From the NCBI RefSeq assembly GCF_020035535.1, contig NZ_CP083349.1:1488001-1552000 (forward strand): a DNA stretch of 64,000 nucleotides, in the 5' to 3' direction. A program made the translations under genes and the position numbers. Origin of the DNA: Ensifer adhaerens (GTDB taxonomy: Bacteria > Pseudomonadota > Alphaproteobacteria > Rhizobiales > Rhizobiaceae). Shown here one piece after another: positions 1-64,000 of this stretch (position 1 is the stretch's first letter; the number at the start of each line of letters is the position of its first letter). The notes under the pieces were generated by a model. That model had not been told where the DNA came from, made no database searches, and saw only the letters and a program-made list of their open reading frames with translations.

Positions 1-117
1 GCAATATCTTGGCGGTACCACCGCGCCGAATCGAGCGTGATTTTGTACTTGAGCCGATTTCGATTTAAGGAATTGTGCGAGGGGCTTCAGCCTCGGAAAG
101 ACCAAGGAGAGTATTGT

Positions 118-1488
118 ATGGAACGCACGTGCCTGGCCATCATTCTGGCTGCGGGTGAAAGCACGCGGATGAAATCGTCCATGTCGAAGGTGCTGCATCC
201 GGTTGCCGGCCGGCCTATGATCGCGCATGTCGTTCAGGCGCTAGCGAGCGCCGCGATCTCCGATATCGCCCTGGTGGTTGGTCGCGATGCGGAATCGGTT
301 TCGGCGGCTGCCGATGTCGGCGGTGTTTCGGTTTCTTCCTATCTGCAGAAGGAACGGCTGGGTACGGGGCATGCGGTGCTCGCCGCGCGTGACGCCATTG
401 CAAAAGGCTATGACGACATTCTCGTCGTCTTCGGCGACACGCCACTGATCACGCCAGAGCCGCTCAAGGCGGCCCGTGACGGCCTTACCGCCGGCAACGA
501 CGTGGTGGTGATCGGCTTCGAGGCGGCGGATCCGAGCGGCTATGGCCGTCTGATCGTCAAGGATGGTGCCTTGCTCGCCATCCGCGAGCACAAGGATGCG
601 ACCGAAGAAGAGCGCCGCATCACCTATTGCAACGGCGGGCTGATGGCGATCGACGGTCGCAAGGCGCTCGATCTGCTCGGCCGTATCGGCAACGCCAACG
701 TCAAGGGCGAGTACTACCTGACCGACCTCGTCGAGATCGTGCGCGAAATCGGCGGCCGGGCGATCGCCGTCGAGGCCCCCGAAGAAGAATTGACCGGCTG
801 CAACACGCGCGCGGAGCTCGCCTTCATCGAGCGGCTCTGGCAGCAGCGCCGGCGCCACGAACTGATGCTGTCGGGCGTATCGATGATTGCGCCGGAAACG
901 GTGTTCCTCGCCTGGGACACGGTGCTCGGGCAGGACGTGCTGATCGAGCCGAATGTCGTTTTCGGCCCCGGCGCGCGGGTGGAGAGCGGCGCGATCATTC
1001 ATGCCTTCTCGCATGTCGAGGGTGCGACGGTCCGGGCAGGGGCGACGGTTGGTCCGTTCGCGCGACTGCGTCCGGGCGCAGATCTCGGCGAAAAGTCCAA
1101 GGTCGGCAATTTCTGCGAGGTCAAGAAAGCGGAGATCGGCGCTGGCGCCAAGGTCAACCACCTGACCTATATCGGCGATGCTTTCGTCGGCGCAGGTTCC
1201 AACATCGGTGCAGGTACGATCACCTGCAACTATGACGGCGTGAACAAGCACGAGACCAGGATCGGCGAAAATGCCTTCATCGGCTCGAATTCGTCGCTGG
1301 TTGCACCGGTGGCGATCGGGGACGGCGCCCTGGTTGCCTCGGGCAGCGTGATCACGGAGGATGTTCCGGCGGATGCCGTCGCTTTCGGCCGTGCGCGCCA
1401 GGAGATCAAGCCGGGTCGGGCACGACTGCTGCGTGAGCGCTACCAGGCGGTGAAGGCGGCCAAGAAGGCTGCGAAGGCTGCGGAATAG
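118..1488 (+). CDS. glmU: Bifunctional UDP-N-acetylglucosamine pyrophosphorylase / glucosamine-1-phosphate N-acetyltransferase
   Basis: GlmU makes UDP-GlcNAc for peptidoglycan and lipopolysaccharide in the cytoplasm: it acetylates glucosamine-1-P and then transfers UMP. The 456-residue product has the nucleotidyltransferase signature [11 protein letters not shown] near residues 10-20. Its C-terminal half is a run of hexapeptide repeats (for example [12 protein letters not shown] and [16 protein letters not shown]) forming the left-handed beta-helix acetyltransferase. The length is normal for the family. The ATG is chosen because AAGGAG lies 7-8 nt upstream; the open frame extends upstream, but that stretch is not GlmU-like. 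glmS follows about 250 bp downstream, so the two amino-sugar steps are neighbours. Confidence 0.97.
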
Positions 1489-1735
1489 GCCAAGATCGCT
1501 GCGCGTCCTGTGGGACGTGCAAAGGTCGCTGTGGCGCCTGGATCGCTGTCGATTTCTTGCCAGTGTCGGCTGCGATTTTGGGGAAACCTGCAGAGCGTTA
1601 AATACTGAAACCGAAAGTGAAATCGGGGCGGATTGCCTCGCCCGGCAAATGCTTTACCAAGGCAGCGCAAGAGGCGGGAGATCCGCCCCTAGGCTGAGGC
1701 GCCACGACCGGCGCGGGGACAAATCGGAGACGACT

Positions 1736-3562
1736 ATGTGCGGTATTGTTGGCATCGTGGGCAACCAGCCGGTATCGGAGCGACTGGTCGATGCGCTGAA
1801 GCGTCTCGAATACCGCGGCTATGATTCCGCCGGCGTCGCGACCATCACCCGTGGCGCATTGGAGCGCCGGCGCGCCGAGGGCAAGCTCGTCAATCTCGAG
1901 ATCCGGCTTCGCGAACAGCCGCTCGCCGGCACGATCGGCATTGCCCACACGCGTTGGGCGACCCATGGCGCGCCAACCGAGCGCAATGCCCATCCGCATT
2001 TCACCGACGGTGTCGCCGTCGTCCACAACGGCATCATCGAGAACTTCGCCGACCTGAAGGACGAACTGATCGGCAGTGGTGCCAAGTTCGAGACCGAGAC
2101 GGATACCGAGGTCGTTGCTCATCTGCTCTCCAAGTTCCGTCGCGAAGGCCTTGGCCGGCGCGAGGCAATGCACGCGATGCTGAAGCGCGTCACCGGCGCC
2201 TATGCGCTGGCCGTGCTCTACCAGGACGATCCGTCGACGATCATGGCGGCACGCAACGGTCCGCCGCTGGCGATCGGCCATGGCAAGGGCGAGATGTTCC
2301 TCGGCTCCGACGCCATTGCGCTTGCGCCCTTCACCAACGAGATCACCTATCTGATCGACGGTGACTGGGCGGTGATCGGTGCGAACGGTGTGCATATCTT
2401 CGACCTTGACGGCAATGCCGTCGATCGGCCGCGCCAGATCTCTTCGGCCGCCGCCTATATGATCGACAAGGGCAACCACCGGCACTTCATGGAGAAGGAG
2501 ATCTATGAGCAGCCGGAGGTGATTGCCCACGCGCTCAGCCACTACATCGACTTTGCCGGCAACCGCATCAAGGCAGCAGACGGCGCCATCGACTTTGCCA
2601 AGGTGCCGAGCCTTGCGATCTCGGCCTGCGGCACGGCCTATCTCGCCGGTCTCGTCGGCAAGTACTGGTTCGAGCGTTACGCCCGGCTGCCGGTGGAAAT
2701 CGATGTTGCTTCCGAGTTCCGCTATCGCGAAATTCCGCTCTCGCCTGAGGCCGCGGCGCTGTTCATCTCGCAGTCCGGCGAAACGGCCGACACGCTGGCA
2801 TCGCTGCGTTACTGCAAGGAACTCGGCCTGAAGATCGGTGCCGTGGTCAACACGCGCGAATCGACGATCGCCCGCGAGTCCGACGCGGTGTTCCCGATCC
2901 TCGCCGGTCCGGAAATCGGCGTCGCCTCCACCAAGGCGTTCACCTGCCAGCTCGCAGTTCTCGCGTCGCTGGCAATCGGTGCCGGCCGTGCCCGTGGTAC
3001 CGTGAGTGCCGAGGAAGAGCGTGTCCTGGTGCGGCATCTCGCCGAAATGCCGCGCATCATGGGCCAGGTGCTGAACGCCATCCAGCCCGTGATCGAGCTG
3101 TTGTCGCGCGAGCTTTCGAAATGCCGCGACGTGCTCTATCTCGGCCGCGGCACCAGCTTCCCGCTGGCGATGGAAGGCGCGCTGAAGCTCAAGGAAATCT
3201 CCTACATCCACGCCGAAGGCTACGCCGCCGGTGAGCTGAAGCACGGGCCGATCGCGCTCATCGACGAGAACATGCCGGTCATCGTCATCGCGCCGCACGA
3301 TCGCTTCTATGAGAAGACGGTGTCCAACATGCAGGAAGTGGCGGCTCGTGGCGGCCGTATCATTCTCATCACCGACGAGAAGGGGGCTGCGGCCTCCAAG
3401 CTCGAAACCATGGCGACGATCGTGCTGCCGAATGTCGACGAAATCATCGCCCCGATGATCTTCTCGCTGCCGATCCAGTTGCTTGCCTATTACACGGCGG
3501 TGTTCATGGGCACCGACGTCGACCAGCCCCGCAATCTCGCCAAATCGGTGACCGTCGAATGA
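1736..3562 (+). CDS. glmS: Glutamine--fructose-6-phosphate aminotransferase (isomerizing)
   Basis: GlmS converts fructose-6-P and glutamine to glucosamine-6-P, the entry step of the pathway that GlmU completes. The 608-residue product begins MCGIVGIVG, putting the catalytic Cys at position 2 of the glutaminase domain. Two SIS domains follow (SACGTAYLAG and SQSGETADTLASL, then LGRGTSFPLA and EGYAAGELKHGP), and it ends in the typical KSVTVE tail. The frame is open further upstream, but the Cys2 rule fixes the start. Its stop overlaps the next gene's start (ATGA), so the acetyltransferase behind it is probably translationally coupled. Confidence 0.97.
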   Translation: MCGIVGIVGNQPVSERLVDALKRLEYRGYDSAGVATITRGALERRRAEGKLVNLEIRLREQPLAGTIGIAHTRWATHGAPTERNAHPHFTDGVAVVHNGIIENFADLKDELIGSGAKFETETDTEVVAHLLSKFRREGLGRREAMHAMLKRVTGAYALAVLYQDDPSTIMAARNGPPLAIGHGKGEMFLGSDAIALAPFTNEITYLIDGDWAVIGANGVHIFDLDGNAVDRPRQISSAAAYMIDKGNHRHFMEKEIYEQPEVIAHALSHYIDFAGNRIKAADGAIDFAKVPSLAISACGTAYLAGLVGKYWFERYARLPVEIDVASEFRYREIPLSPEAAALFISQSGETADTLASLRYCKELGLKIGAVVNTRESTIARESDAVFPILAGPEIGVASTKAFTCQLAVLASLAIGAGRARGTVSAEEERVLVRHLAEMPRIMGQVLNAIQPVIELLSRELSKCRDVLYLGRGTSFPLAMEGALKLKEISYIHAEGYAAGELKHGPIALIDENMPVIVIAPHDRFYEKTVSNMQEVAARGGRIILITDEKGAAASKLETMATIVLPNVDEIIAPMIFSLPIQLLAYYTAVFMGTDVDQPRNLAKSVTVE

Positions 3563-4059
3563 TCTACGTCCGGCATGAGCGTCAGGGAGACGAGAATGCG
3601 ATCCGCGACGTCACCGCGGCCGCCTTCGAAGGGCATCCGCACAGCGACCAGAGCGAGCCTTTGATCATCGAGCGACTGCGCGAGGCTGGTGCGCTGAGCG
3701 TGTCGCTGGTTGCCGAGATGAACGACGAGATTGTCGGACACATCGCCTTTTCGCCCGTCACCCTCACGCCGGCAGAAACCGGCTGGTTCGGGCTCGGACC
3801 GGTCTCGGTGAAACCTGACGTTCAGGCGCAAGGCATCGGTAGGCAGCTGGTCCTTGAGGGGCTCGAATGGCTGCGGGCCGAAGGGGCAGCCGGCTGCGTC
3901 GTCGTCGGTGATCCCGCCTATTATCAAAAGTTCGGTTTCCGCAACGAATCGGCTCTTGTATTCGCCGGTTGTGCGCCGCAATATTTCATGGCGCTGGCTC
4001 TTTCCGGCGCGATGGCGGCGGGCACCGTCGCTTATCATCCTGCCTTCGGCGTCGAGTGA
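3559..4059 (+). CDS. GNAT-family N-acetyltransferase (YhbS-like)
   Basis: This 166-residue protein has the GNAT fold. The acetyl-CoA-binding segment VKPDVQAQGIGRQLV (a Q-x-x-G-I-G loop) lies about residues 90-105 and is followed by the GCVVVGDPAYYQKFGF block seen in YhbS-type enzymes. The start codon overlaps the glmS stop by four bases, implying co-translation with glmS. The substrate cannot be told from sequence. The link to amino-sugar metabolism is positional only and could be incidental. Confidence 0.85.
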   Translation: MIYVRHERQGDENAIRDVTAAAFEGHPHSDQSEPLIIERLREAGALSVSLVAEMNDEIVGHIAFSPVTLTPAETGWFGLGPVSVKPDVQAQGIGRQLVLEGLEWLRAEGAAGCVVVGDPAYYQKFGFRNESALVFAGCAPQYFMALALSGAMAAGTVAYHPAFGVE

Positions 4060-4078
4060 GGTTGAGACGGAAGAAAGC

Positions 4079-4768
4079 ATGACGGAACATTCAAAACGCA
4101 GCTACATCGCGACGCGGCTGCGCAACTACTTCCTGACCGGCTTGATTATCTGTGCGCCGGTGGCAATCACCGTTTGGCTCGTGCGAACGTTCATCGATTG
4201 GGCCGATGGCTGGGTAAAGCCGTATCTTCCAAACTTCTATAATCCGGACACCTATTCACCCGTTGCTATTCCTGGCTTCGGTCTGCTTGTCGCCATTTTC
4301 GTGATCACCTTCGTCGGCTTCATGACCGCAAACCTCGTCGGTCGGTCGATCGTGAATCTCGCCGAATCCCTCGTCAACCGGACGCCGCTCGTCCGCACGA
4401 TCTACAAATCCACCAAGCAGATCTTCCAGACGGTGCTGCAGGAGCAATCGTCCTCCTTCAAGAAGGCCGGACTGATCGAGTATCCGAGCCCGGGGATCTG
4501 GTCTTTGGTGTTCATTGCAACGGATGTGAAGGGCGAGATCGCCTCGAAGTTCGATGAACGTGGCATGGACATGGTGGCTGTCTTCCTGCCGCCGACCCCG
4601 ATCCCGACAGCGGGATTTTTGCTGTTTATCCCGCGTGAAAAGATCATTCCGCTCGAGATGAGCGCGGAGGATGCGGCCAAGCTGCTGATATCAGGCGGTC
4701 TCGTGACGCCCGACCACAAGCCGCTCGCCAATGCACCATTAAAGATTGGCCAGCAGAAGACTGCCTGA
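4079..4768 (+). CDS. DUF502-family inner-membrane protein
   Basis: The 229-residue product has two clear hydrophobic spans, about residues 17-38 (YFLTGLIICAPVAITVW) and 63-90 (IPGFGLLVAIFVITFVGFM). Between and after them come the family landmarks LVNRTPLVRTIYKSTKQ and FLPPTPIPTAGFLLFIP, which are characteristic of DUF502 proteins. The family has no well-established function; members are predicted membrane proteins widespread in proteobacteria. The ATG lies after GGAAGAAAGC. It follows the GNAT gene by about 20 bp in the same direction and ends convergently with recG. Confidence 0.88.
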   Translation: MTEHSKRSYIATRLRNYFLTGLIICAPVAITVWLVRTFIDWADGWVKPYLPNFYNPDTYSPVAIPGFGLLVAIFVITFVGFMTANLVGRSIVNLAESLVNRTPLVRTIYKSTKQIFQTVLQEQSSSFKKAGLIEYPSPGIWSLVFIATDVKGEIASKFDERGMDMVAVFLPPTPIPTAGFLLFIPREKIIPLEMSAEDAAKLLISGGLVTPDHKPLANAPLKIGQQKTA

Positions 4769-4819
4769 CACCGAGGCGTACCCTCGAATGCAAGCCGCTG
4801 CAGATATCCTGGGAAACGT

Positions 4820-6925
4820 CTAGCCGGCGCGCAGGAAGCGGATCGCTTCGTCGCGCCGGTAGAGATAGAGCAGCGTCCGGAGCGCTTCACCGCGTTCCGA
4901 CGTCAGGTCCGGATCCCTCTCGATTACGTAGGCGGCGTCCTTCCGGGCGATTTCCAGGAGGTCACCATGCGCTTCCAGGCTGGCTATGCGGAAGCCTGGC
5001 GTGCCGGACTGGCGTGTCCCGAGCAACTCGCCTTCACCGCGCAGTTTCAGGTCTTCCTCGGCAATCATAAAGCCGTCCTCGCTGTCGCGCAGGATCGAAA
5101 GCCGTGATCGGCCATTTTCGCTGAGCGGTCCCTTGTAGAGCAGAATGCAGGTCGACGCCTCGTCGCCCCGGCCGACCCGTCCACGCAACTGGTGAAGCTG
5201 GGCAAGACCGAAGCGTTCCGCATGCTCGATCACCATGATTGTCGCGTCCGGCACGTCGACGCCGACTTCGACGACGGTGGTGGCGACCAGCAACCGGATC
5301 TCGCCGTTCTTGAAGGCGAGCATGACGGCATCTTTCTCGGCTCCGTTCATCCGGCCATGCACGAGGCCGACATTGTTGCCGAAGCGCTTGGCGAGGCCCT
5401 CGTATCTTTCTTCGGCGGACATGACGTCGACAGCCTCCGACTCCTCGACGAGCGGACAGATCCAGTAGGCTTTCTTGCCTTCGCGAAGCGCCGCGTCCAG
5501 TCGATCGACGATGTCGTCCGTACGCTCGGTCGGGATCGTCACGGTTTGGATCGGCTTCCGGCCCGCTGGCTTCTCCGTCAGCTTCGAAACGTCCATGTCG
5601 CCGAAGGCCGCGAGCACCAGCGTGCGCGGGATGGGCGTCGCCGTCATCACGAGCATATGCGGGGAGATCCCTTTGGCGGTCAGACGCAGGCGTTGGTGAA
5701 CGCCGAAGCGATGCTGTTCGTCCACGACCGCCAGCGTCAATTCCTTGTAGTTCACCGTGTCCTGGAAGAGCGCATGGGTGCCGATCACCATCCGCGTTTC
5801 GCCGGATGCTATGCGGTCGACGATGGCGTCGCGCTCCTTGCCTTTCGTGCGACCGGTCAAGACGTCGATCGTGATGCCGGCAGGGGCCGCCATCCTGGCC
5901 AGGGTAGCGTGGTGCTGGCGGGCGAGGATTTCCGTGGGCGCCATCAGCACGGCCTGGCCGCCGGATTCTACGGCGGCGAGCATCGACATCAGCGCCACCA
6001 TCGTCTTGCCGGAGCCGACGTCGCCTTGGAGCAGCCGCAGCATGCGTTCGGTGCCAGACATATCCTTGAGAATGTCGGCAATTGCCGTGGATTGGCTTGC
6101 TGTCAGCGAAAAGGGAAGCGCGTCGATGACCGGCCGGGAGAGCACACCGGTGGCGTGAACTGGCGTTCCCGCAACCTTGCGCAGCCGCTGCCGCACGAGT
6201 GCCAGCGACAGCTGACCGGCGAGAAACTCGTCATAGGCCAGGCGGCGGCGCGCGGGCGCCTGCGGATCTATATCCGTCGCGTCACGGGGATCGTGCATCG
6301 CCCGGAAGCTGTCGGCCGCGCTGCTGAAACCTTGTTTGGTGAGCAGTGCGTCGTCCACCCATTCCGGCATTTCCGGAACGCGCGCGACGGCCGCCTCGAT
6401 CGACTTGCGCAATGTCCTGGGCGAAAGCCCGGCGGTGAGGCCATAGACCGGCTCGACCAGCGGCAGGTTTTCCGCCTCGCTTGCCCGAACCGCGTAGTCC
6501 GGATGGACCATGGACGGCCGTCCATTGAACCAGTCGACCTTGCCGCTGACGATCACCGTCTCATCAACCGGAAGCGACTTTTCCAGCCAGTTTCCCTTGA
6601 CCCGGAAATAGGTGAGCGCCAGCTCGCCGGTCTCGTCATGCAGGAATACGCGGTAGGGCAGATTGGGTTTGCCGCGCGGCGGCGGCTGGTGGCGATCGAC
6701 CCGGCCGGTAATCGTGACGATCACCCCTTGCGGGGCGTGAGCAATGCCTGGTTGCTGGCGGCGGTCGATCAGCGAATGCGGCGCATGGAAGACGAGATCG
6801 ACGACGCGGCAGTCGTCGATCGCTTCACGGCCGAGCAGTTTGGCATAAAGTTCACCGATCTTCGGGCCGATGCCTGGAAGCGTGTCGAGCGGTGAGAAGA
6901 GCGGGTCGAGCAGGGCGGGGCGCAT
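4820..6925 (-). CDS. recG: ATP-dependent DNA helicase RecG
   Basis: RecG remodels stalled replication forks and branch-migrates Holliday junctions. The 701-residue product has the N-terminal wedge/OB region (IVTITGRVDRHQPP and the following strands). The superfamily 2 core follows, with Walker A GDVGSGKT, motif II DEQH in VVDEQHRFG, motif III TATPIPRTL and motif VI QLRGRVGRG, then the C-terminal TRG region (GTRQSGTPGFRIAS). Length is typical of alphaproteobacterial RecG. It is divergent from sdhE-mfd, so two transcription-coupled or fork-repair helicases flank one intergenic region. Confidence 0.97.
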   Translation of the reverse strand: MRPALLDPLFSPLDTLPGIGPKIGELYAKLLGREAIDDCRVVDLVFHAPHSLIDRRQQPGIAHAPQGVIVTITGRVDRHQPPPRGKPNLPYRVFLHDETGELALTYFRVKGNWLEKSLPVDETVIVSGKVDWFNGRPSMVHPDYAVRASEAENLPLVEPVYGLTAGLSPRTLRKSIEAAVARVPEMPEWVDDALLTKQGFSSAADSFRAMHDPRDATDIDPQAPARRRLAYDEFLAGQLSLALVRQRLRKVAGTPVHATGVLSRPVIDALPFSLTASQSTAIADILKDMSGTERMLRLLQGDVGSGKTMVALMSMLAAVESGGQAVLMAPTEILARQHHATLARMAAPAGITIDVLTGRTKGKERDAIVDRIASGETRMVIGTHALFQDTVNYKELTLAVVDEQHRFGVHQRLRLTAKGISPHMLVMTATPIPRTLVLAAFGDMDVSKLTEKPAGRKPIQTVTIPTERTDDIVDRLDAALREGKKAYWICPLVEESEAVDVMSAEERYEGLAKRFGNNVGLVHGRMNGAEKDAVMLAFKNGEIRLLVATTVVEVGVDVPDATIMVIEHAERFGLAQLHQLRGRVGRGDEASTCILLYKGPLSENGRSRLSILRDSEDGFMIAEEDLKLRGEGELLGTRQSGTPGFRIASLEAHGDLLEIARKDAAYVIERDPDLTSERGEALRTLLYLYRRDEAIRFLRAG

Positions 6926-7252
6926 GGCGATGAAATTGCGATGATAAATCGGGCTTTGGCAAGGCTGACAATCACCTATTCAGCGTTTATAGAGCGCTGT
7001 GACGACAAACCGTAGCCTAGAGCGTCCCGCGTTCAAGTGATATCACCGGAGGCGACAAGTTGCTCTGGAAACAAGGTGCTAGAGCATTTTCGCGTGATCG
7101 TTCGAACGCGCGGTGCTCTCCTGCATGTCTTCTTTCTCCTTGGATCAATCCGATTTAAGGACAAAACCATGCAGCAACTTAAAGTGCTACAGCGACTTTC
7201 GTGCGCCTGGGAAGGTGCGCGGCGCAGTAGCAGGCGGCAGGAAGGAATTCCC
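6926..7252. other. Intergenic region between recG and sdhE
   Basis: No convincing gene lies here. It must hold the divergent promoters of recG and of sdhE-mfd. Its right third carries a hairpin element, listed separately. The segment around 7081-7105 (agagcattttcgcgtgatcg) resembles AT-poor spacer boxes common in rhizobial intergenic DNA, but I could not align it to a second copy inside this window. Confidence 0.5.
7186..7231 (+). repeat. Intergenic hairpin element, possibly a repeated rhizobial element
   Basis: The arms GCTAC...GTAGC and GCG...CGC enclose an 8-bp inner stem (GTGCGCCT with AGGTGCGC, two G-T wobbles, GGGA loop). It sits 21 bp before the sdhE start, in the 5' leader if transcribed from upstream. 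The preceding bases (accatgcagcaacttaaagtg) are, from memory, similar to a stretch that recurs between genes in rhizobia; that is not verified here. It could act as an RNA structure in the sdhE-mfd leader or simply be a repeat remnant. Confidence 0.45.
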
Positions 7253-7558
7253 ATGACTGGCATTTCACGTACCAGCGCCGATCTTGATCCGCGTCGACGG
7301 CGGATCCTTTTCCGCGCCTGGCATCGCGGCATCCGCGAGATGGACCTGATTCTCGGGCAGTTTGCAGAGGCCGAGCTTTCGCTGCTTTCCGATGCGGACC
7401 TCGATGAACTCGAGACGATCATGCGCGAAGAGGACAATGATCTCGTCAGGTGGATCACTGGCGAACAGCCGGTGCCGCCCCAATATCAGACGTCGATGTT
7501 CGAGCGGATTGCCGCCTATCGTCCCGATTTCGAGAAGCTTCCCGAAGAGATAAAGTAA
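7253..7558 (+). CDS. sdhE: Succinate dehydrogenase flavinylation factor SdhE (DUF339)
   Basis: SdhE promotes covalent FAD attachment to the SdhA flavoprotein of succinate dehydrogenase. The 101-residue product carries the diagnostic RGIREMD segment (the RGxxE motif), followed by acidic helices (LSDADLDELETIMREEDNDL) and W(I)TG. The upstream in-frame stretch is not SdhE-like. The ATG has AGGAAGGAATTCCC just before it. It is followed by mfd after only three bases, so the two are almost certainly one transcript. This pairing is common in alphaproteobacteria and does not imply a shared function. Confidence 0.93.
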   Translation: MTGISRTSADLDPRRRRILFRAWHRGIREMDLILGQFAEAELSLLSDADLDELETIMREEDNDLVRWITGEQPVPPQYQTSMFERIAAYRPDFEKLPEEIK

Positions 7559-7561
7559 CCG

Positions 7562-10500
7562 ATGATGCTGGCTGGCCTTGATCCGAAGAAAATTGTCGAA
7601 GCGCAGCGGGAGATCACGATCGGGCCGGTTCCCTCCGGTGCCGAGGCACTGGTTCTCGCCGAACTTGCGCGTGCCGGTCAGCCGGTTGCCTATATTCTGT
7701 CGGATGGTCAACGGATAGCGGATCTTGAGCAGGTCCTCGGCTTCGTCGCGCCGGATATTCCGGTGCTGACGCTGCCGGGCTGGGACTGCCTTCCCTATGA
7801 CCGCGTATCGCCGAGCGCCGACACGTCTGCGCGTCGCCTCGCAGCACTGAGCGCACTCATCGCACACAAGAAGAAGCCGCATGCAGCGATCGTGCTGGTG
7901 ACCGTCAACGCTGCCCTGCAGAAAATCTCGCCTCAGGATGTGATCGAGAGCCTGGCGTTTTCGGCCCGTCCGGGCAATCAGGTACGCATGGATGACATCG
8001 CGATGCGGCTCGAGCGCAACGGCTTCGAGCGGGTCGCGACCGTGCGTGAGGTCGGCGAATACGCGGTGCGCGGCGGCATCCTGGATGTCTTCGTGCCCGG
8101 CAGCGGCGAGCCTCTGCGTCTTGATTTCTTCGGCGATACGCTCGAGACCATCCGCTCCTTCGATCCCGCAAGCCAGCGCACGACGGGCCAGGTCCGCTCG
8201 CTCGATCTCAACCCGATGAGCGAGGTGTCGCTGACGCCGGAGACGATCAGCCACTTCCGCAAGCAGTATCTGTCGCTGTTCGGTGCGACGAACCGCGACG
8301 ATGCGCTTTACCAGGCGGTTTCCGAAGGGCGGCGTTACGCCGGCATGGAGCATTGGCTGCCGCTCTTCTTTGACGGGTTGGAAACGGTATTTGATTATCT
8401 CGATGGTTTCCGCATTGTCACCGATCACCTGGCGCGCGAGGCAGCCGCAGAGCGCTCGAAACTCATTCTCGATTATTACGACGCCCGCCTGGCATCGGCC
8501 TCTCCCGGCAAGACGCAGACCACCCAGGGCACGCCCTATAAGCCGGTCCCGCCGGAACTGCTCTACCTGAACTCGCAAGACTTCAACGCTGTGCTCACCT
8601 CGCGCGATGCCATTCGTTTGTCACCGTTCAACGAGCATGAAGGCGAAGCGCGGCAGGTGATCTCGGTCGATGCGCGTCAAGGGATGCGCTGGGCAAAGTC
8701 GGCCGGCGAGGGGGAGACGGACAGCGAACGCGTCAACGTCTTCGATCAGGCGGTCAAGTACATAGCCGAGCGGCGTTCAAAGGGCGCCAAGGTGATAATC
8801 TCGGGCTGGAGCGAAGGGTCGCTGGACCGCCTGTTGCAGGTGCTGGTCGAGCACGGACTCGGCAACATCAAGCCGATCAAGGCACTGGCCGAGGTCAAGA
8901 GCCTGAAGCCGGGCGAGGCGGGTGCGACCGTCCTCAGCATCGAGGCCGGTTTCGAGACAGGCGATCTCGTCATAATCGGCGAACAGGATATCCTGGGCGA
9001 CCGCATGGTGCGCCGCTCGAAGCGGCGCAAGCGTGGTGCCGACTTCATCGCCGAGGTGGCAGGCCTCGACGAGGGCAGCTATGTGGTACACGCCGAACAC
9101 GGCATCGGCCGCTTCGTTGGCCTGCGCACCATCGAGGCTGTCGGCGCGCCGCATGATTGCCTCGAACTCGTCTATGCGGAGAACGCCAAACTGTTCCTGC
9201 CGGTCGAAAACATCGAACTCCTGTCGCGCTACGGCGCAGAAGGGACCGATGCAATCCTCGACAAGCTGGGTGGCGTTGCCTGGCAGGCGCGCAAGGCCAA
9301 GCTCAAGAAGCGGCTGCTCGATATGGCGGGCGGTCTCATCCGCATCGCCGCCGAGCGGCACACGCGCCGGGCACCGTCTCTGATCGCTCAGGATGGCGTC
9401 TACGACGAATTTGCTGCTCGCTTCCCCTATGACGAGACCGAAGATCAGCTGAACTCGATCGAGGCCGTACGCGATGATCTCGGCAGTGGCCGGCCGATGG
9501 ATCGCCTTGTTTGTGGCGATGTCGGCTTCGGCAAGACGGAGGTTGCCTTGCGTGCTGCCTTCATCGCGGCCATGAATGGCGTACAGGTTGCCGTCGTCGT
9601 GCCGACGACGCTTTTGGCGCGCCAGCATTTCAAGACCTTCTCCGAGCGCTTCCGTGGGTTGCCGATCCGCATCCAGCAAGCCTCACGTCTCGTCGGTTCC
9701 AAGGAACTGGCGTTGACGAAGAAGGAGGTGGCAGACGGCAAGACGGACGTCGTGGTCGGCACGCATGCACTGCTTGGCACGTCGGTCAACTTCGCCAATC
9801 TCGGCCTGCTGATCATCGACGAGGAGCAGCACTTCGGCGTCAAGCACAAGGAGCGGCTGAAGGAGCTGAAGTCCGACGTGCACGTGCTGACGCTTTCGGC
9901 GACGCCGATCCCGCGCACCTTGCAGCTCGCCTTGACCGGCGTTCGCGAACTATCGCTGATCACGACGCCGCCGGTCGACCGCATGGCGGTGCGCACCTTC
10001 ATCTCGCCCTTCGATGCCCTGGTGATCCGCGAAACACTGATGCGCGAACATTATCGCGGTGGCCAGAGCTTCTATGTCTGTCCGCGCCTGAGCGATCTGT
10101 CGGAAATCCACGATTTCCTGAAATCGGACGTGCCGGAACTGAAGGTCGCGGTTGCGCACGGCCAGATGCCGGCAACCGAGCTCGAAGACATCATGAACGC
10201 CTTCTATGACGGGCGATACGATGTGCTTCTGTCGACGACGATCGTCGAATCCGGTCTGGACGTCCCAACGGCCAATACGCTGATCGTGCACCGTGCCGAT
10301 ATGTTCGGCCTCGCCCAACTCTATCAGCTGCGCGGTCGCGTCGGTCGCTCGAAGGTGCGTGCCTTCGCGCTATTCACCTTGCCGGTCAACAAGACATTGA
10401 CTGGAACGGCCGAGCGCAGGTTGAAGGTGCTTCAGTCGCTCGACACACTCGGTGCCGGCTTCCAGCTTGCCAGCCACGACCTCGATATCCGCGGCGCCGG

Positions 10501-11068
10501 CAACCTGCTTGGCGAGGAGCAATCGGGTCATATCAAGGAGGTCGGCTTCGAGCTCTACCAGCAGATGCTGGAGGAAGCGGTCGCCGAGCTCAAGGGTGAG
10601 GAAGAAATCCACGATACCGGTTGGTCACCGCAGATTTCGGTCGGAACCCCGGTCATGATCCCAGAACACTACGTGCCGGATCTGCATCTGCGGCTCGGTC
10701 TCTACCGCCGTCTCGGCGAACTGACGGATCTCAAGGAAATCGACGGCTTCGGCGCCGAGATGATCGATCGCTTCGGCCCGTTGCCGATCGAGGTCCAGCA
10801 CCTCTTGAAGATCGTCTACGTCAAGTCTCTGTGCCGTACGGCGAATGTCGAGAAGCTCGATGCCGGACCGAAGGGGGTCGTTGTGCAGTTCCGCAACAAG
10901 GAGTTCCCAAACCCCGCGGCGCTCGTCGGTTACATCGCCAAGCAGGGCACGCTTGCGAAGATCCGGCCGGACCATAGCATCTTCTTCCAAAAGGAACTGG
11001 CGACGCCGGAGAAGCGTCTTTCGGGCGCTGCGATGGTGATGACGCAACTCGCTGGACTGGCGAAATAG
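7562..11068 (+). CDS. mfd: Transcription-repair coupling factor Mfd
   Basis: Mfd removes RNA polymerase stalled at DNA lesions and recruits the UvrA-containing repair complex. The 1168-residue product has the UvrB-like N-terminal region (LPGWDCLPYDRVSPS), an RNA-polymerase-interaction module around residues 490-560 (YVVHAEHGIGRFVGL) and a RecG-like translocase with Walker A GDVGFGKTE. Motif II is DEEQHFG, motif III SATPIPRTL and motif VI QLRGRVGRS, followed by the C-terminal TRCF domain. Full-length, with no frameshift. It lies directly behind sdhE. Confidence 0.98.
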   Translation: MMLAGLDPKKIVEAQREITIGPVPSGAEALVLAELARAGQPVAYILSDGQRIADLEQVLGFVAPDIPVLTLPGWDCLPYDRVSPSADTSARRLAALSALIAHKKKPHAAIVLVTVNAALQKISPQDVIESLAFSARPGNQVRMDDIAMRLERNGFERVATVREVGEYAVRGGILDVFVPGSGEPLRLDFFGDTLETIRSFDPASQRTTGQVRSLDLNPMSEVSLTPETISHFRKQYLSLFGATNRDDALYQAVSEGRRYAGMEHWLPLFFDGLETVFDYLDGFRIVTDHLAREAAAERSKLILDYYDARLASASPGKTQTTQGTPYKPVPPELLYLNSQDFNAVLTSRDAIRLSPFNEHEGEARQVISVDARQGMRWAKSAGEGETDSERVNVFDQAVKYIAERRSKGAKVIISGWSEGSLDRLLQVLVEHGLGNIKPIKALAEVKSLKPGEAGATVLSIEAGFETGDLVIIGEQDILGDRMVRRSKRRKRGADFIAEVAGLDEGSYVVHAEHGIGRFVGLRTIEAVGAPHDCLELVYAENAKLFLPVENIELLSRYGAEGTDAILDKLGGVAWQARKAKLKKRLLDMAGGLIRIAAERHTRRAPSLIAQDGVYDEFAARFPYDETEDQLNSIEAVRDDLGSGRPMDRLVCGDVGFGKTEVALRAAFIAAMNGVQVAVVVPTTLLARQHFKTFSERFRGLPIRIQQASRLVGSKELALTKKEVADGKTDVVVGTHALLGTSVNFANLGLLIIDEEQHFGVKHKERLKELKSDVHVLTLSATPIPRTLQLALTGVRELSLITTPPVDRMAVRTFISPFDALVIRETLMREHYRGGQSFYVCPRLSDLSEIHDFLKSDVPELKVAVAHGQMPATELEDIMNAFYDGRYDVLLSTTIVESGLDVPTANTLIVHRADMFGLAQLYQLRGRVGRSKVRAFALFTLPVNKTLTGTAERRLKVLQSLDTLGAGFQLASHDLDIRGAGNLLGEEQSGHIKEVGFELYQQMLEEAVAELKGEEEIHDTGWSPQISVGTPVMIPEHYVPDLHLRLGLYRRLGELTDLKEIDGFGAEMIDRFGPLPIEVQHLLKIVYVKSLCRTANVEKLDAGPKGVVVQFRNKEFPNPAALVGYIAKQGTLAKIRPDHSIFFQKELATPEKRLSGAAMVMTQLAGLAK

Positions 11069-11123
11069 CCGACCGCAGGAATAGCGCTGCCGCCGGTTGC
11101 GGCAACGCCAGGATTGCGGCGGC

Positions 11124-11786
11124 TCAGTTCGGCTTGCCGCTGGCTTTCATCTCCGCGATTTCGCGCAGCGCATTTGTCAGCACGTCGACGGATTGCGCTC
11201 CCATCACGGCATATTGTCCCTCAAGGATGAAGCAGGGCACACCGGTCACGCCCATCTCGCGGGCCATGCCGACCTCTTCCTTGACTGCGTCCTTGTCGGC
11301 ATCGGAGGTGAGCAGCGCCGTGATGACGGGGCGGTCGAGGCCGGCCTTCTCGGCGATATCGAGCAGCACGGCGTGATCGCCGACATTGCGGCCTTCTTCG
11401 AAATTCGCCTTGAACAGCAGGCCGACAACTGCTGACTGCGCTGCCTGGCCGTTGGTTGCGGCCCAGCGGACCAGCCGATGGGCGTCAAGCGTGTTCGGGC
11501 TGACTTTCACGGCATCGAAGTCGAAGGCGATGCCGTCGGCGTCTCCGAGTTCGCACAACATGTCATGTGCGCGATCGACGGCCGCTTGGCCGCCAAGCTT
11601 CTCGGCAAGGTGCTTCTTGTGGTCGATGCCTTCCGGCGGCAGGTCGGGATTAAGCTGATAGGGACGCCAATTGACCGTGACGAGCACATCCGGGACATTG
11701 GCAATTGCCTGATGGAGCCTTGCCTTGCCCAGATAGCACCAGGGGCAGACGACGTCCGAGACGATATCGATGCTGACGGTTTGCAT
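11124..11786 (-). CDS. DsbA-family (FrnE-like) thioredoxin-fold oxidoreductase
   Basis: The 220-residue protein has the CPWC active site in DVVCPWCYLGK near residues 12-22 and the cis-Pro region GVTGVPCFI near residue 180. Both fit the cytoplasmic FrnE / 2-hydroxychromene-2-carboxylate isomerase-like branch of the DsbA superfamily. There is no signal peptide, so it probably acts in the cytoplasm on disulfides or polyketide-type substrates. The partner is unknown. It is monocistronic, convergent with mfd, and follows the peptide-binding protein gene in the same direction. Confidence 0.88.
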   Translation of the reverse strand: MQTVSIDIVSDVVCPWCYLGKARLHQAIANVPDVLVTVNWRPYQLNPDLPPEGIDHKKHLAEKLGGQAAVDRAHDMLCELGDADGIAFDFDAVKVSPNTLDAHRLVRWAATNGQAAQSAVVGLLFKANFEEGRNVGDHAVLLDIAEKAGLDRPVITALLTSDADKDAVKEEVGMAREMGVTGVPCFILEGQYAVMGAQSVDVLTNALREIAEMKASGKPN

Positions 11787-11875
11787 GGTGCGGGTGCCTT
11801 TCCTTGTTTGGTATATCGGCGAGATAAGCCGGTTTCAGCCGGCTTTCAATGCGTTACCAAAAGGGAACCAGCCTC

Positions 11876-13696
11876 CTATTGCGCGTTTTGATCCCACCAG
11901 GTCGGAAGTTGGTAGCCATAGAGCGGCAACACATCGGGACGGCCGATATGCTTGCGCCGCGCCACCCACTGTGCGTCCAGATGATAGAGCGGCACGAGGT
12001 AGGAGTTGTTGATCAGCAGCCGGTCGTGCGCGCGCACGGCAGCCGTGAAATCCTCGGTCGTGCGAGCCTGGAGAATGTTGTTGATCATGCGGTCGACATC
12101 CTTGTCGGCGACGCCGGCAAAATTGTCGCTGCCCTGCCGGTCTCTCGCCTGGGACGACCAGCGCCCGGCTTGCTCGACGCCGGGTGACAGCGTTGACGGG
12201 AAGGATTTGATGATCACGTCGTAGTCGAAGGATTGGCTGCGCTGCTGGTATTGCGAATCGTCGACGGTACGCACCGACACCTGGATGCCGAGCGGGGCGA
12301 GGAAGCGCTGATAGGCGAGCGCAATCTTTTCCTGGCCCGCGTTCTGGCTCATGATTTCGAAGGCAAGCGGCGAACCCTTGGCGTCCACCATCTTGCCGTC
12401 CTTGATCTGGAAGCCCGCCTCCCGCATCAGCGAGACGGCGACGCGCAGGACGTTGCGATCACGACCGGAAGCGTCGGTCACGGGCAGCCGGTAGGTGCCG
12501 TCCAGGATCGCCGGGTTGATCCGGTCGCGTGCATCCCCGATGAGGCCGAGTTCACGATCGTCAGCCGGCGCGCCGAGGAAACTCAGTGTCGAGTTCTGCC
12601 AGTAGCTCTGGGTGCGTGTATAGGCACCATCGAAGAGGTTCTTGTTGACCCACTCGAAATCAAACACCAGAGCCAGGCCTTGGCGGAGCTTGAGATTGTC
12701 GAACATCGGCTTGCGGGTGTTGAACACGATGCCGAGCATGCCGGAAGGCGTCTTCGGCTTGAAGGTTTCCTTGACCACATCGCCGGAGCGGACGGCCGGA
12801 AAGTCGTAGCCGCGCGCCCACTTGGTGGCGCTGCCTTCCGGGTAGATGTCGATTTCACCCTTCTTGAACGCTTCGAACAGCGAGTTTTCCTGGAGGAAAT
12901 ACTCGACGGAGATTTCGTCGTAATTGTCCTGGCCGACCTTGGATGGCAGGTCCTTCGCCCAATAGTCCGGGTTTCTCTTGTAGACGATGCGCTCACCGGG
13001 CTTCACTTCGACGACACGATAGGGGCCGGAGCCGAGCGGCGGCTTCAAACTCGTCTGATCGAAGGTCGCAACATCGATGGCGTGCTTCGGCAGGACCGGA
13101 GAGAGGCTGAGCAACAGCGGAAGTTCGCGGTCGACGTCTTCGGTAAAGGTGAAGCGGACGCTGCGGTCGCCGACCTTCTCCATCTTTGCCACTTTTGCCA
13201 GGCGGTTGCTGAAGGGTACACGTCCCTTGTCGCGCAACAGTTCAAAGGTGAAGATGACGTCGTCGGCTGTGACCGGTTGCCCGTCGGCCCAGCGGGCGTT
13301 GGGGTTGAGGTTGAACTGGATGAAGGTCCGATCATCGTCCCATTCGACCGATTCGGCGAGCAGGCCGTACATGGTGAAGGCTTCGTCCCGCGAGCGTTGC
13401 ATCAGCGATTCGTAGACGAGGTTGCCGTATTCCGGGTCCCACATGCCGCGCGCTGTCGTGCGCATGCTTTTCAGAATGAAAGGATTGAGGCTGTCGAAGC
13501 TGCCGACGACGCCATAGGAGATCTTCCCGCCCTTCTTCACGTTCGGATTGACGTAAGGGAAGTTCTTGAAATCGGCGGGCAGCGCCGGCTCGCCGTGCAT
13601 GGCAATGGCATGCACTGGCGCGGCTACCGCAGCGTTGCCGAACGAAGTGACGGTCATGAGCAGGGCCAGACCGGAAAGAATTGCACGCAAAGTCAC
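11876..13696 (-). CDS. ABC transporter periplasmic substrate-binding protein, family 5 (YejA-like)
   Basis: The 606-residue product begins with a Sec signal peptide (hydrophobic residues about 5-25, cleavage near AVA-AP). The body is a family 5 peptide/opine-type solute-binding protein: GKISYGVVGSFDSLNPF, WADGQPVTADDVIFTFE and QGLALVFDFEWVNKNLF are typical blocks. Length and the GSFDSLNPF start favour the YejA-like subgroup. No permease or ATPase gene is adjacent, so it either pairs with a transporter elsewhere or has been separated from one. The substrate (oligopeptides, antimicrobial peptides or opines) cannot be decided. Confidence 0.88.
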   Translation of the reverse strand: MTLRAILSGLALLMTVTSFGNAAVAAPVHAIAMHGEPALPADFKNFPYVNPNVKKGGKISYGVVGSFDSLNPFILKSMRTTARGMWDPEYGNLVYESLMQRSRDEAFTMYGLLAESVEWDDDRTFIQFNLNPNARWADGQPVTADDVIFTFELLRDKGRVPFSNRLAKVAKMEKVGDRSVRFTFTEDVDRELPLLLSLSPVLPKHAIDVATFDQTSLKPPLGSGPYRVVEVKPGERIVYKRNPDYWAKDLPSKVGQDNYDEISVEYFLQENSLFEAFKKGEIDIYPEGSATKWARGYDFPAVRSGDVVKETFKPKTPSGMLGIVFNTRKPMFDNLKLRQGLALVFDFEWVNKNLFDGAYTRTQSYWQNSTLSFLGAPADDRELGLIGDARDRINPAILDGTYRLPVTDASGRDRNVLRVAVSLMREAGFQIKDGKMVDAKGSPLAFEIMSQNAGQEKIALAYQRFLAPLGIQVSVRTVDDSQYQQRSQSFDYDVIIKSFPSTLSPGVEQAGRWSSQARDRQGSDNFAGVADKDVDRMINNILQARTTEDFTAAVRAHDRLLINNSYLVPLYHLDAQWVARRKHIGRPDVLPLYGYQLPTWWDQNAQ

Positions 13697-13963
13697 CTCC
13701 CGTGAGGGGTATCAACAGGCCGATTCCCTGAACGTTACCAATGGTGACCGATGAATCCAACCGATCAGCCGCCCAAATTCCGCCCAGTAGCAAGTCAAAA
13801 AATGACAGGAAACACTGGATAAACGAAGCGAGCCAATGTAACAGGTGTTTCCGGAAACGGGGTCATGCATTTGCCTTATTTGGCCAACAGGACAACGGCG
13901 GCTGACGATACTCACCTGCGGAACGATGTGTTCCGTTACCGGATTTCAGGAGACGGAATCACA

Positions 13964-14593
13964 ATGATCTTCAAGTCGAATTTTACCAAACGCTCGGGTA
14001 TGGCAGCGCTGGCGCTCTCTGTAGCTGCTGCGGGCGTACCGAGTGTTGCGTCCGCCCAGCAGGCAGGTGGCAAGCCTCCGCAGGGCTGGTTCAAGATCTG
14101 CACCAAGCAGGAAGACAATGACGTCTGCATCGTTCAGAACCTCCTGACTGCCAACAATGGTCAGCTCGTGACCGCTGTCGGCCTCATCACCGTAAGCGGC
14201 AAGGTCAACCGCAAGGTCCTGCAGGTTTCCGTACCGTCCGCGCGCCTGATCCCGACGGGTGTCCAGATGCAGATCGACGGTGGCAAGCCGGTAAAGCTCG
14301 ACTACGCAATCTGCATGCCGGACAAGTGCGTCGCTGAAGCGCCGCTGTCCGACCAGCTGATCGCCAGCCTGAAGAAGGGCAACGAGGTGGTCTTCACCTC
14401 GGTCAACTACCAGCGGGCTCCGAACCCGATCAAGATGGCTCTCACGGGCTTCACCGGCATCTTCGATGGCGAGCCGATGGAACAGTCGCAGCTCGAAGAG
14501 CGTCAACGCCTCCTGCAGGAAGAAATGCAGAAGAAGGCTGAAGACGCCCGCAAGAAGCTTGAGGAAGCCCAGAAGGCTGCCAAGCAGAACTAA
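13964..14593 (+). CDS. Invasion-associated locus B (IalB) family protein
   Basis: The 209-residue secreted protein has a signal peptide (Lys/Arg-rich start, hydrophobic AALALSVAAAGVPSVASA, cleavage after ASA) and an IalB fold. Family blocks include GWFKICTKQEDNDVCIVQN, VPSARLIPTGVQMQIDGG and a paired CMPDKC motif. The C-terminus ends in a charged Glu/Lys coiled-coil tail (EERQRLLQEEMQKKAED), which is longer than in simple IalB proteins. The family was named from Bartonella, but free-living rhizobia carry several copies. A role in envelope function is inferred, not shown. A strong terminator follows. Confidence 0.87.
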   Translation: MIFKSNFTKRSGMAALALSVAAAGVPSVASAQQAGGKPPQGWFKICTKQEDNDVCIVQNLLTANNGQLVTAVGLITVSGKVNRKVLQVSVPSARLIPTGVQMQIDGGKPVKLDYAICMPDKCVAEAPLSDQLIASLKKGNEVVFTSVNYQRAPNPIKMALTGFTGIFDGEPMEQSQLEERQRLLQEEMQKKAEDARKKLEEAQKAAKQN

Positions 14594-14616
14594 GCGATCT
14601 CACGATCCCAAAAAGA

Positions 14617-14648
14617 AACGCCCGGACTTTGTGTCCGGGCGTTTTTTA
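14617..14648 (+). terminator. Intrinsic terminator after the IalB-family gene
   Basis: A perfect stem CGCCCGGAC / GTCCGGGCG with a 5-nt loop is followed by TTTTTT. It lies 25 nt after the stop codon. The A-rich left flank means it may also serve the convergent hspQ gene. Confidence 0.92.
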
Positions 14649-14666
14649 TTTGTCCGGGGCGATGCC

Positions 14667-14996
14667 TTAATGTCGGAACGCCGCCTTTGGCCTGTAGTGG
14701 CCGACACCATCCTTGTCGAACAGCGCATCGACCTGTGCGTGGCGCATCGGTCGGTCGCTGTCGTCGAACTCCAGGTTCTGCTCGGAAACGTAGGCGACGT
14801 ACTCGCTGTCATCGTTTTCGGCGAACAGATGGTAGAAGGGTTGATCCTTGCTCGGGCGGATCTCCTGCGGAATGGCGTTCCACCATTCTTCGGTGTTGGC
14901 GTATTCCGGATCGACGTCGAAAATGACGCCGCGGAACGGGAAAATCCGATGGCGAACCACCTGTCCGATCTCGAATTTGGCGTTTCTTTGTTTCAT
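14667..14996 (-). CDS. hspQ: Heat shock protein HspQ
   Basis: HspQ is a small hemimethylated-DNA-binding-like heat-shock protein that modulates Lon protease activity in enterobacteria. The 109-residue product shows the family core FEIGQVVRHRIFPFRGVIFDVDP and the block PFYHLFAENDDSEYVAYVSEQNL. The ATG at MKQRNAKF is preferred over an ATG four codons upstream, because the AAGGA Shine-Dalgarno overlaps the upstream codon and is about 11 nt from this one. It is convergent with the IalB-family gene. Confidence 0.93.
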   Translation of the reverse strand: MKQRNAKFEIGQVVRHRIFPFRGVIFDVDPEYANTEEWWNAIPQEIRPSKDQPFYHLFAENDDSEYVAYVSEQNLEFDDSDRPMRHAQVDALFDKDGVGHYRPKAAFRH

Positions 14997-15200
14997 GACG
15001 CAAAACATCCTTTCAGGAGATTATCTGGGTTGGCGAACCCAAAACATCAATAGGGATCTCCCTTCCGTCCGGCGTTGGACAATTGCGCTGGGTATCCATC
15101 TAGACGCGCAAAAGTTGCCGTAGGCATAATATCACACAATTCTGCAAGGCGTGCTGTCGACCGCTGAGATGCAGTGTCTCCCAGGTGGGGGCAACGGGCC

Positions 15201-15239
15201 AAAAAGAAAGGCCGGCGCGTCGATCGAAGCGCCGGCCTT
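15201..15239 (-). terminator. Intrinsic terminator for glnB-glnA
   Basis: Read on the minus strand, the stem AAGGCCGGCGC / GCGCCGGCCTT with a TCGATCGAC-type loop is followed by TCTTTTTGG. It begins about 50 nt after the glnA stop. It is the main structure in the roughly 290 bp between glnA and hspQ; I see nothing else there. Confidence 0.88.
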
Positions 15240-15289
15240 CTGCATAGGTTGCCCGGCCGGAAGCGATCTCGCTGCCGGCCGGCACGGCC

Positions 15290-16699
15290 TTAGACCGAGT
15301 AGTACATGTCGTACTCGACCGGATGCGGGGTCATTTCGAAGCGCATCACTTCCTGCATCTTCAGTTCGATGAAGGAGTCGATCTGGTCGTCATCGAACAC
15401 GCCGCCGGCAGTCAGGTACTTGCGGTCCTTGTCGAGGCTTTCGAGTGCTTCGCGCAGCGAGCCGCAAACCGTCGGGATCTTCTTCAGTTCCTTCGGCGGC
15501 AGGTCATAGAGGTCCTTGTCCATGGCCTTGCCCGGATGCAGCTTGTTCTTGATGCCGTCGAGGCCAGCCATCAGCATGGCCGCGAAGGCGAGGTAGGGGT
15601 TGGCGGTCGGGTCCGGGAAGCGGACTTCGACGCGCTTGGCCTTCGGGTTGGTGCCGAACGGAATGCGGCACGAGGCCGAACGGTTACGGGCGGAGTAGGC
15701 GAGCAGAACCGGGGCTTCGTAGCCCGGGACGAGACGCTTGTAGGAGTTCGTCGACGGGTTGGTGAAGGCGTTAAGCGACTTGGCATGCTTGATGATGCCG
15801 CCGATGAAGTAGAGGCAGCTTTCCGACAGGCCGGCATATTCGTCGCCCGCGAAGGTCGGCTTGCCGTCCTTCCAGATCGACAGGTGCACGTGCATGCCCG
15901 AGCCGTTGTCGCCGAAGATCGGCTTCGGCATGAAGGTTGCGGTCTTGCCATAGGCATTGGCGACCTGGTGCACGACGTACTTGTAGATCTGCATCTTGTC
16001 GGCGTTGCGCACCAGTGCGTCGAACTTGACGCCGAGTTCGTGCTGAGCGGCAGCGACTTCGTGGTGATGCTTTTCGACCGTTACGCCCATCTCGGACAGA
16101 ACTGTCAGCATTTCCGAGCGCATGTCCTGGCAGCTGTCGATCGGCGGAACCGGGAAGTAGCCGCCCTTGACGCGCGGACGGTGGCCAAGGTTGCCGGTCT
16201 CGTAGTCGGTGTCGTCGTTCGACGGCAGTTCCGAGGAGTCGAGCTTGAAGCCGGTGTTGTAAGGATCGGCCTTGTACTTGACGTCGTCGAAGACGAAGAA
16301 TTCGGCTTCCGGACCGACGAATACAGTGTCGCCGATGCCGGATGCCTTGAGGTAGGCTTCCGCCTTCTTGGCCGTGCCGCGCGGATCGCGGTTGTAGGAT
16401 TCGCCCGAGACCGGATCGAGAATGTCGCAGATGATAACCATCGTCGACTGCGCGAAGAACGGGTCCATATGCGCTGTTTCCGGATCGGGCATCAGCACCA
16501 TGTCGGACTCGTTGATGGCCTTCCAGCCGCCAATCGAGGAGCCGTCGAACATGACGCCGTCGGCGAACATGTCTTCGTCGACGCAGACCACATCCATGGT
16601 TACGTGCTGCAGCTTGCCCTTGGGATCGGTAAAGCGCAGGTCGACGAACTTGACGTCGTTGTCCTTGATTTGCTTCAGAATATCGCTTGCAGTCGTCAT
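15290..16699 (-). CDS. glnA: Glutamine synthetase type I
   Basis: GlnA condenses ammonia with glutamate using ATP and is the central ammonium-assimilation enzyme. The 469-residue product is the dodecameric GSI type: [13 protein letters not shown], the metal/ATP-site block [24 protein letters not shown], and the adenylylation loop KDLYDLPP near residue 398, where the Tyr is the conserved AMP target. It is therefore expected to be controlled by GlnE adenylylation. It follows glnB by 64 bp in the same direction, the standard rhizobial glnBA operon. Confidence 0.98.
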
Positions 16700-16763
16700 T
16701 TGCCGTTATTCCCTGTGTGAGATGACGAGGTTTGAAAAGAACCGGGCCGGACGGCCCGTGATA

Positions 16764-17445
<682 letters not shown>

Positions 17446-18921
17446 ATGCGCTCCGAACTTCAGCACTTGTTGATCACGCCCTCGGAAATGACGGCAATCG
17501 ATCAGGCCGCCGCCCGATCCGGCATCGATAGCTTTACGCTCATGCGCAACGCCGGCCTGGCCGTGACTGCGGCGGCGCTGCGACGCTTCCCGGATGCCGC
17601 CCGCTTCGTCGTTCTCTGCGGGCCGGGCAACAATGGCGGCGATGGCTACGTCGCAGCCCGCGGTCTGGCGGAAAGTGGTGCGGACGTCACGGTCTTCGCA
17701 CTCGGCGACGCAACAGTCCTTCAAGGAGACGCCGCGCGGGCTCGTTCGGAATGGAATGGGCCGGTAGCGGCGCTTGCAGCATTCGATCCCCAGCCCGGCG
17801 ATGTCGTCATCGACGCGCTGTTCGGCGCCGGGCTTTCGCGTGATCTCCCGGGCAATGTCGTTCAGCTCATTGAACGCGTCAATGCAAGCGGGCTCCCGGT
17901 TGTCGCGGTCGATCTGCCAAGCGGCATCGACGGACGGACCGGCGAGATCCGTGGCGCTGCATTCGCGGCCCGCCATACGGTAACTTTCATGGCGCCGAAG
18001 CCGGGCCACTGGCTTCTGCCCGGGCGCCCCCTGTGCGGCACGCTCGAAGTCTTCGATATCGGCATTCCGGCCCGCGTCATGTTCTCCGGAGCCGGCTCGC
18101 TGCGTCTGAACGCACCGGCGGTCTGGTCGGGCTGGGGAGGTGACCTCGCACCATCGACGCATAAATTTAGGCGTGGTCACCTGGTCGTCTTTTCAGGTGA
18201 CCGACAGGCGACGGGCGCCGCACGCCTGGCGGCCATGGCTGGTCTCGCGGCCGGCGCCGGATTGGTCACGGTGGCAACGGGAAAGGCGGCACTCGGGATC
18301 AATGCATCGCAATTGACCGCGGTGATGGTGAAGGAAGTGGAGGGTAAGCGTGACCTGACGAAATGGCTGCAGGATCACCGCTTGGGCAGCTTCGTTTTGG
18401 GGCCTGGTTTCGGTGTCGGCAAGAAGGCTAGGGACTTTGCGCTTGCGCTGTGCGATCGGTCGTTGGTGCTGGACGCAGATGGGATCACTTCATTTCAGGC
18501 GAACCGCGAGGAACTCTTTGCCGCGCTCCTAAGGGGCGGAGGTCGGATGGTTCTGACGCCGCACGAGGGGGAGTTTGCCCGCCTCTTTCCCGAAATTGCC
18601 GGCGACGGCAAACTTTCGAAGGTCGAAAAGGCGCAGAAGGCGGCCCGCGCGAGCCATGCCGTCATCGTCTACAAGGGGGCCGACACGGTGGTCGCCGCAC
18701 CGGACGGACGGGCCGTCGTCAACAACAATGCGCCGCCGTGGCTGGCAACGGCCGGCTCGGGAGACGTGCTCGCCGGCATCACCGGTGCGCATCTTGCCCA
18801 AGGGATGCCGGCCTTCGAGGCGGCAGCCGCCGCCGTATGGCGACATGGTGCTGCCGGCGACCGGGCCGGGCAGGGGCTTACGGCCGAGACATTGATTGGC
18901 GCGATACCGCCAATGGCGTGA
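17446..18921 (+). CDS. nnr: Bifunctional NAD(P)H-hydrate epimerase / ADP-dependent NAD(P)H-hydrate dehydratase
   Basis: Nnr repairs hydrated NAD(P)H, a damaged cofactor. The 491-residue protein is a YjeF_N / carbohydrate-kinase-like fusion. The N-terminal epimerase has GPGNNGGDGYVAARGL near residue 60 and VVAVDLPSGIDGRTG. The C-terminal dehydratase has VLDADGITSF, LTPHEGEFARLFP and the ATP-site-like AGSGDVLAGITGA near residue 440. Length fits the two-domain family. It starts about 340 bp from the divergent glnB and ends in a terminator shared with gpt. Confidence 0.95.
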   Translation: MRSELQHLLITPSEMTAIDQAAARSGIDSFTLMRNAGLAVTAAALRRFPDAARFVVLCGPGNNGGDGYVAARGLAESGADVTVFALGDATVLQGDAARARSEWNGPVAALAAFDPQPGDVVIDALFGAGLSRDLPGNVVQLIERVNASGLPVVAVDLPSGIDGRTGEIRGAAFAARHTVTFMAPKPGHWLLPGRPLCGTLEVFDIGIPARVMFSGAGSLRLNAPAVWSGWGGDLAPSTHKFRRGHLVVFSGDRQATGAARLAAMAGLAAGAGLVTVATGKAALGINASQLTAVMVKEVEGKRDLTKWLQDHRLGSFVLGPGFGVGKKARDFALALCDRSLVLDADGITSFQANREELFAALLRGGGRMVLTPHEGEFARLFPEIAGDGKLSKVEKAQKAARASHAVIVYKGADTVVAAPDGRAVVNNNAPPWLATAGSGDVLAGITGAHLAQGMPAFEAAAAAVWRHGAAGDRAGQGLTAETLIGAIPPMA

Positions 18922-18935
18922 AGCCGAAAGATAAA

Positions 18936-18985
18936 GCGCCTCGAGCAGCCGGACTTCATGGAAGGAGCCACTCGAGGCGTCTTTG
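18936..18985. terminator. Stem-loop between convergent nnr and gpt
   Basis: The stem CGCCTCGAG / CTCGAGGCG (9 bp) has a 25-nt loop and lies between two convergent genes. TCTTTG follows on the plus strand and CTTTATC on the minus strand, so it may end both transcripts. The long loop lowers confidence. Confidence 0.6.
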
Positions 18986-19004
18986 ATACATGTTCGCCTG
19001 GCTG

Positions 19005-19502
19005 TTAGCCGCGGGTGCCCTTGGCAATCGGCTCCTGGTAGGTGAAGCCCAAATCCCAGGGGAAATAGATCCAGGTATCCTGGCTGACTTCGGTAACGAA
19101 GGTATCGACCAGCGGCCGGCCCTTTGGTTTGGCATAAACGGCGGCGAAATGCGCCTTCGGCAGCATGGCGCGCACTTCGGCTGCGGTCTTGCCGGTGTCA
19201 GTCAGGTCGTCGACGATCAGCACGCCTTCGCCGCCATCCTTGGTAATTTCAGGCGTAATGCCTTTCAGTACCTTCATCTGCCCCTGCGTATCGTAGTCAT
19301 GATAGGAAGCGACACAGACGGTTTCGATCATCCGGATATTGAGTTCGCGGGAAATGATCGCGGCCGGAACCAGGCCGCCGCGGGTGATGCAGACCATGGC
19401 GCGCCATTCCTGGCCGTTGTCGGCGAGGCGCCACGCAAGCGCGCGCGCATCACGGTGGAACTGGTCCCAGGAGACGGGAAAGGCTTTATCGGGCAGCGAC
19501 AT
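19005..19502 (-). CDS. gpt: Xanthine phosphoribosyltransferase
   Basis: This is a purine-salvage enzyme converting xanthine or guanine plus PRPP to the nucleotide. The 165-residue product contains the PRPP-binding motif [19 protein letters not shown] near residues 92-110, the [19 protein letters not shown] block, and the C-terminal [10 protein letters not shown] seen in Gpt-type enzymes. No signal peptide. It is followed upstream by a separate minus-strand CinA-like gene 230 bp away. Confidence 0.93.
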
Positions 19503-19732
19503 CAGTGGGCTCCGGCTTGTCTGTATAAGGTAAAGGCGAAGCGTCCGGCAGATCGGGCAGGCGGGAACGCGTCATCCTGATTTGCCGACATGCAATAGCG
19601 GCAATGGCGCCCTGAGCGCAAGGCTCTACAGCGCTTCACGTCTCTCAAGACGCTTCAAGACCACTGTAACGTCGGAACCTTCCACCTGATTTCCCTGGAT
19701 CGATGCTGATCCAGGGAAAAATGCAACAGCAA

Positions 19733-20488
19733 TCAGGCCTTCGCGCGCGCTTCCGTGATTGCCTGGATCATCGCGTGCACGTCGGCTTCGGCAGCGGCCA
19801 GCGCTTCCGGATCACGGGCACGCACGACGATATCGGTCGAGAAGTTCTTGCCGTCGAACTTGGGGTAGGAGCCGATGCTGGTTTCCGGGTGGTTCTTCTG
19901 GACTTCTGTCAGCGGGCTGCCGATGTCGCCTTCGCCGAAGGGCGAGCGCACAGTGCGGGAGAGGAGGGGCGAGCCGACCTCGAGGCCGGGCAGCAAGGCA
20001 TCGAGCATGGCCTGGAACACCTGCGGCACGCCGGCCATGACATGCACGTTGCCGATGGCAAATCCTGGCGCGGTGGAAACGGGGTTCGGGATATGGCGTG
20101 CGCCGAGCGGCATGCGCGCCATGCGCTTGCGCGCGTCGGTGAACTCCATGCCGCGACGCTCGTACATTGCGCCGAGCAGGGCCATTGCCTCGGGTTCGTA
20201 GATGCATTCGACGCCGAAGGCGCGCGAGACCGCGTCGGCGGTGATGTCGTCATGGGTGGGGCCGATGCCGCCTGACGTAAAGACGTAATCGTAGCGGCTG
20301 CGCACGGCGTTGATGGCTTCCACGATGGCAGCTTCGTCATCGGCGACGATCCGCACTTCGCGCAGGTCGATGCCGACCATGGTCATCATGTCGGCGAGAT
20401 GGCCGATGTTCTTGTCCTTGGTACGGCCCGACAGGAGTTCGTCGCCGATGGCGACCATCGCGGCGGTGACGATTTTTGTGCTGCTCAT
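19733..20488 (-). CDS. CinA-like molybdopterin-binding domain protein
   Basis: The 251-residue product is a MoaB/MogA-type fold as in the N-terminal part of CinA: AAMVAIGDELLSGRTKDKN at the start, then TSGGIGPTHDDITADAV near residues 70-86, and GVECIYEPEAM. It lacks the C-terminal nicotinamide-nucleotide amidase domain of full CinA, so it is the short form common in alphaproteobacteria. Relatives are linked to nucleotide pyrophosphatase or competence/damage functions; the actual role here is not clear. It is monocistronic, divergent from wrbA. Confidence 0.88.
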   Translation of the reverse strand: MSSTKIVTAAMVAIGDELLSGRTKDKNIGHLADMMTMVGIDLREVRIVADDEAAIVEAINAVRSRYDYVFTSGGIGPTHDDITADAVSRAFGVECIYEPEAMALLGAMYERRGMEFTDARKRMARMPLGARHIPNPVSTAPGFAIGNVHVMAGVPQVFQAMLDALLPGLEVGSPLLSRTVRSPFGEGDIGSPLTEVQKNHPETSIGSYPKFDGKNFSTDIVVRARDPEALAAAEADVHAMIQAITEARAKA

Positions 20489-20654
20489 CGGTGATCCCTA
20501 TTTATTTCAGCTAATAGTTTAACAGTGATTGTTTATTGTTCGACGGGCGAGAACAGTCTGTTTCCCGGGCAGCTCCTGGCAAGCGGCCGCATTTTGATAA
20601 ATCTTCCCGGCAGCGGTGATCAAGTGGGATCGCTTGAATCCAAAGGAGCATTTT

Positions 20655-21254
20655 ATGGCCAAGGTTCTTGTTCTCTATTATTCGGCATACGGACACGTCG
20701 AAACGATGGCCTATGCGGTGGCCGAAGGCGCGAAAACGGCTGGCGCCGAAGTGGACGTGAAGCGCGTTCCCGAACTCGTATCGGAAGAAGTCGCCAAGGC
20801 TTCCTACTACAAGCTGGATCAGGCGGCGCCGATCGCCAATGTCGAAGAGCTGGCACAGTACGACGCAATCATCTTCGGCGCAGGCACGCGCTATGGCACC
20901 GTCGCCTCGCAGATGCGCAACTTCATCGATCAGACCGGCAGCCTGTGGGCCAAGGGCAAGCTGGTCGGCAAGGTCGGTTCGGTCTTCACATCGTCCGCAA
21001 CGCAGCATGGTGGGCAGGAGTCCACGATTCTTGGCTTCATCCCGACGCTGATGCACCACGGCATGGTCGTCGTCGGCCTTCCCTATGCATTCCAGGGGCA
21101 GATGGGCCTCGACGAGATCAAGGGCGGCTCGCCCTACGGCGCTTCGACCATCACCGGCGGCGACGGTGCGCGCCAGCCCTCCGAGGTCGAGCTCGAGGCT
21201 GCTCGGTTCCAAGGCGCACACGTCGCCAAGATCGCCGCGAAGCTCGCCGGCTGA
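20655..21254 (+). CDS. wrbA: NAD(P)H:quinone oxidoreductase, type IV (WrbA)
   Basis: WrbA is an FMN-dependent flavodoxin-like enzyme that reduces quinones by two electrons and limits oxidative stress. The 199-residue product has [14 protein letters not shown] (FMN phosphate loop) at the N-terminus, [21 protein letters not shown] near residue 75, [15 protein letters not shown], and [15 protein letters not shown]. The ATG with upstream AAAGGAG is preferred over an earlier in-frame ATG. A terminator follows 30 nt later. Confidence 0.95.
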
Positions 21255-21285
21255 TCGACCTAAGAGATTGGAATTCTTGATCAAG

Positions 21286-21312
21286 GGCGGCTCCGAAAGG
21301 GGCCGCCTTTTT
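21286..21312 (+). terminator. Intrinsic terminator after wrbA
   Basis: The stem GGCGGCTCC / GGGGCCGCC closes a GAAA tetraloop and is followed by TTTTT. It lies just downstream of wrbA. Confidence 0.9.
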
Positions 21313-21483
21313 GATTCGATATGAGCCAGATCCAAGTGATTCGCGAAGGTGGCTATTCGCACCATACCTGTGGTACTATCCGCGGCGTTCGGCATGAGAA
21401 ATGCCTTTGACGAGGAGGAAAGAAGGGCCGTGCGGCAACGGCCCGCCGGAGACCGAAGGTTTTCGGACTGCTGGGAGGGAAGT

Positions 21484-21726
21484 ATGGCGCGGATTACTTA
21501 CACCATCGTTCCTCATGACGGAGGATGGGCCTATAAGGCCTCCGACGCATATTCGGAACCCTTTCCCAGCCGCGAGTTGGCGCTAGCCGCCGCCAAGGCT
21601 GCCGCCGCCGAACAACAGGTCGGCGGCGACGACGAAGATATCAGTTTCCAGGATGAAGAAGGCCACTGGCACTTCGAGCACACTGACGGCGGCGATCGGC
21701 CGGAAGCGACCGTAGAAGACGGCTAG
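21484..21726 (+). CDS. DUF2188-like small protein
   Basis: The 80-residue acidic product starts MARITYTIVPHDGGWAYK and alternates a beta-hairpin with an Ala-rich helix (RELALAAAKAAAAEQQ). This layout matches DUF2188-type proteins, which convert a sequence variant and are thought to fold like KTSC/DUF1508 domains. The ATG with GGAGGGAAGT directly upstream is chosen over a longer frame. Function unknown. It is followed by another small orphan gene. Confidence 0.75.
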   Translation: MARITYTIVPHDGGWAYKASDAYSEPFPSRELALAAAKAAAAEQQVGGDDEDISFQDEEGHWHFEHTDGGDRPEATVEDG

Positions 21727-21805
21727 TTCGCTACAAGGCAGCCGGCTCAATCCGAACACAAGCGTTAGTATTGCGTGCACACCATCTCTCCACGGAGGAT
21801 ATTCG

Positions 21806-22024
21806 ATGCACTATAGCGTTCAGATCTTTACCTGGACCCCGCGGCAGGGAGTCCACCAGGTCGGATCGGCAATCGAGGTGGACGCCCCCAATTCCAAGGC
21901 GGCAGCGGTCTCCCTTCTCGGCCTCAGGCTCGAGAACCAGGGATGCGCAACGAAGCTCGCCGTCCGGGTATGGCACGACGATGCCTACCAGGCCGAATGC
22001 GATTGCTATTACTACAACAACTGA
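21806..22024 (+). CDS. Small hypothetical protein
   Basis: The 72-residue frame reads MHYSVQIFTWTPRQGVHQVG... and ends DCYYYNN. It has a GGAGGATATTCG ribosome-binding region ahead of the ATG, and its codon use matches neighbouring genes. The beta-Ala-helix-beta pattern (SKAAAVSLLGLRL) resembles the preceding DUF2188-like gene, suggesting a related mini-fold. I do not recognise the family. Confidence 0.65.
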   Translation: MHYSVQIFTWTPRQGVHQVGSAIEVDAPNSKAAAVSLLGLRLENQGCATKLAVRVWHDDAYQAECDCYYYNN

Positions 22025-22108
22025 GCGGCCACTCTTTTCGGCGTAAACCTGTCGCTGCCGAGTGACAGTCAGACGCCCGCCGCCAAATGATCCCACAAGC
22101 CGTTTGCC

Positions 22109-22193
22109 TGGTGCGGGCGACGGGGGTCGAACCCGTACAGCCAAGGCCGAGAGATTTTAAGTCTCTTGCGTCTACCAGTTTCGCCACGCCCGC
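22109..22193 (-). tRNA. tRNA-Leu (anticodon UAA)
   Basis: The minus-strand sequence begins GCGGGCG and ends CGCCCGC-A-CCA with an encoded CCA. The anticodon arm AGAGA-CTTAAAA-TCTCT puts TAA at positions 34-36. There is a long variable arm and the T-arm contains GGTTCGACCCC. The 85-nt length is right for a class II tRNA. Confidence 0.97.
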
Positions 22194-22235
22194 ATGTTCC
22201 CTAGATCAATCACTCAAGGCGAACAGTCAAGTGCA

Positions 22236-22509
22236 TCAGACGGGTGAAAGGCGTATTGATGGCCACGCAGCCTGTTGCCTCGACTTCAGGAAGTAGAAAA
22301 CAACGGCGGCAATCAGTGCGGCGATACCATAGGGCACAAGCATTTCGAGGTAGGGCAGGCCGGAATTGACCGAGTAGACGGCGGGGGCCGCGAAGGCCAG
22401 GCCGATCAGTCTCGCCAGACGGGACGAAGAGCACGCTGAGCGCGGAGACCTTGCGCAGCAGCCATCCGAGCAGCACCATCAAGATTGTCGCGCCGAATAT
22501 CTAGGCCAT
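22236..22509 (-). pseudogene. Decayed small membrane protein gene
   Basis: On the minus strand a good ribosome-binding site (GGAGAGTGAGAG) leads to ATG GCC TAG: a stop at codon 3 where the frame otherwise continues as IFGATILMVLLGWLLRKVS. A second lesion follows near 22413-22420, where the frame must shift to continue as RLARLIGLAFAAPAVYS and then LVPYGIAALIAAVVFYFLK. Together these give a plausible protein of about 90 residues with two or three membrane spans. Two independent disablements argue for a true pseudogene rather than one sequencing error. No homologue can be named. Confidence 0.6.
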
Positions 22510-22616
22510 TCTCTCACTCTCCGTTGGCGAAATCGCGCGAGATTACCGCATTGAGTGGCGTGCAATGGATAGCGGATTCAATCCTGGGTTTGTTTAGCCT
22601 TCTCCCCGTGATGTGG

Positions 22617-23321
22617 CTAGAGCGGCAATCGTTCGAGGATCGACGGCAATCCGCCGAGGTCGTTGATCTCGCGGAACCGTGGATGGCTCTCGGGCTTGTC
22701 GTGGTGCTCGAACGCCCAGGTCAACGCATGCGGGACATAGACAGCCCAACTGCCCGCATCAAGCGCGGGCACGACATCGGACTTCAGTGAATTGCCGACC
22801 ATCAGGCTCTTGGACGCGCCGTCGCCGTGACGCTTGAAGATGCGGTCGTAGGTGCTCGCATTCTTGTCGCTGACGATTTCGACGGCATCGAAGTAGTCGC
22901 CGAGGCCGGAGGCAGCGAGCTTGCGCTCCTGGTCGAAGAGGTCGCCCTTGGTGATCATGACGAGGCGAAACCGGCCGTGCAGCGCGTCGAGTGTTTCCTT
23001 GACATGCGGTAGCGGTTCGACCGGATGGACGAGCATGTCGCGTCCGGCCGCGAGGATTTCAGCAATGACCGAGGACGGGACCTTTCCGTCGGTCACGTCC
23101 ACCGCGGTCTCGACCATCGACAGTACGAAACCTTTGATGCCGAAACCGTAGAGGCCGAGATTGCGTTTCTCTGCGGCAAGTAGCCGCTCGGAGAGATGCT
23201 CGGTGTTCGTATGGGGAGCAAGCAGTTCGGCAAAGCGCGTCTCGGTCAGGCGGAAGAACTGCTCGTTCTGCCAAAGCGTATCATCGGCATCGAAACCAAC
23301 AGTCGTTATTGCATGGGGCAT
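22617..23321 (-). CDS. HAD-superfamily hydrolase
   Basis: The 234-residue product carries the HAD motifs: nucleophile GFDADDTLW at residues 9-17, motif II MITKGD, and motif IV MVGNSLKSDVVPALDAG. It probably dephosphorylates a small metabolite in the cytoplasm. The start is set at MPHAITTV because the frame upstream overlaps the preceding gene, and this ATG lies five bases past that gene's stop. It therefore forms a two-gene operon with the periplasmic hypothetical protein upstream. Confidence 0.9.
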   Translation of the reverse strand: MPHAITTVGFDADDTLWQNEQFFRLTETRFAELLAPHTNTEHLSERLLAAEKRNLGLYGFGIKGFVLSMVETAVDVTDGKVPSSVIAEILAAGRDMLVHPVEPLPHVKETLDALHGRFRLVMITKGDLFDQERKLAASGLGDYFDAVEIVSDKNASTYDRIFKRHGDGASKSLMVGNSLKSDVVPALDAGSWAVYVPHALTWAFEHHDKPESHPRFREINDLGGLPSILERLPL

Positions 23322-23325
23322 GGTC

Positions 23326-23916
23326 TTACGGTCCGGCAATCTTGAAGGGCTGGTCAACGCTGGCGCTCTTGCCGCTGTTGACGTCGTTGAAATGGAAGCG
23401 CAGCACGTAGTCCCCGGCCGGCGCTCCGGAAACATCGATGGTGAGCGTCGAATAGATTTCCTGGTTTCTGAGGTAACCGGTGAAGGTGAAGTCGCCGAAG
23501 GCCTTCTGCCCGGCGAGAACGTCACCCTTCGGATTAAGAATATCAAAATCGACGGTGAAGTGGCTCTCGAGCTTGCCCTTCTCCGTCGCATTCTTCCAGG
23601 AAAGACCGATCGGCTCGATATAGGAGATCAGCGATTCGCCTTCCTTGAAGACAGAGCCTTCGCGCGGTTCGTACATCGCATAGCCCGTCGGCTGCTTGGA
23701 GACGAAGACGGCCTTGCCGATCGCGAAGGGCAGCGTCTGCGAAAAGTCGCTCATGGCCTGCAGAAGCAGGTCTCGCGCCTTTGCCGCATCGCCCGAAGCG
23801 GCAAGTTTCTCCGCTTGCGCCGCCGCATCGGTCAGCGGTCCGGCGTGGGTGGTGGTATTCCCGGATAGTGTCGTGGCGACGGTCAGCGTCGCCAGAAGAA
23901 GCATATGTTTCACCAT
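23326..23916 (-). CDS. Hypothetical periplasmic protein
   Basis: The 196-residue product has a signal peptide (MVKHMLLLATLTVATTLSG, cleavage near THA-GP), then a helical stretch (AAAQAEKLAASGDAAKARDLLLQAM) and a beta-rich C-terminal domain (SHFTVDFDILNPKGDVLAG, YSTLTIDVSGAPAGDYVLR) like an Ig-like or transthyretin-type fold. The start at MVKHM is chosen over one four codons earlier because GGGGGA lies 4 nt before it. I do not recognise the family. It is coupled to the HAD hydrolase downstream. Confidence 0.75.
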   Translation of the reverse strand: MVKHMLLLATLTVATTLSGNTTTHAGPLTDAAAQAEKLAASGDAAKARDLLLQAMSDFSQTLPFAIGKAVFVSKQPTGYAMYEPREGSVFKEGESLISYIEPIGLSWKNATEKGKLESHFTVDFDILNPKGDVLAGQKAFGDFTFTGYLRNQEIYSTLTIDVSGAPAGDYVLRFHFNDVNSGKSASVDQPFKIAGP

Positions 23917-23996
23917 GACGTCCCCCATCGCCGGATGACACCGACTTTCGGCATCTGCCGCATCGAGTCAAGACGATAGGGCCGCCCGGCCATTGG

Positions 23997-25451
23997 TCAA
24001 TGCTTCCAGAAGACCGGCGTCAGGATCACGAGCACGGTCAGCACTTCCAGACGGCCGAGAAGCATCATCAGCGACAGCAGATAGAGTTCAGGATTGCCGA
24101 GCGTGGAAAAATTGCCGGCCGGTCCGATGATGGGGCCAAGTCCGGGCCCGACATTGGAGAGACAGGTGATGACCGCCGAGGTCGCCGTAACCAGGTCGTA
24201 GCCGAGCGCGCCCATTGCGAGGCTGCCGAAGACCCAGAGCAGGATATAGGTGATGAAGAACAGGAAAATCGCGCGCTGCGTGTCGGCATCGACGGTATTC
24301 TTGCCGTAGCGCACCGCATAGATCGCGTTGGGATAGACGAGCTTGTTGAGCCCCGACCGGATCGCGTTGAAGAGCACAATGAACCGGTAAGCCTTGATGC
24401 CCCCGGCGGTCGACCCGGAGCAGCCGCCCAAGAAGGTGGCGACGAAGGCGGCCATGACGACGAAAGGCCCCCAGAGGCTGTAGTCCTGGCTGGCATAGCC
24501 GCTCGTCGAAAGGATCGAGGTGATGTTGAAGAAGGAATGCGCCAGTGCCAGGTGGAATTCGACCCCATTCGCGAGGCGGTGATAGACGGCCACTGCGATC
24601 GAGAAGGCCGCGAGGTACCCGAGGAAGACGATGATCTGCGGATCGCGCAGTGCATCGAAACGGCCGCGGGCGACAAGCACGATCAGGATCGAGAACGGCA
24701 GGCTGCAAAGCGCCATGAAGAAGGTCGCCGTCCAGAGCAGTGGGATGCTGCCGAAATAGGCGAAGGATGCGTCGTGGGTCGAGAAACCGCCGGTCGCAAC
24801 CGTCGACATCGCGTGGTTGATCGCGTCGAACCGGTTCATGCCGGTCAGAAAGTAACCGATGGCGCACAGAAGGGTGATGACGACATAGACGACGAGGAAG
24901 GCGCGGCTGAAGCTCGCGAGGCGTGCAAACGGCTTGTCGTTGGTGTCGGAGGATTCCATCTTGAAGAAGGACATTCCGCCGACCCTGAGATAGGGGATGA
25001 TGAACAGGCCGAGCACGACGATGCCGATGCCGCCGAGCCAGCAGAGCAACGAGCGCCAGACCAGCAGCCCCGGCGGCGCATCGTCGAGACCGACGATCAC
25101 GGTCGCGCCGGTCGTGGTGATTGCCGATATCGATTCGAACAGCGCCTGGGCAAAATCAAGTTTCAGCGACGACAGCCAGAGCGGGATCGCGCCCGCCACC
25201 GAAAACACAGCCCACAGCATGTTGACGAGGACGAAACCGAATTTCTTGGAAAATGGTGGCGGTCCCATGCGTGTGGCCATGAAGGTCGTCAGCGACAGGC
25301 CACCGACGATGAAGGCGGATGCAGTGAAGATGCGCCAGTCCGGGTGTCCGTAGTAGAGGTCGACCATCGCCGGCACGAGCATCGCGCATGCGAGGTAGAT
25401 GCCGAGGATCGCCGCGATATGCACAGCATGCCGGATCAATGTAGCGTTCAA
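23997..25451 (-). CDS. trkH: Trk-type potassium uptake protein TrkH
   Basis: TrkH is the inner-membrane K+ translocation subunit that works with TrkA. The 484-residue protein has about ten membrane spans and the repeated P-loop selectivity segments of the SKT superfamily: SISAITTTGATVI near residue 110, MSTVATGGFSTHDASF, TSILSTSGYASQDYS and CLSNVGPGLGPIIG. Length is typical. trkA is not beside it. It is divergent from ilvA with a short intergenic region. Confidence 0.95.
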   Translation of the reverse strand: MNATLIRHAVHIAAILGIYLACAMLVPAMVDLYYGHPDWRIFTASAFIVGGLSLTTFMATRMGPPPFSKKFGFVLVNMLWAVFSVAGAIPLWLSSLKLDFAQALFESISAITTTGATVIVGLDDAPPGLLVWRSLLCWLGGIGIVVLGLFIIPYLRVGGMSFFKMESSDTNDKPFARLASFSRAFLVVYVVITLLCAIGYFLTGMNRFDAINHAMSTVATGGFSTHDASFAYFGSIPLLWTATFFMALCSLPFSILIVLVARGRFDALRDPQIIVFLGYLAAFSIAVAVYHRLANGVEFHLALAHSFFNITSILSTSGYASQDYSLWGPFVVMAAFVATFLGGCSGSTAGGIKAYRFIVLFNAIRSGLNKLVYPNAIYAVRYGKNTVDADTQRAIFLFFITYILLWVFGSLAMGALGYDLVTATSAVITCLSNVGPGLGPIIGPAGNFSTLGNPELYLLSLMMLLGRLEVLTVLVILTPVFWKH

Positions 25452-25605
25452 GCGTTCAATTTCCCGGAAAGTGTTGCGGGCGTCCCGGCCGAAGGTATGC
25501 GGCTGTATTGTTCACGGCGGTCGATTCGAGTCAAAGCGATGGCCTCGCGCGTTGCAATGTGCAATAGCCACGGCCATCGACCAACTCAACGGAAGACCGC
25601 ACGCG

Positions 25606-26853
25606 ATGAAGCAGGATGTTGAAGCCGCAACCGAAGCCTTGCGGGAGATCTTCCCACCGACGCCGCTGCAGCTCAATGAGCATCTCAGCGCCCGCTACGG
25701 CGCCAACATCTACCTGAAGCGCGAAGATCTGTCGCCCGTGCGCTCCTACAAGATCCGCGGCGCCTTCAACTTTTTCCGCAAGGCACTTGGCGCCGGTGCT
25801 TCCGGCAAGACCTTCGTCTGCGCCTCGGCCGGCAACCACGCCCAGGGCTTCGCCTTCGTCTGCCGTCATTTCGGCGTGCCGGGCGTCGTCTTCATGCCGG
25901 TGACGACGCCACAGCAGAAGATCGACAAGACCCGCATGTTTGGCGGCGAGTTCATCACCATCCGCCTCGTCGGCGATATCTTCGACCAATGCTACAAGGC
26001 GGCGCGGGACCACGTGGAGGCGATCGGTGGCGTCATGGTGCCGCCTTTCGATCACGCCGACATCATCGAGGGTCAGGCAAGCGTCGCGGCGGAAATCGCC
26101 TGGCAACTGCCTGATGGCGTTACGCCGGATCTCGTCGTTCTGCCGGTTGGCGGTGGCGGCCTTGCTGCGGGCGTGACGGGATATCTCAAGGATGAGGTTG
26201 CGCCGGAGCATTTCATCTTCTGCGAGCCGGTCGGCGCGCCCAGCCTGCGCGAGAGTCTCGAAACCGGTAGCGTCGTGACGCTGGATCAGGTCGACAATTT
26301 CGTTGACGGTGCCGCCGTCGGACGGATCGGCGACCTCAACTTTGCAGCGCTTCGACGCTTCTCGGCCGATCAGGTGATGCTGCTGGCGGAAAACGCGATC
26401 TGCCTGACGATCGTCGAGATGCTGAACGTCGAAGGTGTCGTGCTGGAACCGGCCGGCGCCCTGTCGGTTTCAGCGTTGGAGGCGCTTGGTCCCGAGAAGC
26501 TTGCGGGCAAGACGGTCGTCGCCGTCGTCTCCGGCGGCAATTTCGATTTCGATCGCCTGCCCGACGTCAAGGAGCGGGCGATGCGTCATGCCGGGCTCAA
26601 GAAATACTTCATCCTGCGCATGGCGCAGCGACCGGGCGCGCTTCGCGATTTTCTCAATCTGCTCGGCGATGAGGACGACATCTCGCGCTTCGAGTATCTG
26701 AAGAAATCTGCGCGCAATTTTGGCTCCATCCTGATCGGGATCGAGACCAAACATGCCGAGAACTTCCCGGTCTTGAAGGCGCGTTTCGACGCTGCCGGGC
26801 TGCGCTACCAGGACATCACCGAGAACGAGATCCTTTCCAATCTGATCATCTAG
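25606..26853 (+). CDS. ilvA: Threonine ammonia-lyase (threonine dehydratase)
   Basis: This PLP enzyme deaminates threonine to 2-oxobutyrate, the first step toward isoleucine. The 415-residue product has the PLP-lysine segment SYKIRGAFNFFRK near residue 50, SAGNHAQGFAFV, the glycine loop VGGGGLAAG, and a single C-terminal ACT-like regulatory region (YFILRMAQRPGALRDFLNLLG). It therefore belongs to the shorter, single-regulatory-domain class. The ATG at MKQDVEAA is chosen because sequence upstream is not family-like. Confidence 0.94.
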   Translation: MKQDVEAATEALREIFPPTPLQLNEHLSARYGANIYLKREDLSPVRSYKIRGAFNFFRKALGAGASGKTFVCASAGNHAQGFAFVCRHFGVPGVVFMPVTTPQQKIDKTRMFGGEFITIRLVGDIFDQCYKAARDHVEAIGGVMVPPFDHADIIEGQASVAAEIAWQLPDGVTPDLVVLPVGGGGLAAGVTGYLKDEVAPEHFIFCEPVGAPSLRESLETGSVVTLDQVDNFVDGAAVGRIGDLNFAALRRFSADQVMLLAENAICLTIVEMLNVEGVVLEPAGALSVSALEALGPEKLAGKTVVAVVSGGNFDFDRLPDVKERAMRHAGLKKYFILRMAQRPGALRDFLNLLGDEDDISRFEYLKKSARNFGSILIGIETKHAENFPVLKARFDAAGLRYQDITENEILSNLII

Positions 26854-26890
26854 AGCCTTTCGCTCTCGTGCCGAATAGTTGGAAGCGGAA

Positions 26891-26926
26891 AAGCGCTCCG
26901 GAATCAAAATGCCGGAGCGCCTTTGA
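26891..26926 (+). terminator. Terminator-like stem-loop after ilvA
   Basis: The stem GCGCTCCGG / CCGGAGCGC has a 9-10-nt loop followed by CTTTG. The T-run is short, so strength is uncertain. It starts about 40 nt after the ilvA stop. Confidence 0.7.
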
Positions 26927-27034
26927 TGCGTCCGGCTGAATGCTCGGCGCTTCTTGTGAGGGTGGAGGCGCGTTGTCGCCGAAAATCGGCACTTAAGCTT
27001 TGACAGTGCCGGTCGCGGCGTCTAAGTCTTGGGC

Positions 27035-27355
27035 ATGGCATCGTTTTTCTCGAAATTGTTCGGCCGTTCCGGCCCCTCTGAAAACCAGACGCAGGCTGCG
27101 CCCGGCAAGACCGAGGCTTATGCCGAATGCACCATTCGCGCGACGCCCATGCGCGAAGGCTCGCAGTTTCGTCTGGCCGGCAGCATCGAGAAGGCTTCTG
27201 CCGATGGCGGAGCCAAGGTCCGCAGCTTTATTCGCGCCGACCTTTTCACTTCCGAGCAGGACGCGATCGACGCTACCCTGCGCAAGGGCCGCCAGATCAT
27301 CGACCAGACTGGCCCTTCGTTGTTTTCCGACGACGCCCAGTCGCGCCAGGTTTGA
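27035..27355 (+). CDS. HlyU-family protein
   Basis: The 106-residue product (MASFFSKLFGRSG..., then YAECTIRATPMREGSQFRLAG and SFIRADLFTSEQDAIDATL) matches the small HlyU family. The family is annotated as a transcriptional regulator of hemolysin in Vibrio, but its alphaproteobacterial members are largely unstudied. The ATG is preferred over a TTG two codons upstream. Monocistronic; it lies between ilvA and a convergent phosphodiesterase gene. Confidence 0.82.
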   Translation: MASFFSKLFGRSGPSENQTQAAPGKTEAYAECTIRATPMREGSQFRLAGSIEKASADGGAKVRSFIRADLFTSEQDAIDATLRKGRQIIDQTGPSLFSDDAQSRQV

Positions 27356-27522
27356 TCGATCGCGCCAGCGGTGTAAGCAAATTTTCTCAGATAGATAGCG
27401 GACATTCCTAATGTCTCGCGTTCGCATTCCGCGCCCCGCAGAAGGGTTGGCGAATTCTCGCGCTTCCGGTCGAAATGATGGGCCGCCACAGACAGGCGGC
27501 CCGGTCCTGGTTCGCTGGAAAC

Positions 27523-29505
27523 CTAGAGCTTGATCCGGAAACGGGCAAAGCCTTCGGCGGCATCGCCCGCATCTTCAATCGTCACACCTTTCACCTGTGC
27601 CAGGAACTGGCGGGCCTTCGGGCCACTTTCGAAGGTCACGCTGGTATTGGCGAGCGGCACGAAGGTCCAGTTGGCGTCGGCCGATGGGTTGATCGTGCCC
27701 TGGCCGATGATGTAGCGCACCACGACATCGCGATTGGTATCGGGCGCTACGAACACCACCTTGTCGGCGGCGATATCGGGGAAATTGCCACCGCCGCCAG
27801 CCCGGTAGTTGTTGGTGGCGACGACGAATTTCTGCGCGGGGTCAATCGGTTGCCCGCTGAACTGCAGGTTCTTGATGCGGTTCGAAGACGCATTGATCGT
27901 GGTGCCGTCCTTGTCGAACTTCGGCGGCTGCGAAAGATCGATCTGGTAGGTGACGCCGTCGATGACGTCGAAATTGTAGGACGGGAAACTGCCGTTGATC
28001 AGCGGCGCGTCCGAAGCGCCGGCTTCGACCTGATTGAAGATTCCGGCCGACATCTCCAGCCAGTTGCGCACCTGATCGCCGGTAATGACGACGGCCTGAA
28101 CGGTGTTCGGATAGAGATAGAGGTCGGCGACGTTCTTGATCGCAATGTCGCCGGCCGGGACGTCGGTGTAGTAGTCCGCGCCGCCACGGCCGCCGGCCTT
28201 GAACGGAGCCGCTGCCGAAAGCACCGGCAGGTCGCGATACTCGGTGTCCTTCAGCATGTCCTTGATGTACCAGGTCTGCGCCTGGCTGACGATCTGCACG
28301 GACGGGTCGTCGGCGACCAGGGCAAAGTAGGAATAGAGCGGCGCACTGGTCTTGCCGACCGGTGTGCGCACGTAGGTCAGCGTCGCCTCGTGATCCATTT
28401 GAGCCGCAGCCAGCACCTCCGGCTTGTCGGCGACCTCGGCGATCACCTTCTTCTCTTCGCGGCGGTAGATCGGCCGCGCCTCGCTCGTGGAGTTGACGAC
28501 GCGCCATGAGCCGCCCTCGCGTTCGACAAGCAGGTCGATCAGGCCGAGATGCGAGCCCCAGAAGCCGCCCATGACGCCGGGCTTGCCCGAGATCAGGCCC
28601 TTGTTGTTGTCGACGCCCGCGATGCCGTCGAACTTCGGTCCAGGGAAATCGAGGTGGCTGTGACCGGTGACGATGGCATCGATGCCTGCGATCGCAGCAA
28701 GCGGAACGGACGCGTTTTCGAGGTTCTCCGCATAGACCTGCTGACCGATGCCGGAGTGGGAGAGGGCGACGACGATGTCGGCGCCTTCTTCGCGCATCTG
28801 CGGCACCCAGGCTTCGGCCGCCTTGACGATGTCGCGGGCATTGGCCTTGCCCGCGAGGTTCTTGGCGTCCCAGGTCATGATCTGCGGCGGAACGAAGCCG
28901 ATGAGGCCGACGCGAAGCTGGTGCTCCGTGCCGGAACCATCCTTCACCTTGCGGTCGAGAATGACGTAGGGCTTGAGAAACAGTTCATCCTGACGGGCAT
29001 TGGCGGCAAGCGCACCCTTTGTCAGGTTGGCGCAGACGAGCGGGAAGTTCGCGCCGTTCAGGACCTTGAACATGAAATCCAGGCCATAGTTGAATTCGTG
29101 GTTGCCGAGCGTGCCGCAATCATAGCCGAGCACGTTCATCGCGGCGATAACCGGGTGGATGTCGCCATCGTTCATCCCGCGCTGATAGGCGATGTAGTCG
29201 CCCATCGGATTGCCCTGGAGAAAGTCGCCGTTGTCCACGAGGATCGAGTTTGTGGCCTCCGCGCGGATGGCGTCGATGATCGAGGCGGTACGGGCAAGAC
29301 CGACCGTGTCGTTGGGCTTGTCGCCATAGTAGTCGTATGGAAAGACGTGAACGTGCAGGTCCGTCGTTTCCATGATTCTGAGATGCGCCTGGTTGGCGGC
29401 GGCGCTAACGGAGAACGGGTGCAGCATGACGAGCGCCGAGGAGGCCGCGGCCCCTGCGAGCAGCGAGCGGCGCGTGAGGTGGAGCGGGGATGTCATCGTT
29501 GGCAT
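27523..29505 (-). CDS. cpdB: Bifunctional 2',3'-cyclic-nucleotide 2'-phosphodiesterase / 3'-nucleotidase
   Basis: This periplasmic enzyme hydrolyses 2',3'-cyclic nucleotides and 3'-nucleotides for phosphate and nucleoside scavenging. The 660-residue product has a twin-arginine signal (LTRRSLLAGAAASSAL). The metallophosphatase core carries ETTDLHVHVFPYDYYGD, NGDFLQGNPMGD, LGNHEFNYGLDF and TGHSHLDFPG, followed by a 5'-nucleotidase C-terminal domain. The start at MPTM is chosen because GGAGGA lies 4 nt before it, four codons inside the longest frame. It is monocistronic. Confidence 0.94.
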   Translation of the reverse strand: MPTMTSPLHLTRRSLLAGAAASSALVMLHPFSVSAAANQAHLRIMETTDLHVHVFPYDYYGDKPNDTVGLARTASIIDAIRAEATNSILVDNGDFLQGNPMGDYIAYQRGMNDGDIHPVIAAMNVLGYDCGTLGNHEFNYGLDFMFKVLNGANFPLVCANLTKGALAANARQDELFLKPYVILDRKVKDGSGTEHQLRVGLIGFVPPQIMTWDAKNLAGKANARDIVKAAEAWVPQMREEGADIVVALSHSGIGQQVYAENLENASVPLAAIAGIDAIVTGHSHLDFPGPKFDGIAGVDNNKGLISGKPGVMGGFWGSHLGLIDLLVEREGGSWRVVNSTSEARPIYRREEKKVIAEVADKPEVLAAAQMDHEATLTYVRTPVGKTSAPLYSYFALVADDPSVQIVSQAQTWYIKDMLKDTEYRDLPVLSAAAPFKAGGRGGADYYTDVPAGDIAIKNVADLYLYPNTVQAVVITGDQVRNWLEMSAGIFNQVEAGASDAPLINGSFPSYNFDVIDGVTYQIDLSQPPKFDKDGTTINASSNRIKNLQFSGQPIDPAQKFVVATNNYRAGGGGNFPDIAADKVVFVAPDTNRDVVVRYIIGQGTINPSADANWTFVPLANTSVTFESGPKARQFLAQVKGVTIEDAGDAAEGFARFRIKL

Positions 29506-29735
29506 GCGGTCCTCCATTTATCAAGGATCCCGGTTTTTCCGAGACGAGTGCAATCCGGAGTTTTGTTCGCAGACGTGCGAACCACGGTGGGTTGGCGGCG
29601 ACTATGCCGGAAAGGCGACATTTCCGAAAGCGGCAGATTTTCGCATTTCGAAGTCCGGCAATCGCCGGCTCCGCTAAAGTTTTCTTCAAACTTCCGGTTT
29701 AACCGTGCTTCGGGAAACGGAACTTTTTCAAGCAC

Positions 29736-30983
29736 ATGCCAAACGCCAACCTTCTTCTCTTCGTCGGCGAGGCGCTGGTCTACGTTACGGCGATGATCGG
29801 GCTGCTGCATCTTCGCGCCCGGCTGGGGCTTGGCGTCTTCGTCGCCGCGCTCGGCGTCATGCATTTCATCGAGACCTATCTCGCCGCAGTTTTCTATGTG
29901 CAACTGCCGTTCGGCGTGATCTCGCCAGGCTCTGCCGTGCTTTTCTCCGGCAAGCTGATGATGATCCTGCTGCTCTATGTCAAAGAGGACGCGGCGACCG
30001 TTCGCCAGCCGATCTACGGCCTGCTCGCCGGCAACTTCCTCACGGTCGCGCTCAGCCTTCTGCTGCGCCAGCACGACACCGTTTCGATCGTTGCGGAGCG
30101 ATCCGCAGACCTCGCCTTCATCGATGAGATGGGCTGGCTGATGGTCTGGGGGACGACGATCCTCTATTTCGATTCGCTGATGATCATCCTGCTTTACGAA
30201 CGCCTGGGCCGTTGGCTGCGGCGCTTCGTGACCATCCGTTTCCTTGTCTGCGGTATCGTGGTGCTTACATTCGATCAGGCGGCCTTCTATGCGGCACTGC
30301 GCTGGTGGAACGGCGCGCCGGCCGAAGTGTTCTGGGGCGGCTGGATGGCGAAGATGCTGGCAGCACCCTTCTATGCCGTGGCCGTCGGCCTTTATCTCAA
30401 CCTTTCGCGTCACCCGTCGCTGGCAATGTCGGACCGGCCGCTTGGCGATATCTTCAACACGCTGACCTTCCGCGAACGCTACGAGGACCTGCTGTCGCGC
30501 TCCGGGCAGGATACGCTGACGGGCTCGCTCGACCGCAGCCGGTTCGAGGTCGAAGCGCCGGAAATGCTGCGTGCGGCGAGCGCCGACAATGCGGCCGTGA
30601 CGCTGATGATCATCGACGTCGATCATTTCAAGGGCGTCAACGACCGCTTCGGCCACCAGGAGGGCGACCGCGTGCTGCAGCGGCTGGTCGAAACGGTGAA
30701 GTCGAAGCTGCGTCCGGTCGACCGGCTGTTTCGCTATGGCGGCGAGGAGTTCGTGATCCTCTGCCCGGCCATGGTCCACGGCGATGCCTTGCGGCGCGCG
30801 GACGAGATTCGCATTGCCGTGTCGGATCTCGTCTCGACGCCGGACGGACGGCCGGTGACGGCAAGCATCGGCCTGTCGTCGACGCCGGACGACGGCGCGG
30901 CGGTCGAGAACCTGTTGTCGGAGGCCGACCTTCGGCTCTACGCCGCCAAGGGGCGCGGCCGCAATTGCGTCGTCGGACGCTAG
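29736..30983 (+). CDS. Membrane-anchored diguanylate cyclase (GGDEF)
   Basis: The 415-residue product has an N-terminal membrane region of about seven spans (residues about 5-220) of unrecognised sensory type, a short linker helix, and a C-terminal GGDEF domain. The active-site loop is YGGEEFVIL near residue 335. An intact RPVD inhibitory I-site lies five residues ahead of it, so it should make c-di-GMP and be feedback-inhibited. No EAL domain is present. It is a single gene, convergent with an Lrp-type regulator. Confidence 0.92.
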   Translation: MPNANLLLFVGEALVYVTAMIGLLHLRARLGLGVFVAALGVMHFIETYLAAVFYVQLPFGVISPGSAVLFSGKLMMILLLYVKEDAATVRQPIYGLLAGNFLTVALSLLLRQHDTVSIVAERSADLAFIDEMGWLMVWGTTILYFDSLMIILLYERLGRWLRRFVTIRFLVCGIVVLTFDQAAFYAALRWWNGAPAEVFWGGWMAKMLAAPFYAVAVGLYLNLSRHPSLAMSDRPLGDIFNTLTFRERYEDLLSRSGQDTLTGSLDRSRFEVEAPEMLRAASADNAAVTLMIIDVDHFKGVNDRFGHQEGDRVLQRLVETVKSKLRPVDRLFRYGGEEFVILCPAMVHGDALRRADEIRIAVSDLVSTPDGRPVTASIGLSSTPDDGAAVENLLSEADLRLYAAKGRGRNCVVGR

Positions 30984-30998
30984 GCCGATTCCATTCGC

Positions 30999-31460
30999 TC
31001 AAATGCCGACATTCGGCCGGTCGATTACTTCGCGCAGCGAGAAGCTGGAATTGATCTTGACCACATGCGGCAGGGCCGAGAGCCAGTCGCGGTGGATACG
31101 CTCGTAGTCCTGCAGGTCCTTGGCCGCGACGCGAAGGATGTAGTCGTACTCGCCTGACATCAGGTAGCAGACGAGCACGTTCGGGCAGAGTTTCACAGCC
31201 GCTTCGAACTCCGCGAGCGTCTTGGCGAACTGGCCTGATAGCGAAATATGCACGATCACCATGATCTGGTAGTCGAGCGCCTTGTGCGCGATGCGGGCAT
31301 GGTAACCGGCGATCGTTCCCGATTTCTCCAGGATGTCGACCCGTCGCGAACAGGCGGAAGGCGAGAGTCCGACCTTCGCCGCGAGGTCGGCATTCGAGAT
31401 CCGACCGTTTTGCTGAAGTATGCGCAGAATCGCATGATCGATGGCATCAAGTTCGCTCAT
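30999..31460 (-). CDS. Lrp/AsnC-family transcriptional regulator (probable ald regulator)
   Basis: The 153-residue protein has an N-terminal winged HTH (AILRILQQNGRISNADLAAKVGLSPSACSRRVDIL, read in parts) and a C-terminal RAM ligand-binding domain ending LREVIDRPNVGI. It is divergent from ald, 157 bp away. The AldR/PutR type of arrangement suggests it senses alanine or another amino acid and controls ald. That target is inference from position. Confidence 0.92.
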   Translation of the reverse strand: MSELDAIDHAILRILQQNGRISNADLAAKVGLSPSACSRRVDILEKSGTIAGYHARIAHKALDYQIMVIVHISLSGQFAKTLAEFEAAVKLCPNVLVCYLMSGEYDYILRVAAKDLQDYERIHRDWLSALPHVVKINSSFSLREVIDRPNVGI

Positions 31461-31617
31461 TCGTTATTTCCGCCAATCATGCATCCCTCCACGCAATATT
31501 CTTCGAAATCAATGCGCCTTGGGATTCGTCTTTGCAAGGACATTCGAAAGACGGCGTGTTTTGCTGAATGCCTCGTCAAAAGTGGCGCAAAGCCCATAAC
31601 AGGAGAGGAACGCAAGG

Positions 31618-32736
31618 ATGCGTGTCGGTTGCCCGAAGGAAATCAAAAACCATGAATATCGAGTTGGCCTGACGCCCGGCTCGGTGCGTGAATATGTTGC
31701 CCATGGCCACGAGGTGATCGTGGAAACCAAGGCCGGGGCAGGGATCGGCGCGGATGACGATGCTTACCGTGCCGCTGGCGCGAAGATTGTCGCGACGGCA
31801 AAGGACGTGTTCGAAAAGTCGGACATGATCGTCAAGGTCAAGGAGCCGCAGCCCTCCGAATGGGTGCAACTCCGCGAAGGCCAAATTCTCTATACCTATC
31901 TCCATCTTGCGCCCGATCCGGAACAGACCAAGGGTCTGCTCAATTCCGGCGTCACGGCGATCGCCTATGAAACCGTCACCGACGACCGCGGTGGGTTGCC
32001 GCTGTTGGCTCCGATGTCCGAGGTTGCCGGACGCCTGGCGATCCAGGCAGGCGCAACCTCACTGCAGAAGGCCAATGGCGGCCGCGGCATCCTGCTCGGC
32101 GGCGTGCCGGGCGTGCTGCCGGCGAAGGTGACTGTGATCGGCGGTGGCGTCGTCGGTCTGCATGCCGCACGCATGGCGGCAGGTCTCGGCGCCGACGTCT
32201 CCATTATCGATCGCTCGATCCCGCGCCTGCGCCAGCTCGACGATCTCTTTGCCGGTCGGGTGCATACACGCTACTCGACCATCGATGCGCTGGAAGAGGA
32301 AGTCTTTTCCGCCGATCTGGTGATCGGCGCAGTCCTCATCCCCGGTGCTGCGGCACCGAAGCTCGTGACCCGCGAAATGCTGACCGGCATGAAGAAGGGA
32401 GCGGTCATCGTTGACGTCGCCATCGACCAGGGCGGCTGCTTTGAAACGTCCCATGCGACGACGCACTCCGACCCGACCTACGAGGTCGACGGCATCGTGC
32501 ACTATTGCGTTGCGAACATGCCGGGCGCTGTGCCGGTGACGTCGGCGCATGCGCTGAACAACGCCACGCTTCACTATGGCCTGCAACTCGCCGACAAGGG
32601 CCTGAAGGCAATCGCTGAGGACCGCCACCTGCGCGCCGGCCTCAATGTTCATCGCGGCCGCGTCACCAATGCGCCGGTCGCCGAAGCGCTCGGCTACGAT
32701 GCCTACGCGCCCGAGGCCGTCCTGAGCGTCGCCTGA
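31618..32736 (+). CDS. ald: Alanine dehydrogenase
   Basis: Ald interconverts L-alanine with pyruvate and ammonia using NAD. The 372-residue product starts MRVGCPKEIKNHEYRVGLTP. It has the catalytic Lys in IVKVKEPQPSEW near residue 75 and the NAD-binding VTVIGGGVVGLHAARMAAGLGA near 170. The DVAIDQGGCFETS and HYCVANMPGAVPVTSAHALN blocks also match. In rhizobia it supports alanine catabolism and contributes in bacteroids. The divergent Lrp-type gene is the likely regulator. Confidence 0.97.
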   Translation: MRVGCPKEIKNHEYRVGLTPGSVREYVAHGHEVIVETKAGAGIGADDDAYRAAGAKIVATAKDVFEKSDMIVKVKEPQPSEWVQLREGQILYTYLHLAPDPEQTKGLLNSGVTAIAYETVTDDRGGLPLLAPMSEVAGRLAIQAGATSLQKANGGRGILLGGVPGVLPAKVTVIGGGVVGLHAARMAAGLGADVSIIDRSIPRLRQLDDLFAGRVHTRYSTIDALEEEVFSADLVIGAVLIPGAAAPKLVTREMLTGMKKGAVIVDVAIDQGGCFETSHATTHSDPTYEVDGIVHYCVANMPGAVPVTSAHALNNATLHYGLQLADKGLKAIAEDRHLRAGLNVHRGRVTNAPVAEALGYDAYAPEAVLSVA

Positions 32737-32749
32737 CGATTGATCCTTT

Positions 32750-32777
32750 CGGCCCGGCAGCGATGCCGGGCCGATTT
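32750..32777 (+). terminator. Intrinsic terminator after ald
   Basis: The perfect 10-bp stem CGGCCCGGCA / TGCCGGGCCG with a GCGA tetraloop is followed by ATTTC. It lies between convergent ald and a DUF1203 gene. The short T-run makes it only moderately strong. Confidence 0.72.
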
Positions 32778-32781
32778 CACG

Positions 32782-33249
32782 TCAGCGCATTTCGATCCGG
32801 CACTGGTAGCAATTGTTCTTGGCTGAACGCACATGCACGGACGAAACGTCCGGTCGCGCCAGCAGTTCTTCCGCCCGCGCTTGCAGTTTTTCCGTCGGAA
32901 CGACACCGCCGGTCCCGTAGACGATCCGTTCGTTCTCGCCATAACCGCGCAACAGATAGCTGACACTCGAGGCCAGGATCGGTGGAAGCGCGTTGCCGTC
33001 ATGCGCCGGGCATTCTTCGGCATGCATGAACACCGGGCCGGTCTCGGCATAAGGCTGCAACGAGGAAAACGGCCGCAGCGCAAAGATCAGATAGGGCTCG
33101 CCGCCTCCGACATTGCGCAGGCAATGCCGACAGGGAACGCCATCCCCATCGGAAATCTCCCGTTCCGGCGGGTTGCCATAGGCATCTGGCCCGCCTTCTC
33201 TCATCCGGCGGGCTTCATCGTCGGACATGGGAATGTAGCGCAACGGCAT
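32782..33249 (-). CDS. DUF1203-family protein
   Basis: The 155-residue product has the DUF1203 landmarks: PCRHCLRNVGGGEPYLIFALRPF with a Cys pair, GPVFMHAEECPAH, and the ending KNNCYQCRIEMR with another Cys pair. The paired cysteines and conserved His suggest a metal or redox-linked role, but no function is established for the family. It stands alone. Confidence 0.88.
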   Translation of the reverse strand: MPLRYIPMSDDEARRMREGGPDAYGNPPEREISDGDGVPCRHCLRNVGGGEPYLIFALRPFSSLQPYAETGPVFMHAEECPAHDGNALPPILASSVSYLLRGYGENERIVYGTGGVVPTEKLQARAEELLARPDVSSVHVRSAKNNCYQCRIEMR

Positions 33250-33334
33250 GGTGTATCTCCTTGATCGGCTTGAATTCAGGAGAGTGCACCTGCCGCGATC
33301 ATCAAGACACCCGGAACTTGCCGGATGGTGTTCG

Positions 33335-33898
33335 TCAGAGATTTTTTGCGAGCGCGAGCAGTTCGTCGTCGGTCAGAGGCTCGACCGTGGTCTCGCGGGT
33401 GGCGACCGGCGAGAAGCCGAATTGCTGGTAGAGCTGGAGCGCGCGCGGGTGGTCGAGATTGTTGGTCGTGACCGTCAGCTTGCTTGGATTCAGCGCCCAG
33501 GCGGCAAAAAGTGTCTGGAGCAGGAACCACTTGCCGAGGCCAAGGCCGAGTGCATGTTCCATCAGGCCGAAATGGACAAGCTCGACGACGTCGTCTTCGC
33601 CCTGATGCAGCTCGAAGAAGCCGGCCGGTGCGCCGTTCACATAAAGCACCGTGACGCTCGTCCGCTTGTCGGCGAGCGCCGCGGCAAGATCCTCGTCGCT
33701 CATCCGCAGCCGCTCGGTCCAGTGCCAGCGGCGGCCGACACGCAGATACAGAAAGCGGTAGTAGCTGAGCGGAATGTCCGAGACGCGCAGGATCGCGGTC
33801 TGGATATTGACCGGCATCGGCAGGCTCTGCTTCGGCGGCGCCGTCATTTCGAGTTCGGTTACGTGCACTGTCAGGGAGGCGAGCTTCGGCGAGCGCAT
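33335..33898 (-). CDS. GNAT-family N-acetyltransferase
   Basis: The 187-residue product has acetyltransferase features: FFELHQGEDDVVELVHFGLMEHALGLGLGKWFL (read in parts), with the CoA-binding Gly-Leu-Gly loop near residue 125, and ALQLYQQFGFSPV at the C-terminus. It follows sseA after four bases in the same direction, making it the last gene of the cysK-alaX-sseA operon. The substrate is not known. Confidence 0.87.
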   Translation of the reverse strand: MRSPKLASLTVHVTELEMTAPPKQSLPMPVNIQTAILRVSDIPLSYYRFLYLRVGRRWHWTERLRMSDEDLAAALADKRTSVTVLYVNGAPAGFFELHQGEDDVVELVHFGLMEHALGLGLGKWFLLQTLFAAWALNPSKLTVTTNNLDHPRALQLYQQFGFSPVATRETTVEPLTDDELLALAKNL

Positions 33899-33902
33899 GA
33901 TA

Positions 33903-34757
33903 TCACTCTCGACCGGTCACGATCGCCGTGTCTGAGCGGCCACCCCATTCAGACCAGGAGCCGTCATAGAGCGTGTTCTCCGTATGGCCGAGCGATTGCA
34001 GCGCCAGGGTGATGATGGCAGCGGTGACGCCCGAGCCGCAGGTCGTGACCACCGGTTTCGCAAGGTCGACGCCGGCGTCGGCGAACATCTGACGGAGGCT
34101 CGCGAGATCCCTAAATTTTCCGTTCTCTGAAAAGGTGCCGGACGGGAGGCTATGGGCGCCGGGCATATGGCCAGACCGCATACCGGCGCGCGGCTCTGGT
34201 TCTTCGGCGTAGAAACGTCCGGCGCCGCGGGCGTCGGCGATCTGGATCGAGCCATCCGCAACGATTTCCGTCATCCGCGCGAAGGAGGTCACGGCCGCCG
34301 GATTGAAATGGGCATTGAACGTCGCCGGCTTGGGTGAGGGCACCTCGGTGGTGACGGGGCGGCCTTCTTTGTTCCAGCCGTCCATGCCGCCGTCGAGTAC
34401 GTAGACGTCTTTGGCACCCATGATGCGCAGCATCCACCAGACGCGCGGCGCGGTCATAATGCCGGGACCGTCATAGACGACGATCGTGTCCTTTTCGCTG
34501 ACGCCCAGTGTGCCGACTGCCGAGGCGAAGGCTTCAGGCGAGGGCAGCGTGTGGGGCAGGCCGCTCGTGTGGTCGGCAATAACGTCCTGATCGAAAAACA
34601 CCGCGCCGGGAATGTGTCCGGCATCGTATTCCGCCTTCGGGTTGCGGTTCTGCGCGGGCAGGTACCAGGCAGCGTCCAGGATCCGGATCGAGGGATCGCC
34701 AAGGCGCTCCTGCAGCCAATCGGCGGAAACGACAAAGGCGCTTTTGTTGTTGGTCAC
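33903..34757 (-). CDS. sseA: 3-mercaptopyruvate sulfurtransferase
   Basis: This enzyme transfers sulfur from 3-mercaptopyruvate to acceptors, yielding pyruvate. The 284-residue protein has two rhodanese domains. The active-site loop CGSGVTAAI near residue 238 has the CG[S/G]GV pattern of mercaptopyruvate rather than thiosulfate sulfurtransferases. Other blocks are RILDAAWYLPAQNRNP, GHIPGAVFFDQD and RSGHMPGAHSLPSG. It lies in an operon with cysteine synthase, consistent with cysteine sulfur metabolism. Confidence 0.93.
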   Translation of the reverse strand: MTNNKSAFVVSADWLQERLGDPSIRILDAAWYLPAQNRNPKAEYDAGHIPGAVFFDQDVIADHTSGLPHTLPSPEAFASAVGTLGVSEKDTIVVYDGPGIMTAPRVWWMLRIMGAKDVYVLDGGMDGWNKEGRPVTTEVPSPKPATFNAHFNPAAVTSFARMTEIVADGSIQIADARGAGRFYAEEPEPRAGMRSGHMPGAHSLPSGTFSENGKFRDLASLRQMFADAGVDLAKPVVTTCGSGVTAAIITLALQSLGHTENTLYDGSWSEWGGRSDTAIVTGRE

Positions 34758-34773
34758 GGTCGCAACTCCCTAC

Positions 34774-35523
34774 TCAAACTGATGCGCGATCTTCGGGCGT
34801 GCCGAAGCGGATACGGAACCTACGGTTTTCCTTGCCCTTCTTCTCGATCTTGGCGATGTGGATGGCGCCGACTTCCTGCGTTTCCGACACATGTGTGCCA
34901 CCGCAGGGCTGGCTATCGATCGCCGAATTCTCGCCGATGCAGACAAGGCTGACGCGCCCTAAACCCATTGGGGGGCGCACATTCTTCGATTTGACGATGC
35001 CAGGGTTGGCGGCGAGTTCGTCGTCGGTGATCCACTGGACGTAGACGGGGTGATTTTCTTCGACGAGCTTCATCAGCGCCGCGGTGACGTCGTCCCTGTC
35101 GATCGTCTCGCTCATGTCGAAATCGACACGGCTCTCGTCCTCGCCGACCGAGGCTCCGGTAATCGGGAAGGGGCAGACGACCGAAAGCAGATGGCAGGCG
35201 GTGTGCATGCGCATCAGGCGATAGCGGCGCGGCCAGTCGATGTGAAGTACGAGTTTCTCGCCAATATCCGGTACCGGCTGTCCTTCAGCCGGCACATGGA
35301 CGATGATGTCCTTGGTCGCGCCATGGCGCGCGACCGCGATGTCGATGCGGCTGCCGTCGGCGCGCTCCAGAAAACCGGTGTCGCCGGGCTGGCCGCCGGA
35401 CGTTGCGTAGAAGCAGGTCTGATCCAGTTCGATCCCGCCGTCCTCCAGAATTCCCGTCACGCTCGCTTCGCAGGTCGAGAGGTAGAAATCGTCACGGAAG
35501 AGGGCAGTCACGGTCCTGATCAT
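34774..35523 (-). CDS. AlaX-type alanyl-tRNA editing protein
   Basis: AlaX proteins are free-standing editing domains that hydrolyse Ser-tRNA(Ala) or Gly-tRNA(Ala). The 249-residue product carries the two zinc motifs: HTACH near residue 100 (HxxxH) and CGGTHVSET near residue 205 (CxxxH). It also has the N-terminal YATSGGQPGDTGFL block of the AlaRS editing core. The start at MIRTVTAL is chosen over one 12 codons upstream, which would overlap cysK. Only seven bases separate it from the cysK stop. Confidence 0.92.
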   Translation of the reverse strand: MIRTVTALFRDDFYLSTCEASVTGILEDGGIELDQTCFYATSGGQPGDTGFLERADGSRIDIAVARHGATKDIIVHVPAEGQPVPDIGEKLVLHIDWPRRYRLMRMHTACHLLSVVCPFPITGASVGEDESRVDFDMSETIDRDDVTAALMKLVEENHPVYVQWITDDELAANPGIVKSKNVRPPMGLGRVSLVCIGENSAIDSQPCGGTHVSETQEVGAIHIAKIEKKGKENRRFRIRFGTPEDRASV

Positions 35524-35530
35524 CGCATTC

Positions 35531-36571
35531 CTATCCCACTGATTCGTATGGCACGGCAATGTTGGAAGACGTCTTCAACCAGGCCGGCACAGGCAGCCCC
35601 TTGGAGGCCAGGAAGTCCGGGTTGAAGAGCTTCGACTGATAGCGGTTACCATAGTCGCAGAGGATCGTCACGATCGTATGTCCGGGACCGAGTTCCCTTG
35701 CGAGACGGACCGCACCGGCAATGTTGATGCCCGTCGAACCGCCGACGCAGATGCCTTCTTGCTCGATCAGGTCGAAGACATAGGGCACGGCTTCCGAATC
35801 CGGAATCTGGTAGGAGAAATCCGGGGTGAAGCCCTCGAGATTGACGGTAATGCGGCCCTGGCCGATTCCCTCTGTGATCGAGCTGCCCTCGGCCTTCAGT
35901 TCGCCATTGGTGTAGAAATTGTAGAGTGCGGCGCCTTGCGGATCTGCAAGGCCGATCTTGATAACCGGGTTCTTCGCCTTCAGTCCCTGCGCAACGCCGG
36001 CAAGCGTGCCGCCGGACCCGACTGCGCAGATGAAGCCATCGACCTTGCCATCCGTGTCGCGCCAGATCTCCGGCGCCGTGGTTTCTACATGCGCGTCGCG
36101 GTTGGCGACGTTGTCGAACTGATTCGCCCAGATAGCGCCGTTCGGCTCAGTCTTTGCCAGTTGCTCGGCAAGCCGGCCGGAGATCTTCACGTAGTTGTTG
36201 GGGTTCTTGTAGGGAACGGCCGGCACTTCGACCAGTTCGGCACCAAGCAGCCGCAAGGCGTCCTTCTTTTCCTGGCTCTGGGTTTCCGGGATGACGATGA
36301 CGGTGCGGTAGCCGAGCGCCTGACCGACGAGCGCAAGGCCAATGCCGGTGTTGCCGGCCGTGCCCTCGACGATGACGCCACCGGGGCGCAACTGTCCGGT
36401 TTTTTCCGCATGCCGGATGATCGACAGCGCGGCGCGATCCTTGACCGATTGCCCCGGGTTCAGAAACTCGGCCTTGCCGAGGATCGTGCAGCCCGTGGCC
36501 TCCGATACGGCCTTCAGCCGAATCAGGGGTGTGTTGCCGATCGCTTCGAGGACGGACGGTAGAATGGCCAT
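35531..36571 (-). CDS. cysK: Cysteine synthase A
   Basis: This PLP enzyme makes cysteine from O-acetylserine and sulfide. The 346-residue product has the PLP-lysine segment NPGQSVKDRAALSI near residue 43, the substrate loop EGTAGNTGIGLALV, and GSGGTLAGVAQGLK for phosphate binding. It is about 20-30 residues longer than classical CysK at the C-terminus. The ATG at MAILPSVLEAIGNTPL is chosen because upstream sequence is not family-like. It is first in an operon with the editing protein, sseA and a GNAT gene. Confidence 0.93.
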   Translation of the reverse strand: MAILPSVLEAIGNTPLIRLKAVSEATGCTILGKAEFLNPGQSVKDRAALSIIRHAEKTGQLRPGGVIVEGTAGNTGIGLALVGQALGYRTVIVIPETQSQEKKDALRLLGAELVEVPAVPYKNPNNYVKISGRLAEQLAKTEPNGAIWANQFDNVANRDAHVETTAPEIWRDTDGKVDGFICAVGSGGTLAGVAQGLKAKNPVIKIGLADPQGAALYNFYTNGELKAEGSSITEGIGQGRITVNLEGFTPDFSYQIPDSEAVPYVFDLIEQEGICVGGSTGINIAGAVRLARELGPGHTIVTILCDYGNRYQSKLFNPDFLASKGLPVPAWLKTSSNIAVPYESVG

Positions 36572-36875
36572 TTTCAGAACCTCGTGTTTGAGGACAGGCG
36601 CCGGAACAGGGCGGCGAGTACCAGGGAAAGACGAACGGCGACTGACGAAAATCAACAACGATCCCGGACCGCCGAAATGTTGGCGTGTTTTCGGCTCAGC
36701 CTGCACTTCAGGCAAGAAATAGCGTTTCGCCGCCGCTCTGTCCCGAACAAAAATCGTCTCCAAGGCATGTGGGGCTCAGCGGCAACGAAGCGTTGCCGCG
36801 ATGAAGGGCCGGGCAAGTCTTTTCGCCCACAAGGAGATGCGTGCGTGTTTCCCGGCGCGTGCCGAGGAGTGAGTG
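36572..36875. other. Divergent promoter region of cysK and an SDR gene
   Basis: No gene or strong repeat is visible in these 304 bp. It must carry the cysK operon promoter on the minus strand and the SDR promoter on the plus strand. I find no recognisable riboswitch or operator. Confidence 0.5.
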
Positions 36876-37715
36876 ATGAGTATTCAGTCTGCGCAATCCG
36901 AAAATAAACTGGCTTGGGTTACCGGCGCGAGCGTCGGCGTCGGCCGGGCCTTGGCGCTCAAGTTGGTGCGCGAGGGCTATTCGGTGGTCGTCACCGCCAG
37001 AAGCCACGAAAAGCTGGTGGACCTGCAGCACGAGGCAGCAGGCGAGGGAAGGATCACGGTTCTCGACGGCGACGTCACCGACCCGAAAGACATGGAGCGG
37101 GTGTTGGCGGCGATCGAGTACGACCATGGCCACTTGTCGCTGGTGATCCTCAATGCCGGAGTGGCCGTCCCGGTGCGGGGCGATGACCTTCATCGCGAAG
37201 CCTTCGAAAAGAGTTTTGCGGTCAATCTCAATGGGGTTGTCAACTGCCTGCTGCCTGCCGTCACGCACATGAAGGCGCAGGGCTTCGGCCACATCGCCAT
37301 CGTGTCTTCCGTCGCCGGCTATGGCGGGCTGCCCACCAGCGCCGCCTACGGCGCTTCAAAGGCCGCGCTGATCAACATGGCCGAGAGCCTGAAGTTCGAT
37401 CTCGACCGGATCGGCATCCGCCTGCAGATCATCTGCCCCGGTTTCGTCGATACGCCCGGCACGGCGCGGATACGCTTCCCACGCCCGGCTCTCGTCAGTT
37501 CCGAGCAGGCGGCGGATCGCATCATTGCGGGTTTGAAGTCGCGGCGCTTTGAAATCAGCTTCCCGCGGCATTTCACCTACGCGGTGAAGCTTCTGCGTCT
37601 GCTGCCCTATAGTCTCTATTTCGCGCTTGTCCGGCGGCTGACGGGTGTCGTTGCCGAAGCAAGGGACGCGAAAAAGCATGCGGGCTCCGGCGAGCGCCGG
37701 CGTCAGGCGGTGTGA
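36876..37715 (+). CDS. Short-chain dehydrogenase/reductase
   Basis: The 279-residue product has the Rossmann motif TGASVGVGRALAL near residue 17, NAG in VILNAGVAVPV, and the catalytic Ser plus YxxxK pair (SSVAGYGGLPTSAAYGASKAAL). The C-terminus is hydrophobic (LLPYSLYFALVRRLTG), resembling 3-ketosphinganine-reductase-like SDRs that act on lipids at the membrane. That substrate is inference. The ATG is chosen with GAGGAG six bases upstream. Its 3' end overlaps the convergent SMR gene by 13 bp. Confidence 0.88.
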   Translation: MSIQSAQSENKLAWVTGASVGVGRALALKLVREGYSVVVTARSHEKLVDLQHEAAGEGRITVLDGDVTDPKDMERVLAAIEYDHGHLSLVILNAGVAVPVRGDDLHREAFEKSFAVNLNGVVNCLLPAVTHMKAQGFGHIAIVSSVAGYGGLPTSAAYGASKAALINMAESLKFDLDRIGIRLQIICPGFVDTPGTARIRFPRPALVSSEQAADRIIAGLKSRRFEISFPRHFTYAVKLLRLLPYSLYFALVRRLTGVVAEARDAKKHAGSGERRRQAV

Positions 37716-38029
37716 AGTACCAGCACGGCGCCGAAGATCAGGGCAAGTCCGACCCAGCCGATCGGTTTCAGCTTCTGCCCAAAGAGCAGCCGTCCGCAGA
37801 TGGCCGTTCCGAAGATGCCGGTTGCGCCAAGCACGGCATAGGCGATCGCGAGTTCCATGCCCTTGATCGCCTCGGCGAGGAGCGCGAAGGCGGCAAGCAC
37901 CAGCAGAATGGAAAGCGCGCCCCAGCCACGGCGGGCAAAGCCTTCCGATTTCGTCGAGGCCAGGTTGGCGGCAACATCGAGAATGCCTGCCATCACGGCG
38001 AGCGCGAAATAGATGCTAGGCGCGCTCAT
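37703..38029 (-). CDS. mdtI: SMR-family transporter subunit (MdtI-like)
   Basis: The 108-residue protein has four membrane spans and resembles MdtI: LDVAANLASTKSEGFARRGWG, LAEAIKGMELAIAYAVLGATG and the ending GWVGLALIFGAVLVLHTA. With MdtJ it should form a heterodimeric exporter for spermidine or other cations. The start MSAPSIYF lies 14 bp inside the upstream mdtJ-like gene. It has Asp rather than the usual Glu in the first helix (AGILDVAANL), which is worth noting because that acid carries the proton in SMR proteins. Confidence 0.85.
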   Translation of the reverse strand: MSAPSIYFALAVMAGILDVAANLASTKSEGFARRGWGALSILLVLAAFALLAEAIKGMELAIAYAVLGATGIFGTAICGRLLFGQKLKPIGWVGLALIFGAVLVLHTA

Positions 38030-38387
38030 TGGCTGCTCCTTCCGCCGCGGCTTCTTCCTCGTCGTGGCGCTCTCCCGCATTGACGAGCAGGATGCCGACG
38101 ATCGCCATCGAAAGCCCGAGAATCTCGCGTCCGGTCAGCACGTGACCGAAGACGAAGACAGAAACGAGCGTGATGATCGCGACGCCCGAACCCTCCCATA
38201 TCGCGTAGGCGACGCCGACGGAGATCGTCTTCACGGCCTTGGCAAGGAAGACGTAGGAGAGCGCGATCGAGACATACATGACGATGTGGCCGAGATAAGA
38301 GCCGCTTGAGGACGCGGCCTTCATCACCGTCAGGCCCACCACTTCGGTCGCGATGGCGAGCGCGAGGAAAAACCATGCAAGGCGCAT
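38016..38387 (-). CDS. mdtJ: SMR-family transporter subunit (MdtJ-like)
   Basis: The 123-residue product has four spans and the MdtJ pattern: WFFLALAIATEVVGLTVMKAAS with the essential membrane Glu near residue 14, LAKAVKTISVGVAYAIWEGSG, and a hydrophilic acidic tail (ERHDEEEAAAEGA). It overlaps the mdtI-like gene, giving co-translation of the two chains, as expected for a paired SMR pump. Confidence 0.87.
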   Translation of the reverse strand: MRLAWFFLALAIATEVVGLTVMKAASSSGSYLGHIVMYVSIALSYVFLAKAVKTISVGVAYAIWEGSGVAIITLVSVFVFGHVLTGREILGLSMAIVGILLVNAGERHDEEEAAAEGAANERA

Positions 38388-38467
38388 GCGGAACCTTCAA
38401 TTGAGAACTGGATAGACCGCCTCATAAGCGCTACGCGCGGCGCGGTAAAGACGCGCCAGTTGCGTTC

Positions 38468-39721
38468 CTATTCGAACACGATCTGCCGGACGTCGATGTT
38501 GCGGGCCCGGAACCCGGCTTCACAGTAGTAGAAATAGAACTCCCACAGCCGCTTGAAGCGCAGGTCGAATCCGAGCGGCTCGATCTTGTTCCAGACCGAC
38601 CAGAAGCGCTGGCGCCATTCGCCAAGTGTGCGGGCATAGTCGATGCCGAAGCCGAAATCGTTGCTCATGCGCAAGCCGACATGGCGACCGAGATCGATGA
38701 GATGTTCGCGCGTCGGCAGCATTCCGCCCGGGAAGACGTATTTCTGGATGAAGTCCGGGTTGGCGCGGTATTCCTCATAGGCTTCGGGCTTGATTGTGAT
38801 GATCTGCAGTCCGGCCTTGCCACCGGGCTTCAGGCATCGCTTGAGCTGCGAGAAATAGGTCGCCCAGAACTTTTCGCCGACCGCCTCGAACATCTCGATC
38901 GAGACGATGCGGTCATAGGTGCCATTCTCCTCGCGATAGTCCTGGAATTTCAGTTCGACGCGGTCGGCAAGACCTGCCCGGTGGATGCGTTCGCGGGCGA
39001 AGGCCAGTTGCTCGCGGCTGATCGTCAATCCCGTCACCTTGCAACCGATTTCGCCCGCGGCAAATTCCGCAAAGCCTCCCCAGCCACAGCCGATCTCCAG
39101 CACATGGTCTCCGGCGCGAAGGTTGGTCGCTTCTGCCAGAGCGCGATATTTGGCCGCCTGCGCGGAGCGGAGATCGTTGGCGCCGGTTGCATAGAGCGCC
39201 GATGAATAGGTCATGCTCGGGTCGAGCCATTCGCTATAGAAGGCGTTGCCGAGGTCATAGTGAGCGGAGATGTTGCGGCGCGCACCTGACTTCGTATTGG
39301 CGTTGCGCCAATGCAGGAATTTTTCGACAAGGTGAAGCAGGCCGTGCGCCCGGTTCGGGAAGTGTTTGCCGATCTCGGCATTGACGAGAAAGAGCTCGAG
39401 AAAGGCACCCACATCGGGACTGTCCCAGTCGCCGTCGATATAGCTTTCGGCAGCCCCGATCGTGCCGCCAGTCACGGCGCGTTGCGGCAGGTTCCAGTTG
39501 TTCAAGGTGAGGATCGCGCTCGGGCCCGCCCTCTTGCCCCTGATCACCAGTTTGCGGCCATCCGGCGCTGTAAGCATCAATGTGCCGGCCTGAAGATGCA
39601 CGAGGGCGCCCAGCACCATGCGTGCCTTCAATGGGAAGTCCCTGAGGACCATCGAGAGATTCTCGGCAGAAAGCTCCTGTGCGCCTTTGAACGCGGCGAG
39701 ACTTGCTTCCAGCTCACGCAT
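38468..39721 (-). CDS. cfa: Cyclopropane-fatty-acyl-phospholipid synthase family protein
   Basis: The enzyme methylenates unsaturated membrane lipids with S-adenosylmethionine, mostly in stationary phase or acid. The 417-residue product has an N-terminal lipid-binding region and a SAM methyltransferase core. The core shows VLEIGCGWGGFAEFAA near residue 185, QLAFARERI, and the signature VSIEMFEAVGEKFW. The ATG at MRELEASL is chosen over one 21 codons upstream, since GAGGGGG lies about 6 nt before it. Whether it makes cyclopropane or another modification cannot be told. Confidence 0.9.
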   Translation of the reverse strand: MRELEASLAAFKGAQELSAENLSMVLRDFPLKARMVLGALVHLQAGTLMLTAPDGRKLVIRGKRAGPSAILTLNNWNLPQRAVTGGTIGAAESYIDGDWDSPDVGAFLELFLVNAEIGKHFPNRAHGLLHLVEKFLHWRNANTKSGARRNISAHYDLGNAFYSEWLDPSMTYSSALYATGANDLRSAQAAKYRALAEATNLRAGDHVLEIGCGWGGFAEFAAGEIGCKVTGLTISREQLAFARERIHRAGLADRVELKFQDYREENGTYDRIVSIEMFEAVGEKFWATYFSQLKRCLKPGGKAGLQIITIKPEAYEEYRANPDFIQKYVFPGGMLPTREHLIDLGRHVGLRMSNDFGFGIDYARTLGEWRQRFWSVWNKIEPLGFDLRFKRLWEFYFYYCEAGFRARNIDVRQIVFE

Positions 39722-39814
39722 ACACCACCCCCTCAGCTGTTGCATCCGTAAGGTGAGCGTAGCGGCATTCGTCTGAGACGCCAACCGTGGAATTCTACCG
39801 GGGGCCTGTATTCG

Positions 39815-41263
39815 CTACGGCTCTCTCGGCGCGCTTGTGATCTCGCGGAACGCCGCGAGCGCGCGGTCCCGGGCCATGGCATGGTCGACGATCGGCTTTG
39901 GATAGGTTGCGCCGAGTTCGATGCCGGCATCTGCGAGGATAGCGGCCGGAGCAGCAAAGGGGCGATGGATGTAGCGCGGCTCCAGCCGATCGAGTTCCGG
40001 CACGAAGCGCTTTACATAGGCGCCGTCCGGGTCGAATTTTTCGCCCTGGAGAACCGGATTGAAAATTCGGAAGAACGGTGCCGCATCGGCGCCTGATCCC
40101 GCGACCCATTGCCAGCTTGCTGCATTATTTGCCGGATCCGCATCCACCAGCGTGTCGCGAAACCAGGCTTCTCCCCTTCGCCAGTCGATCAGGAGATCCT
40201 TGATGAGGAAGGACGCGGCGATCATCCGCACGCGGTTGTGCATATAGCCATGCCGCCAGAGCTGGCGCATGCCGGCATCAACGATCGGAAATCCGGTCAG
40301 GCCCTTGGACCACAGGGAAAAGTCGCCTTCGTGGTCAAGCCAGTGGAAATGATCGAATCGGCGATCGAGGTTGCGCCGGGGGAGTTCGGGATAGTGAAAC
40401 AGCAGATGGTAGGAGAACTCGCGCCAGGCGACCTCCTTTCGGAAGGTGGCGACACCTTCACCGCCTTCGGTCTGTAACCCTTGTGTCGCGTGCCAAATCT
40501 GCGCCGGCGATATCTCCCCGAGGGCAAGGTGGGGAGAGAGCAGGGACGTGCCGTCAGCGTCAGGAAGGTCCCGGCGAACTTTGTAATCTTTGAGCTTTTC
40601 GTCGATAAATTCGTCGAGGCGAGCGGCCGCGCCTTTTTCTCCCGGCGTCCATATTTCGCTGAACGTGGCCGCCCAGTTCGGTTTTGTTGGCAGAAGCGAC
40701 CATTGGCCAAGCGGTTCGGACGACGGCCAGGTTTCCGGTGACACGATTTGTTGCGGTTCGTCGATTGGCGGAGCCGGTTCAAACTTTGAATCGAGGGCGC
40801 GCCAGAAGGGCGTGAACACGCGATAGGGGCCGCCGGTCGTCGTCAGCAGGCGCATAGGTTCATGCAGCAATTGTCCGGCAAAACTCTCGGTGGCGATCCC
40901 CTGAGCTGAGAGCGCCTTCTTCAAGGCGGTATCGGTGGCGATGCCCGAGGGATCGTAGCGACGATTCCAATGAACGCGCTGCGCTCCTGATTTGCGCGCC
41001 ACGTCGGTGAGCACGTCCAGCGGGTCGCCGGAGCGGAAAATGAGTTGCGAGCCGAATTGGGCGAGGCGAGCCCTCAACGCCTCCAGCGAATGATGCAGCC
41101 ACCATCGCTGCGCAGCCCCCAGCGGACCGTTGCCGCTTTCGTCCGGCTCCCGGATATAGAGCGGAATGACGGGAGCCTCACCGACCGCGGCCGCAAGGGC
41201 GCGATTGTCGGCAAGACGCAGGTCCTTGCGGAACCAGACGATGATGGGCGCCGCCTTTGTCAT
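39815..41263 (-). CDS. phrB: Deoxyribodipyrimidine photolyase (CPD type)
   Basis: This is a light-driven repair enzyme for cyclobutane pyrimidine dimers. The 482-residue product has the antenna domain (IIVWFRKDLRLADNRALAAAV) and the FAD-binding C-terminal domain with WREFSYHLLFHYPELP, MRQLWRHGYMHNRVRM and RIFNPVLQGEKFDP. Length is normal. It is the last core gene before the prophage edge, about 100 bp from the tRNA remnant, and lies downstream of the putative tRNA on the same strand. Confidence 0.95.
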   Translation of the reverse strand: MTKAAPIIVWFRKDLRLADNRALAAAVGEAPVIPLYIREPDESGNGPLGAAQRWWLHHSLEALRARLAQFGSQLIFRSGDPLDVLTDVARKSGAQRVHWNRRYDPSGIATDTALKKALSAQGIATESFAGQLLHEPMRLLTTTGGPYRVFTPFWRALDSKFEPAPPIDEPQQIVSPETWPSSEPLGQWSLLPTKPNWAATFSEIWTPGEKGAAARLDEFIDEKLKDYKVRRDLPDADGTSLLSPHLALGEISPAQIWHATQGLQTEGGEGVATFRKEVAWREFSYHLLFHYPELPRRNLDRRFDHFHWLDHEGDFSLWSKGLTGFPIVDAGMRQLWRHGYMHNRVRMIAASFLIKDLLIDWRRGEAWFRDTLVDADPANNAASWQWVAGSGADAAPFFRIFNPVLQGEKFDPDGAYVKRFVPELDRLEPRYIHRPFAAPAAILADAGIELGATYPKPIVDHAMARDRALAAFREITSAPREP

Positions 41264-41310
41264 GAATACCGTCTAGGTTTGGGATTGCTCACCCGCGGAA
41301 CTTAGGTGCA

Positions 41311-41352
41311 AAATGAAAAAGAGCCATCTGCATCTCTGCAAATGGCTCTTTT
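41311..41352 (-). terminator. Intrinsic terminator downstream of the tRNA remnant
   Basis: On the minus strand AAAAGAGCCAT pairs with ATGGCTCTTTT around TGCAGAGATGCA, followed by TTTTTCATTTT. It lies directly 3' of the tRNA-like block on the same strand and reads away from it. It is most simply the original tRNA gene's own terminator. Confidence 0.85.
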
Positions 41353-41358
41353 AGAAAG

Positions 41359-41377
41359 TGGCTCCCCGGGCCGGAGT
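41359..41377 (-). other. tRNA 3'-end remnant, candidate attL core
   Basis: The minus-strand sequence ACTCCGGCCCGGGGAGCCA reads as the end of a tRNA: T-loop bases A58-C-T60, T-stem CCGGC, acceptor strand CCGGGGA, discriminator G and CCA. G73 with that acceptor fits tRNA-Asn. Upstream of it the tRNA does not continue (phage DNA instead), and downstream is a terminator. This is what an integrated phage leaves at the 3' side of a tRNA target. Confidence 0.7.
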
Positions 41378-41458
41378 TGGCTCCGCCGTATGGGTTCATA
41401 TGCTCTCATGAGTTTTCAAAGCGTTAGGCTGAGTATCTTCAAGTCGATCGCGGATGCG

Positions 41459-41486
41459 TGTAACCAGAATGTAACCAAAATGTAGG
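41459..41486. repeat. Phased 11-bp direct repeats, candidate integrase arm sites
   Basis: TGTAACCA occurs at two positions 11 bp apart and a third partial copy (TGTAGG) starts 11 bp further. The spacing is one helical turn. The position inside the phage edge, 80-100 bp from the tRNA remnant, fits arm-type binding sites of a tyrosine integrase. This is inference. Confidence 0.45.
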
Positions 41487-41520
41487 CCGGATGGCTCCGA
41501 ATATTTTTGCTCATCGGGCA

Positions 41521-41551
41521 AAGAAAAGCCCCGCAGGCTCGGTGTGGGGCG
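41521..41551 (-). terminator. Intrinsic terminator of the leftward phage operon
   Basis: On the minus strand GCCCCACACCG...GGGGC (stem GCCCC/GGGGC plus flanking pairs) is followed by TTTTCTTT. It lies about 30 nt after the last gene of the leftward operon. Confidence 0.75.
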
Positions 41552-41578
41552 GGAGTCTGCTCGATTGGGTCGAATCAG

Positions 41579-41767
41579 CTAGCTGGCGCTGATCATCTTG
41601 CGGATGCGGTCAACGGCTGTACCGCGTGCCTTGGCGGCCAGGTACTCACGCTCGAGGCGATCGAGGATTGGCTGCGCGATCGGGCCGCGCCGATCGACGA
41701 GTTCGGCGGCAATCAGCAGCATCTTTTCGATGCGTTCCACGGAGATCTCTTCGACGCCGGCTCTCAT
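41579..41767 (-). CDS. Small phage protein, last gene of the leftward operon
   Basis: The 62-residue, helix-rich product begins MRAGVEEISVERIEKMLLI and ends RIRKMISAS. Its ATG overlaps the stop of the HNH gene (ATGA), so the start is well fixed even though the frame is open much further upstream. I do not recognise the family. It is probably a cytosolic accessory protein. Confidence 0.7.
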   Translation of the reverse strand: MRAGVEEISVERIEKMLLIAAELVDRRGPIAQPILDRLEREYLAAKARGTAVDRIRKMISAS

Positions 41768-42153
41768 TGATCCCTCCGGGCGTCGGCGGCGATTTCGTCG
41801 CATGTGAATGCGGGGCCGCCGTTGTGACCGAGCATGCCGCGCTTCGCCTTTTCGCGGCGCTTGGCATTTTCTTTTCGGGTGACCATCTCGACGTGACCCT
41901 TCTCCGGCCGCACACAGCGCCGGTTGCGGCAATAGTGGTCGAGTTCCTTTTTGCCGGGGATGTAGCCATGTTCGTTCGTCCACATGGCGATATGCACGGC
42001 AACGGTTTGACCATCGAGCGACATGCGGGGATAGCCGAAGCCGCGGCCGTTCTTGCCGGAATCCGGGCCGGTCCATTCATGGCAGCCGGTTACCGGGTTG
42101 ATCTCGACGCGCGCCATGATCTTTGCGCGGATGCGGTCGCGACGGCTGCTCAT
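41764..42153 (-). CDS. HNH endonuclease-type phage protein
   Basis: The 129-residue product has the HNH pattern: VTGCHEWTGPDSGKNGRGFGY, then ELDHYCRNRRCVRPEKGHVEMV, where the DH, the N between two Cys, and the H of GHVE fit the metal-binding core of phage HNH proteins (often HNH_3 type). The start with GGAG about 8 nt upstream overlaps the previous stop (ATGA). It is not next to the terminase, so a packaging role of the HK97 kind is not implied by position. Confidence 0.82.
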   Translation of the reverse strand: MSSRRDRIRAKIMARVEINPVTGCHEWTGPDSGKNGRGFGYPRMSLDGQTVAVHIAMWTNEHGYIPGKKELDHYCRNRRCVRPEKGHVEMVTRKENAKRREKAKRGMLGHNGGPAFTCDEIAADARRDQ

Positions 42154-42677
42154 CGTCTTCTCCATGCGTCGAAGTCGGCGCGCAGGTTCTGCCAGCGGGC
42201 AGCGGCGGCCGGGTCATTGTTCAGCTCGGCGCGCGAGCGAATGTTCAGGATTGATCGGAGCTTCGTCACGACGCGGTGGTCGGTGAGCGGCCGATCGAGG
42301 CCGTGGCGCTCTTGCATGTATTTCTTGAAAGCAGGCTCAGTGCACTTCATCGCGCACTCGGCGGCGTAGTCCTTCGGCTTCTCCTGGCCCGGCCGCAGGC
42401 GTTCGATCTCGTCGAGGGCCTTGCGATAGTTGGCGGCAACAACCTGGTAGAGGTCGAGCAACCAGATCAGATCCTGCGGGGCATTCAAGACGAGTTCGCG
42501 ATCGATGAAGTTCGCTGCATTCGGCACGATCGCGATCAGTTCCTTGCCATCCTCGCCGGCCAAAAGCCGCATGCCGTCGGCCTCGCCGGCGAAACCCCAA
42601 TTTTTCGAGGCTTCGGCGGCGCGGGTGCGGATGGCATTCAAGCGACGTTGGCGGGGCGAGGTGGCGGGCTGGTTCAT
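42150..42677 (-). CDS. Hypothetical phage protein
   Basis: The 175-residue product is soluble, with a basic N-terminus (MNQPATSPRQRRLNAIRTRA) and helical blocks such as LIWLLDLYQVVAANYRKALDEIERLR and YAAECAMKCTEPAFKKYM. It has no recognised domain. It is chained by ATGA-type overlaps to a 21-codon frame upstream and the HNH gene downstream. Confidence 0.7.
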   Translation of the reverse strand: MNQPATSPRQRRLNAIRTRAAEASKNWGFAGEADGMRLLAGEDGKELIAIVPNAANFIDRELVLNAPQDLIWLLDLYQVVAANYRKALDEIERLRPGQEKPKDYAAECAMKCTEPAFKKYMQERHGLDRPLTDHRVVTKLRSILNIRSRAELNNDPAAAARWQNLRADFDAWRRR

Positions 42678-42739
42678 TTGGCGGCCTCGCCGCTTTCGAT
42701 GGCGCCGGTGACGGGTTTTGCGTTGGAGCGATCGGTCAT
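42674..42739 (-). CDS. Very short overlapping reading frame (21 codons)
   Basis: This frame encodes MTDRSNAKPVTGAIESGEAA-K. Its ATG overlaps the stop of the DUF5131 gene (ATGA) and its stop overlaps the ATG of the next gene (ATGA), with GGAG-AC about 10 nt before the start. The tight fit at both ends suggests it is translated, either as a tiny peptide or as a reinitiation bridge. It is too short to classify. Confidence 0.5.
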   Translation of the reverse strand: MTDRSNAKPVTGAIESGEAAK

Positions 42740-44052
42740 TGGCGATCGTCTCCGAGGGCGCGGACCTTCGCCGTCACCGATGCCTTCATCTCATCTATGA
42801 GTTGAGGAAGAGGCAGGGGGCCGAACGAAGCCTCTCCGAACCCATGCTGCCATCCATCGTAATAGCCGTTGCTGCGGCTCGGGTCGGCTCCGAGGTCTTG
42901 GTAAATTTTCCAGTGCAACTTCGGCGCCGTCTCTGCCACGAACGCCTCGAAGTCCTTTACGTGAGCACTTCCGGAGCGGGGTGTCATCGGCGGATCTCCG
43001 GGAAAGCCGTTGTGCTCGATGCCGTCGAGAAGGCGGCCGGCGGCCTTCTTACCCACATGCTCTAAAACCGTGGCGCCGCCAAAGAGGTCTATTTGGCGCG
43101 GCCAATGCCCGATCTCGACGACGTGCGCCGGCCAGAACTCCGAAGCGCCTTCAGGCGATGCGGCGAGCGCAAACCTGCCGGGGGTGCCGCTCGGCCGGGG
43201 TTTCGTCGGTTTTCCCCACGCTCCCCATTGCTTGAAGTGGAACGGTACGCCGGCGTCGGCGCACTGGTCTCGCAACTGGCGCGGCCAGTACGGATGCATA
43301 GGTCGCGCGTTCGGGCCGCTTTCGCCGCCAGCGACGACCCACTGCGGCAGACTAGATTGATGCACTCGCGCGTCGGGGCCGACCTCTCTTAACCCAGTCA
43401 CTCGCAAGAGGATGCGCCCTAGCAAAGGCTCGGCCGACAGCCATGTCAGCCACCCAAGTTCCTGAAGCTCCTCCATGTAGGGCCAGCGGCTGCTATAGCG
43501 GTCCTGATCTTCCGCTGATGTGCCAAGCCAGACGTTCGGCAGGGGCCAGGGGATATCTTCGATCGCGCCGGCGGCACATGGCGATCCGGTCACCTCGGCG
43601 GCGGCCGTGCCCCATCGGCGGGAAAACTCAGCACTGTCATGCTCGAAGCAGCGGGCCATTTCTTGAAGATAGTCCCGCATGCGTTCCGGCCGTTTCGTCA
43701 GCACCTGGAAAGTGTGCTGCGGCGCCAGCGCCATGACGGCAAAGATCTGGTCAATCCATTCGTCAGGCACGCCCTCGGCGAAGAGATCGCCATGGGCGCA
43801 GACGAAGATCATGCGTGGCTTTTTCCAGCGCAACGGCTCGTCGAGCCACTGCGGATTGAAGCGGACTTCGCCAGTCCAGACAGGGCCTGCCTTGCTATTG
43901 CGCGTGAGGCCTTCTCGGCTCGGGTGATGCTTCAGCCGCGTGCCGGCGAGCTTCATCGCGTAGCAGTTGGTGCAGCCGGGGGAGACGACCGAGCAGCCGG
44001 TGATCGGGTTCCAGGTCGCGTCGGTCCATTCGATCTTGGTGCCGTCAGCCAT
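42736..44052 (-). CDS. Phage Gp37/Gp68 (DUF5131) family three-Cys protein
   Basis: The 438-residue product begins MADGTKIEWTDATWNPITGC and has cysteines 20, 27 and 30 in a C-x6-C-x2-C arrangement (GCTNCYAMK), followed by PRMIFVCAHGDLFAEGVPDEW, FQVLTKRPERM, WLGTSAEDQ and the VVAGGESGPNARPMHPYW block. These are the hallmarks of the Gp37/Gp68 family found in phages and mobile DNA. From memory the family is suspected to be radical-SAM-like, but it has no firm function. The C-terminal 130 residues are less typical and may be an added domain. Confidence 0.87.
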   Translation of the reverse strand: MADGTKIEWTDATWNPITGCSVVSPGCTNCYAMKLAGTRLKHHPSREGLTRNSKAGPVWTGEVRFNPQWLDEPLRWKKPRMIFVCAHGDLFAEGVPDEWIDQIFAVMALAPQHTFQVLTKRPERMRDYLQEMARCFEHDSAEFSRRWGTAAAEVTGSPCAAGAIEDIPWPLPNVWLGTSAEDQDRYSSRWPYMEELQELGWLTWLSAEPLLGRILLRVTGLREVGPDARVHQSSLPQWVVAGGESGPNARPMHPYWPRQLRDQCADAGVPFHFKQWGAWGKPTKPRPSGTPGRFALAASPEGASEFWPAHVVEIGHWPRQIDLFGGATVLEHVGKKAAGRLLDGIEHNGFPGDPPMTPRSGSAHVKDFEAFVAETAPKLHWKIYQDLGADPSRSNGYYDGWQHGFGEASFGPLPLPQLIDEMKASVTAKVRALGDDRQ

Positions 44053-44287
44053 TGGGATCCTCCGGCATCGGCTCGTTGCCTCGAGCGACGATCAATTCAG
44101 CGAGGCCAGTCAGGAAATCTTTGCCGTAGGTGCCGCGACCATAATCTGCGGCGACCTGCACTAGGACCGAGAGGCACTCGTCCAGCTCCATGCCTCGCAG
44201 CTGCGCAGCGTAGATCGCATCGGAAACAGCGTTCGCGAGGACAGTGAAATTGGGGCCTTGGCCTGTAATCATAGCGGTTTTAGCCAT
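44045..44287 (-). CDS. Small phage protein
   Basis: The 80-residue product is helical (VLANAVSDAIYAAQLRGMELDECLSVLVQVAADY). It overlaps its neighbours by 8 bp on each side through near-identical AATGGCT(G/A)A junctions. No family is recognised. Confidence 0.68.
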   Translation of the reverse strand: MAKTAMITGQGPNFTVLANAVSDAIYAAQLRGMELDECLSVLVQVAADYGRGTYGKDFLTGLAELIVARGNEPMPEDPNG

Positions 44288-45305
44288 TGGCGATTACCTC
44301 GCCAAGCACCGCGTCGGCGCGCTTGAGGAGCGGCCCGAGGATGTCGCATTCATCACATTCCGGCGACTGGTATGCCCGGATTTCGGTCACGAAATCGCGC
44401 AGCACAACTTCGGCGCATCCGGCTTCCTGCTGGAAGCCAGCCGCATTGCGGTGGCCGCCGCCGCCGAAGCGCTTGGCGACCTCTGAGACGTCGAGGCGGT
44501 TGTCTTCAGAGCGAAGCGACCACTGCACCATGCCATCGGCACGGCGGAACCAGGCCGCGGCAAAGGGTGCCTGCGGATGCTGCTCGAGCAGCTCGTGCGC
44601 CGCGTCGCTGGCGTAGTGGTAGGGGACGTTGACGACAGGGACCGAGTGCCCGGCGATCTCGACGAGGTAGACCTCGGATGTGAATTTCCGGAGGTTGCTG
44701 CGATGAGCGCGCAGGATCGCCTCGCCGTCGTCGATCAGGCTGTTCGGCTTCCTGGCGATCTCGTCCCACACCTCGAAGGTTTGCGGGAAGGTGCGTAGCG
44801 CAGCCGAAAACTTGCGGGTGTCCTCGCCGAGCGCAAAGCGCCACAGATCGCGGTCCTCGATATAGGCGATCATCGCCGGAACCGTGCCGTTTGCCTCGTC
44901 GAGGCCGTGCGCAAACTCCCAGGCCATGCGGGCGCCGGAGCGGTTCATATCGAAGCAGACCGCAATCTTCGGGATGTTCTGCGTCCAGTTGATCTGAAAC
45001 GCCTTGTCGAGGCCGGTCAGAGTGCCATCAAAGGGCGGCAGGCGCTGCAGCCCCTCCTGCGCCGTCTTGTGGTGATCGAGCACGACCAGGCTGCGGGCGG
45101 TGAACGACAAATCGACGAGCACTTCATAGGGCGCCGAGAAGTCGACGAAGAGCACGTCTTTGTCGGTGACGTCCGGAAGCGGCTTGCCATAGTGGCCGGG
45201 AACGAAGGCGCAGAGCGGCCAGCGTTTCCGGATTGCCCAGGCGGCGCCGAAGCCGTCGTCGCAATGGCCGTGATAAATGCAGATAGTCGGCTGCCAGTCA
45301 GCCAT
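44280..45305 (-). CDS. DHH-family phosphoesterase, phage-encoded
   Basis: The 341-residue product has the DHH/DHHA1 layout. Motif I is YHGHCDDGFGAAWAI at residues 11-25, motif II VLFVDFS near 51, motif III VVLDHHKTAQ with DHH at 77-79, and the C-terminal DHHA1 substrate loop is GGGGHRNAAG near 283. Such enzymes cleave short oligonucleotides or cyclic dinucleotides using Mn2+. The start is fixed by an ATG overlapping the previous stop. The frame is open much further upstream but loses similarity. Confidence 0.88.
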   Translation of the reverse strand: MADWQPTICIYHGHCDDGFGAAWAIRKRWPLCAFVPGHYGKPLPDVTDKDVLFVDFSAPYEVLVDLSFTARSLVVLDHHKTAQEGLQRLPPFDGTLTGLDKAFQINWTQNIPKIAVCFDMNRSGARMAWEFAHGLDEANGTVPAMIAYIEDRDLWRFALGEDTRKFSAALRTFPQTFEVWDEIARKPNSLIDDGEAILRAHRSNLRKFTSEVYLVEIAGHSVPVVNVPYHYASDAAHELLEQHPQAPFAAAWFRRADGMVQWSLRSEDNRLDVSEVAKRFGGGGHRNAAGFQQEAGCAEVVLRDFVTEIRAYQSPECDECDILGPLLKRADAVLGEVIANG

Positions 45306-45501
45306 AGGCTTTCTCCTGAAGTTCGGCGCGCCGGCGGCGCAGCCAGGTTTCGCAGTCGCTGCGGAATTGCTCGGCGGCGGCGGTGTGTGCGCTCCAGGCC
45401 GGTGCGCGGCGAATGTGGGCGTTCCACTGGCGCAGCTCTGCCTCGAGTTCCTCGATCGACATGTCGCAGTGAGGCTTCGTGGTGACGGGCGCTTCAGCCA
45501 T
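45298..45501 (-). CDS. Small phage protein
   Basis: The 67-residue product (MAEAPVTTKPHCDMSIEELEAELRQ...) is a helical hairpin rich in Ala, Arg and Trp. It is placed between two genes with 8-bp overlaps. No family is recognised. Confidence 0.65.
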   Translation of the reverse strand: MAEAPVTTKPHCDMSIEELEAELRQWNAHIRRAPAWSAHTAAAEQFRSDCETWLRRRRAELQEKAYG

Positions 45502-45751
45502 TGGCCGTCTCCTCGTCGAAGCCGGCCTGGATGTTGATGAGCGATGCGATCGTGAAGGCGATCGCCGAGACGACTGCGTCGTCGCGCTGGCCGTTGCTGT
45601 CGACGGTGAAGACGTCGCAACCGTCATCGTCAAGGATGACGCCGACATCCTCGTCGCAGAGCCGGAGCGGCAGCTTGACCTTCATGTCGGCAAAGCAGGC
45701 GCGGATAACGGCCTCGGGATTGTCTATCTCTGCCGAGTGCTGCGTGCTCAT
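45494..45751 (-). CDS. Small acidic phage protein
   Basis: The 85-residue product (MSTQHSAEIDNPEAVIRACF, then VGVILDDDGCDVFTVDSNGQ) is acidic with an alpha-beta pattern. It overlaps both neighbours. No family is recognised. Confidence 0.65.
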   Translation of the reverse strand: MSTQHSAEIDNPEAVIRACFADMKVKLPLRLCDEDVGVILDDDGCDVFTVDSNGQRDDAVVSAIAFTIASLINIQAGFDEETANG

Positions 45752-46080
45752 ACCTGCTGCTCCATCGCCCTGACGTGCATGGTGACGCGCGGCAGGGAGA
45801 TTGGCCTGACGTTATAGTTGCCGGTGTCGCGAGCGATGCGGGCATAGACGACGGTGCGGCGCTCGTCCTCGCGCACGCCGCTGTTTTCGAGCGATTCCCA
45901 GTTACGACGATGCTGGGCGACATAGGCGCGCATCACGTCCTCGGTGACGGCGAAGGCGGCGGCGAGCCGGTAGACCGTCAGGCCGGCGAGATAGCCGGCG
46001 CGGACCGCCGGCTCTTTCAGGTTCGCGGCAGTGCGCGACAGGCCGGCCGGCGGGCGGTGATTGACGACGTGGATCTTCAT
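45748..46080 (-). CDS. Hypothetical phage protein
   Basis: The 110-residue product starts MKIHVVNHRPPAGLSRTAAN and contains YRLAAAFAVTEDVMRAYVAQHRRNWE, which could be a helix-turn-helix-like stretch, and ends basic. The ATG overlaps the cupin-like gene's stop (ATGA). The long frame upstream is a shadow of that gene. No function is assigned. Confidence 0.65.
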   Translation of the reverse strand: MKIHVVNHRPPAGLSRTAANLKEPAVRAGYLAGLTVYRLAAAFAVTEDVMRAYVAQHRRNWESLENSGVREDERRTVVYARIARDTGNYNVRPISLPRVTMHVRAMEQQV

Positions 46081-46745
46081 AGCTGGAACCTCTTCCCGGC
46101 GCGACGCGCTCCCTTGCGAATGCTTGCCTCGACTGCGGCGACCTCCGCATCGATCGCCGCGGCGTCGCGCTCGACCTTCGTTGCGTCGCGTTCGATTTTG
46201 GCGGCGACCTCGTCGATTGCCGGCCCGCACGGCGCCAGGCCGCCGCCGTGGAAGACGTATTCCTTCCAGTGGATCCAGCACCAACGGCCGTCGCGATGTT
46301 TCAGAAAGCCCCAGCGGCGTTCGCCCTTGCCGCGCCAGACGATCGTCACGATGCGGGCGCCGTCGGTCTGTGGCTGGTCGTGCTCGCCGAGCTGTTCGCC
46401 GATGTAGAGGAATCCCTCGGGCGTCACCCACCAGCCATCAAAGGCGCCGATGATGCGATGCAGGTGCTCTGCCGGCCGATGGTGCCAGCGGAAGGCGTGC
46501 ACGACCTGGCGGTGCTTGTAGAACATGTTGGGAAACAACAGGCTCGGCCGCGTCACTTCCTCGACATAGGCGGTGAGCGGGAAGGTCCAGAAATCCCAGG
46601 GGTGATCATGCGGATCCGGATCGGCATCGCCGCGATAGAAGATGTGCAGCCGGAGGCGCCAGAACCAGAAGCGGGTGAGGTATGGCGTCGGATGCTTGCC
46701 GTCGATCCCGTAGATCGTATCCCAGCCGAAAAGGCGCGTTCTCAT
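46077..46745 (-). CDS. Cupin-like phage protein with a C-terminal helical tail
   Basis: The 222-residue product carries an N-terminal beta-rich domain with metal-type histidines: DPDPHDHPWDFWTFPL, then HRQVVHAFRWHHRPAEHLHRI and the closing W-G-F block. The HxHPW ... HR pattern is common in small cupin-like proteins of phages and bacteria. Residues about 180-222 form a charged Ala-Glu helix. Enzymatic role is unknown. The start overlaps the previous gene's stop (ATGA). Confidence 0.65.
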   Translation of the reverse strand: MRTRLFGWDTIYGIDGKHPTPYLTRFWFWRLRLHIFYRGDADPDPHDHPWDFWTFPLTAYVEEVTRPSLLFPNMFYKHRQVVHAFRWHHRPAEHLHRIIGAFDGWWVTPEGFLYIGEQLGEHDQPQTDGARIVTIVWRGKGERRWGFLKHRDGRWCWIHWKEYVFHGGGLAPCGPAIDEVAAKIERDATKVERDAAAIDAEVAAVEASIRKGARRAGKRFQL

Positions 46746-46951
46746 TTGCGGTGCTCCCATGCGACCATGCGCTCGAAGCCGGCCGCCTGCTTGGCGGTGA
46801 GCGTTGCGGCGAGGATCAGCAACAATCCGCTGATGAGGATCGCGCCGCCGAGAAAGAGGAAGATCGGGTTACGGCTGAGGTTGAGCGGGGACTGGTCGTC
46901 GACAGGTTCGGCGATCGTCTTGACTGCGGATTTCTGCTTCCTGCCTGCCAT
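46742..46951 (-). CDS. Small single-span membrane protein
   Basis: The 69-residue product has a basic N-terminus, one strongly hydrophobic segment (PIFLFLGGAILISGLLLILAA) at about residues 29-49, and a charged tail. CAGGAG lies 9 nt upstream of the ATG. It may be a phage membrane accessory or superinfection protein; this is only a guess from topology. Confidence 0.65.
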   Translation of the reverse strand: MAGRKQKSAVKTIAEPVDDQSPLNLSRNPIFLFLGGAILISGLLLILAATLTAKQAAGFERMVAWEHRK

Positions 46952-46993
46952 GGAATGCTGCTCCTGTGTGTTGTCGCTGACCTCTGAATGAAA

Positions 46994-47200
46994 TCAGGCG
47001 ATGTCCGCGTCGGATGCCTCAAACATCGAGGCCTGCCAGCGAGTTTCTGCGCTGAGTTGTTGCGTGGTCATCCGCCAAGAGCGGCCGCATCTGAAGCAGC
47101 GGGCCCGGCCTTCGAGAATGTCCGCGTCATAGTCCTCGCAGTCGCAATCGTCGGGTTCGTCGAGGTAATCCGAGTTATCGTCGTCCATCGCTCTGCCCAT
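46994..47200 (-). CDS. Small cysteine-rich phage protein
   Basis: The 68-residue product has an acidic N-terminus with CDCEDYD and then the zinc-ribbon-like CFRCGRSWRM. The start could also be four codons later (MDDDNSD). It is the second gene of the leftward operon. Possibly a zinc-binding regulator; no family is recognised. Confidence 0.6.
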   Translation of the reverse strand: MGRAMDDDNSDYLDEPDDCDCEDYDADILEGRARCFRCGRSWRMTTQQLSAETRWQASMFEASDADIA

Positions 47201-47258
47201 AGTTTGAGGTCGCTTTTGAACTCGGCCGGGTTCGCCGGCCGACGTCGAAGGCGATCGA

Positions 47259-47630
47259 TCAAGGGAGGCTGAGGACTGCGCCGTGGCACATCTGGCCGTG
47301 ACCGGAGGCGGTGCGGCCGATCTCGGCGAGGCGCGCCTTCAGTTGTGTGTTTTCCTCGGCGAGCTTGACGCCGAGTGTGGCGTTGATGGTGTCGACGAAG
47401 GATCCGATCACGTCGTTCGGTGTGATCTGCAGCGCCTTGCAGATGAGGATCAGCGCCGAGGTGGAAACCCGGTTAACGCCCTTTTCGTACTTCTGCAGCT
47501 GCTGGAACGTGATGCCGAGCTTGGCGGCCAGCGCGCCTTGCGACATGTCGCGGGACTTGCGAAAGCGGCGAATGCGGGCGCCGATTTCCCGGTCGATTTC
47601 TGCGGTGGCTGCTTTGAGATGTTTCGTCAT
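47259..47630 (-). CDS. XRE-family transcriptional regulator, first gene of the leftward operon
   Basis: The 123-residue product has a helix-turn-helix: RIRRFRKSRDMSQGALAAKLGITFQQLQKYEKGVNRVSTSAL (read in parts) at about residues 19-60, then a short helical C-terminus with no peptidase domain. It resembles the small XRE regulators common in rhizobial chromosomes and phages. It lies about 150 bp downstream of operator sites shared with the cro region, so it is probably controlled by the phage repressor. Confidence 0.85.
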   Translation of the reverse strand: MTKHLKAATAEIDREIGARIRRFRKSRDMSQGALAAKLGITFQQLQKYEKGVNRVSTSALILICKALQITPNDVIGSFVDTINATLGVKLAEENTQLKARLAEIGRTASGHGQMCHGAVLSLP

Positions 47631-47777
47631 CGTTTCGTTTCCCTTGTTTTCTGATTTTTGGAGGGGATGAGGCGTTTCCGGCTCATCCCCTGGGGATGCG
47701 GACCTTTTGTATTGGGGAGCAGCTGGCTACATGGGCGACCTCCTGGGGAACCGGGTTCCTTTGTTGGGTACGCCTAA

Positions 47778-47806
47778 AAAATTGCAGATTGTGCAAGTTG
47801 CGTCAA
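47778..47806 (-). promoter_or_regulatory. Candidate leftward early promoter
   Basis: On the minus strand TTGACG and AATTTT are separated by 17 bp, and the operator at 47781-47797 covers the spacer and -10 region. The -10 is a weak match. Position upstream of the leftward operon supports it. Confidence 0.35.
47781..47797. promoter_or_regulatory. Phage operator, leftward site 1
   Basis: The sequence ATTGCAGATTGTGCAAG differs by one base from the site next to cro (CTTGCAGATTGTGCAAG). The flanks (AAAA before, T after) also match. It is a binding-site candidate for the CI-like repressor or Cro-like protein. Confidence 0.7.
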
Positions 47807-47814
47807 GCGGCAAT

Positions 47815-47831
47815 CTTGCACATAGTGCAAG
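47815..47831. promoter_or_regulatory. Phage operator, leftward site 2
   Basis: CTTGCACATAGTGCAAG is a perfect palindrome, 7-bp arms around ATA. Its centre lies 34 bp from site 1. Confidence 0.7.
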
Positions 47832-47837
47832 TCAAAT

Positions 47838-47854
47838 CTTGCACGCAAGCGAAT
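47838..47854. promoter_or_regulatory. Phage operator half-site, leftward site 3
   Basis: CTTGCACGCAAGCGAAT carries one good CTTGCAC arm and a degenerate second arm. Its centre is 23 bp from site 2. Confidence 0.4.
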
Positions 47855-48047
47855 CGATTTTGTGCTGGTTCGGAACGGGTGCGGGGAAAATTAAGGGCGG
47901 CCCGTCGCAGGATAGGCTTTGACAGGGCTGAAAATTTGAATTTGTTTAAGCTAAAGTGCTAATTGAAATGCGGAGTGTGGGCTGGTGCTAGGGGTTGCGG
48001 CGATGCGGCCGATGACGAAGGCCGAAGGGGTGCGCCGCAACAGCGGG

Positions 48048-48269
48048 TCAGCTGTCCGATTTCTTCTGCCGCTCCATCGCGGCGATCAGCTGCTGGGTAA
48101 ACTCGGCGACAATCGCCTTCATCTCGGTGGGAATGGGCTGAAAGCTCGTTTCGAGGCGCTCGATAATCTCGGCGGTCATGGAGCGGTTGTTGTCGGCCGC
48201 AGCCTCCTCAATCCTGCTCTTCAGGCCTTCCGGTATGCGCAATCGAAAATGGAGGTCGTCTCTCGCCAT
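48048..48269 (-). CDS. Arc-like ribbon-helix-helix DNA-binding protein
   Basis: The 73-residue product (MARDDLHFRLRIPEGLKSRIEEAAADNNRSMTAEII, read in parts) is a ribbon-helix-helix repressor: the beta strand DLHFRLRIP and the helices with RSMTAEIIERL match Arc. It is likely a dimer controlling the divergent Arc-like pair. The ATG at MARDDLHF is preferred over an upstream one lacking similarity. This location recalls the arc/mnt region of phage P22. Confidence 0.85.
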   Translation of the reverse strand: MARDDLHFRLRIPEGLKSRIEEAAADNNRSMTAEIIERLETSFQPIPTEMKAIVAEFTQQLIAAMERQKKSDS

Positions 48270-48302
48270 GGATGCACACATGACATAGAACGTGATTAGC
48301 TG

Positions 48303-48341
48303 ATATGCCACACTGATGCCACACGTATGGCTGGGGCATAT
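48303..48341. promoter_or_regulatory. Candidate ribbon-helix-helix operator
   Basis: ATGCCACAC occurs twice, starting 11 bp apart, with a third partial copy (ATGGC) another 11 bp on. The array is framed by the inverted pair ATATGCC / GGCATAT. It lies in the 92 bp between the two divergent Arc-like genes. Ribbon-helix-helix dimers usually bind tandem sites one helical turn apart. Confidence 0.6.
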
Positions 48342-48361
48342 CTTCGCGACTGGGGGCTGTC

Positions 48362-48535
48362 ATGGATGAGACTGTGAGAATGCAGGTTCGGCTGCCGAAA
48401 GACCTGGCGGATTTTCTGGAAAAGGCAGCCAAGGAAAACCTTACCTCGCGCAACGCGGAAATTGTCCGCTCGGTGCGCGAGCGCATGCAGGCTGAAAAAC
48501 TCAAGGGGCAGGTTTCGGGGGTGCTGAATGAATGA
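48362..48535 (+). CDS. Second Arc-like ribbon-helix-helix protein
   Basis: The 57-residue product (MDETVRMQVRLPKDLADFLEKA...) has the strand MQVRLPKDL and helix NLTSRNAEIVRSVRERM typical of Arc/Mnt. It is divergent from the other Arc-like gene and overlaps the next gene by 8 bp. It could antagonise the neighbouring Arc-like protein or be its partner. Confidence 0.82.
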   Translation: MDETVRMQVRLPKDLADFLEKAAKENLTSRNAEIVRSVRERMQAEKLKGQVSGVLNE

Positions 48536-48878
48536 GGAATACGGCAGGCGGGTCGAGAATGACACCGAGGGAGGCCTGCATTTTCAACGACTTTCGCTGA
48601 ACGACGATCCGTTGATCCGCGCGATCGCAAGTTACAAAAGGCAGATGGCGCTGTTCAACCGCATGGCAATGCTTGGGGGCGAGGACCTCGAGGTGTTGGC
48701 GGAAAAGACCTATCGGCCTCCGTTGGCGGTGATTGCCGCCTGGGAGAAGCCGGCACTGTCGAGGGAAGGCGCCATGGCGGCGTTGAAACTGGCGGACGAG
48801 GGGTGTCGTGACAATGATCTGGTGATCACCGGGCCGATGATACGGGCGGCCTTGGCCTATCTTCAGAAAGAAATCTGA
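48528..48878 (+). CDS. Hypothetical phage protein of the immunity region
   Basis: The 116-residue product (MNEEYGRRVENDTEGGLHFQ...) is helical, acidic at the start, and contains PLIRAIASYKRQMALFNRMAMLGG. Its start overlaps the Arc-like gene. By position it could be an antirepressor-type accessory gene; no similarity supports that. A terminator follows. Confidence 0.7.
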   Translation: MNEEYGRRVENDTEGGLHFQRLSLNDDPLIRAIASYKRQMALFNRMAMLGGEDLEVLAEKTYRPPLAVIAAWEKPALSREGAMAALKLADEGCRDNDLVITGPMIRAALAYLQKEI

Positions 48879-48890
48879 CGATCAAGGCGT

Positions 48891-48926
48891 GCACGCCGCT
48901 TCGAACAAAGCCTCTGGCGTGCTTTT
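48891..48926 (+). terminator. Intrinsic terminator after the immunity-region gene pair
   Basis: The stem GCACGCC / GGCGTGC with an 18-nt loop is followed by TTTTCC. It lies after the small plus-strand gene and before the convergent repressor. Confidence 0.65.
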
Positions 48927-48979
48927 CCCCAAATATTTTTAAGAGCTTTATTACAGTCCGCTAAACGGCAGGGTTGCGA

Positions 48980-49324
48980 TCAACCTTCTGTGCCGGTGCG
49001 CTCGTCATCCTTGAACAGCAGAAGCAGCATTTCGATCGCCTTGTTGCGTTCGGCCGGCGTGCGTGTGCGCAGGAGTTGTGCGATCCACTCCTCGTCGGGA
49101 TGACGAAAGAGACCGTGCACGTCTGTCCCGAACAGCTCGGCGAGCTTCGGCAGATACTCGCTCGATGGCACGTTGCCGGCATACCAGCGCGACACGACGC
49201 CTTGAGAGGCGCCGACGCGCAGTGCGACCTCAACTTGCTTCATGCCTTTTGATTTCGCCCATTCGGGGATGAAGTGCAGCCGCTCTGGCATGTCCACAAC
49301 ATGTAACGGTTTGATGTTGTTCAT
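48980..49324 (-). CDS. CI-like phage repressor (short, HTH only)
   Basis: The 114-residue product has an XRE helix-turn-helix (KSKGMKQVEVALRVGASQGVVSRWYAGNVPSSEYL, read in parts, residues about 24-59) and a short C-terminal helix (PAERNKAIEMLLLLFKDD). It lacks the S24/LexA-type autocleavage domain of lambda CI. It is divergent from the Cro-like gene across a 95-bp region with operators, one overlapping its own start codon. It is therefore the best candidate for the lysogeny repressor. Confidence 0.85.
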   Translation of the reverse strand: MNNIKPLHVVDMPERLHFIPEWAKSKGMKQVEVALRVGASQGVVSRWYAGNVPSSEYLPKLAELFGTDVHGLFRHPDEEWIAQLLRTRTPAERNKAIEMLLLLFKDDERTGTEG

Positions 49325-49332
49325 GGTGCAAG
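49316..49332. promoter_or_regulatory. Phage operator overlapping the repressor start codon
   Basis: GTTGTTCATGGTGCAAG matches the perfect leftward palindrome at 13 of 17 positions and covers the repressor's ATG. This suggests negative autoregulation. Confidence 0.5.
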
Positions 49333-49363
49333 TTTATCCCAAGTGTGCGCTGCTGTCCTTGGC

Positions 49364-49393
49364 TTGATGTGTAAGTCACCGGCTTGCTAAAAC
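49364..49393 (+). promoter_or_regulatory. Candidate rightward early promoter
   Basis: TTGATG and TAAAAC are 18 bp apart, ending where the rightward operator begins. It points into the Cro-like gene. The match is moderate. Confidence 0.4.
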
Positions 49394-49409
49394 TTGCAGA
49401 TTGTGCAAG
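49393..49409. promoter_or_regulatory. Phage operator before the Cro-like gene
   Basis: CTTGCAGATTGTGCAAG is a near-perfect palindrome ten bases upstream of the Cro-like ATG. It is almost identical to the leftward site 1.6 kb away. Confidence 0.72.
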
Positions 49410-49419
49410 TCTGCCCGCC

Positions 49420-49653
49420 ATGGAAAACAAATCGCCTATCGCTCGCTACCGTGAAGAACACGAACTGACGCTGAAGGAATTCGGCGCGCTGTTCGATGTC
49501 GACCAGTCGACGGCGCTGCGCTGGGAGCGCGGCCTGCATCTTTCCGCGAAGAAGGCGATCGAGATCGAGGCCAAGACCGGCATTTCTCGTCACGCGCTGT
49601 TGCCGGATATCTTCGGCCCGCCGCCTGCCGCCAAAGTCGAGGCGGCCGAATGA
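49420..49653 (+). CDS. Cro-like HTH protein
   Basis: The 77-residue product (MENKSPIARYREEHELTLKEFGALFDVDQST, read in parts) has a helix-turn-helix at about residues 14-36 and the ending GISRHALLPDIFGPPPA, a YdaS/Cro-like pattern. It is divergent from the CI-like gene, with an operator directly before its ATG. It is probably the lytic-side regulator. The frame begins slightly upstream, but this ATG follows the operator. Confidence 0.8.
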   Translation: MENKSPIARYREEHELTLKEFGALFDVDQSTALRWERGLHLSAKKAIEIEAKTGISRHALLPDIFGPPPAAKVEAAE

Positions 49654-49712
49654 AGTTCCCCGTGCAAGGCTCGCCTCTCTCCTCATTCTCCCAGGGCGGC
49701 CTTGCCACCTGG

Positions 49713-49756
49713 CAGGGACGCGGCACCTCGTCTCGCCGCGTCCCTGCCTTTTCTGC
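49713..49756 (+). terminator. Strong intrinsic terminator after the Cro-like gene
   Basis: A perfect 13-bp stem GCAGGGACGCGGC / GCCGCGTCCCTGC with a 10-nt loop is followed by CTTTTCT. It lies 60 nt after the cro stop and before the CII-like gene, the place of tR1 in lambda. A 49-codon frame starting at 49650 runs through it and is doubtful. Confidence 0.85.
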
Positions 49757-49877
49757 TTTTCCATGCGGGCCTCCCTTCGTGGAATTTGATTTACGTTAGG
49801 TGAAGCGGTCCGCCGTTTCACTGAATCATTCCGACAAAATGTTTCCCTGAACCCTTTTGACTCCTGGGGGTGATTTC

Positions 49878-50345
49878 GTGCGCACCATTCTTGAACAAGA
49901 CCTTTTCGCGCTGAAGGGCGCCACCGAGGCCAGCTTCGTCCTCGGCGGCGGGTTGACCTCTTTCCAGCATTTCACGCGCGTCGGCGTGGCGAACCTTTCG
50001 AAATACGCTTCGCGCAATGACGATCAGTTCATTCCGATCGACGTCGCCATCGAGGCCGACAAGCGTGCGGGCGCCCCGGTTATCCTTTGCGAGGCGGCCC
50101 GGCAGCTCGGCTTCAGGCTCGAGCCGATGATCGAGGCCGACCAGGTCGAGCCGCACGAGCTGACCGATGCCGACGGCGTGACGCTGTCGCTCGAGACGGC
50201 CGACGTGGTGCGCGCCATCCATGAATCGCACGGCAAGGTGAAGGGCAGGCTCGACGAGTTGTCCCGCAAACGCATCAGCCGCGAGCTGCACGAATTGAAG
50301 CGGGCGGTCGACAACGCGATCGCCGCAATGTCGAGGGTCGCATGA
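49878..50345 (+). CDS. CII-like phage regulatory protein
   Basis: The 155-residue product begins with GTG (MRTILEQDLFALKGAT) after GGGGGTG. It resembles phage CII-family regulators: SKYASRNDDQFIPIDVAIEADKRAGAPVILCEAARQLGF in parts, followed by a long helix for dimerisation. It is expected to bind DNA early in infection. An alternative start (TTG) seven codons earlier is less likely. Confidence 0.6.
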   Translation: MRTILEQDLFALKGATEASFVLGGGLTSFQHFTRVGVANLSKYASRNDDQFIPIDVAIEADKRAGAPVILCEAARQLGFRLEPMIEADQVEPHELTDADGVTLSLETADVVRAIHESHGKVKGRLDELSRKRISRELHELKRAVDNAIAAMSRVA

Positions 50346-50632
50346 TGACCTCGGCAAAGAGAAGGCTCCGGCCCTATGCCGGATCACCACAGTCCGCTCC
50401 GCGGGTCGCGCGTGTTGCCGATGGCGGCCCGATTGGTCCTCGCGGCGTCGCCTTCCTTCGGCGTGTCCGTGAGGCGCGCGGTGTCTATCGCATCACGCTC
50501 AACGCCGATCGTGAGGTGCTCGACCGGGCGATAGATGGCGGCTTTGTCAGTGTCGATGCTGGTGATCGCGACGCGGTGAATCTCACCGAGGTGGGTGTTG
50601 CCTACCTCGACCATCTCATGAGGGCGTTGTGA
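50342..50632 (+). CDS. Hypothetical phage protein
   Basis: The 96-residue product is basic (MMTSAKRRLRPYAG...) and has a winged-helix-like C-terminus (GVAFLRRVREARGVYRITLN and VDAGDRDAVNLTEVGVAYLDHL). It overlaps both neighbours. Perhaps a small DNA-binding accessory. Confidence 0.68.
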   Translation: MMTSAKRRLRPYAGSPQSAPRVARVADGGPIGPRGVAFLRRVREARGVYRITLNADREVLDRAIDGGFVSVDAGDRDAVNLTEVGVAYLDHLMRAL

Positions 50633-51507
50633 TGCGGAAGATCGCCATATCCGAACGCGAGATGGTCGCTGACGTCGATGCGGGTTCCGCGCCGATGTTG
50701 CAATGGATCGATATCGACAGGCTTGTCGTCGACGACGATTACCAGCGCGAGCTTCGCGCGGACAACTGGAAAACGATCCGGCGGATCGCGCGGCATTTCC
50801 GGTGGTCGATGTTCTCGCCGGTGTTCGTCGCGCCAGTCGAGGGGGGCGCGTATGCCATTATCGACGGCCAGCACCGCACCCACGCGGCGGCAATGTGCGG
50901 ATTTTCGCAGGTCCCGTGCCAGGTGGTGCAGATGTCGCGTGCCGAACAGGCTGCAGCATTCGCCGCCGTCAACGGCAGGGTGACGAAAGTCACCAGCTGG
51001 CAGATCCTGCGCGCGTCGATTGCCGCCGGCGAGGAGTGGGCGGTGACGGCCGACCGCATCGCCCTCGAGGGCGGCTGCCGGCTAATGACCCGCAATTCGA
51101 CCGCATCGCACAAGAAGCCGTGCGAGATCTATGCCGTCCGAGGCTTCGTTTCACTTGTCGGGCAGAGACGGGCGGCTGCGCTTGTCTCGGCGTTGAAGGT
51201 GCTCGCCGGGGCGGAGGGCTATGGCGACGTTGCGGCGATCTGGGATGGAAAGCTGTTGATCCCACTGATTGCCGCGCTCTCTGAACGGCCGAAGGCTTTG
51301 GCACAGCCCGCCTTCCGCAAGTCTTTCGAGGAGTTCGACATTTGGGACCTCATTGATCGCGAACAAGAGGAGCGGCGCCGAAAGGCGCGGACAGGCGCAC
51401 CCACGCCGCCGCTGTCGGATGTCTTGCGCGCCGGCATCCTCGAATGGATCGACAAGACATTTCCCGAGCGCGTCGCGCTCCCGGTACACGCCGGGGCAGT
51501 CGTATGA
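50632..51507 (+). CDS. ParB/DGQHR-domain phage protein
   Basis: The 291-residue product has an N-terminal ParB/Srx-like domain: IDIDRLVVDDDYQRELRADNW, then the signature AIIDGQHRTHAAAMCGF near residues 75-90 and AEQAAAFAAVNGRVTKVT. The DGQHR motif is shared by phage and island proteins with possible DNA-binding or NTPase activity of the ParB fold. The C-terminus (RQEERRRKARTGAPTPP type region) is charged. It starts one base inside the previous stop. Confidence 0.82.
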   Translation: MRKIAISEREMVADVDAGSAPMLQWIDIDRLVVDDDYQRELRADNWKTIRRIARHFRWSMFSPVFVAPVEGGAYAIIDGQHRTHAAAMCGFSQVPCQVVQMSRAEQAAAFAAVNGRVTKVTSWQILRASIAAGEEWAVTADRIALEGGCRLMTRNSTASHKKPCEIYAVRGFVSLVGQRRAAALVSALKVLAGAEGYGDVAAIWDGKLLIPLIAALSERPKALAQPAFRKSFEEFDIWDLIDREQEERRRKARTGAPTPPLSDVLRAGILEWIDKTFPERVALPVHAGAVV

Positions 51508-52865
51508 ATGGTCTCGGCTCCCAGCAATCGCGCGTTCTCGCTCTTATCGAGAAGCATGGCAGCTATCGCTGCGAGACGGCGCCCGAGCAGAACGCGGCGC
51601 GCAAGCTGAACGGCAAGGGCATTATCCGTCGTGACATGAAAGACGGATTCCTTTGGTATGCGGCGGCCGATAGGGCGCCGAGCGAAGAGGGAGGCGAAGG
51701 CGGACCTGACGCGCCGGAAACGGGCGTCGATCGCCTCCCTCAAGTCGTCGAGGCGACAGAGATCGCCGTTCCACGCCATGACGCATCGGATCTGCTGGCG
51801 ACCGTCGAGCGGGCGCGAAAGCTGCTCGACGACGGCGACGTGATCGCCGCGCGGATGCTTGCCTCGGTCGCCTATGATCAGGCGAAGCTGGTGGCGCAAT
51901 ATGGCGAGCGGTTCAAGGCGGCAGAAAAGCTCGTCAGCAAGGCGCGGCAAATGCAGGCCGACGCGCTGCTGATTGAGACGCGCGCAAAGATCGGCATCGC
52001 ACGGCAATGGGACGCCGCGACGGAAGCGGGTCAGACGCTGAAGGGGCGCCCGAAAAGCGTTCCAAACGAGAACGCTTTCACCGCCGCCGAGGCTGGCCTT
52101 ACTCGCAAGGAAATTCATGAGGCTCGCAAGCTGGCTGCTGCCGAGGAGAGGGCGCCTGGCATCGTCGAGCGCGCGATTCAAGCGCGAATCGAAGCGGGGC
52201 TAGAGCCGTCTCGCGCCAATCTGCGCGCCGCCGTCGGCACCTCCAGTGCACCGAAGGAAGATCGCGGGAACAATCTCTATGAGACGCCCATCGAGGCGAT
52301 GCATACGCTGATCGCGCTCGAGCAGTTCGCCTCGGTCGTCCTTGACCCCTCCTGCGGCCGCGGCGCGAGCAGCCGACCGTTGGAGGATGTCGGCTATACG
52401 GTCAGCCTCGCCGATATCGAGGATTATGGCACTGCCGACCAGTTCGGTGAGGTGCAGCGGGTCGAGGATTTCCTGACATCGGTAGCGCTCGACGGCCATC
52501 CGGATATCGTCACCAATCCGCCCTATGGGGCGTTGCTGAACCGCTTTGTCGCGCACGCGCTGCGGGTCCACCGGCCGCGCAAGATGGCGTTGCTGCTCAA
52601 TCTCAACTTCCTCTGTGGTTTTGACGATGACGATCGCAACTTCGCCATGGATGAAAATCCGCCGTCGCGTGTGCTCGTCTTCAAGCGCCGCCTGCCGATG
52701 ATGCACCGCGACGGCTGGGACGGGCCGGAGGCGACAAGCCGGATGAATACGGCGTGGTTCATCTGGGAGATGAACGAGGCGGGCGAGTACGTCGGGCCGA
52801 CCGAGATCCGCCGTGTCGACTGGATGGATTACATGCCCGCGGAACAGGCGGAGGCGGCGGAATGA
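51504..52865 (+). CDS. Phage protein with a C-terminal adenine-methyltransferase-like domain
   Basis: The 453-residue protein has three parts. The N-terminus is a small HTH-like segment (SRVLALIEKHGSYRCETA). The middle is helical, with GQTLKGRPKSVPNENAFTAAEAGLTRKEIHEARKLAA in parts, as in phage ParB-associated regions. The C-terminal domain has a SAM-site-like VVLDPSCGRGASSRPLEDVGY and the catalytic DIVTNPPYGALLNRF. NPPY marks N6-adenine-type enzymes. The target is unknown. Confidence 0.78.
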   Translation: MNGLGSQQSRVLALIEKHGSYRCETAPEQNAARKLNGKGIIRRDMKDGFLWYAAADRAPSEEGGEGGPDAPETGVDRLPQVVEATEIAVPRHDASDLLATVERARKLLDDGDVIAARMLASVAYDQAKLVAQYGERFKAAEKLVSKARQMQADALLIETRAKIGIARQWDAATEAGQTLKGRPKSVPNENAFTAAEAGLTRKEIHEARKLAAAEERAPGIVERAIQARIEAGLEPSRANLRAAVGTSSAPKEDRGNNLYETPIEAMHTLIALEQFASVVLDPSCGRGASSRPLEDVGYTVSLADIEDYGTADQFGEVQRVEDFLTSVALDGHPDIVTNPPYGALLNRFVAHALRVHRPRKMALLLNLNFLCGFDDDDRNFAMDENPPSRVLVFKRRLPMMHRDGWDGPEATSRMNTAWFIWEMNEAGEYVGPTEIRRVDWMDYMPAEQAEAAE

Positions 52866-53191
52866 GACTGGTTATCCTTGAAAGCCCTTATGCCGGCGAC
52901 ATCGAAGCGAACATCGCCTATGCGCGCGCCTGCGTCCGGGACAGCTTACAGCGCGGCGAGGCGCCGATCGCGTCGCATCTGCTCTACACGCAAGCTGGCA
53001 TCCTCAATGATGACATTCCCGGCGAGCGATTTCTTGGCATTGCCGCCGGACTGTCTTGGGGTCCGATGGCGGAGGCGACGGTCGTCTATCACGATCGTGG
53101 CATCTCGCGCGGCATGGAACATGGCATTGCCCGCGCGATCGCCGACGGCCGACCGGTTGAGTATCGCTCGATCGAAGGGGGGAAGGCGTGA
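52862..53191 (+). CDS. Nucleoside-deoxyribosyltransferase-like phage protein (DUF7768-like)
   Basis: The 109-residue product (MRLVILESPYAGDIEANIAYARAC...) and the blocks APIASHLLYTQAGILNDDIPGER and DRGISRGMEHGIARAIADGRPVEY fit small phage proteins with a Rossmann-like nucleoside 2-deoxyribosyltransferase-like fold (I believe DUF7768; not verified). It sits between methyltransferase genes and overlaps both. Confidence 0.7.
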   Translation: MRLVILESPYAGDIEANIAYARACVRDSLQRGEAPIASHLLYTQAGILNDDIPGERFLGIAAGLSWGPMAEATVVYHDRGISRGMEHGIARAIADGRPVEYRSIEGGKA

Positions 53192-53910
53192 CCGATCCCT
53201 ATCGACGCAAAGAAATGATCGGTAGCTCCGAGCTCTATCTGGGCGATTGCATGGGCGTAATGCCACTTCTTGGCCGCGTCGACGCGGTGGTTACTGACCC
53301 TCCATATGGGATCAATGAGAATTCCAAGAAGGTTGCCTCGCGGGGCAAAATCGCGGCGCCGAAAGATTACGGAGACTTTGATTGGGACAAGTCTCCTCCT
53401 CCTCCCGAATGCATCGAACTGATGCGGCGGATTAGCAAGCACCAGATCATTTTTGGCGGCAATTATTTCGACCTCGGGCCGACTTCGTGCTGGTTGGTTT
53501 GGGATAAGGAGAACGGCGCCAACGATTTTGCCGACTGTGAGCTTGCCTGGACGAACCTTCCGAAAGCGGTTCGCCGTATAAATTGGCGCTGGAATGGCAT
53601 GATCCGGAAGGGGCAAGAAGAGCGGTTCCATCCGACGCAAAAGCCGCTTGGCGTTATGAAGTGGTGCCTCGGTCACATTCCTGAAGCGTCCACAATCCTC
53701 GATCCTTTCATGGGGTCCGGCACGACCGGCGTCGCGTGTGTTGGGGGGGGGCGTCGGTTTATCGGAATAGAGCGAGACGAGCGCTATTTCGAGGTGGCGT
53801 GCGAACGCATCCGCAAGGCCTATCACCAGGCGGATCTGTTCGTCGAGCAGCCAGCGGCTCCGGTGCCTTTCGACGAGCAGGTGAGCTTGTTCGGAGGCGC
53901 CGATGATTAG
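53188..53910 (+). CDS. Beta-class DNA methyltransferase (N4/N6)
   Basis: The 240-residue product starts with GTG (GGGGGGAAGG upstream). The order of motifs is catalytic VVTDPPYGINEN near residue 37, a target-recognition region, then LDPFMGSGTTGVACVGGG (SAM site) near 170. That order is the beta class, as in CcrM-type enzymes. It ends with a charged tail. It overlaps both neighbours; no restriction gene is adjacent. Confidence 0.93.
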   Translation: MTDPYRRKEMIGSSELYLGDCMGVMPLLGRVDAVVTDPPYGINENSKKVASRGKIAAPKDYGDFDWDKSPPPPECIELMRRISKHQIIFGGNYFDLGPTSCWLVWDKENGANDFADCELAWTNLPKAVRRINWRWNGMIRKGQEERFHPTQKPLGVMKWCLGHIPEASTILDPFMGSGTTGVACVGGGRRFIGIERDERYFEVACERIRKAYHQADLFVEQPAAPVPFDEQVSLFGGADD

Positions 53911-54634
53911 CCCTCTGGCGCGCCCTCTTCGTGTACTGGTCGGCTGTGAGACATCCGGCCGTGTGCGCCGTGCCTTTCTCGATCGCGGTCACGACGCATG
54001 GTCCTGCGATCTCTTGCGGGCTGATGATGGCAGCAACCGTCATATCGTTGGCGACGTCCGCGATTTGCTAGGCGACGGCTGGGATCTGCTCGCCGTCATG
54101 CATCCGCCATGCACGCGGCTCTGCAATTCCGGTGTTCGATGGCTCGACGATCCAGTGCAGAAGAACCCGCCGGATGAAGCCACTCCCGCAGAGAAGCTGG
54201 CATGGGCAGGCCTGTCACTTGATGAGCGCCGCATCATCATGCACCGGCTCCTCGACGAGGGCGCCGCGCTCTTCTCGGCCTGCTGGAACGCACCGATCCA
54301 GCGAGTGGCCGTCGAAAACCCGATCATGCACAAGCATGCGAAGGCGCGGATCGTAAACTACGAGCAGCCGGCTCAGACCGTCCAGCCATGGTGGTTCGGC
54401 GAAGCTGCCTTCAAGGGCACCTCATTCTACCTCCGCGGCCTGCCGCCGCTCACCGCCACCAATCGCCTTATTCCACCGAAATCCGGGACCGAGGAACACA
54501 AGGCGTGGTCTGCAATCCATCGGGCGTCGCCGGGGCCGGATCGCTGGAAGATCCGCTCCGCGACCTTTCAAGGCATCGCAGAGGCAATGGCGGAGCAGTG
54601 GGGCGGTCATGCAATGCGGGAGGTGGCAGCGTGA
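53903..54634 (+). CDS. Cytosine-C5-methyltransferase-like protein
   Basis: The 243-residue product has PLRVLVGCETSGRVRRAFLDRGHDAWSCDL (motif I-like), HPPCTRLCNSGVRW with the PPC of motif IV near residue 70, and VAVENPIMH (ENP-like motif VI). It is shorter than Dcm and has no clear target-recognition domain, so it may be an unusual or partial C5 enzyme. It overlaps the previous gene by 8 bp. Confidence 0.75.
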   Translation: MISPLARPLRVLVGCETSGRVRRAFLDRGHDAWSCDLLRADDGSNRHIVGDVRDLLGDGWDLLAVMHPPCTRLCNSGVRWLDDPVQKNPPDEATPAEKLAWAGLSLDERRIIMHRLLDEGAALFSACWNAPIQRVAVENPIMHKHAKARIVNYEQPAQTVQPWWFGEAAFKGTSFYLRGLPPLTATNRLIPPKSGTEEHKAWSAIHRASPGPDRWKIRSATFQGIAEAMAEQWGGHAMREVAA

Positions 54635-55530
54635 CGCCGGCCCGTCCTGCACTTCGCTGGCACGGCGGCAAATGGAGGATGGCGCCATGGGTGATCAGCC
54701 ACTTCCCTTCGCACCGGGTCTATGTGGAGCCGTTCGGGGGCGCCGCGAGCGTTATGCTTCGCAAGCCTGCTATCCCTGCCGAGGTCTACAATGATCTCGA
54801 CATGACCGTCGTCACGCTATTTCGTGTGCTTCGGGATCCGGTTAAGGCGCTCGAGTTGCAGCGTCGATTGCGCCTGACGCCTTTTGCCAGAGCCGAATTC
54901 GATTGGTCTTACGAGGCGGCTGTCGACGACATCGACCGCGCGCACAAAACCATCATCCGCAGCTTCATGGGGTTCGGATCAGATAGTGTCACGCGCTCGT
55001 GCAGAACCGGTTTCCGCACGAAATTGAGTGACGAGAGGGCGCTGCCGTCGCAATCCTGGTCATCGTTCTGGGAGGCTGTTCCGAGTTTTACCGATCGCTT
55101 TTCAGGCGTGACCATCGAGAACAAGCCGGCGCTCGAAATCATCGATCGCTATGACATGCCGCAGACGCTGTTCTATCTCGACCCGCCTTACCTTCATGGC
55201 ACCAGATCCTCGCTCGTCGGTCGCTCAAAGAGAACTCACGGCTACACCCACGAGATGAGTGACGACGATCACGAGCAATTGCTGGATCGGATCAATGCAA
55301 TGTCTGGGATGTGCATCATCTCCGGCTATCCGTCCCCGGTTTATGACGCGGCTCTATCGGAGTGGCGAAGGGTCGAGCGCAAGGCGATGGCCGACGGCGC
55401 GAGGGCACGAACAGAGGTGCTCTGGCTGAACCCGGCTGCGACCGAGCAACTCGCCTCAGAACAACGTGCCGCCGAACGGCGGTCCCGCACCTATCGACAG
55501 CAATCTCTCTTTCAGGAGGCCGCGAATTGA
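54631..55530 (+). CDS. D12-class N6-adenine DNA methyltransferase (Dam-like)
   Basis: The 299-residue product begins with GTG (MTPARPALRWHGGKWRMAPWV). It has the Dam/D12 features: GGKWR near the N-terminus, VYVEPFGGAASVMLRKPA, and the catalytic LFYLDPPYLHGTR near residue 185. The frame is open upstream but inside the previous gene. It is the fourth methyltransferase-like gene in a row. Confidence 0.92.
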   Translation: MTPARPALRWHGGKWRMAPWVISHFPSHRVYVEPFGGAASVMLRKPAIPAEVYNDLDMTVVTLFRVLRDPVKALELQRRLRLTPFARAEFDWSYEAAVDDIDRAHKTIIRSFMGFGSDSVTRSCRTGFRTKLSDERALPSQSWSSFWEAVPSFTDRFSGVTIENKPALEIIDRYDMPQTLFYLDPPYLHGTRSSLVGRSKRTHGYTHEMSDDDHEQLLDRINAMSGMCIISGYPSPVYDAALSEWRRVERKAMADGARARTEVLWLNPAATEQLASEQRAAERRSRTYRQQSLFQEAAN

Positions 55531-56828
55531 GCATCGCGATTATGTCCGTACTCTTCAAGGCGCATCTCGGCTCGACGAGCCGCAAGATGCTGGCGGTGCG
55601 CCTTGCTGATTTTGCCGACGACGACGGAAAAGGCATTTGGCCGACAGTGGCCCGTCTTTCCCGCGAGACTGAGCTTTCGGAGCGCCAGGTGCAGCGTATT
55701 CTCGCCGAATTCGTCGACGAGGGGTTGTTGGTCGTCAAGTCGAGGGGCGGTAGCAAGCCTGGTGAGGCGACGCGCTACGATTTCAGCATGTCGGCGATTG
55801 CTCGCCTGAAGGACCCAAAAGCGAAAAGCGAAGGGTGTCATGGTGTCACCCATGACACGGAGTCACCCACGACACCGGCGGCGGCTATGGGTGACACTGA
55901 CGACGCCGACGGGTGTCACCATGTCACCCAAACCGTAATAGAACCACCAGTAGAACCATCAGATCTGAGAGAGGGTGCGCGCGAAGGTTTTTCGGAAGAA
56001 TGCCAAACCGAGACGTCGGGCTCTATCGAGCGGTCTTTCCGTCGGTGGATGCCAAGCTGGCCGACGTATGTCGGCGACAGTGTCGATGCGGCGAGGTCTG
56101 CGTGGGTTGCTCTTTCGCCCGAAGAGCGAGTAGCAGCCGAGGCGCGCACGGCTGACTACCTCGATGCGGCGAAGGTTGGTGGGCGCAAGACGATCTGCTC
56201 GATGGCGGTCTATTTGCGGGAAAAGCGCTGGGAGAAGCTACCAGCAAAGCCGGCCGCCGCTCAAGGTCCGAAACTTGCCGGGCCTTTCGGCAAGCTCTGG
56301 ATGGCGACGCGCTTGGCTGATCTCTTCCGCAAGCCCTACGGCACGGGGATCGAACTAAACCAGTTTGAGCGGCGGCTTGCTGACAAGATACAGCAGCTTA
56401 TCACCAGTGGCGCAGAGGTGCCGGCGGACCTGACGAAAATGGAGCTATCTATGCTCGCTGACGGTAATCCTGTCGGTTATCTGATGCGCGACAAGGTGCT
56501 TCGCCACGGCTGGCCGCTAGTCAACGAGATGCAGGCGAGGGCTAGCGAGGCGAAGGGATATCCTTGTCCGCAGGACCTGATGCCCTATGCGGAAGCCTTT
56601 CAGCAGGTCCCTCGTGAAGGCGAGCTGTTCTCCGCATGGAAGGCCGAGCACAGCCGGCGTGGATGGCCGTTCTTCTCCGAAGGGCGGTTGCCAGAGTGGA
56701 TCTGGTTCCCACCGCTGATCACCATGGACGGCGGTGGCCTAGATGTGAGCGCAGCGCTCGATCACTTCCACCATCAGATTTCCGACTATCTCGCAGCGAG
56801 AGGCAGGGGCCATGACAATGCAGCGTAA
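55527..56828 (+). CDS. HTH-containing phage replication-type protein
   Basis: The 433-residue product starts with TTG, seven bases after AGGAGG; an ATG five codons later is the alternative but is far from the ribosome-binding site. The N-terminal winged HTH (SRKMLAVRLADFADDDGKGIWPTVARLSRETELSERQVQRIL, in parts) resembles phage replication-initiator helix-turn-helix proteins. The rest is largely unrecognised, ending HQISDYLAARGRGHDNAA. A replication role is inferred from position and the HTH. Confidence 0.68.
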   Translation: MSIAIMSVLFKAHLGSTSRKMLAVRLADFADDDGKGIWPTVARLSRETELSERQVQRILAEFVDEGLLVVKSRGGSKPGEATRYDFSMSAIARLKDPKAKSEGCHGVTHDTESPTTPAAAMGDTDDADGCHHVTQTVIEPPVEPSDLREGAREGFSEECQTETSGSIERSFRRWMPSWPTYVGDSVDAARSAWVALSPEERVAAEARTADYLDAAKVGGRKTICSMAVYLREKRWEKLPAKPAAAQGPKLAGPFGKLWMATRLADLFRKPYGTGIELNQFERRLADKIQQLITSGAEVPADLTKMELSMLADGNPVGYLMRDKVLRHGWPLVNEMQARASEAKGYPCPQDLMPYAEAFQQVPREGELFSAWKAEHSRRGWPFFSEGRLPEWIWFPPLITMDGGGLDVSAALDHFHHQISDYLAARGRGHDNAA

Positions 56829-57450
56829 CGACTTCACCGGAACGCCGATCGCTGCCGAAACGGGCGACAGATACGCGGATCGCATGCGCATACTGACCGA
56901 GGAAATGCTGCATGAGGCGAGCCTGAAGGCTGCGGGTGATTCGCCCTGGTATGTGCTTCAAGTGATGACGGGCCGAGAGAACGCTGTGGAAAAGCTGCTC
57001 GGAGAAGCCGAAATTGAAGTTTGTGTGCCGATGCGGAAGGGGCGTAAAAGACGGGTCAGGCACCGGATTATCGATGGCGCTAGCACGCCAGTGATCATCG
57101 GATATGTGTTCGTTCGCTGCCGTTATTCATTGGCAGCGATGGCGGGCCTACTGGCTGCCGAGCACGTGGTGGGCATCCTCGGCGGCAGCGACAAGCCGCA
57201 TGTTGTCTCTGCCGAGGAAGTGAATCAGTTCAATGAGAAGGCTAACACTGGTCTCTTTGATTGGGATGTTCAATCGGACGTCTTCAGGTCAGGTCAGAAG
57301 GTGCGTCTGAACGGCGGAATGTTCACCGGTTTCATCGGCACGATCGTCTCCTGTAGGGCGGACGGGATGGGCGACGCGGTGGTCGCGCTTGATGCTTTCG
57401 GCCGGATGAAGCCGGTCCTCGTGCCTCTTGCAATCCTCGAAAGAATATGA
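56812..57450 (+). CDS. NusG-like transcription antitermination protein
   Basis: The 212-residue product has a NusG N-terminal domain (DSPWYVLQVMTGRENAVEKLL near residue 44, VIIGYVFVRCRYS, and a VVGILGGSDKPHVVSAEE block). A KOW-type domain closes it (VFRSGQKVRLNGGMFTGFIGTIV near residue 160). An extra basic loop (RKGRKRRVRHR) lies between. It is a specialised NusG paralogue, likely to promote read-through in its own operon. The late genes follow immediately. It overlaps the previous gene. Confidence 0.88.
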   Translation: MTMQRNDFTGTPIAAETGDRYADRMRILTEEMLHEASLKAAGDSPWYVLQVMTGRENAVEKLLGEAEIEVCVPMRKGRKRRVRHRIIDGASTPVIIGYVFVRCRYSLAAMAGLLAAEHVVGILGGSDKPHVVSAEEVNQFNEKANTGLFDWDVQSDVFRSGQKVRLNGGMFTGFIGTIVSCRADGMGDAVVALDAFGRMKPVLVPLAILERI

Positions 57451-57561
57451 GTCTCTCTGCCTCGGAAGATCCGATGATCCAGAGTGAGCCCTTGAGCCGA
57501 TGGCACTGACCGGAGGCGAGCGAAGCCCAAAGCTTCCGGGTCGGTACGCCGGTCGGACCCA

Positions 57562-57656
57562 GCCCTGACCGCCTCGACGAGGCACCGCTTCAGGGCAAGT
57601 GCGAAAGCATTGCCAGTCACCTCCGCATTCAGGCGGGCCTCAGACCGAGCGCCCGC
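57562..57656 (+). other. Tandem stem-loops in the late leader
   Basis: GCCCTGA (57562-57568) pairs with TCAGGGC (57590-57596). GCGGGC (57633-57638) pairs with GCCCGC (57651-57656). A smaller GACCC/GGGTC hairpin follows. Such stacked stems upstream of late genes recall the put RNA sites of phage HK022 or nut-like regions. Confidence 0.4.
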
Positions 57657-57731
57657 CGACCCCGCCCTTCGGGTCCTTCCCGCCCAAAAACTGTAAGCGG
57701 GTGAGGCGGCAGCGCGGGCCTTTTGGCTGTG

Positions 57732-57755
57732 AGTGCGCCCGGCGCACTTTGTTTT
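57732..57755 (+). terminator. Intrinsic terminator directly before terminase
   Basis: The stem AGTGCGC / GCGCACT with a 3-nt loop is followed by TTGTTTT. It lies 25 nt before the terminase small-subunit ATG, so the packaging genes would need read-through or a promoter in the remaining bases. Confidence 0.7.
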
Positions 57756-57779
57756 GGACTTGTTGTTGTTTAGCTCCAC

Positions 57780-58430
57780 ATGACCGATCAACTCACCGAG
57801 ACCGACATTGTCGACCTCGTGCAGCGCTATCCGCTGCCCGAGGTGGTGGAAGATTGCGTCATGACGCAGCAGGAACTCGCCGACGCAATGGATGTGTCGT
57901 TGCCGACGATCGCCGCCTGGATCTCGAAGGGTATGCCGGTCAAGCAAAAGGGCGGCGCCGGCAGCGCTTACGAGCTGCAGCTCTCGCATTGCTTCGCCTG
58001 GCGGCAGGCGCAGAAGGCAAACGAGGATCTGCGGTCGGAAAAAGTGCGCCAGGCGACGCAGGCGCTGCGGCTCGCCCTCGTCGGCGGATCCTCTGGCGAC
58101 ACGATGGCCGCGCTCGATCCAAAAACCCGCCGCGAGATCATGGCTGCACAGCGCGAACACGAGATGTTCGAGCGCGATCGAAACCAGCTGATGCGCCGCG
58201 ATGATGTACGCGAGACCTTCGACGTGGTTTTCAGTCTGATCCGCGATCAGTTGAATGCAGCGCCTGACGTGATTGAGCGCAAGCATGCGCTCGAGCCGAA
58301 GCTAGTGCACGCGCTCATCGATATTTGCGACGACCTTGTCTCCGGTGTGAAAGAGGCGATCGACGCATTCTGGCGCGACCGGCCGGTGCGCGAAGCGACC
58401 GCGCAGAAGCGGGATCTCTTTGATTCATGA
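57780..58430 (+). CDS. Terminase small subunit (Nu1/DUF1441-like)
   Basis: The 216-residue product has an N-terminal winged HTH (MTQQELADAMDVSLPTIAAWISKGMP at about residues 28-53), as in lambda Nu1, then a long charged helix (LRLALVGGSSGDTMAALDPKTRREIMAAQREHE, in parts). It should recognise phage DNA and regulate the large subunit. It overlaps the terminase large gene by four bases. Confidence 0.85.
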   Translation: MTDQLTETDIVDLVQRYPLPEVVEDCVMTQQELADAMDVSLPTIAAWISKGMPVKQKGGAGSAYELQLSHCFAWRQAQKANEDLRSEKVRQATQALRLALVGGSSGDTMAALDPKTRREIMAAQREHEMFERDRNQLMRRDDVRETFDVVFSLIRDQLNAAPDVIERKHALEPKLVHALIDICDDLVSGVKEAIDAFWRDRPVREATAQKRDLFDS

Positions 58431-60616
58431 AAGAGGCTCGGGTCTGGGAGAAGTTCCTTCCTCCGGTTCCGCCGCCAGCCTTCGCCGATCCCTGGGACGT
58501 GGTCGGCGAGGCTTTGCCGGTACTGGCGCCGGCGCGGCGTATCGACGTACCGACCTGGGCAGAGAAGGGGGCTGACGGCAAGCAGGGTCGGAAGATCTCG
58601 TCGCCTGGCTTTTCCGGAGGCTGGCGAAACGACTTCGCGGCTTACATGGTCGAGCCGTCGCGCATGACGACTTCACGCCGCTTCGGTGCGGTAGTCTTTG
58701 CAGGGCCGGCGCGTACTTCGAAAACCGAGCCGCTGATCTTGAACACGATCGGCCATCGCATCGTTTGCAATCCGCGCGACATGCTGGTCGTCTGCTCGAC
58801 GCAGGACGTGGCGAAGCAGTTTTCCGAGCGAAAGCTCGCCCCGATGATCCGTGCAAATAGCTCGATCGCCGAGCGGCAGATGACCGGCCGCGGCTCGGAT
58901 AACATTCACGAGAAGCGGTTCGCGGGGAACATGAACCTGCAGATCCGCTGGCCGGTCATCGGCTATTTTTCGCAGAACGAATATTTCGACGTTCTGCTGA
59001 CCGATTACGACCGCATGCCCGAGGATGTCGACGGCGAAGGGGCGCCGTTCATGCTGGCGCGCAAACGCACGCAACATGCTGGCTCGCAAGGCATGGTGAT
59101 CTGTGAATCCTCTCCGGGTCGGTTGATCGAGCGCGACGACTGGCAGCCATCGACGTTGCACGAAGCGCCGCCCTGTTCGGGGATCCTCGCCGAGTACAAT
59201 CTCGGCACGCGGGGCGGGTTCTACTGGACTTGCCCTTCTTGCGGTGACCCGTTCCGGCCGCTGTTTGAACGGCTGCACTATGAGCGCAAGGCGACGCCCG
59301 GCGAGTCAGCGCGCACCGTCGAAATGGTTTGCCCGAACGGCTGCTGCATCGGCGCCGATCGCAAGCACGAGCTGAATTGCTCTGGCATCTGGTTGCACGA
59401 GACGAATAACGGTCAGAACCTGGTCGAGATCGACGATCCGGCCGTGCGCGACACTGATGTCGTTTCCTACTGGCTCGAGGGGCCGGTCGCCGCGATGCAA
59501 AGCTGGGAACAGCTCGTGATGCGCGCCGAGCAGGGGCGGATCCAATTTGAGGAAACTGGCGACGAAGGCGCGCTGAAGGCGACGATCAACCTTGACCAGG
59601 GGCGGCCGCATCTGCCGCAGATCCGCACGGTCGGCGACACGCTCGCGCCGGAGACGCTGAAGGCGCTTTCCGAGGCCTTTCCGATGCGGGTTGCGCCGGC
59701 CGAGACGCGGTTCATCACCGTGCAGGCCGACGTGCAGCCGAACCGCTTCGTTGTCCAGGTCGACGCCTGGGGGCCGGGGCTCGAGCGTTGGTTGATCGAT
59801 CGCTTCGACATTCACGAGCCGCCGGCCGATGCGCCGAACGCCGCGAACCGCTCGATCGACCCGCCGCGCTATTACGAGGACTGGTCAGCGCTCTCGGCGC
59901 TGCTCGAGCAGCGTTATCCGGTCGCCGGATCCGGCTTCGCGCTGGCGCCGCGGGCCATCGTCGTCGACTTGCACGGCGCCAAGGGCACGACGGATCACGC
60001 CTATCACTGGTGGCGGCATCATCGCCTGGCCGGAAACTCCGGTCGCTGCTTCATCCTGCGTGGTCGCGGCGGCGTCACTCGCGAGCGTGCGACGCTGAAA
60101 GTGCCTGAGAAGGTGCAAGGCACGAAGCGGCGTCGGAAGTCGGATCTTCTCTACATCGAGGCGGGCACCGATCCGCTGAAGGATGAGGTGATCATGTCAC
60201 TCACCCGCAAGGATGCGGGGCCTGGCAAGTATCACCTGCCGGAGACGTTGGCTGAAAACGTCTTCGCCGAATTCTGTGCCGAGGTGCGCACCGATCAAGG
60301 CTGGCGCGAACGCAAAAGCGGGCTGCGAAACGAGGCGCTCGACCTTGCGGTGTACGGCAAGGCGATCGCCATCGTGCTCAAGGCCGAAAAAATCAACTGG
60401 ACGCGGCCGCCGGCATGGGCGGCCGAGATGCCGGAGAATTCTTCCGCTCTTCCGGTCGAGACAGGCACCGCGCCGCCGAAGCGGGGCAGGGCGCCGAAGC
60501 CGTCGGAAAAGCCGACAGAGGCGGCGCCGGCAGCAGCAGCAACCCGGCCGGCGGCCTCGCCGGCCAACCAGTCATCATCCTGGATCCGCCCTCGCGGCAG
60601 CTGGTTCTCAAGGTAG
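58427..60616 (+). CDS. Terminase large subunit (GpA family)
   Basis: This is the packaging motor ATPase and nuclease. The 729-residue product has a deviant Walker A FAGPARTSKTEP (residues 91-102) and Walker B-like VLLTDYDRMPED (189-200). Two Cys pairs, WTCPSCGDPF and CPNGCC, form a likely zinc site, and nuclease-type acidic positions lie in FITVQADVQPNR and VVDLHGAKG. The C-terminal 70 residues are Ala/Pro-rich and low-complexity. Length fits lambda-like GpA. Confidence 0.93.
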   Translation: MKEARVWEKFLPPVPPPAFADPWDVVGEALPVLAPARRIDVPTWAEKGADGKQGRKISSPGFSGGWRNDFAAYMVEPSRMTTSRRFGAVVFAGPARTSKTEPLILNTIGHRIVCNPRDMLVVCSTQDVAKQFSERKLAPMIRANSSIAERQMTGRGSDNIHEKRFAGNMNLQIRWPVIGYFSQNEYFDVLLTDYDRMPEDVDGEGAPFMLARKRTQHAGSQGMVICESSPGRLIERDDWQPSTLHEAPPCSGILAEYNLGTRGGFYWTCPSCGDPFRPLFERLHYERKATPGESARTVEMVCPNGCCIGADRKHELNCSGIWLHETNNGQNLVEIDDPAVRDTDVVSYWLEGPVAAMQSWEQLVMRAEQGRIQFEETGDEGALKATINLDQGRPHLPQIRTVGDTLAPETLKALSEAFPMRVAPAETRFITVQADVQPNRFVVQVDAWGPGLERWLIDRFDIHEPPADAPNAANRSIDPPRYYEDWSALSALLEQRYPVAGSGFALAPRAIVVDLHGAKGTTDHAYHWWRHHRLAGNSGRCFILRGRGGVTRERATLKVPEKVQGTKRRRKSDLLYIEAGTDPLKDEVIMSLTRKDAGPGKYHLPETLAENVFAEFCAEVRTDQGWRERKSGLRNEALDLAVYGKAIAIVLKAEKINWTRPPAWAAEMPENSSALPVETGTAPPKRGRAPKPSEKPTEAAPAAAATRPAASPANQSSSWIRPRGSWFSR

Positions 60617-60620
60617 GAAC

Positions 60621-60821
60621 ATGGCCTATACGCAAACGCAGATCGACGCCCTGAAAAAGGCAATCGCCTCCGGCGTCCTGACCGTTCGCCACGGCGACGA
60701 GCAGGTCACCTATCGCTCGTTTTCCGAGATGCGGCAGCTGCTGAAGGATATGGAGGCGGAGGTCAATCCGTCATCCCAGCCTTCGCGCCGCACTGTTGCC
60801 GGTTTCACGCGGGGGCTTTGA
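60621..60821 (+). CDS. Phage head-tail joining protein (gpW-like)
   Basis: The 66-residue product (MAYTQTQIDALKKAIASGVL...) has the gpW pattern: an N-terminal helix, the beta-hairpin TVRHGDEQVTYRSFSEMRQL, and a C-terminal helix with a basic tail. It fits the 60-70-residue joining protein that connects portal and tail in lambda-like phages. Its ATG follows AGGAAC. Confidence 0.87.
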   Translation: MAYTQTQIDALKKAIASGVLTVRHGDEQVTYRSFSEMRQLLKDMEAEVNPSSQPSRRTVAGFTRGL

Positions 60822-60824
60822 TCC

Positions 60825-62348
60825 ATGAACCTGATCGACCGGATCATTGCCGCGGTCTCGCCGTCGGTAGCGCTGAAGCGTGAGATGATGCGCGGCAAGG
60901 CCGCAGCCCTTTCCGACGCCCGTATGGCCTATGACGGCGCAACGCGCGGTCGCCGGGCTCAGGGCTGGCGGGTTGTGTCGACCGATGCCAATGCCGAGAA
61001 CCTGCCGGCGCTGGGGCGGTTGCGGGATGTAGCGCGCGACATGGTGCGCAACAACCCTTATGCGGCGCGGGCAAAGTCGGCCCTGAAAAACAACATCGTC
61101 GGGCCTGGCATCTTTCCGTCGGTGGAAGCGAAGAACCGCAAGATCCGGACGCTGCTCGAGGATCTCATCAAGCGGCATTTCGACACGAGTGCCTGCGACG
61201 CGCATGGACAGAGCGACCTTTACGGCCTCGAAGCCCTGGTTATGGGAACGGTCGCCGAGGCCGGCGAGGCGCTGGTGCGCCGGCGGTGGCGCCGTGCCGA
61301 GGATGGACTGGCGCTGCCATTCCAGATCGAAGTGCTCGAGCCTGATTTCCTCGACACGTCGAGGGATGGGCCGCTTCCGAATGGCGGATTCATCATCCAG
61401 GGGATTCAGTTCACCCCTTTCGGTCGTCGTGAGGGCTACTGGATTTTTTCCGAGCATCCCGGCGCCGCATCGATGCGCGCGACTAACTTCGAAAGCAAGT
61501 TGGTGCCGGCGGCCGACATCGCGCATATCTATCGCGTAGATCGGCCGGGGCAGGTTCGCGGCGTCACCTGGTTTGCGCCGGTCATCCTGAAAATGCGGGA
61601 TCTCGCGGACTATGCCGATGCGCAGCTCGTGCGGCAGAAGGTGGCGGCGTGCTTCGCTGCCTTCGTCACCTCCGAAGATGACGTGACCGGCGGCGGCGAT
61701 GCGGTCAAGGATGCTGATACCGGCAGCCCTTACCTGGTCGAAGAACTGCAGCCGGGCATCATCCAGCGCCTGAAGCAAGGCGAGGACGTGACCTTCGGCA
61801 CGCCGCCCTCGGTCGGGGAGTATGGGGCCTACAAGCGGGCCGAGCTGCAGGAAGTCGCCGTCGGCATGGGAATGTCGTACGAGGCGCTTTCCGGCGACCT
61901 TAATGGCGTCAACTTCTCGTCGGGCCGGATGGGCTGGCTTGAATTCCAGCGGACCATCGCTGCCGCGCAGTATCACATGCTGCTGCCGCAGCTCTGCGAT
62001 CCGCTCGGCCGCTGGTTCCTCGAGGCAGCTGCGCTGATGCTTGGCGCGGGCGTCATGGACGCAAAGGTGCGTTGGACGCCGTCGCCGCGCGAGATGATCA
62101 ATCCGGCCGAGGAGATTAAGGCTGCGGTCAGCGCGATGCGCTCCGGCCTTTCCTCGCGACCCAGCGAGCAGCGCAAGCTCGGTCATCATCCAGAGGATCT
62201 CGATCAGGAGATCGCCGACGCAAACAAGCGAGCCGACAAGCTCGGTCTCGTCTTTGACAGTGATCCGCGCCGCGTGACCAGCACCGGCAATGCCGTCGCC
62301 CTTGGCGGTGAAACTTCCAAACCGACAGGAGAAGAAGGCGATGTCTAG
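60825..62348 (+). CDS. Phage portal protein (lambda-type)
   Basis: The 507-residue product begins MNLIDRIIAAVSPSVALKRE and matches lambda gpB-type portals: AYDGATRGRRAQGWRV, NPYAARAKSALKNNIVGPGI, and the conserved GMSYEALSGDLNGVNFSSGRMGWLEF near residue 345. It forms the dodecameric DNA-entry ring. The stop overlaps the start of the protease-capsid fusion. Confidence 0.95.
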   Translation: MNLIDRIIAAVSPSVALKREMMRGKAAALSDARMAYDGATRGRRAQGWRVVSTDANAENLPALGRLRDVARDMVRNNPYAARAKSALKNNIVGPGIFPSVEAKNRKIRTLLEDLIKRHFDTSACDAHGQSDLYGLEALVMGTVAEAGEALVRRRWRRAEDGLALPFQIEVLEPDFLDTSRDGPLPNGGFIIQGIQFTPFGRREGYWIFSEHPGAASMRATNFESKLVPAADIAHIYRVDRPGQVRGVTWFAPVILKMRDLADYADAQLVRQKVAACFAAFVTSEDDVTGGGDAVKDADTGSPYLVEELQPGIIQRLKQGEDVTFGTPPSVGEYGAYKRAELQEVAVGMGMSYEALSGDLNGVNFSSGRMGWLEFQRTIAAAQYHMLLPQLCDPLGRWFLEAAALMLGAGVMDAKVRWTPSPREMINPAEEIKAAVSAMRSGLSSRPSEQRKLGHHPEDLDQEIADANKRADKLGLVFDSDPRRVTSTGNAVALGGETSKPTGEEGDV

Positions 62349-64000
62349 TCTGATCGTCAATGGTGAACTCGTTCTGTATGGCCCTGTCGGTTATTGGGAC
62401 TGGTGGGAAGATACCGGCTTCAACTCGGCAAGGGTGATCGAGGCGCTGGCCGAGCTCTCCGGAGATATCGTCGTGCGGCTGAATTCCGGCGGCGGCATCG
62501 CTATGGAAGGCTCGGCGATCTACAACGCGCTGAAGCGCCACGACGGCAAGGTAACGATCAAGATCGACGCGATCGCCGCTTCGGCTGCTTCGGTCATCGC
62601 TATGGCCGGCGACGTGATCGAGATGCCGCACGGCACGCTGATGATGATTCACGAGCCGGCGGGTATCACCGCAGGGCCTGCCGATGAACATCGCCGCACG
62701 GCTGCCGTTCTCGATACGATGACCGGCGTCTTCGCGCAGCTTTATGCCGAGCGCACCGGCCTTTCCGAGGCCGAGATCCGCAAGATGATGAAGGATGAGA
62801 CCTGGCTTTCGCCGACCGAGGCGGTCGCCAAGGGATTCGCCACGGCGGCGACTGAAGCGGAAGCTGCGGCGACCGCCGACAGCACCTTCGACTACCGGAC
62901 TTACATGCATGCTCCTGCGGGCCTCGGCACGCAGGCTCGAGATCGCCAGGCACAAGGCCTGCCGATGGTCGCGGTGGCGTCCGCCCCGCTCTCTACAAAG
63001 GAGACGCATATGTCTAAACCCCTGATCCCGACGGCGGACAATCCTGCTCCCGCCCCGACTGCATCCATTACTCCGGCGCCGGCTCCGGCACCTGCCGCCG
63101 ACCCGGCTGTCGTGGTGGCAACCGGCGACGTCGTCATGCGCATTCTGGAACTCTGCACGACTGCGAAGATGACGCTTGCCGATGCAAACAAGATCGTCGC
63201 GGATGCTGGTGGCGACTTCGGCAAGGCGCAGACGCTTGTGATCAATCACCTCGCCGGCCAGGATCCGACCGGCGGCCGCGTCAGCCCTGGCGCGACGACT
63301 GTCACCGCCGACGGCCGCGATCGCTTCAAGCAGGGTGCCGAAAAGGCGCTGCTGTTCAAGGCCGGCATGCAGGGAGGTGAGGTCAACGAATTCACCTCGA
63401 TGTCGCTGCGCGAGCTCGCTCGCGAGCACCTGCTGATGTCCGGCGTCTCGAAGCTTACCATGGGTGATTCCATGGCGATGATCGGCATGGCGCTCGGCAT
63501 GCGCCAGTTCTCGATGTCTGGCGCGGCTCATTCGAGCTCGGACTTCGTCGAGATCCTCGCCAACATCGCCAACAAGTCGATGCTGAAGGGCTATCTTGAA
63601 GCCGGTGAAACCTTCCCGATTTGGACCGGTCGCGGCGTTCTCACCGACTTCAAGCCCACGAAGCGCGTCGACCTGAACCTCTTTCCGGCTCTGTCCGCTG
63701 TGCCGGAAGGTGGCGAGTATTCGTTCGCGACGATTGGTGACCGTGGTGAACAGATCCAGCTTGCCACCTATGGCAAGATGTTCTCGATCACCCGCCAGGC
63801 GATCATCAACGACGACATGTCCTTCTTCACGAAGGTGCCGTCGCGCATGGGGCGTGCGGCAATCCGCACTGTCGGCAATCTGGTCTATGCCGTGCTGACC
63901 GCGAACGCAGCCATGGGCGACGGCATCACGTTGTTCCATGCTGACCACGACAACGTCGGCACTGGCGCCCTGACGACTGCCAGCCTCGACGCTGGCCGCG
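62341..64000 (+). CDS. ClpP-like prohead protease / major capsid protein fusion (truncated by the window end)
   Basis: The frame is open from its ATG to the right edge (over 550 codons, no stop seen). Residues 1-200 are a ClpP/S49-like prohead protease: catalytic Ser81 in AIAASAASVIAMAG, His104 in MMIHEPAG, and the following ETWLSPTEAVAKGFA block. A Pro/Ala-rich linker follows. From about residue 260 it is a major capsid protein (FTSMSLRELAREHLLMSGVSK, VPEGGEYSFATIGDRGEQI). An in-frame ribosome-binding site at residue 224 suggests an extra product. Confidence 0.9.
   Translation, partial: MSSLIVNGELVLYGPVGYWDWWEDTGFNSARVIEALAELSGDIVVRLNSGGGIAMEGSAIYNALKRHDGKVTIKIDAIAASAASVIAMAGDVIEMPHGTLMMIHEPAGITAGPADEHRRTAAVLDTMTGVFAQLYAERTGLSEAEIRKMMKDETWLSPTEAVAKGFATAATEAEAAATADSTFDYRTYMHAPAGLGTQARDRQAQGLPMVAVASAPLSTKETHMSKPLIPTADNPAPAPTASITPAPAPAPAADPAVVVATGDVVMRILELCTTAKMTLADANKIVADAGGDFGKAQTLVINHLAGQDPTGGRVSPGATTVTADGRDRFKQGAEKALLFKAGMQGGEVNEFTSMSLRELAREHLLMSGVSKLTMGDSMAMIGMALGMRQFSMSGAAHSSSDFVEILANIANKSMLKGYLEAGETFPIWTGRGVLTDFKPTKRVDLNLFPALSAVPEGGEYSFATIGDRGEQIQLATYGKMFSITRQAIINDDMSFFTKVPSRMGRAAIRTVGNLVYAVLTANAAMGDGITLFHADHDNVGTGALTTASLDAGR
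62997..63012 (+). promoter_or_regulatory. Internal ribosome-binding site and start in the protease-capsid fusion
   Basis: AAAGGAG followed by six bases and ATG lies in frame at codon 224 of the fusion, just after the protease domain. The product would start MSKPLIPTADNPAP and be scaffold plus capsid only, comparable to the nested C/Nu3 arrangement of lambda. Confidence 0.65.

Follow-up and report, generated by a model that had tools for sequence, protein, structure and literature searches.

A phage NusG paralogue paired with a conserved leader RNA as a likely late-gene control module of rhizobial phages

This study reports a phage gene for a NusG paralogue in a 64,000-nucleotide stretch of Ensifer adhaerens DNA (the window, to which unprefixed coordinates refer), followed from its stop codon onwards by a conserved structured RNA that is found beside the NusG gene in more than 100 related phage contigs and bacterial genomes. 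Judging from sequence comparison and from analogy with known systems, the pair quite likely forms a module for late-gene control in rhizobial phages, in which the RNA probably helps RNA polymerase to pass a stop signal and to enter the late (virion) genes. The gene order, as it emerges from the compared sequences, is a replication-initiation gene, the NusG paralogue, the RNA starting at its stop codon, usually a terminator, and then the terminase and other late genes.

The NusG paralogue gene (56812–57450, + strand) overlaps with its start the 3' end of the replication-initiation ORF, which ends at 56828, and encodes a protein of 212 residues with NGN and KOW domains and an N-terminal extension of about 45 residues. 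Pfam NusG matches the window protein with 62.2 bits against a cut-off of 22.2 and, as the model of the NGN domain, matches 46 of 46 family members at E ≤ 0.001; the PHROG match of the protein is phrog_6386, 'transcription antiterminator' (6.3e-39). The Pfam KOW model, in contrast, gives no match to the window protein at E ≤ 0.001 and matches only four of the 46 family members. The family profile nevertheless aligns with the C-terminal (KOW) domains of NusG proteins of solved structure, and the AlphaFold2 model of the window protein (pLDDT 87.4, pTM 0.79) contains the NGN region, a C-terminal all-β domain and an extra N-terminal helix (residues 21–37), with low confidence for residues 1–14. The best PDB matches of this model are NusG proteins, and RfaH and the 'NusG–RNA complex' 8f5g are also among the matches. 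The predicted strands, the PDB matches and the family profile together point to a C-terminal KOW barrel, and the NusG-like protein of the original prediction is therefore upheld, with its KOW domain recognized through profile and model instead of through Pfam KOW.

The window protein falls below the cut-offs of the models for housekeeping NusG (TIGR00922, 52.4 versus 135.7 bits), LoaP (NF033641, 46.5 versus 125 bits), RfaH (TIGR01955, 32.3 versus 144.5 bits) and UpxY (NF033644, 60.3 versus 100 bits). Four NusG-family genes are present in the genome: that of the window, a separate gene with the top Pfam NusG score at G000:C1:1130252, whose locus (L003) has no leader RNA, a second phage-type gene at 3080211, which a leader RNA also accompanies (L002), and another on contig 2. 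The closest protein to the window NusG, 74% identical, is encoded on the viral contig L004.

Between the nusG stop codon and the terS ATG lies a gene-free gap of 329 bp (57451–57779), which agrees with the leader of about 330 bp originally described directly after the NusG gene. As a leader, however, the whole gap was too generous a reading, because the conserved RNA occupies only about its first half (57451–57612, + strand). These first 160 nt past the stop codon form a structured RNA consisting of a long-range helix, an internal domain, a P1/P2 arm and a near-invariant P3 hairpin, and positions 57448–57612 match our RNA model R1 with 122.4 bits, a score that is not independent as the window was among the sequences used to build the model. 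Among the 4227 models of Rfam release 15, none matches the leader at its gathering score or at E ≤ 5, and the only Rfam match in the window is a tRNA outside the leader. When the gap was searched by blastn, it matched five phage records, and in every one the matching stretch lies shortly after the gene for a NusG homologue.

In the window, the arms of the long-range helix P0 (57464–57475 and 57552–57560, + strand, as are all helices below) lie 76 nt apart and enclose the internal domain; over 43 leaders of the main class the separation is 64–85 nt, and the clearest covariation is that of a P0 pair which is UA in 22 and GC in 21 leaders. Within the internal domain, a hairpin at 57522–57526/57532–57536 shows two-sided changes at all four of its pairs and carries a GNRA-type loop in many relatives, and a small hairpin of the UACR type, CGG-UACG-CCG (57542–57551), is nearly invariant. 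P1 (57562–57568/57590–57596), which appears in both the main-class and the all-class alignments, encloses P2 (57571–57575/57579–57583), which belongs to the main-class alignment. P3, AGUGC-GAAA-GCAUU (57597–57612), follows a pattern conserved among relatives, most of which have AGUGC-GNNA-GCUAUG or AGUGC-UACA-GCUAUG, the window copy having diverged on the 3' side (GCAUUG, not GCUAUG). The search pattern sets the end of P3, so that part of the invariance seen in loci found by pattern is an ascertainment effect; for P3 and the small UACR hairpin, which hardly vary, the support is conservation and not covariation.

Over the 43 main-class leaders, nine helices with 43 pairs have standard pairs in 92.4% of cells, compared with 25–49% for 3' arms slid out of register, a comparison that favours the true arms as the structures were taken from the same alignments. 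Two-sided changes occupy 148 cells versus 48 in shuffles in this set, and P0, P1 and P3 also hold when all classes are taken together, 55 leaders in which 93.1% of cells pair and 88 carry two-sided changes versus 33 in shuffles, although such shuffle-based scores are inflated by the relatedness of the sequences. In the all-class alignment, the number of pairs with a two-sided change (seven) was matched by 39 of 500 shuffles and is not significant. Single-sequence folding of 57461–57612 beats its shuffles (z = −2.7, two of 200 as good), and that of 57461–57779 is weakly better (z = −1.65, seven of 100 as good). The minimum-energy fold of the window contains P2 and P3 and lacks P0 and P1: the 3' arm of P1 is taken up by GCCCU at 57488–57492, and the 5' arm of P0 folds locally into a hairpin. 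Across the 43 leaders this alternative pairing has standard pairs in 80.0% of cells versus 80.2% in shuffles, so that covariation does not support it and it was rejected. It is the comparative evidence, and not the lone fold or the terminator of the window, that establishes the leader as real. Inspection by eye also led us to drop the idea that an AUG at the end of P3 serves as a start codon, since the window has none there and the frames are short in some relatives, and likewise a pairing between leader and terminator, the stretch from P3 to the terminator being unconserved.

A scan of viral contigs with the motif returned at least 120 loci; among the matches listed, 109 have a NusG homologue ending 91–154 nt upstream, ten have too little upstream sequence and one has no NusG gene. 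The same motif gave 66 matches in GTDB, comprising 59 with NusG, two at the edge of the locus and five without. By their labels, these last five belong to other phyla or classes, outside Hyphomicrobiales, and they reach 9.4–17.9 bits, whereas eight scored loci among the other 61 reach 54.9–149.5 bits. The longer pattern without NusG at L029, L231, L239, L254, L265 and L274 (no more than 17.9 bits) was taken as chance, and weak matches to the RNA model without NusG occur at L207, L208 and L212 (21.9–26 bits). The pattern AGTGCGNAAGCTATG alone occurs at 49 places, 11 with NusG upstream, ten with too little sequence and 28 with none; the 28 were treated as chance and only the longer pattern was used.

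When 201 genomes were scanned with the covariance model, 19 places in 16 genomes were found, and all 17 places with E ≤ 1.6e-8, five of which (the window included) had served to build the model, have a NusG gene directly upstream; the two weak places do not. Among 385 genomes drawn from the class, apart from the window's genome there is a match only at one weak place, which lacks NusG, and such rarity suggests a system restricted to close relatives. In the opposite direction, 25 phage-type loci were fetched by protein similarity, and 23 of them carry the RNA at 41.8 bits or more, 15 of the 23 lying outside the model's building set; of the other two, one has a weak RNA and one has none. Beside the NusG homologue of L020, the RNA model finds no RNA. 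Leader class changes nine times on the NusG tree and 22 times on the replication-protein tree of the same 65 loci, and 11 times on a NusG tree of 77 rows versus 31.8 when shuffled, although adjacency may explain part of this co-inheritance and linkage. For the phage record PP395642, which carries the NusG–RNA pair, the host given is Nostoc sp.

The 3' half of the gap contains a second conserved signal, separate from the RNA element: CGGGTCCTTCC at 57670–57680, part of a conserved stretch at 57670–57700 (+ strand) 110 nt before terS. L023 and L025 have the same sequence 113 and 127 nt ahead of terS or the equivalent gene; there it lies 0.8–0.9 kb downstream of the RNA, with another gene in the interval. 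In L004 it also occurs, soon after the RNA. Positions 57613–57779 are thus probably a packaging (cos) region and not part of the RNA element. It is in this region, about 119 nt past P3, that the window has its terminator-like hairpin (57731–57749, + strand, eight pairs with a loop of three, TTTGTTTTGG, and a T-rich tail to 57755). The structured leader ending in a terminator that was originally described is therefore retained as far as the hairpin and the structure of 57451–57612 are concerned, and given up for the packaging-like remainder of the gap. With six terminator-like sites on both strands of 3 kb versus 2.3 (s.d. 1.7) in shuffles, the window hairpin by itself is weak evidence. Among the matches listed, however, 93 of 110 distinct leaders, comprising loci found from protein and from pattern but not the window, which lacks the exact pattern, have such a hairpin within 120 nt past the RNA, mostly within 25 nt, compared with 31 of 550 mononucleotide shuffles; the remaining 17 leaders have no terminator by the same test. 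The trio of gene, leader and terminator, whose conservation was named as a check of the original prediction, is kept in many other rhizobial phages and prophages.

Downstream of the gap, terS (57780–58430, + strand, ATG at 57780, phrog_141) is followed by terL (58427–60616, + strand, GpA). Of 168 loci with the pair, which may hold duplicates between two collections, all 82 with 3.5 kb of downstream sequence have terL there on the same strand, and 119 of the 120 with 2.3 kb of upstream sequence have a replication-initiation protein. In six related phage records the NusG gene comes after a replication- or HTH-type gene and before the terminase, except that the upstream gene is unnamed in one and the arrangement runs across the end of the record in two. 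Mostly co-directional genes, including those for head-decoration, major tail, tape-measure and endolysin proteins, extend to about G000:C1:1570115, with one picked ORF of 103 aa on the opposite strand, and a strong terminator-like site stands after the last late gene. As to a strong late promoter past the terminator, none came to light in the two stretches scanned: + strand σ70-like sites are absent from 56000–59000 and, beyond 63499, from L281, 19.9 kb of sequence reaching slightly past the end of the late region. The λ Q-type models PF03589 and PF06530 match none of the genome and the six related phage records (zero of seven), and an E. coli control was matched. Together with the conserved trio, this absence favours the original prediction of a dedicated NusG-type antiterminator in place of λ Q, with a correction to the extent of the leader and with the addition of a probable promoter that overlaps the end of nusG, upstream of the leader.

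This promoter is suggested by a DNA signal, CCTCTTGCA-N3-CTCGAA (57424–57441, + strand), in the last nusG codons, which the window holds exactly. The leucine codon eighth from the nusG end (stop counted) is CTT in 105 of 105 sequences, compared with 144 of 665 other leucine codons in the last 100 codons of nusG; where the residue is isoleucine the codon is ATT (15 of 15), and it is neither in 20 of 140 rows, about one in seven (20 in a set of 142 rows, four of them GTT). With redundancy reduced, which leaves a set of 80, CTT is used in 58 of 58 cases versus a background of 21% (p = 1.9e-40), the strongest of 205 codon tests, and the next four signals, CCT (−9, 38 of 59), CTC (−5, 30 of 53), GCA (−7, 31 of 64) and GAA (−4, 33 of 43), all fall within the last nine codons. 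Such a synonymous-codon bias indicates that CCTCTTGCA-N3-CTCGAA is constrained as DNA. P0 begins with a GG, which in 107 of 137 leaders comes 38–39 nt after the TTG of this signal (in the window, 36 nt after it); positions 9–11 ahead of the GG are AT-rich. From the codon constraint, the spacing and the AT-rich trinucleotide, the signal is most simply read as the −35 element of a late promoter whose transcript would start at the RNA, with CTTGCA (57427–57432) as the probable −35 in the window, where the −10 (about 57450–57455) is weak. Near the nusG stop codon, 19 of 110 loci reached 9/12 or more in an E. coli-consensus scan versus 10.7 in shuffles, 11 of the 19 at the inferred −10 position, and a rhizobial-consensus scan gave ten of 110 versus 11.8. 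S. meliloti σ70 sites are given as CTTGAC-N17-CTATAT in the available portion of PMC2873474.

In the mechanism that we propose, transcription would begin a few nucleotides ahead of the first helix, at the promoter whose −35 element the final nusG codons contain, and the RNA would fold while leaving RNA polymerase. The folded RNA would then recruit the phage NusG paralogue to the elongation complex or anchor it there, and the complex so modified would ignore the terminator and read about 24 kb of late genes; in the early phase, with too little of the paralogue, transcription would end at the terminator. We are further inclined to see here an undescribed class of phage switch, in which a viral NusG paralogue and a multi-helix recognition RNA replace λ Q in Hyphomicrobiales phages as a portable cassette, the antiterminator gene bringing along the promoter and the RNA on which it acts. 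The promoter would be concealed within the gene of the protein itself, and the ribonucleoprotein would load onto RNA polymerase as soon as initiation there is over.

Cis-acting antiterminator RNAs exist, and an RNA as large and structured as this one might by itself make RNA polymerase resistant to terminators, as put or EAR RNA would, with the neighbouring phage NusG acting elsewhere. This is unlikely, since a purely cis-acting element would be expected beside other neighbours too, whereas NusG lies directly upstream at 17 of 17 strong genome places and, among the matches listed, at 109 of 110 testable viral loci, and the leader class tracks the descent of NusG more closely than that of the replication protein. 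Alternatively, the RNA could serve nusG and not the late genes, as an attenuator or 3' UTR element for autoregulation, mRNA stability or early-operon termination; it does start at the nusG stop codon, and the usual terminator-like hairpin past it could simply end the early operon. We regard this as quite unlikely, given terL downstream on the same strand in all 82 testable loci, the lack of a + strand promoter-like site in L281 and the near-fixed spacing of the codon signal to the first helix, which suggests that transcripts start at the RNA.

The function may also be sought in the DNA. Constraint on the codon-level block is very strong, beyond that of a −35 hexamer, and the paralogue might thus be recruited through CCTCTTGCA-N3-CTCGAA as a DNA element, similarly to RfaH at ops, with the RNA secondary. 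The block, however, precedes the RNA by roughly the interval that separates a −35 element from its start site, and it resembles CTTGAC, the −35 of S. meliloti σ70 sites in the portion of PMC2873474 referred to above, which makes such recruitment very doubtful. That the conserved RNA block works as DNA, as a site for packaging, replication or a regulator with incidental hairpins, is highly improbable: the packaging-like appearance of the 3' half of the window's gap would suit it, but the two-sided compensatory changes in a helix with arms 64–85 nt apart in 43 leaders point to RNA, and in L023 and L025 the packaging-like signal is 0.8–0.9 kb past the RNA with a gene between.

If control by a NusG paralogue and its leader RNA is correct, phages came to control their late genes by taking over a NusG paralogue and giving it an RNA partner, which would explain late-gene activation in many rhizobial phages without a recognized Q. 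It would be the second case of an RNA-guided NusG paralogue after LoaP and the first viral one found in the searched literature, would add an RNA family unmatched by Rfam release 15 and would offer a compact cassette for reconstituting RNA-guided antitermination. The gene has been annotated before. In phiLM21-like prophages, a gene named 'transcription antiterminator' and an HNH endonuclease gene end the early region (PMC12429752), a likeness to the present gene by name. The portion of this source available names no RNA, promoter or mechanism, and its main text contains no word beginning with NusG. The main text on the phages of L023 and L025 (PMC5537653) contains neither 'NusG' nor 'antitermination', and that of a paper on NusG paralogues (PMC7593976) no word beginning with 'phage'. 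In the literature on NusG, antitermination and phages, as far as it was openly available in whole or in part, most subscription papers falling outside this scope, no phage-encoded NusG paralogue with a leader RNA was found, and the RNA partner seems to have gone undescribed so far.

Among known systems, LoaP, a Bacillota NusG paralogue with a dfn leader hairpin, is similar in having the paralogue near its target operon and a leader RNA element followed by an intrinsic terminator before a long operon, according to the accessible text of PMC12691694. The LoaP element, however, is one small UNCG hairpin, whereas the present RNA has about 100–160 nt and several helices, and LoaP is described in the same text as occurring near biosynthetic operons of Bacillota, Actinomycetota and Spirochaetota, whereas the present paralogue is phage-encoded and found mostly in Hyphomicrobiales phages. 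RfaH is likewise a NusG paralogue specialized for particular operons, and uses the nontemplate DNA element ops (PMC12691694, accessible text); it switches its fold, as stated in the part of PMC6370827 available, whereas the C-terminal domain of the window protein is predicted to be β. The put RNA of HK022 and the EAR RNA resemble the window leader as structured leader RNAs implicated in antitermination. The window leader itself matches no Rfam model. To our knowledge, neither put nor EAR RNA is linked to a NusG paralogue gene. λ Q, which acts at pR'/tR', is not a member of the NusG family and binds DNA, and its Pfam models match nothing in the genome or in the six phage records. The arrangement is nevertheless similar, with an antiterminator gene between the replication and late genes and a probable promoter at its end, followed by leader, terminator and late genes. 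The layout is that of λ Q–pR'–tR', while the use of a NusG paralogue together with an RNA resembles LoaP, and it is from this analogy that the function is inferred.

The genome that contains the window carries a second phage-type NusG gene (locus L002, G000:C1:3079832-3080648, minus strand), which is of a different subtype from that of the window and has beside it a further copy of the leader RNA, the conserved structured RNA 3' of the phage NusG paralogue gene, together with a terminator. A fourth NusG-family gene of this genome, G000:C2:2607073-2607351, lies outside both phage loci. At loci L207, L208 and L212 the matches to the covariance model of the leader are weak (21.9–26 bits) and occur without a NusG homologue. 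For the NusG homologue at L020:1402-2049 the model finds no leader RNA copy, although GGCGAAGCTATC is present downstream of this gene.

The region 57670-57779 ahead of terS, comprising CGGGTCCTTCC and the conserved blocks after it, is probably a packaging (cos) region; within it, the stretch TTGTTGTTGTT is also present in loci L012, L023 and L043. At the other end of the late region, the last co-directional late gene is directly followed by a strong terminator-like site whose T-run is long (L281:18676-18698).

By eye, a second hairpin that resembles a terminator and has a T-run can be seen immediately 5' of terS in the related phage L023 (L023:5721-5834), and a similar one is located there in L043. 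Both phages contain a terminator directly after P3, the last hairpin of the leader RNA, as well as the second hairpin before terS, and the terminator of the window (57731-57749) may correspond to the latter.
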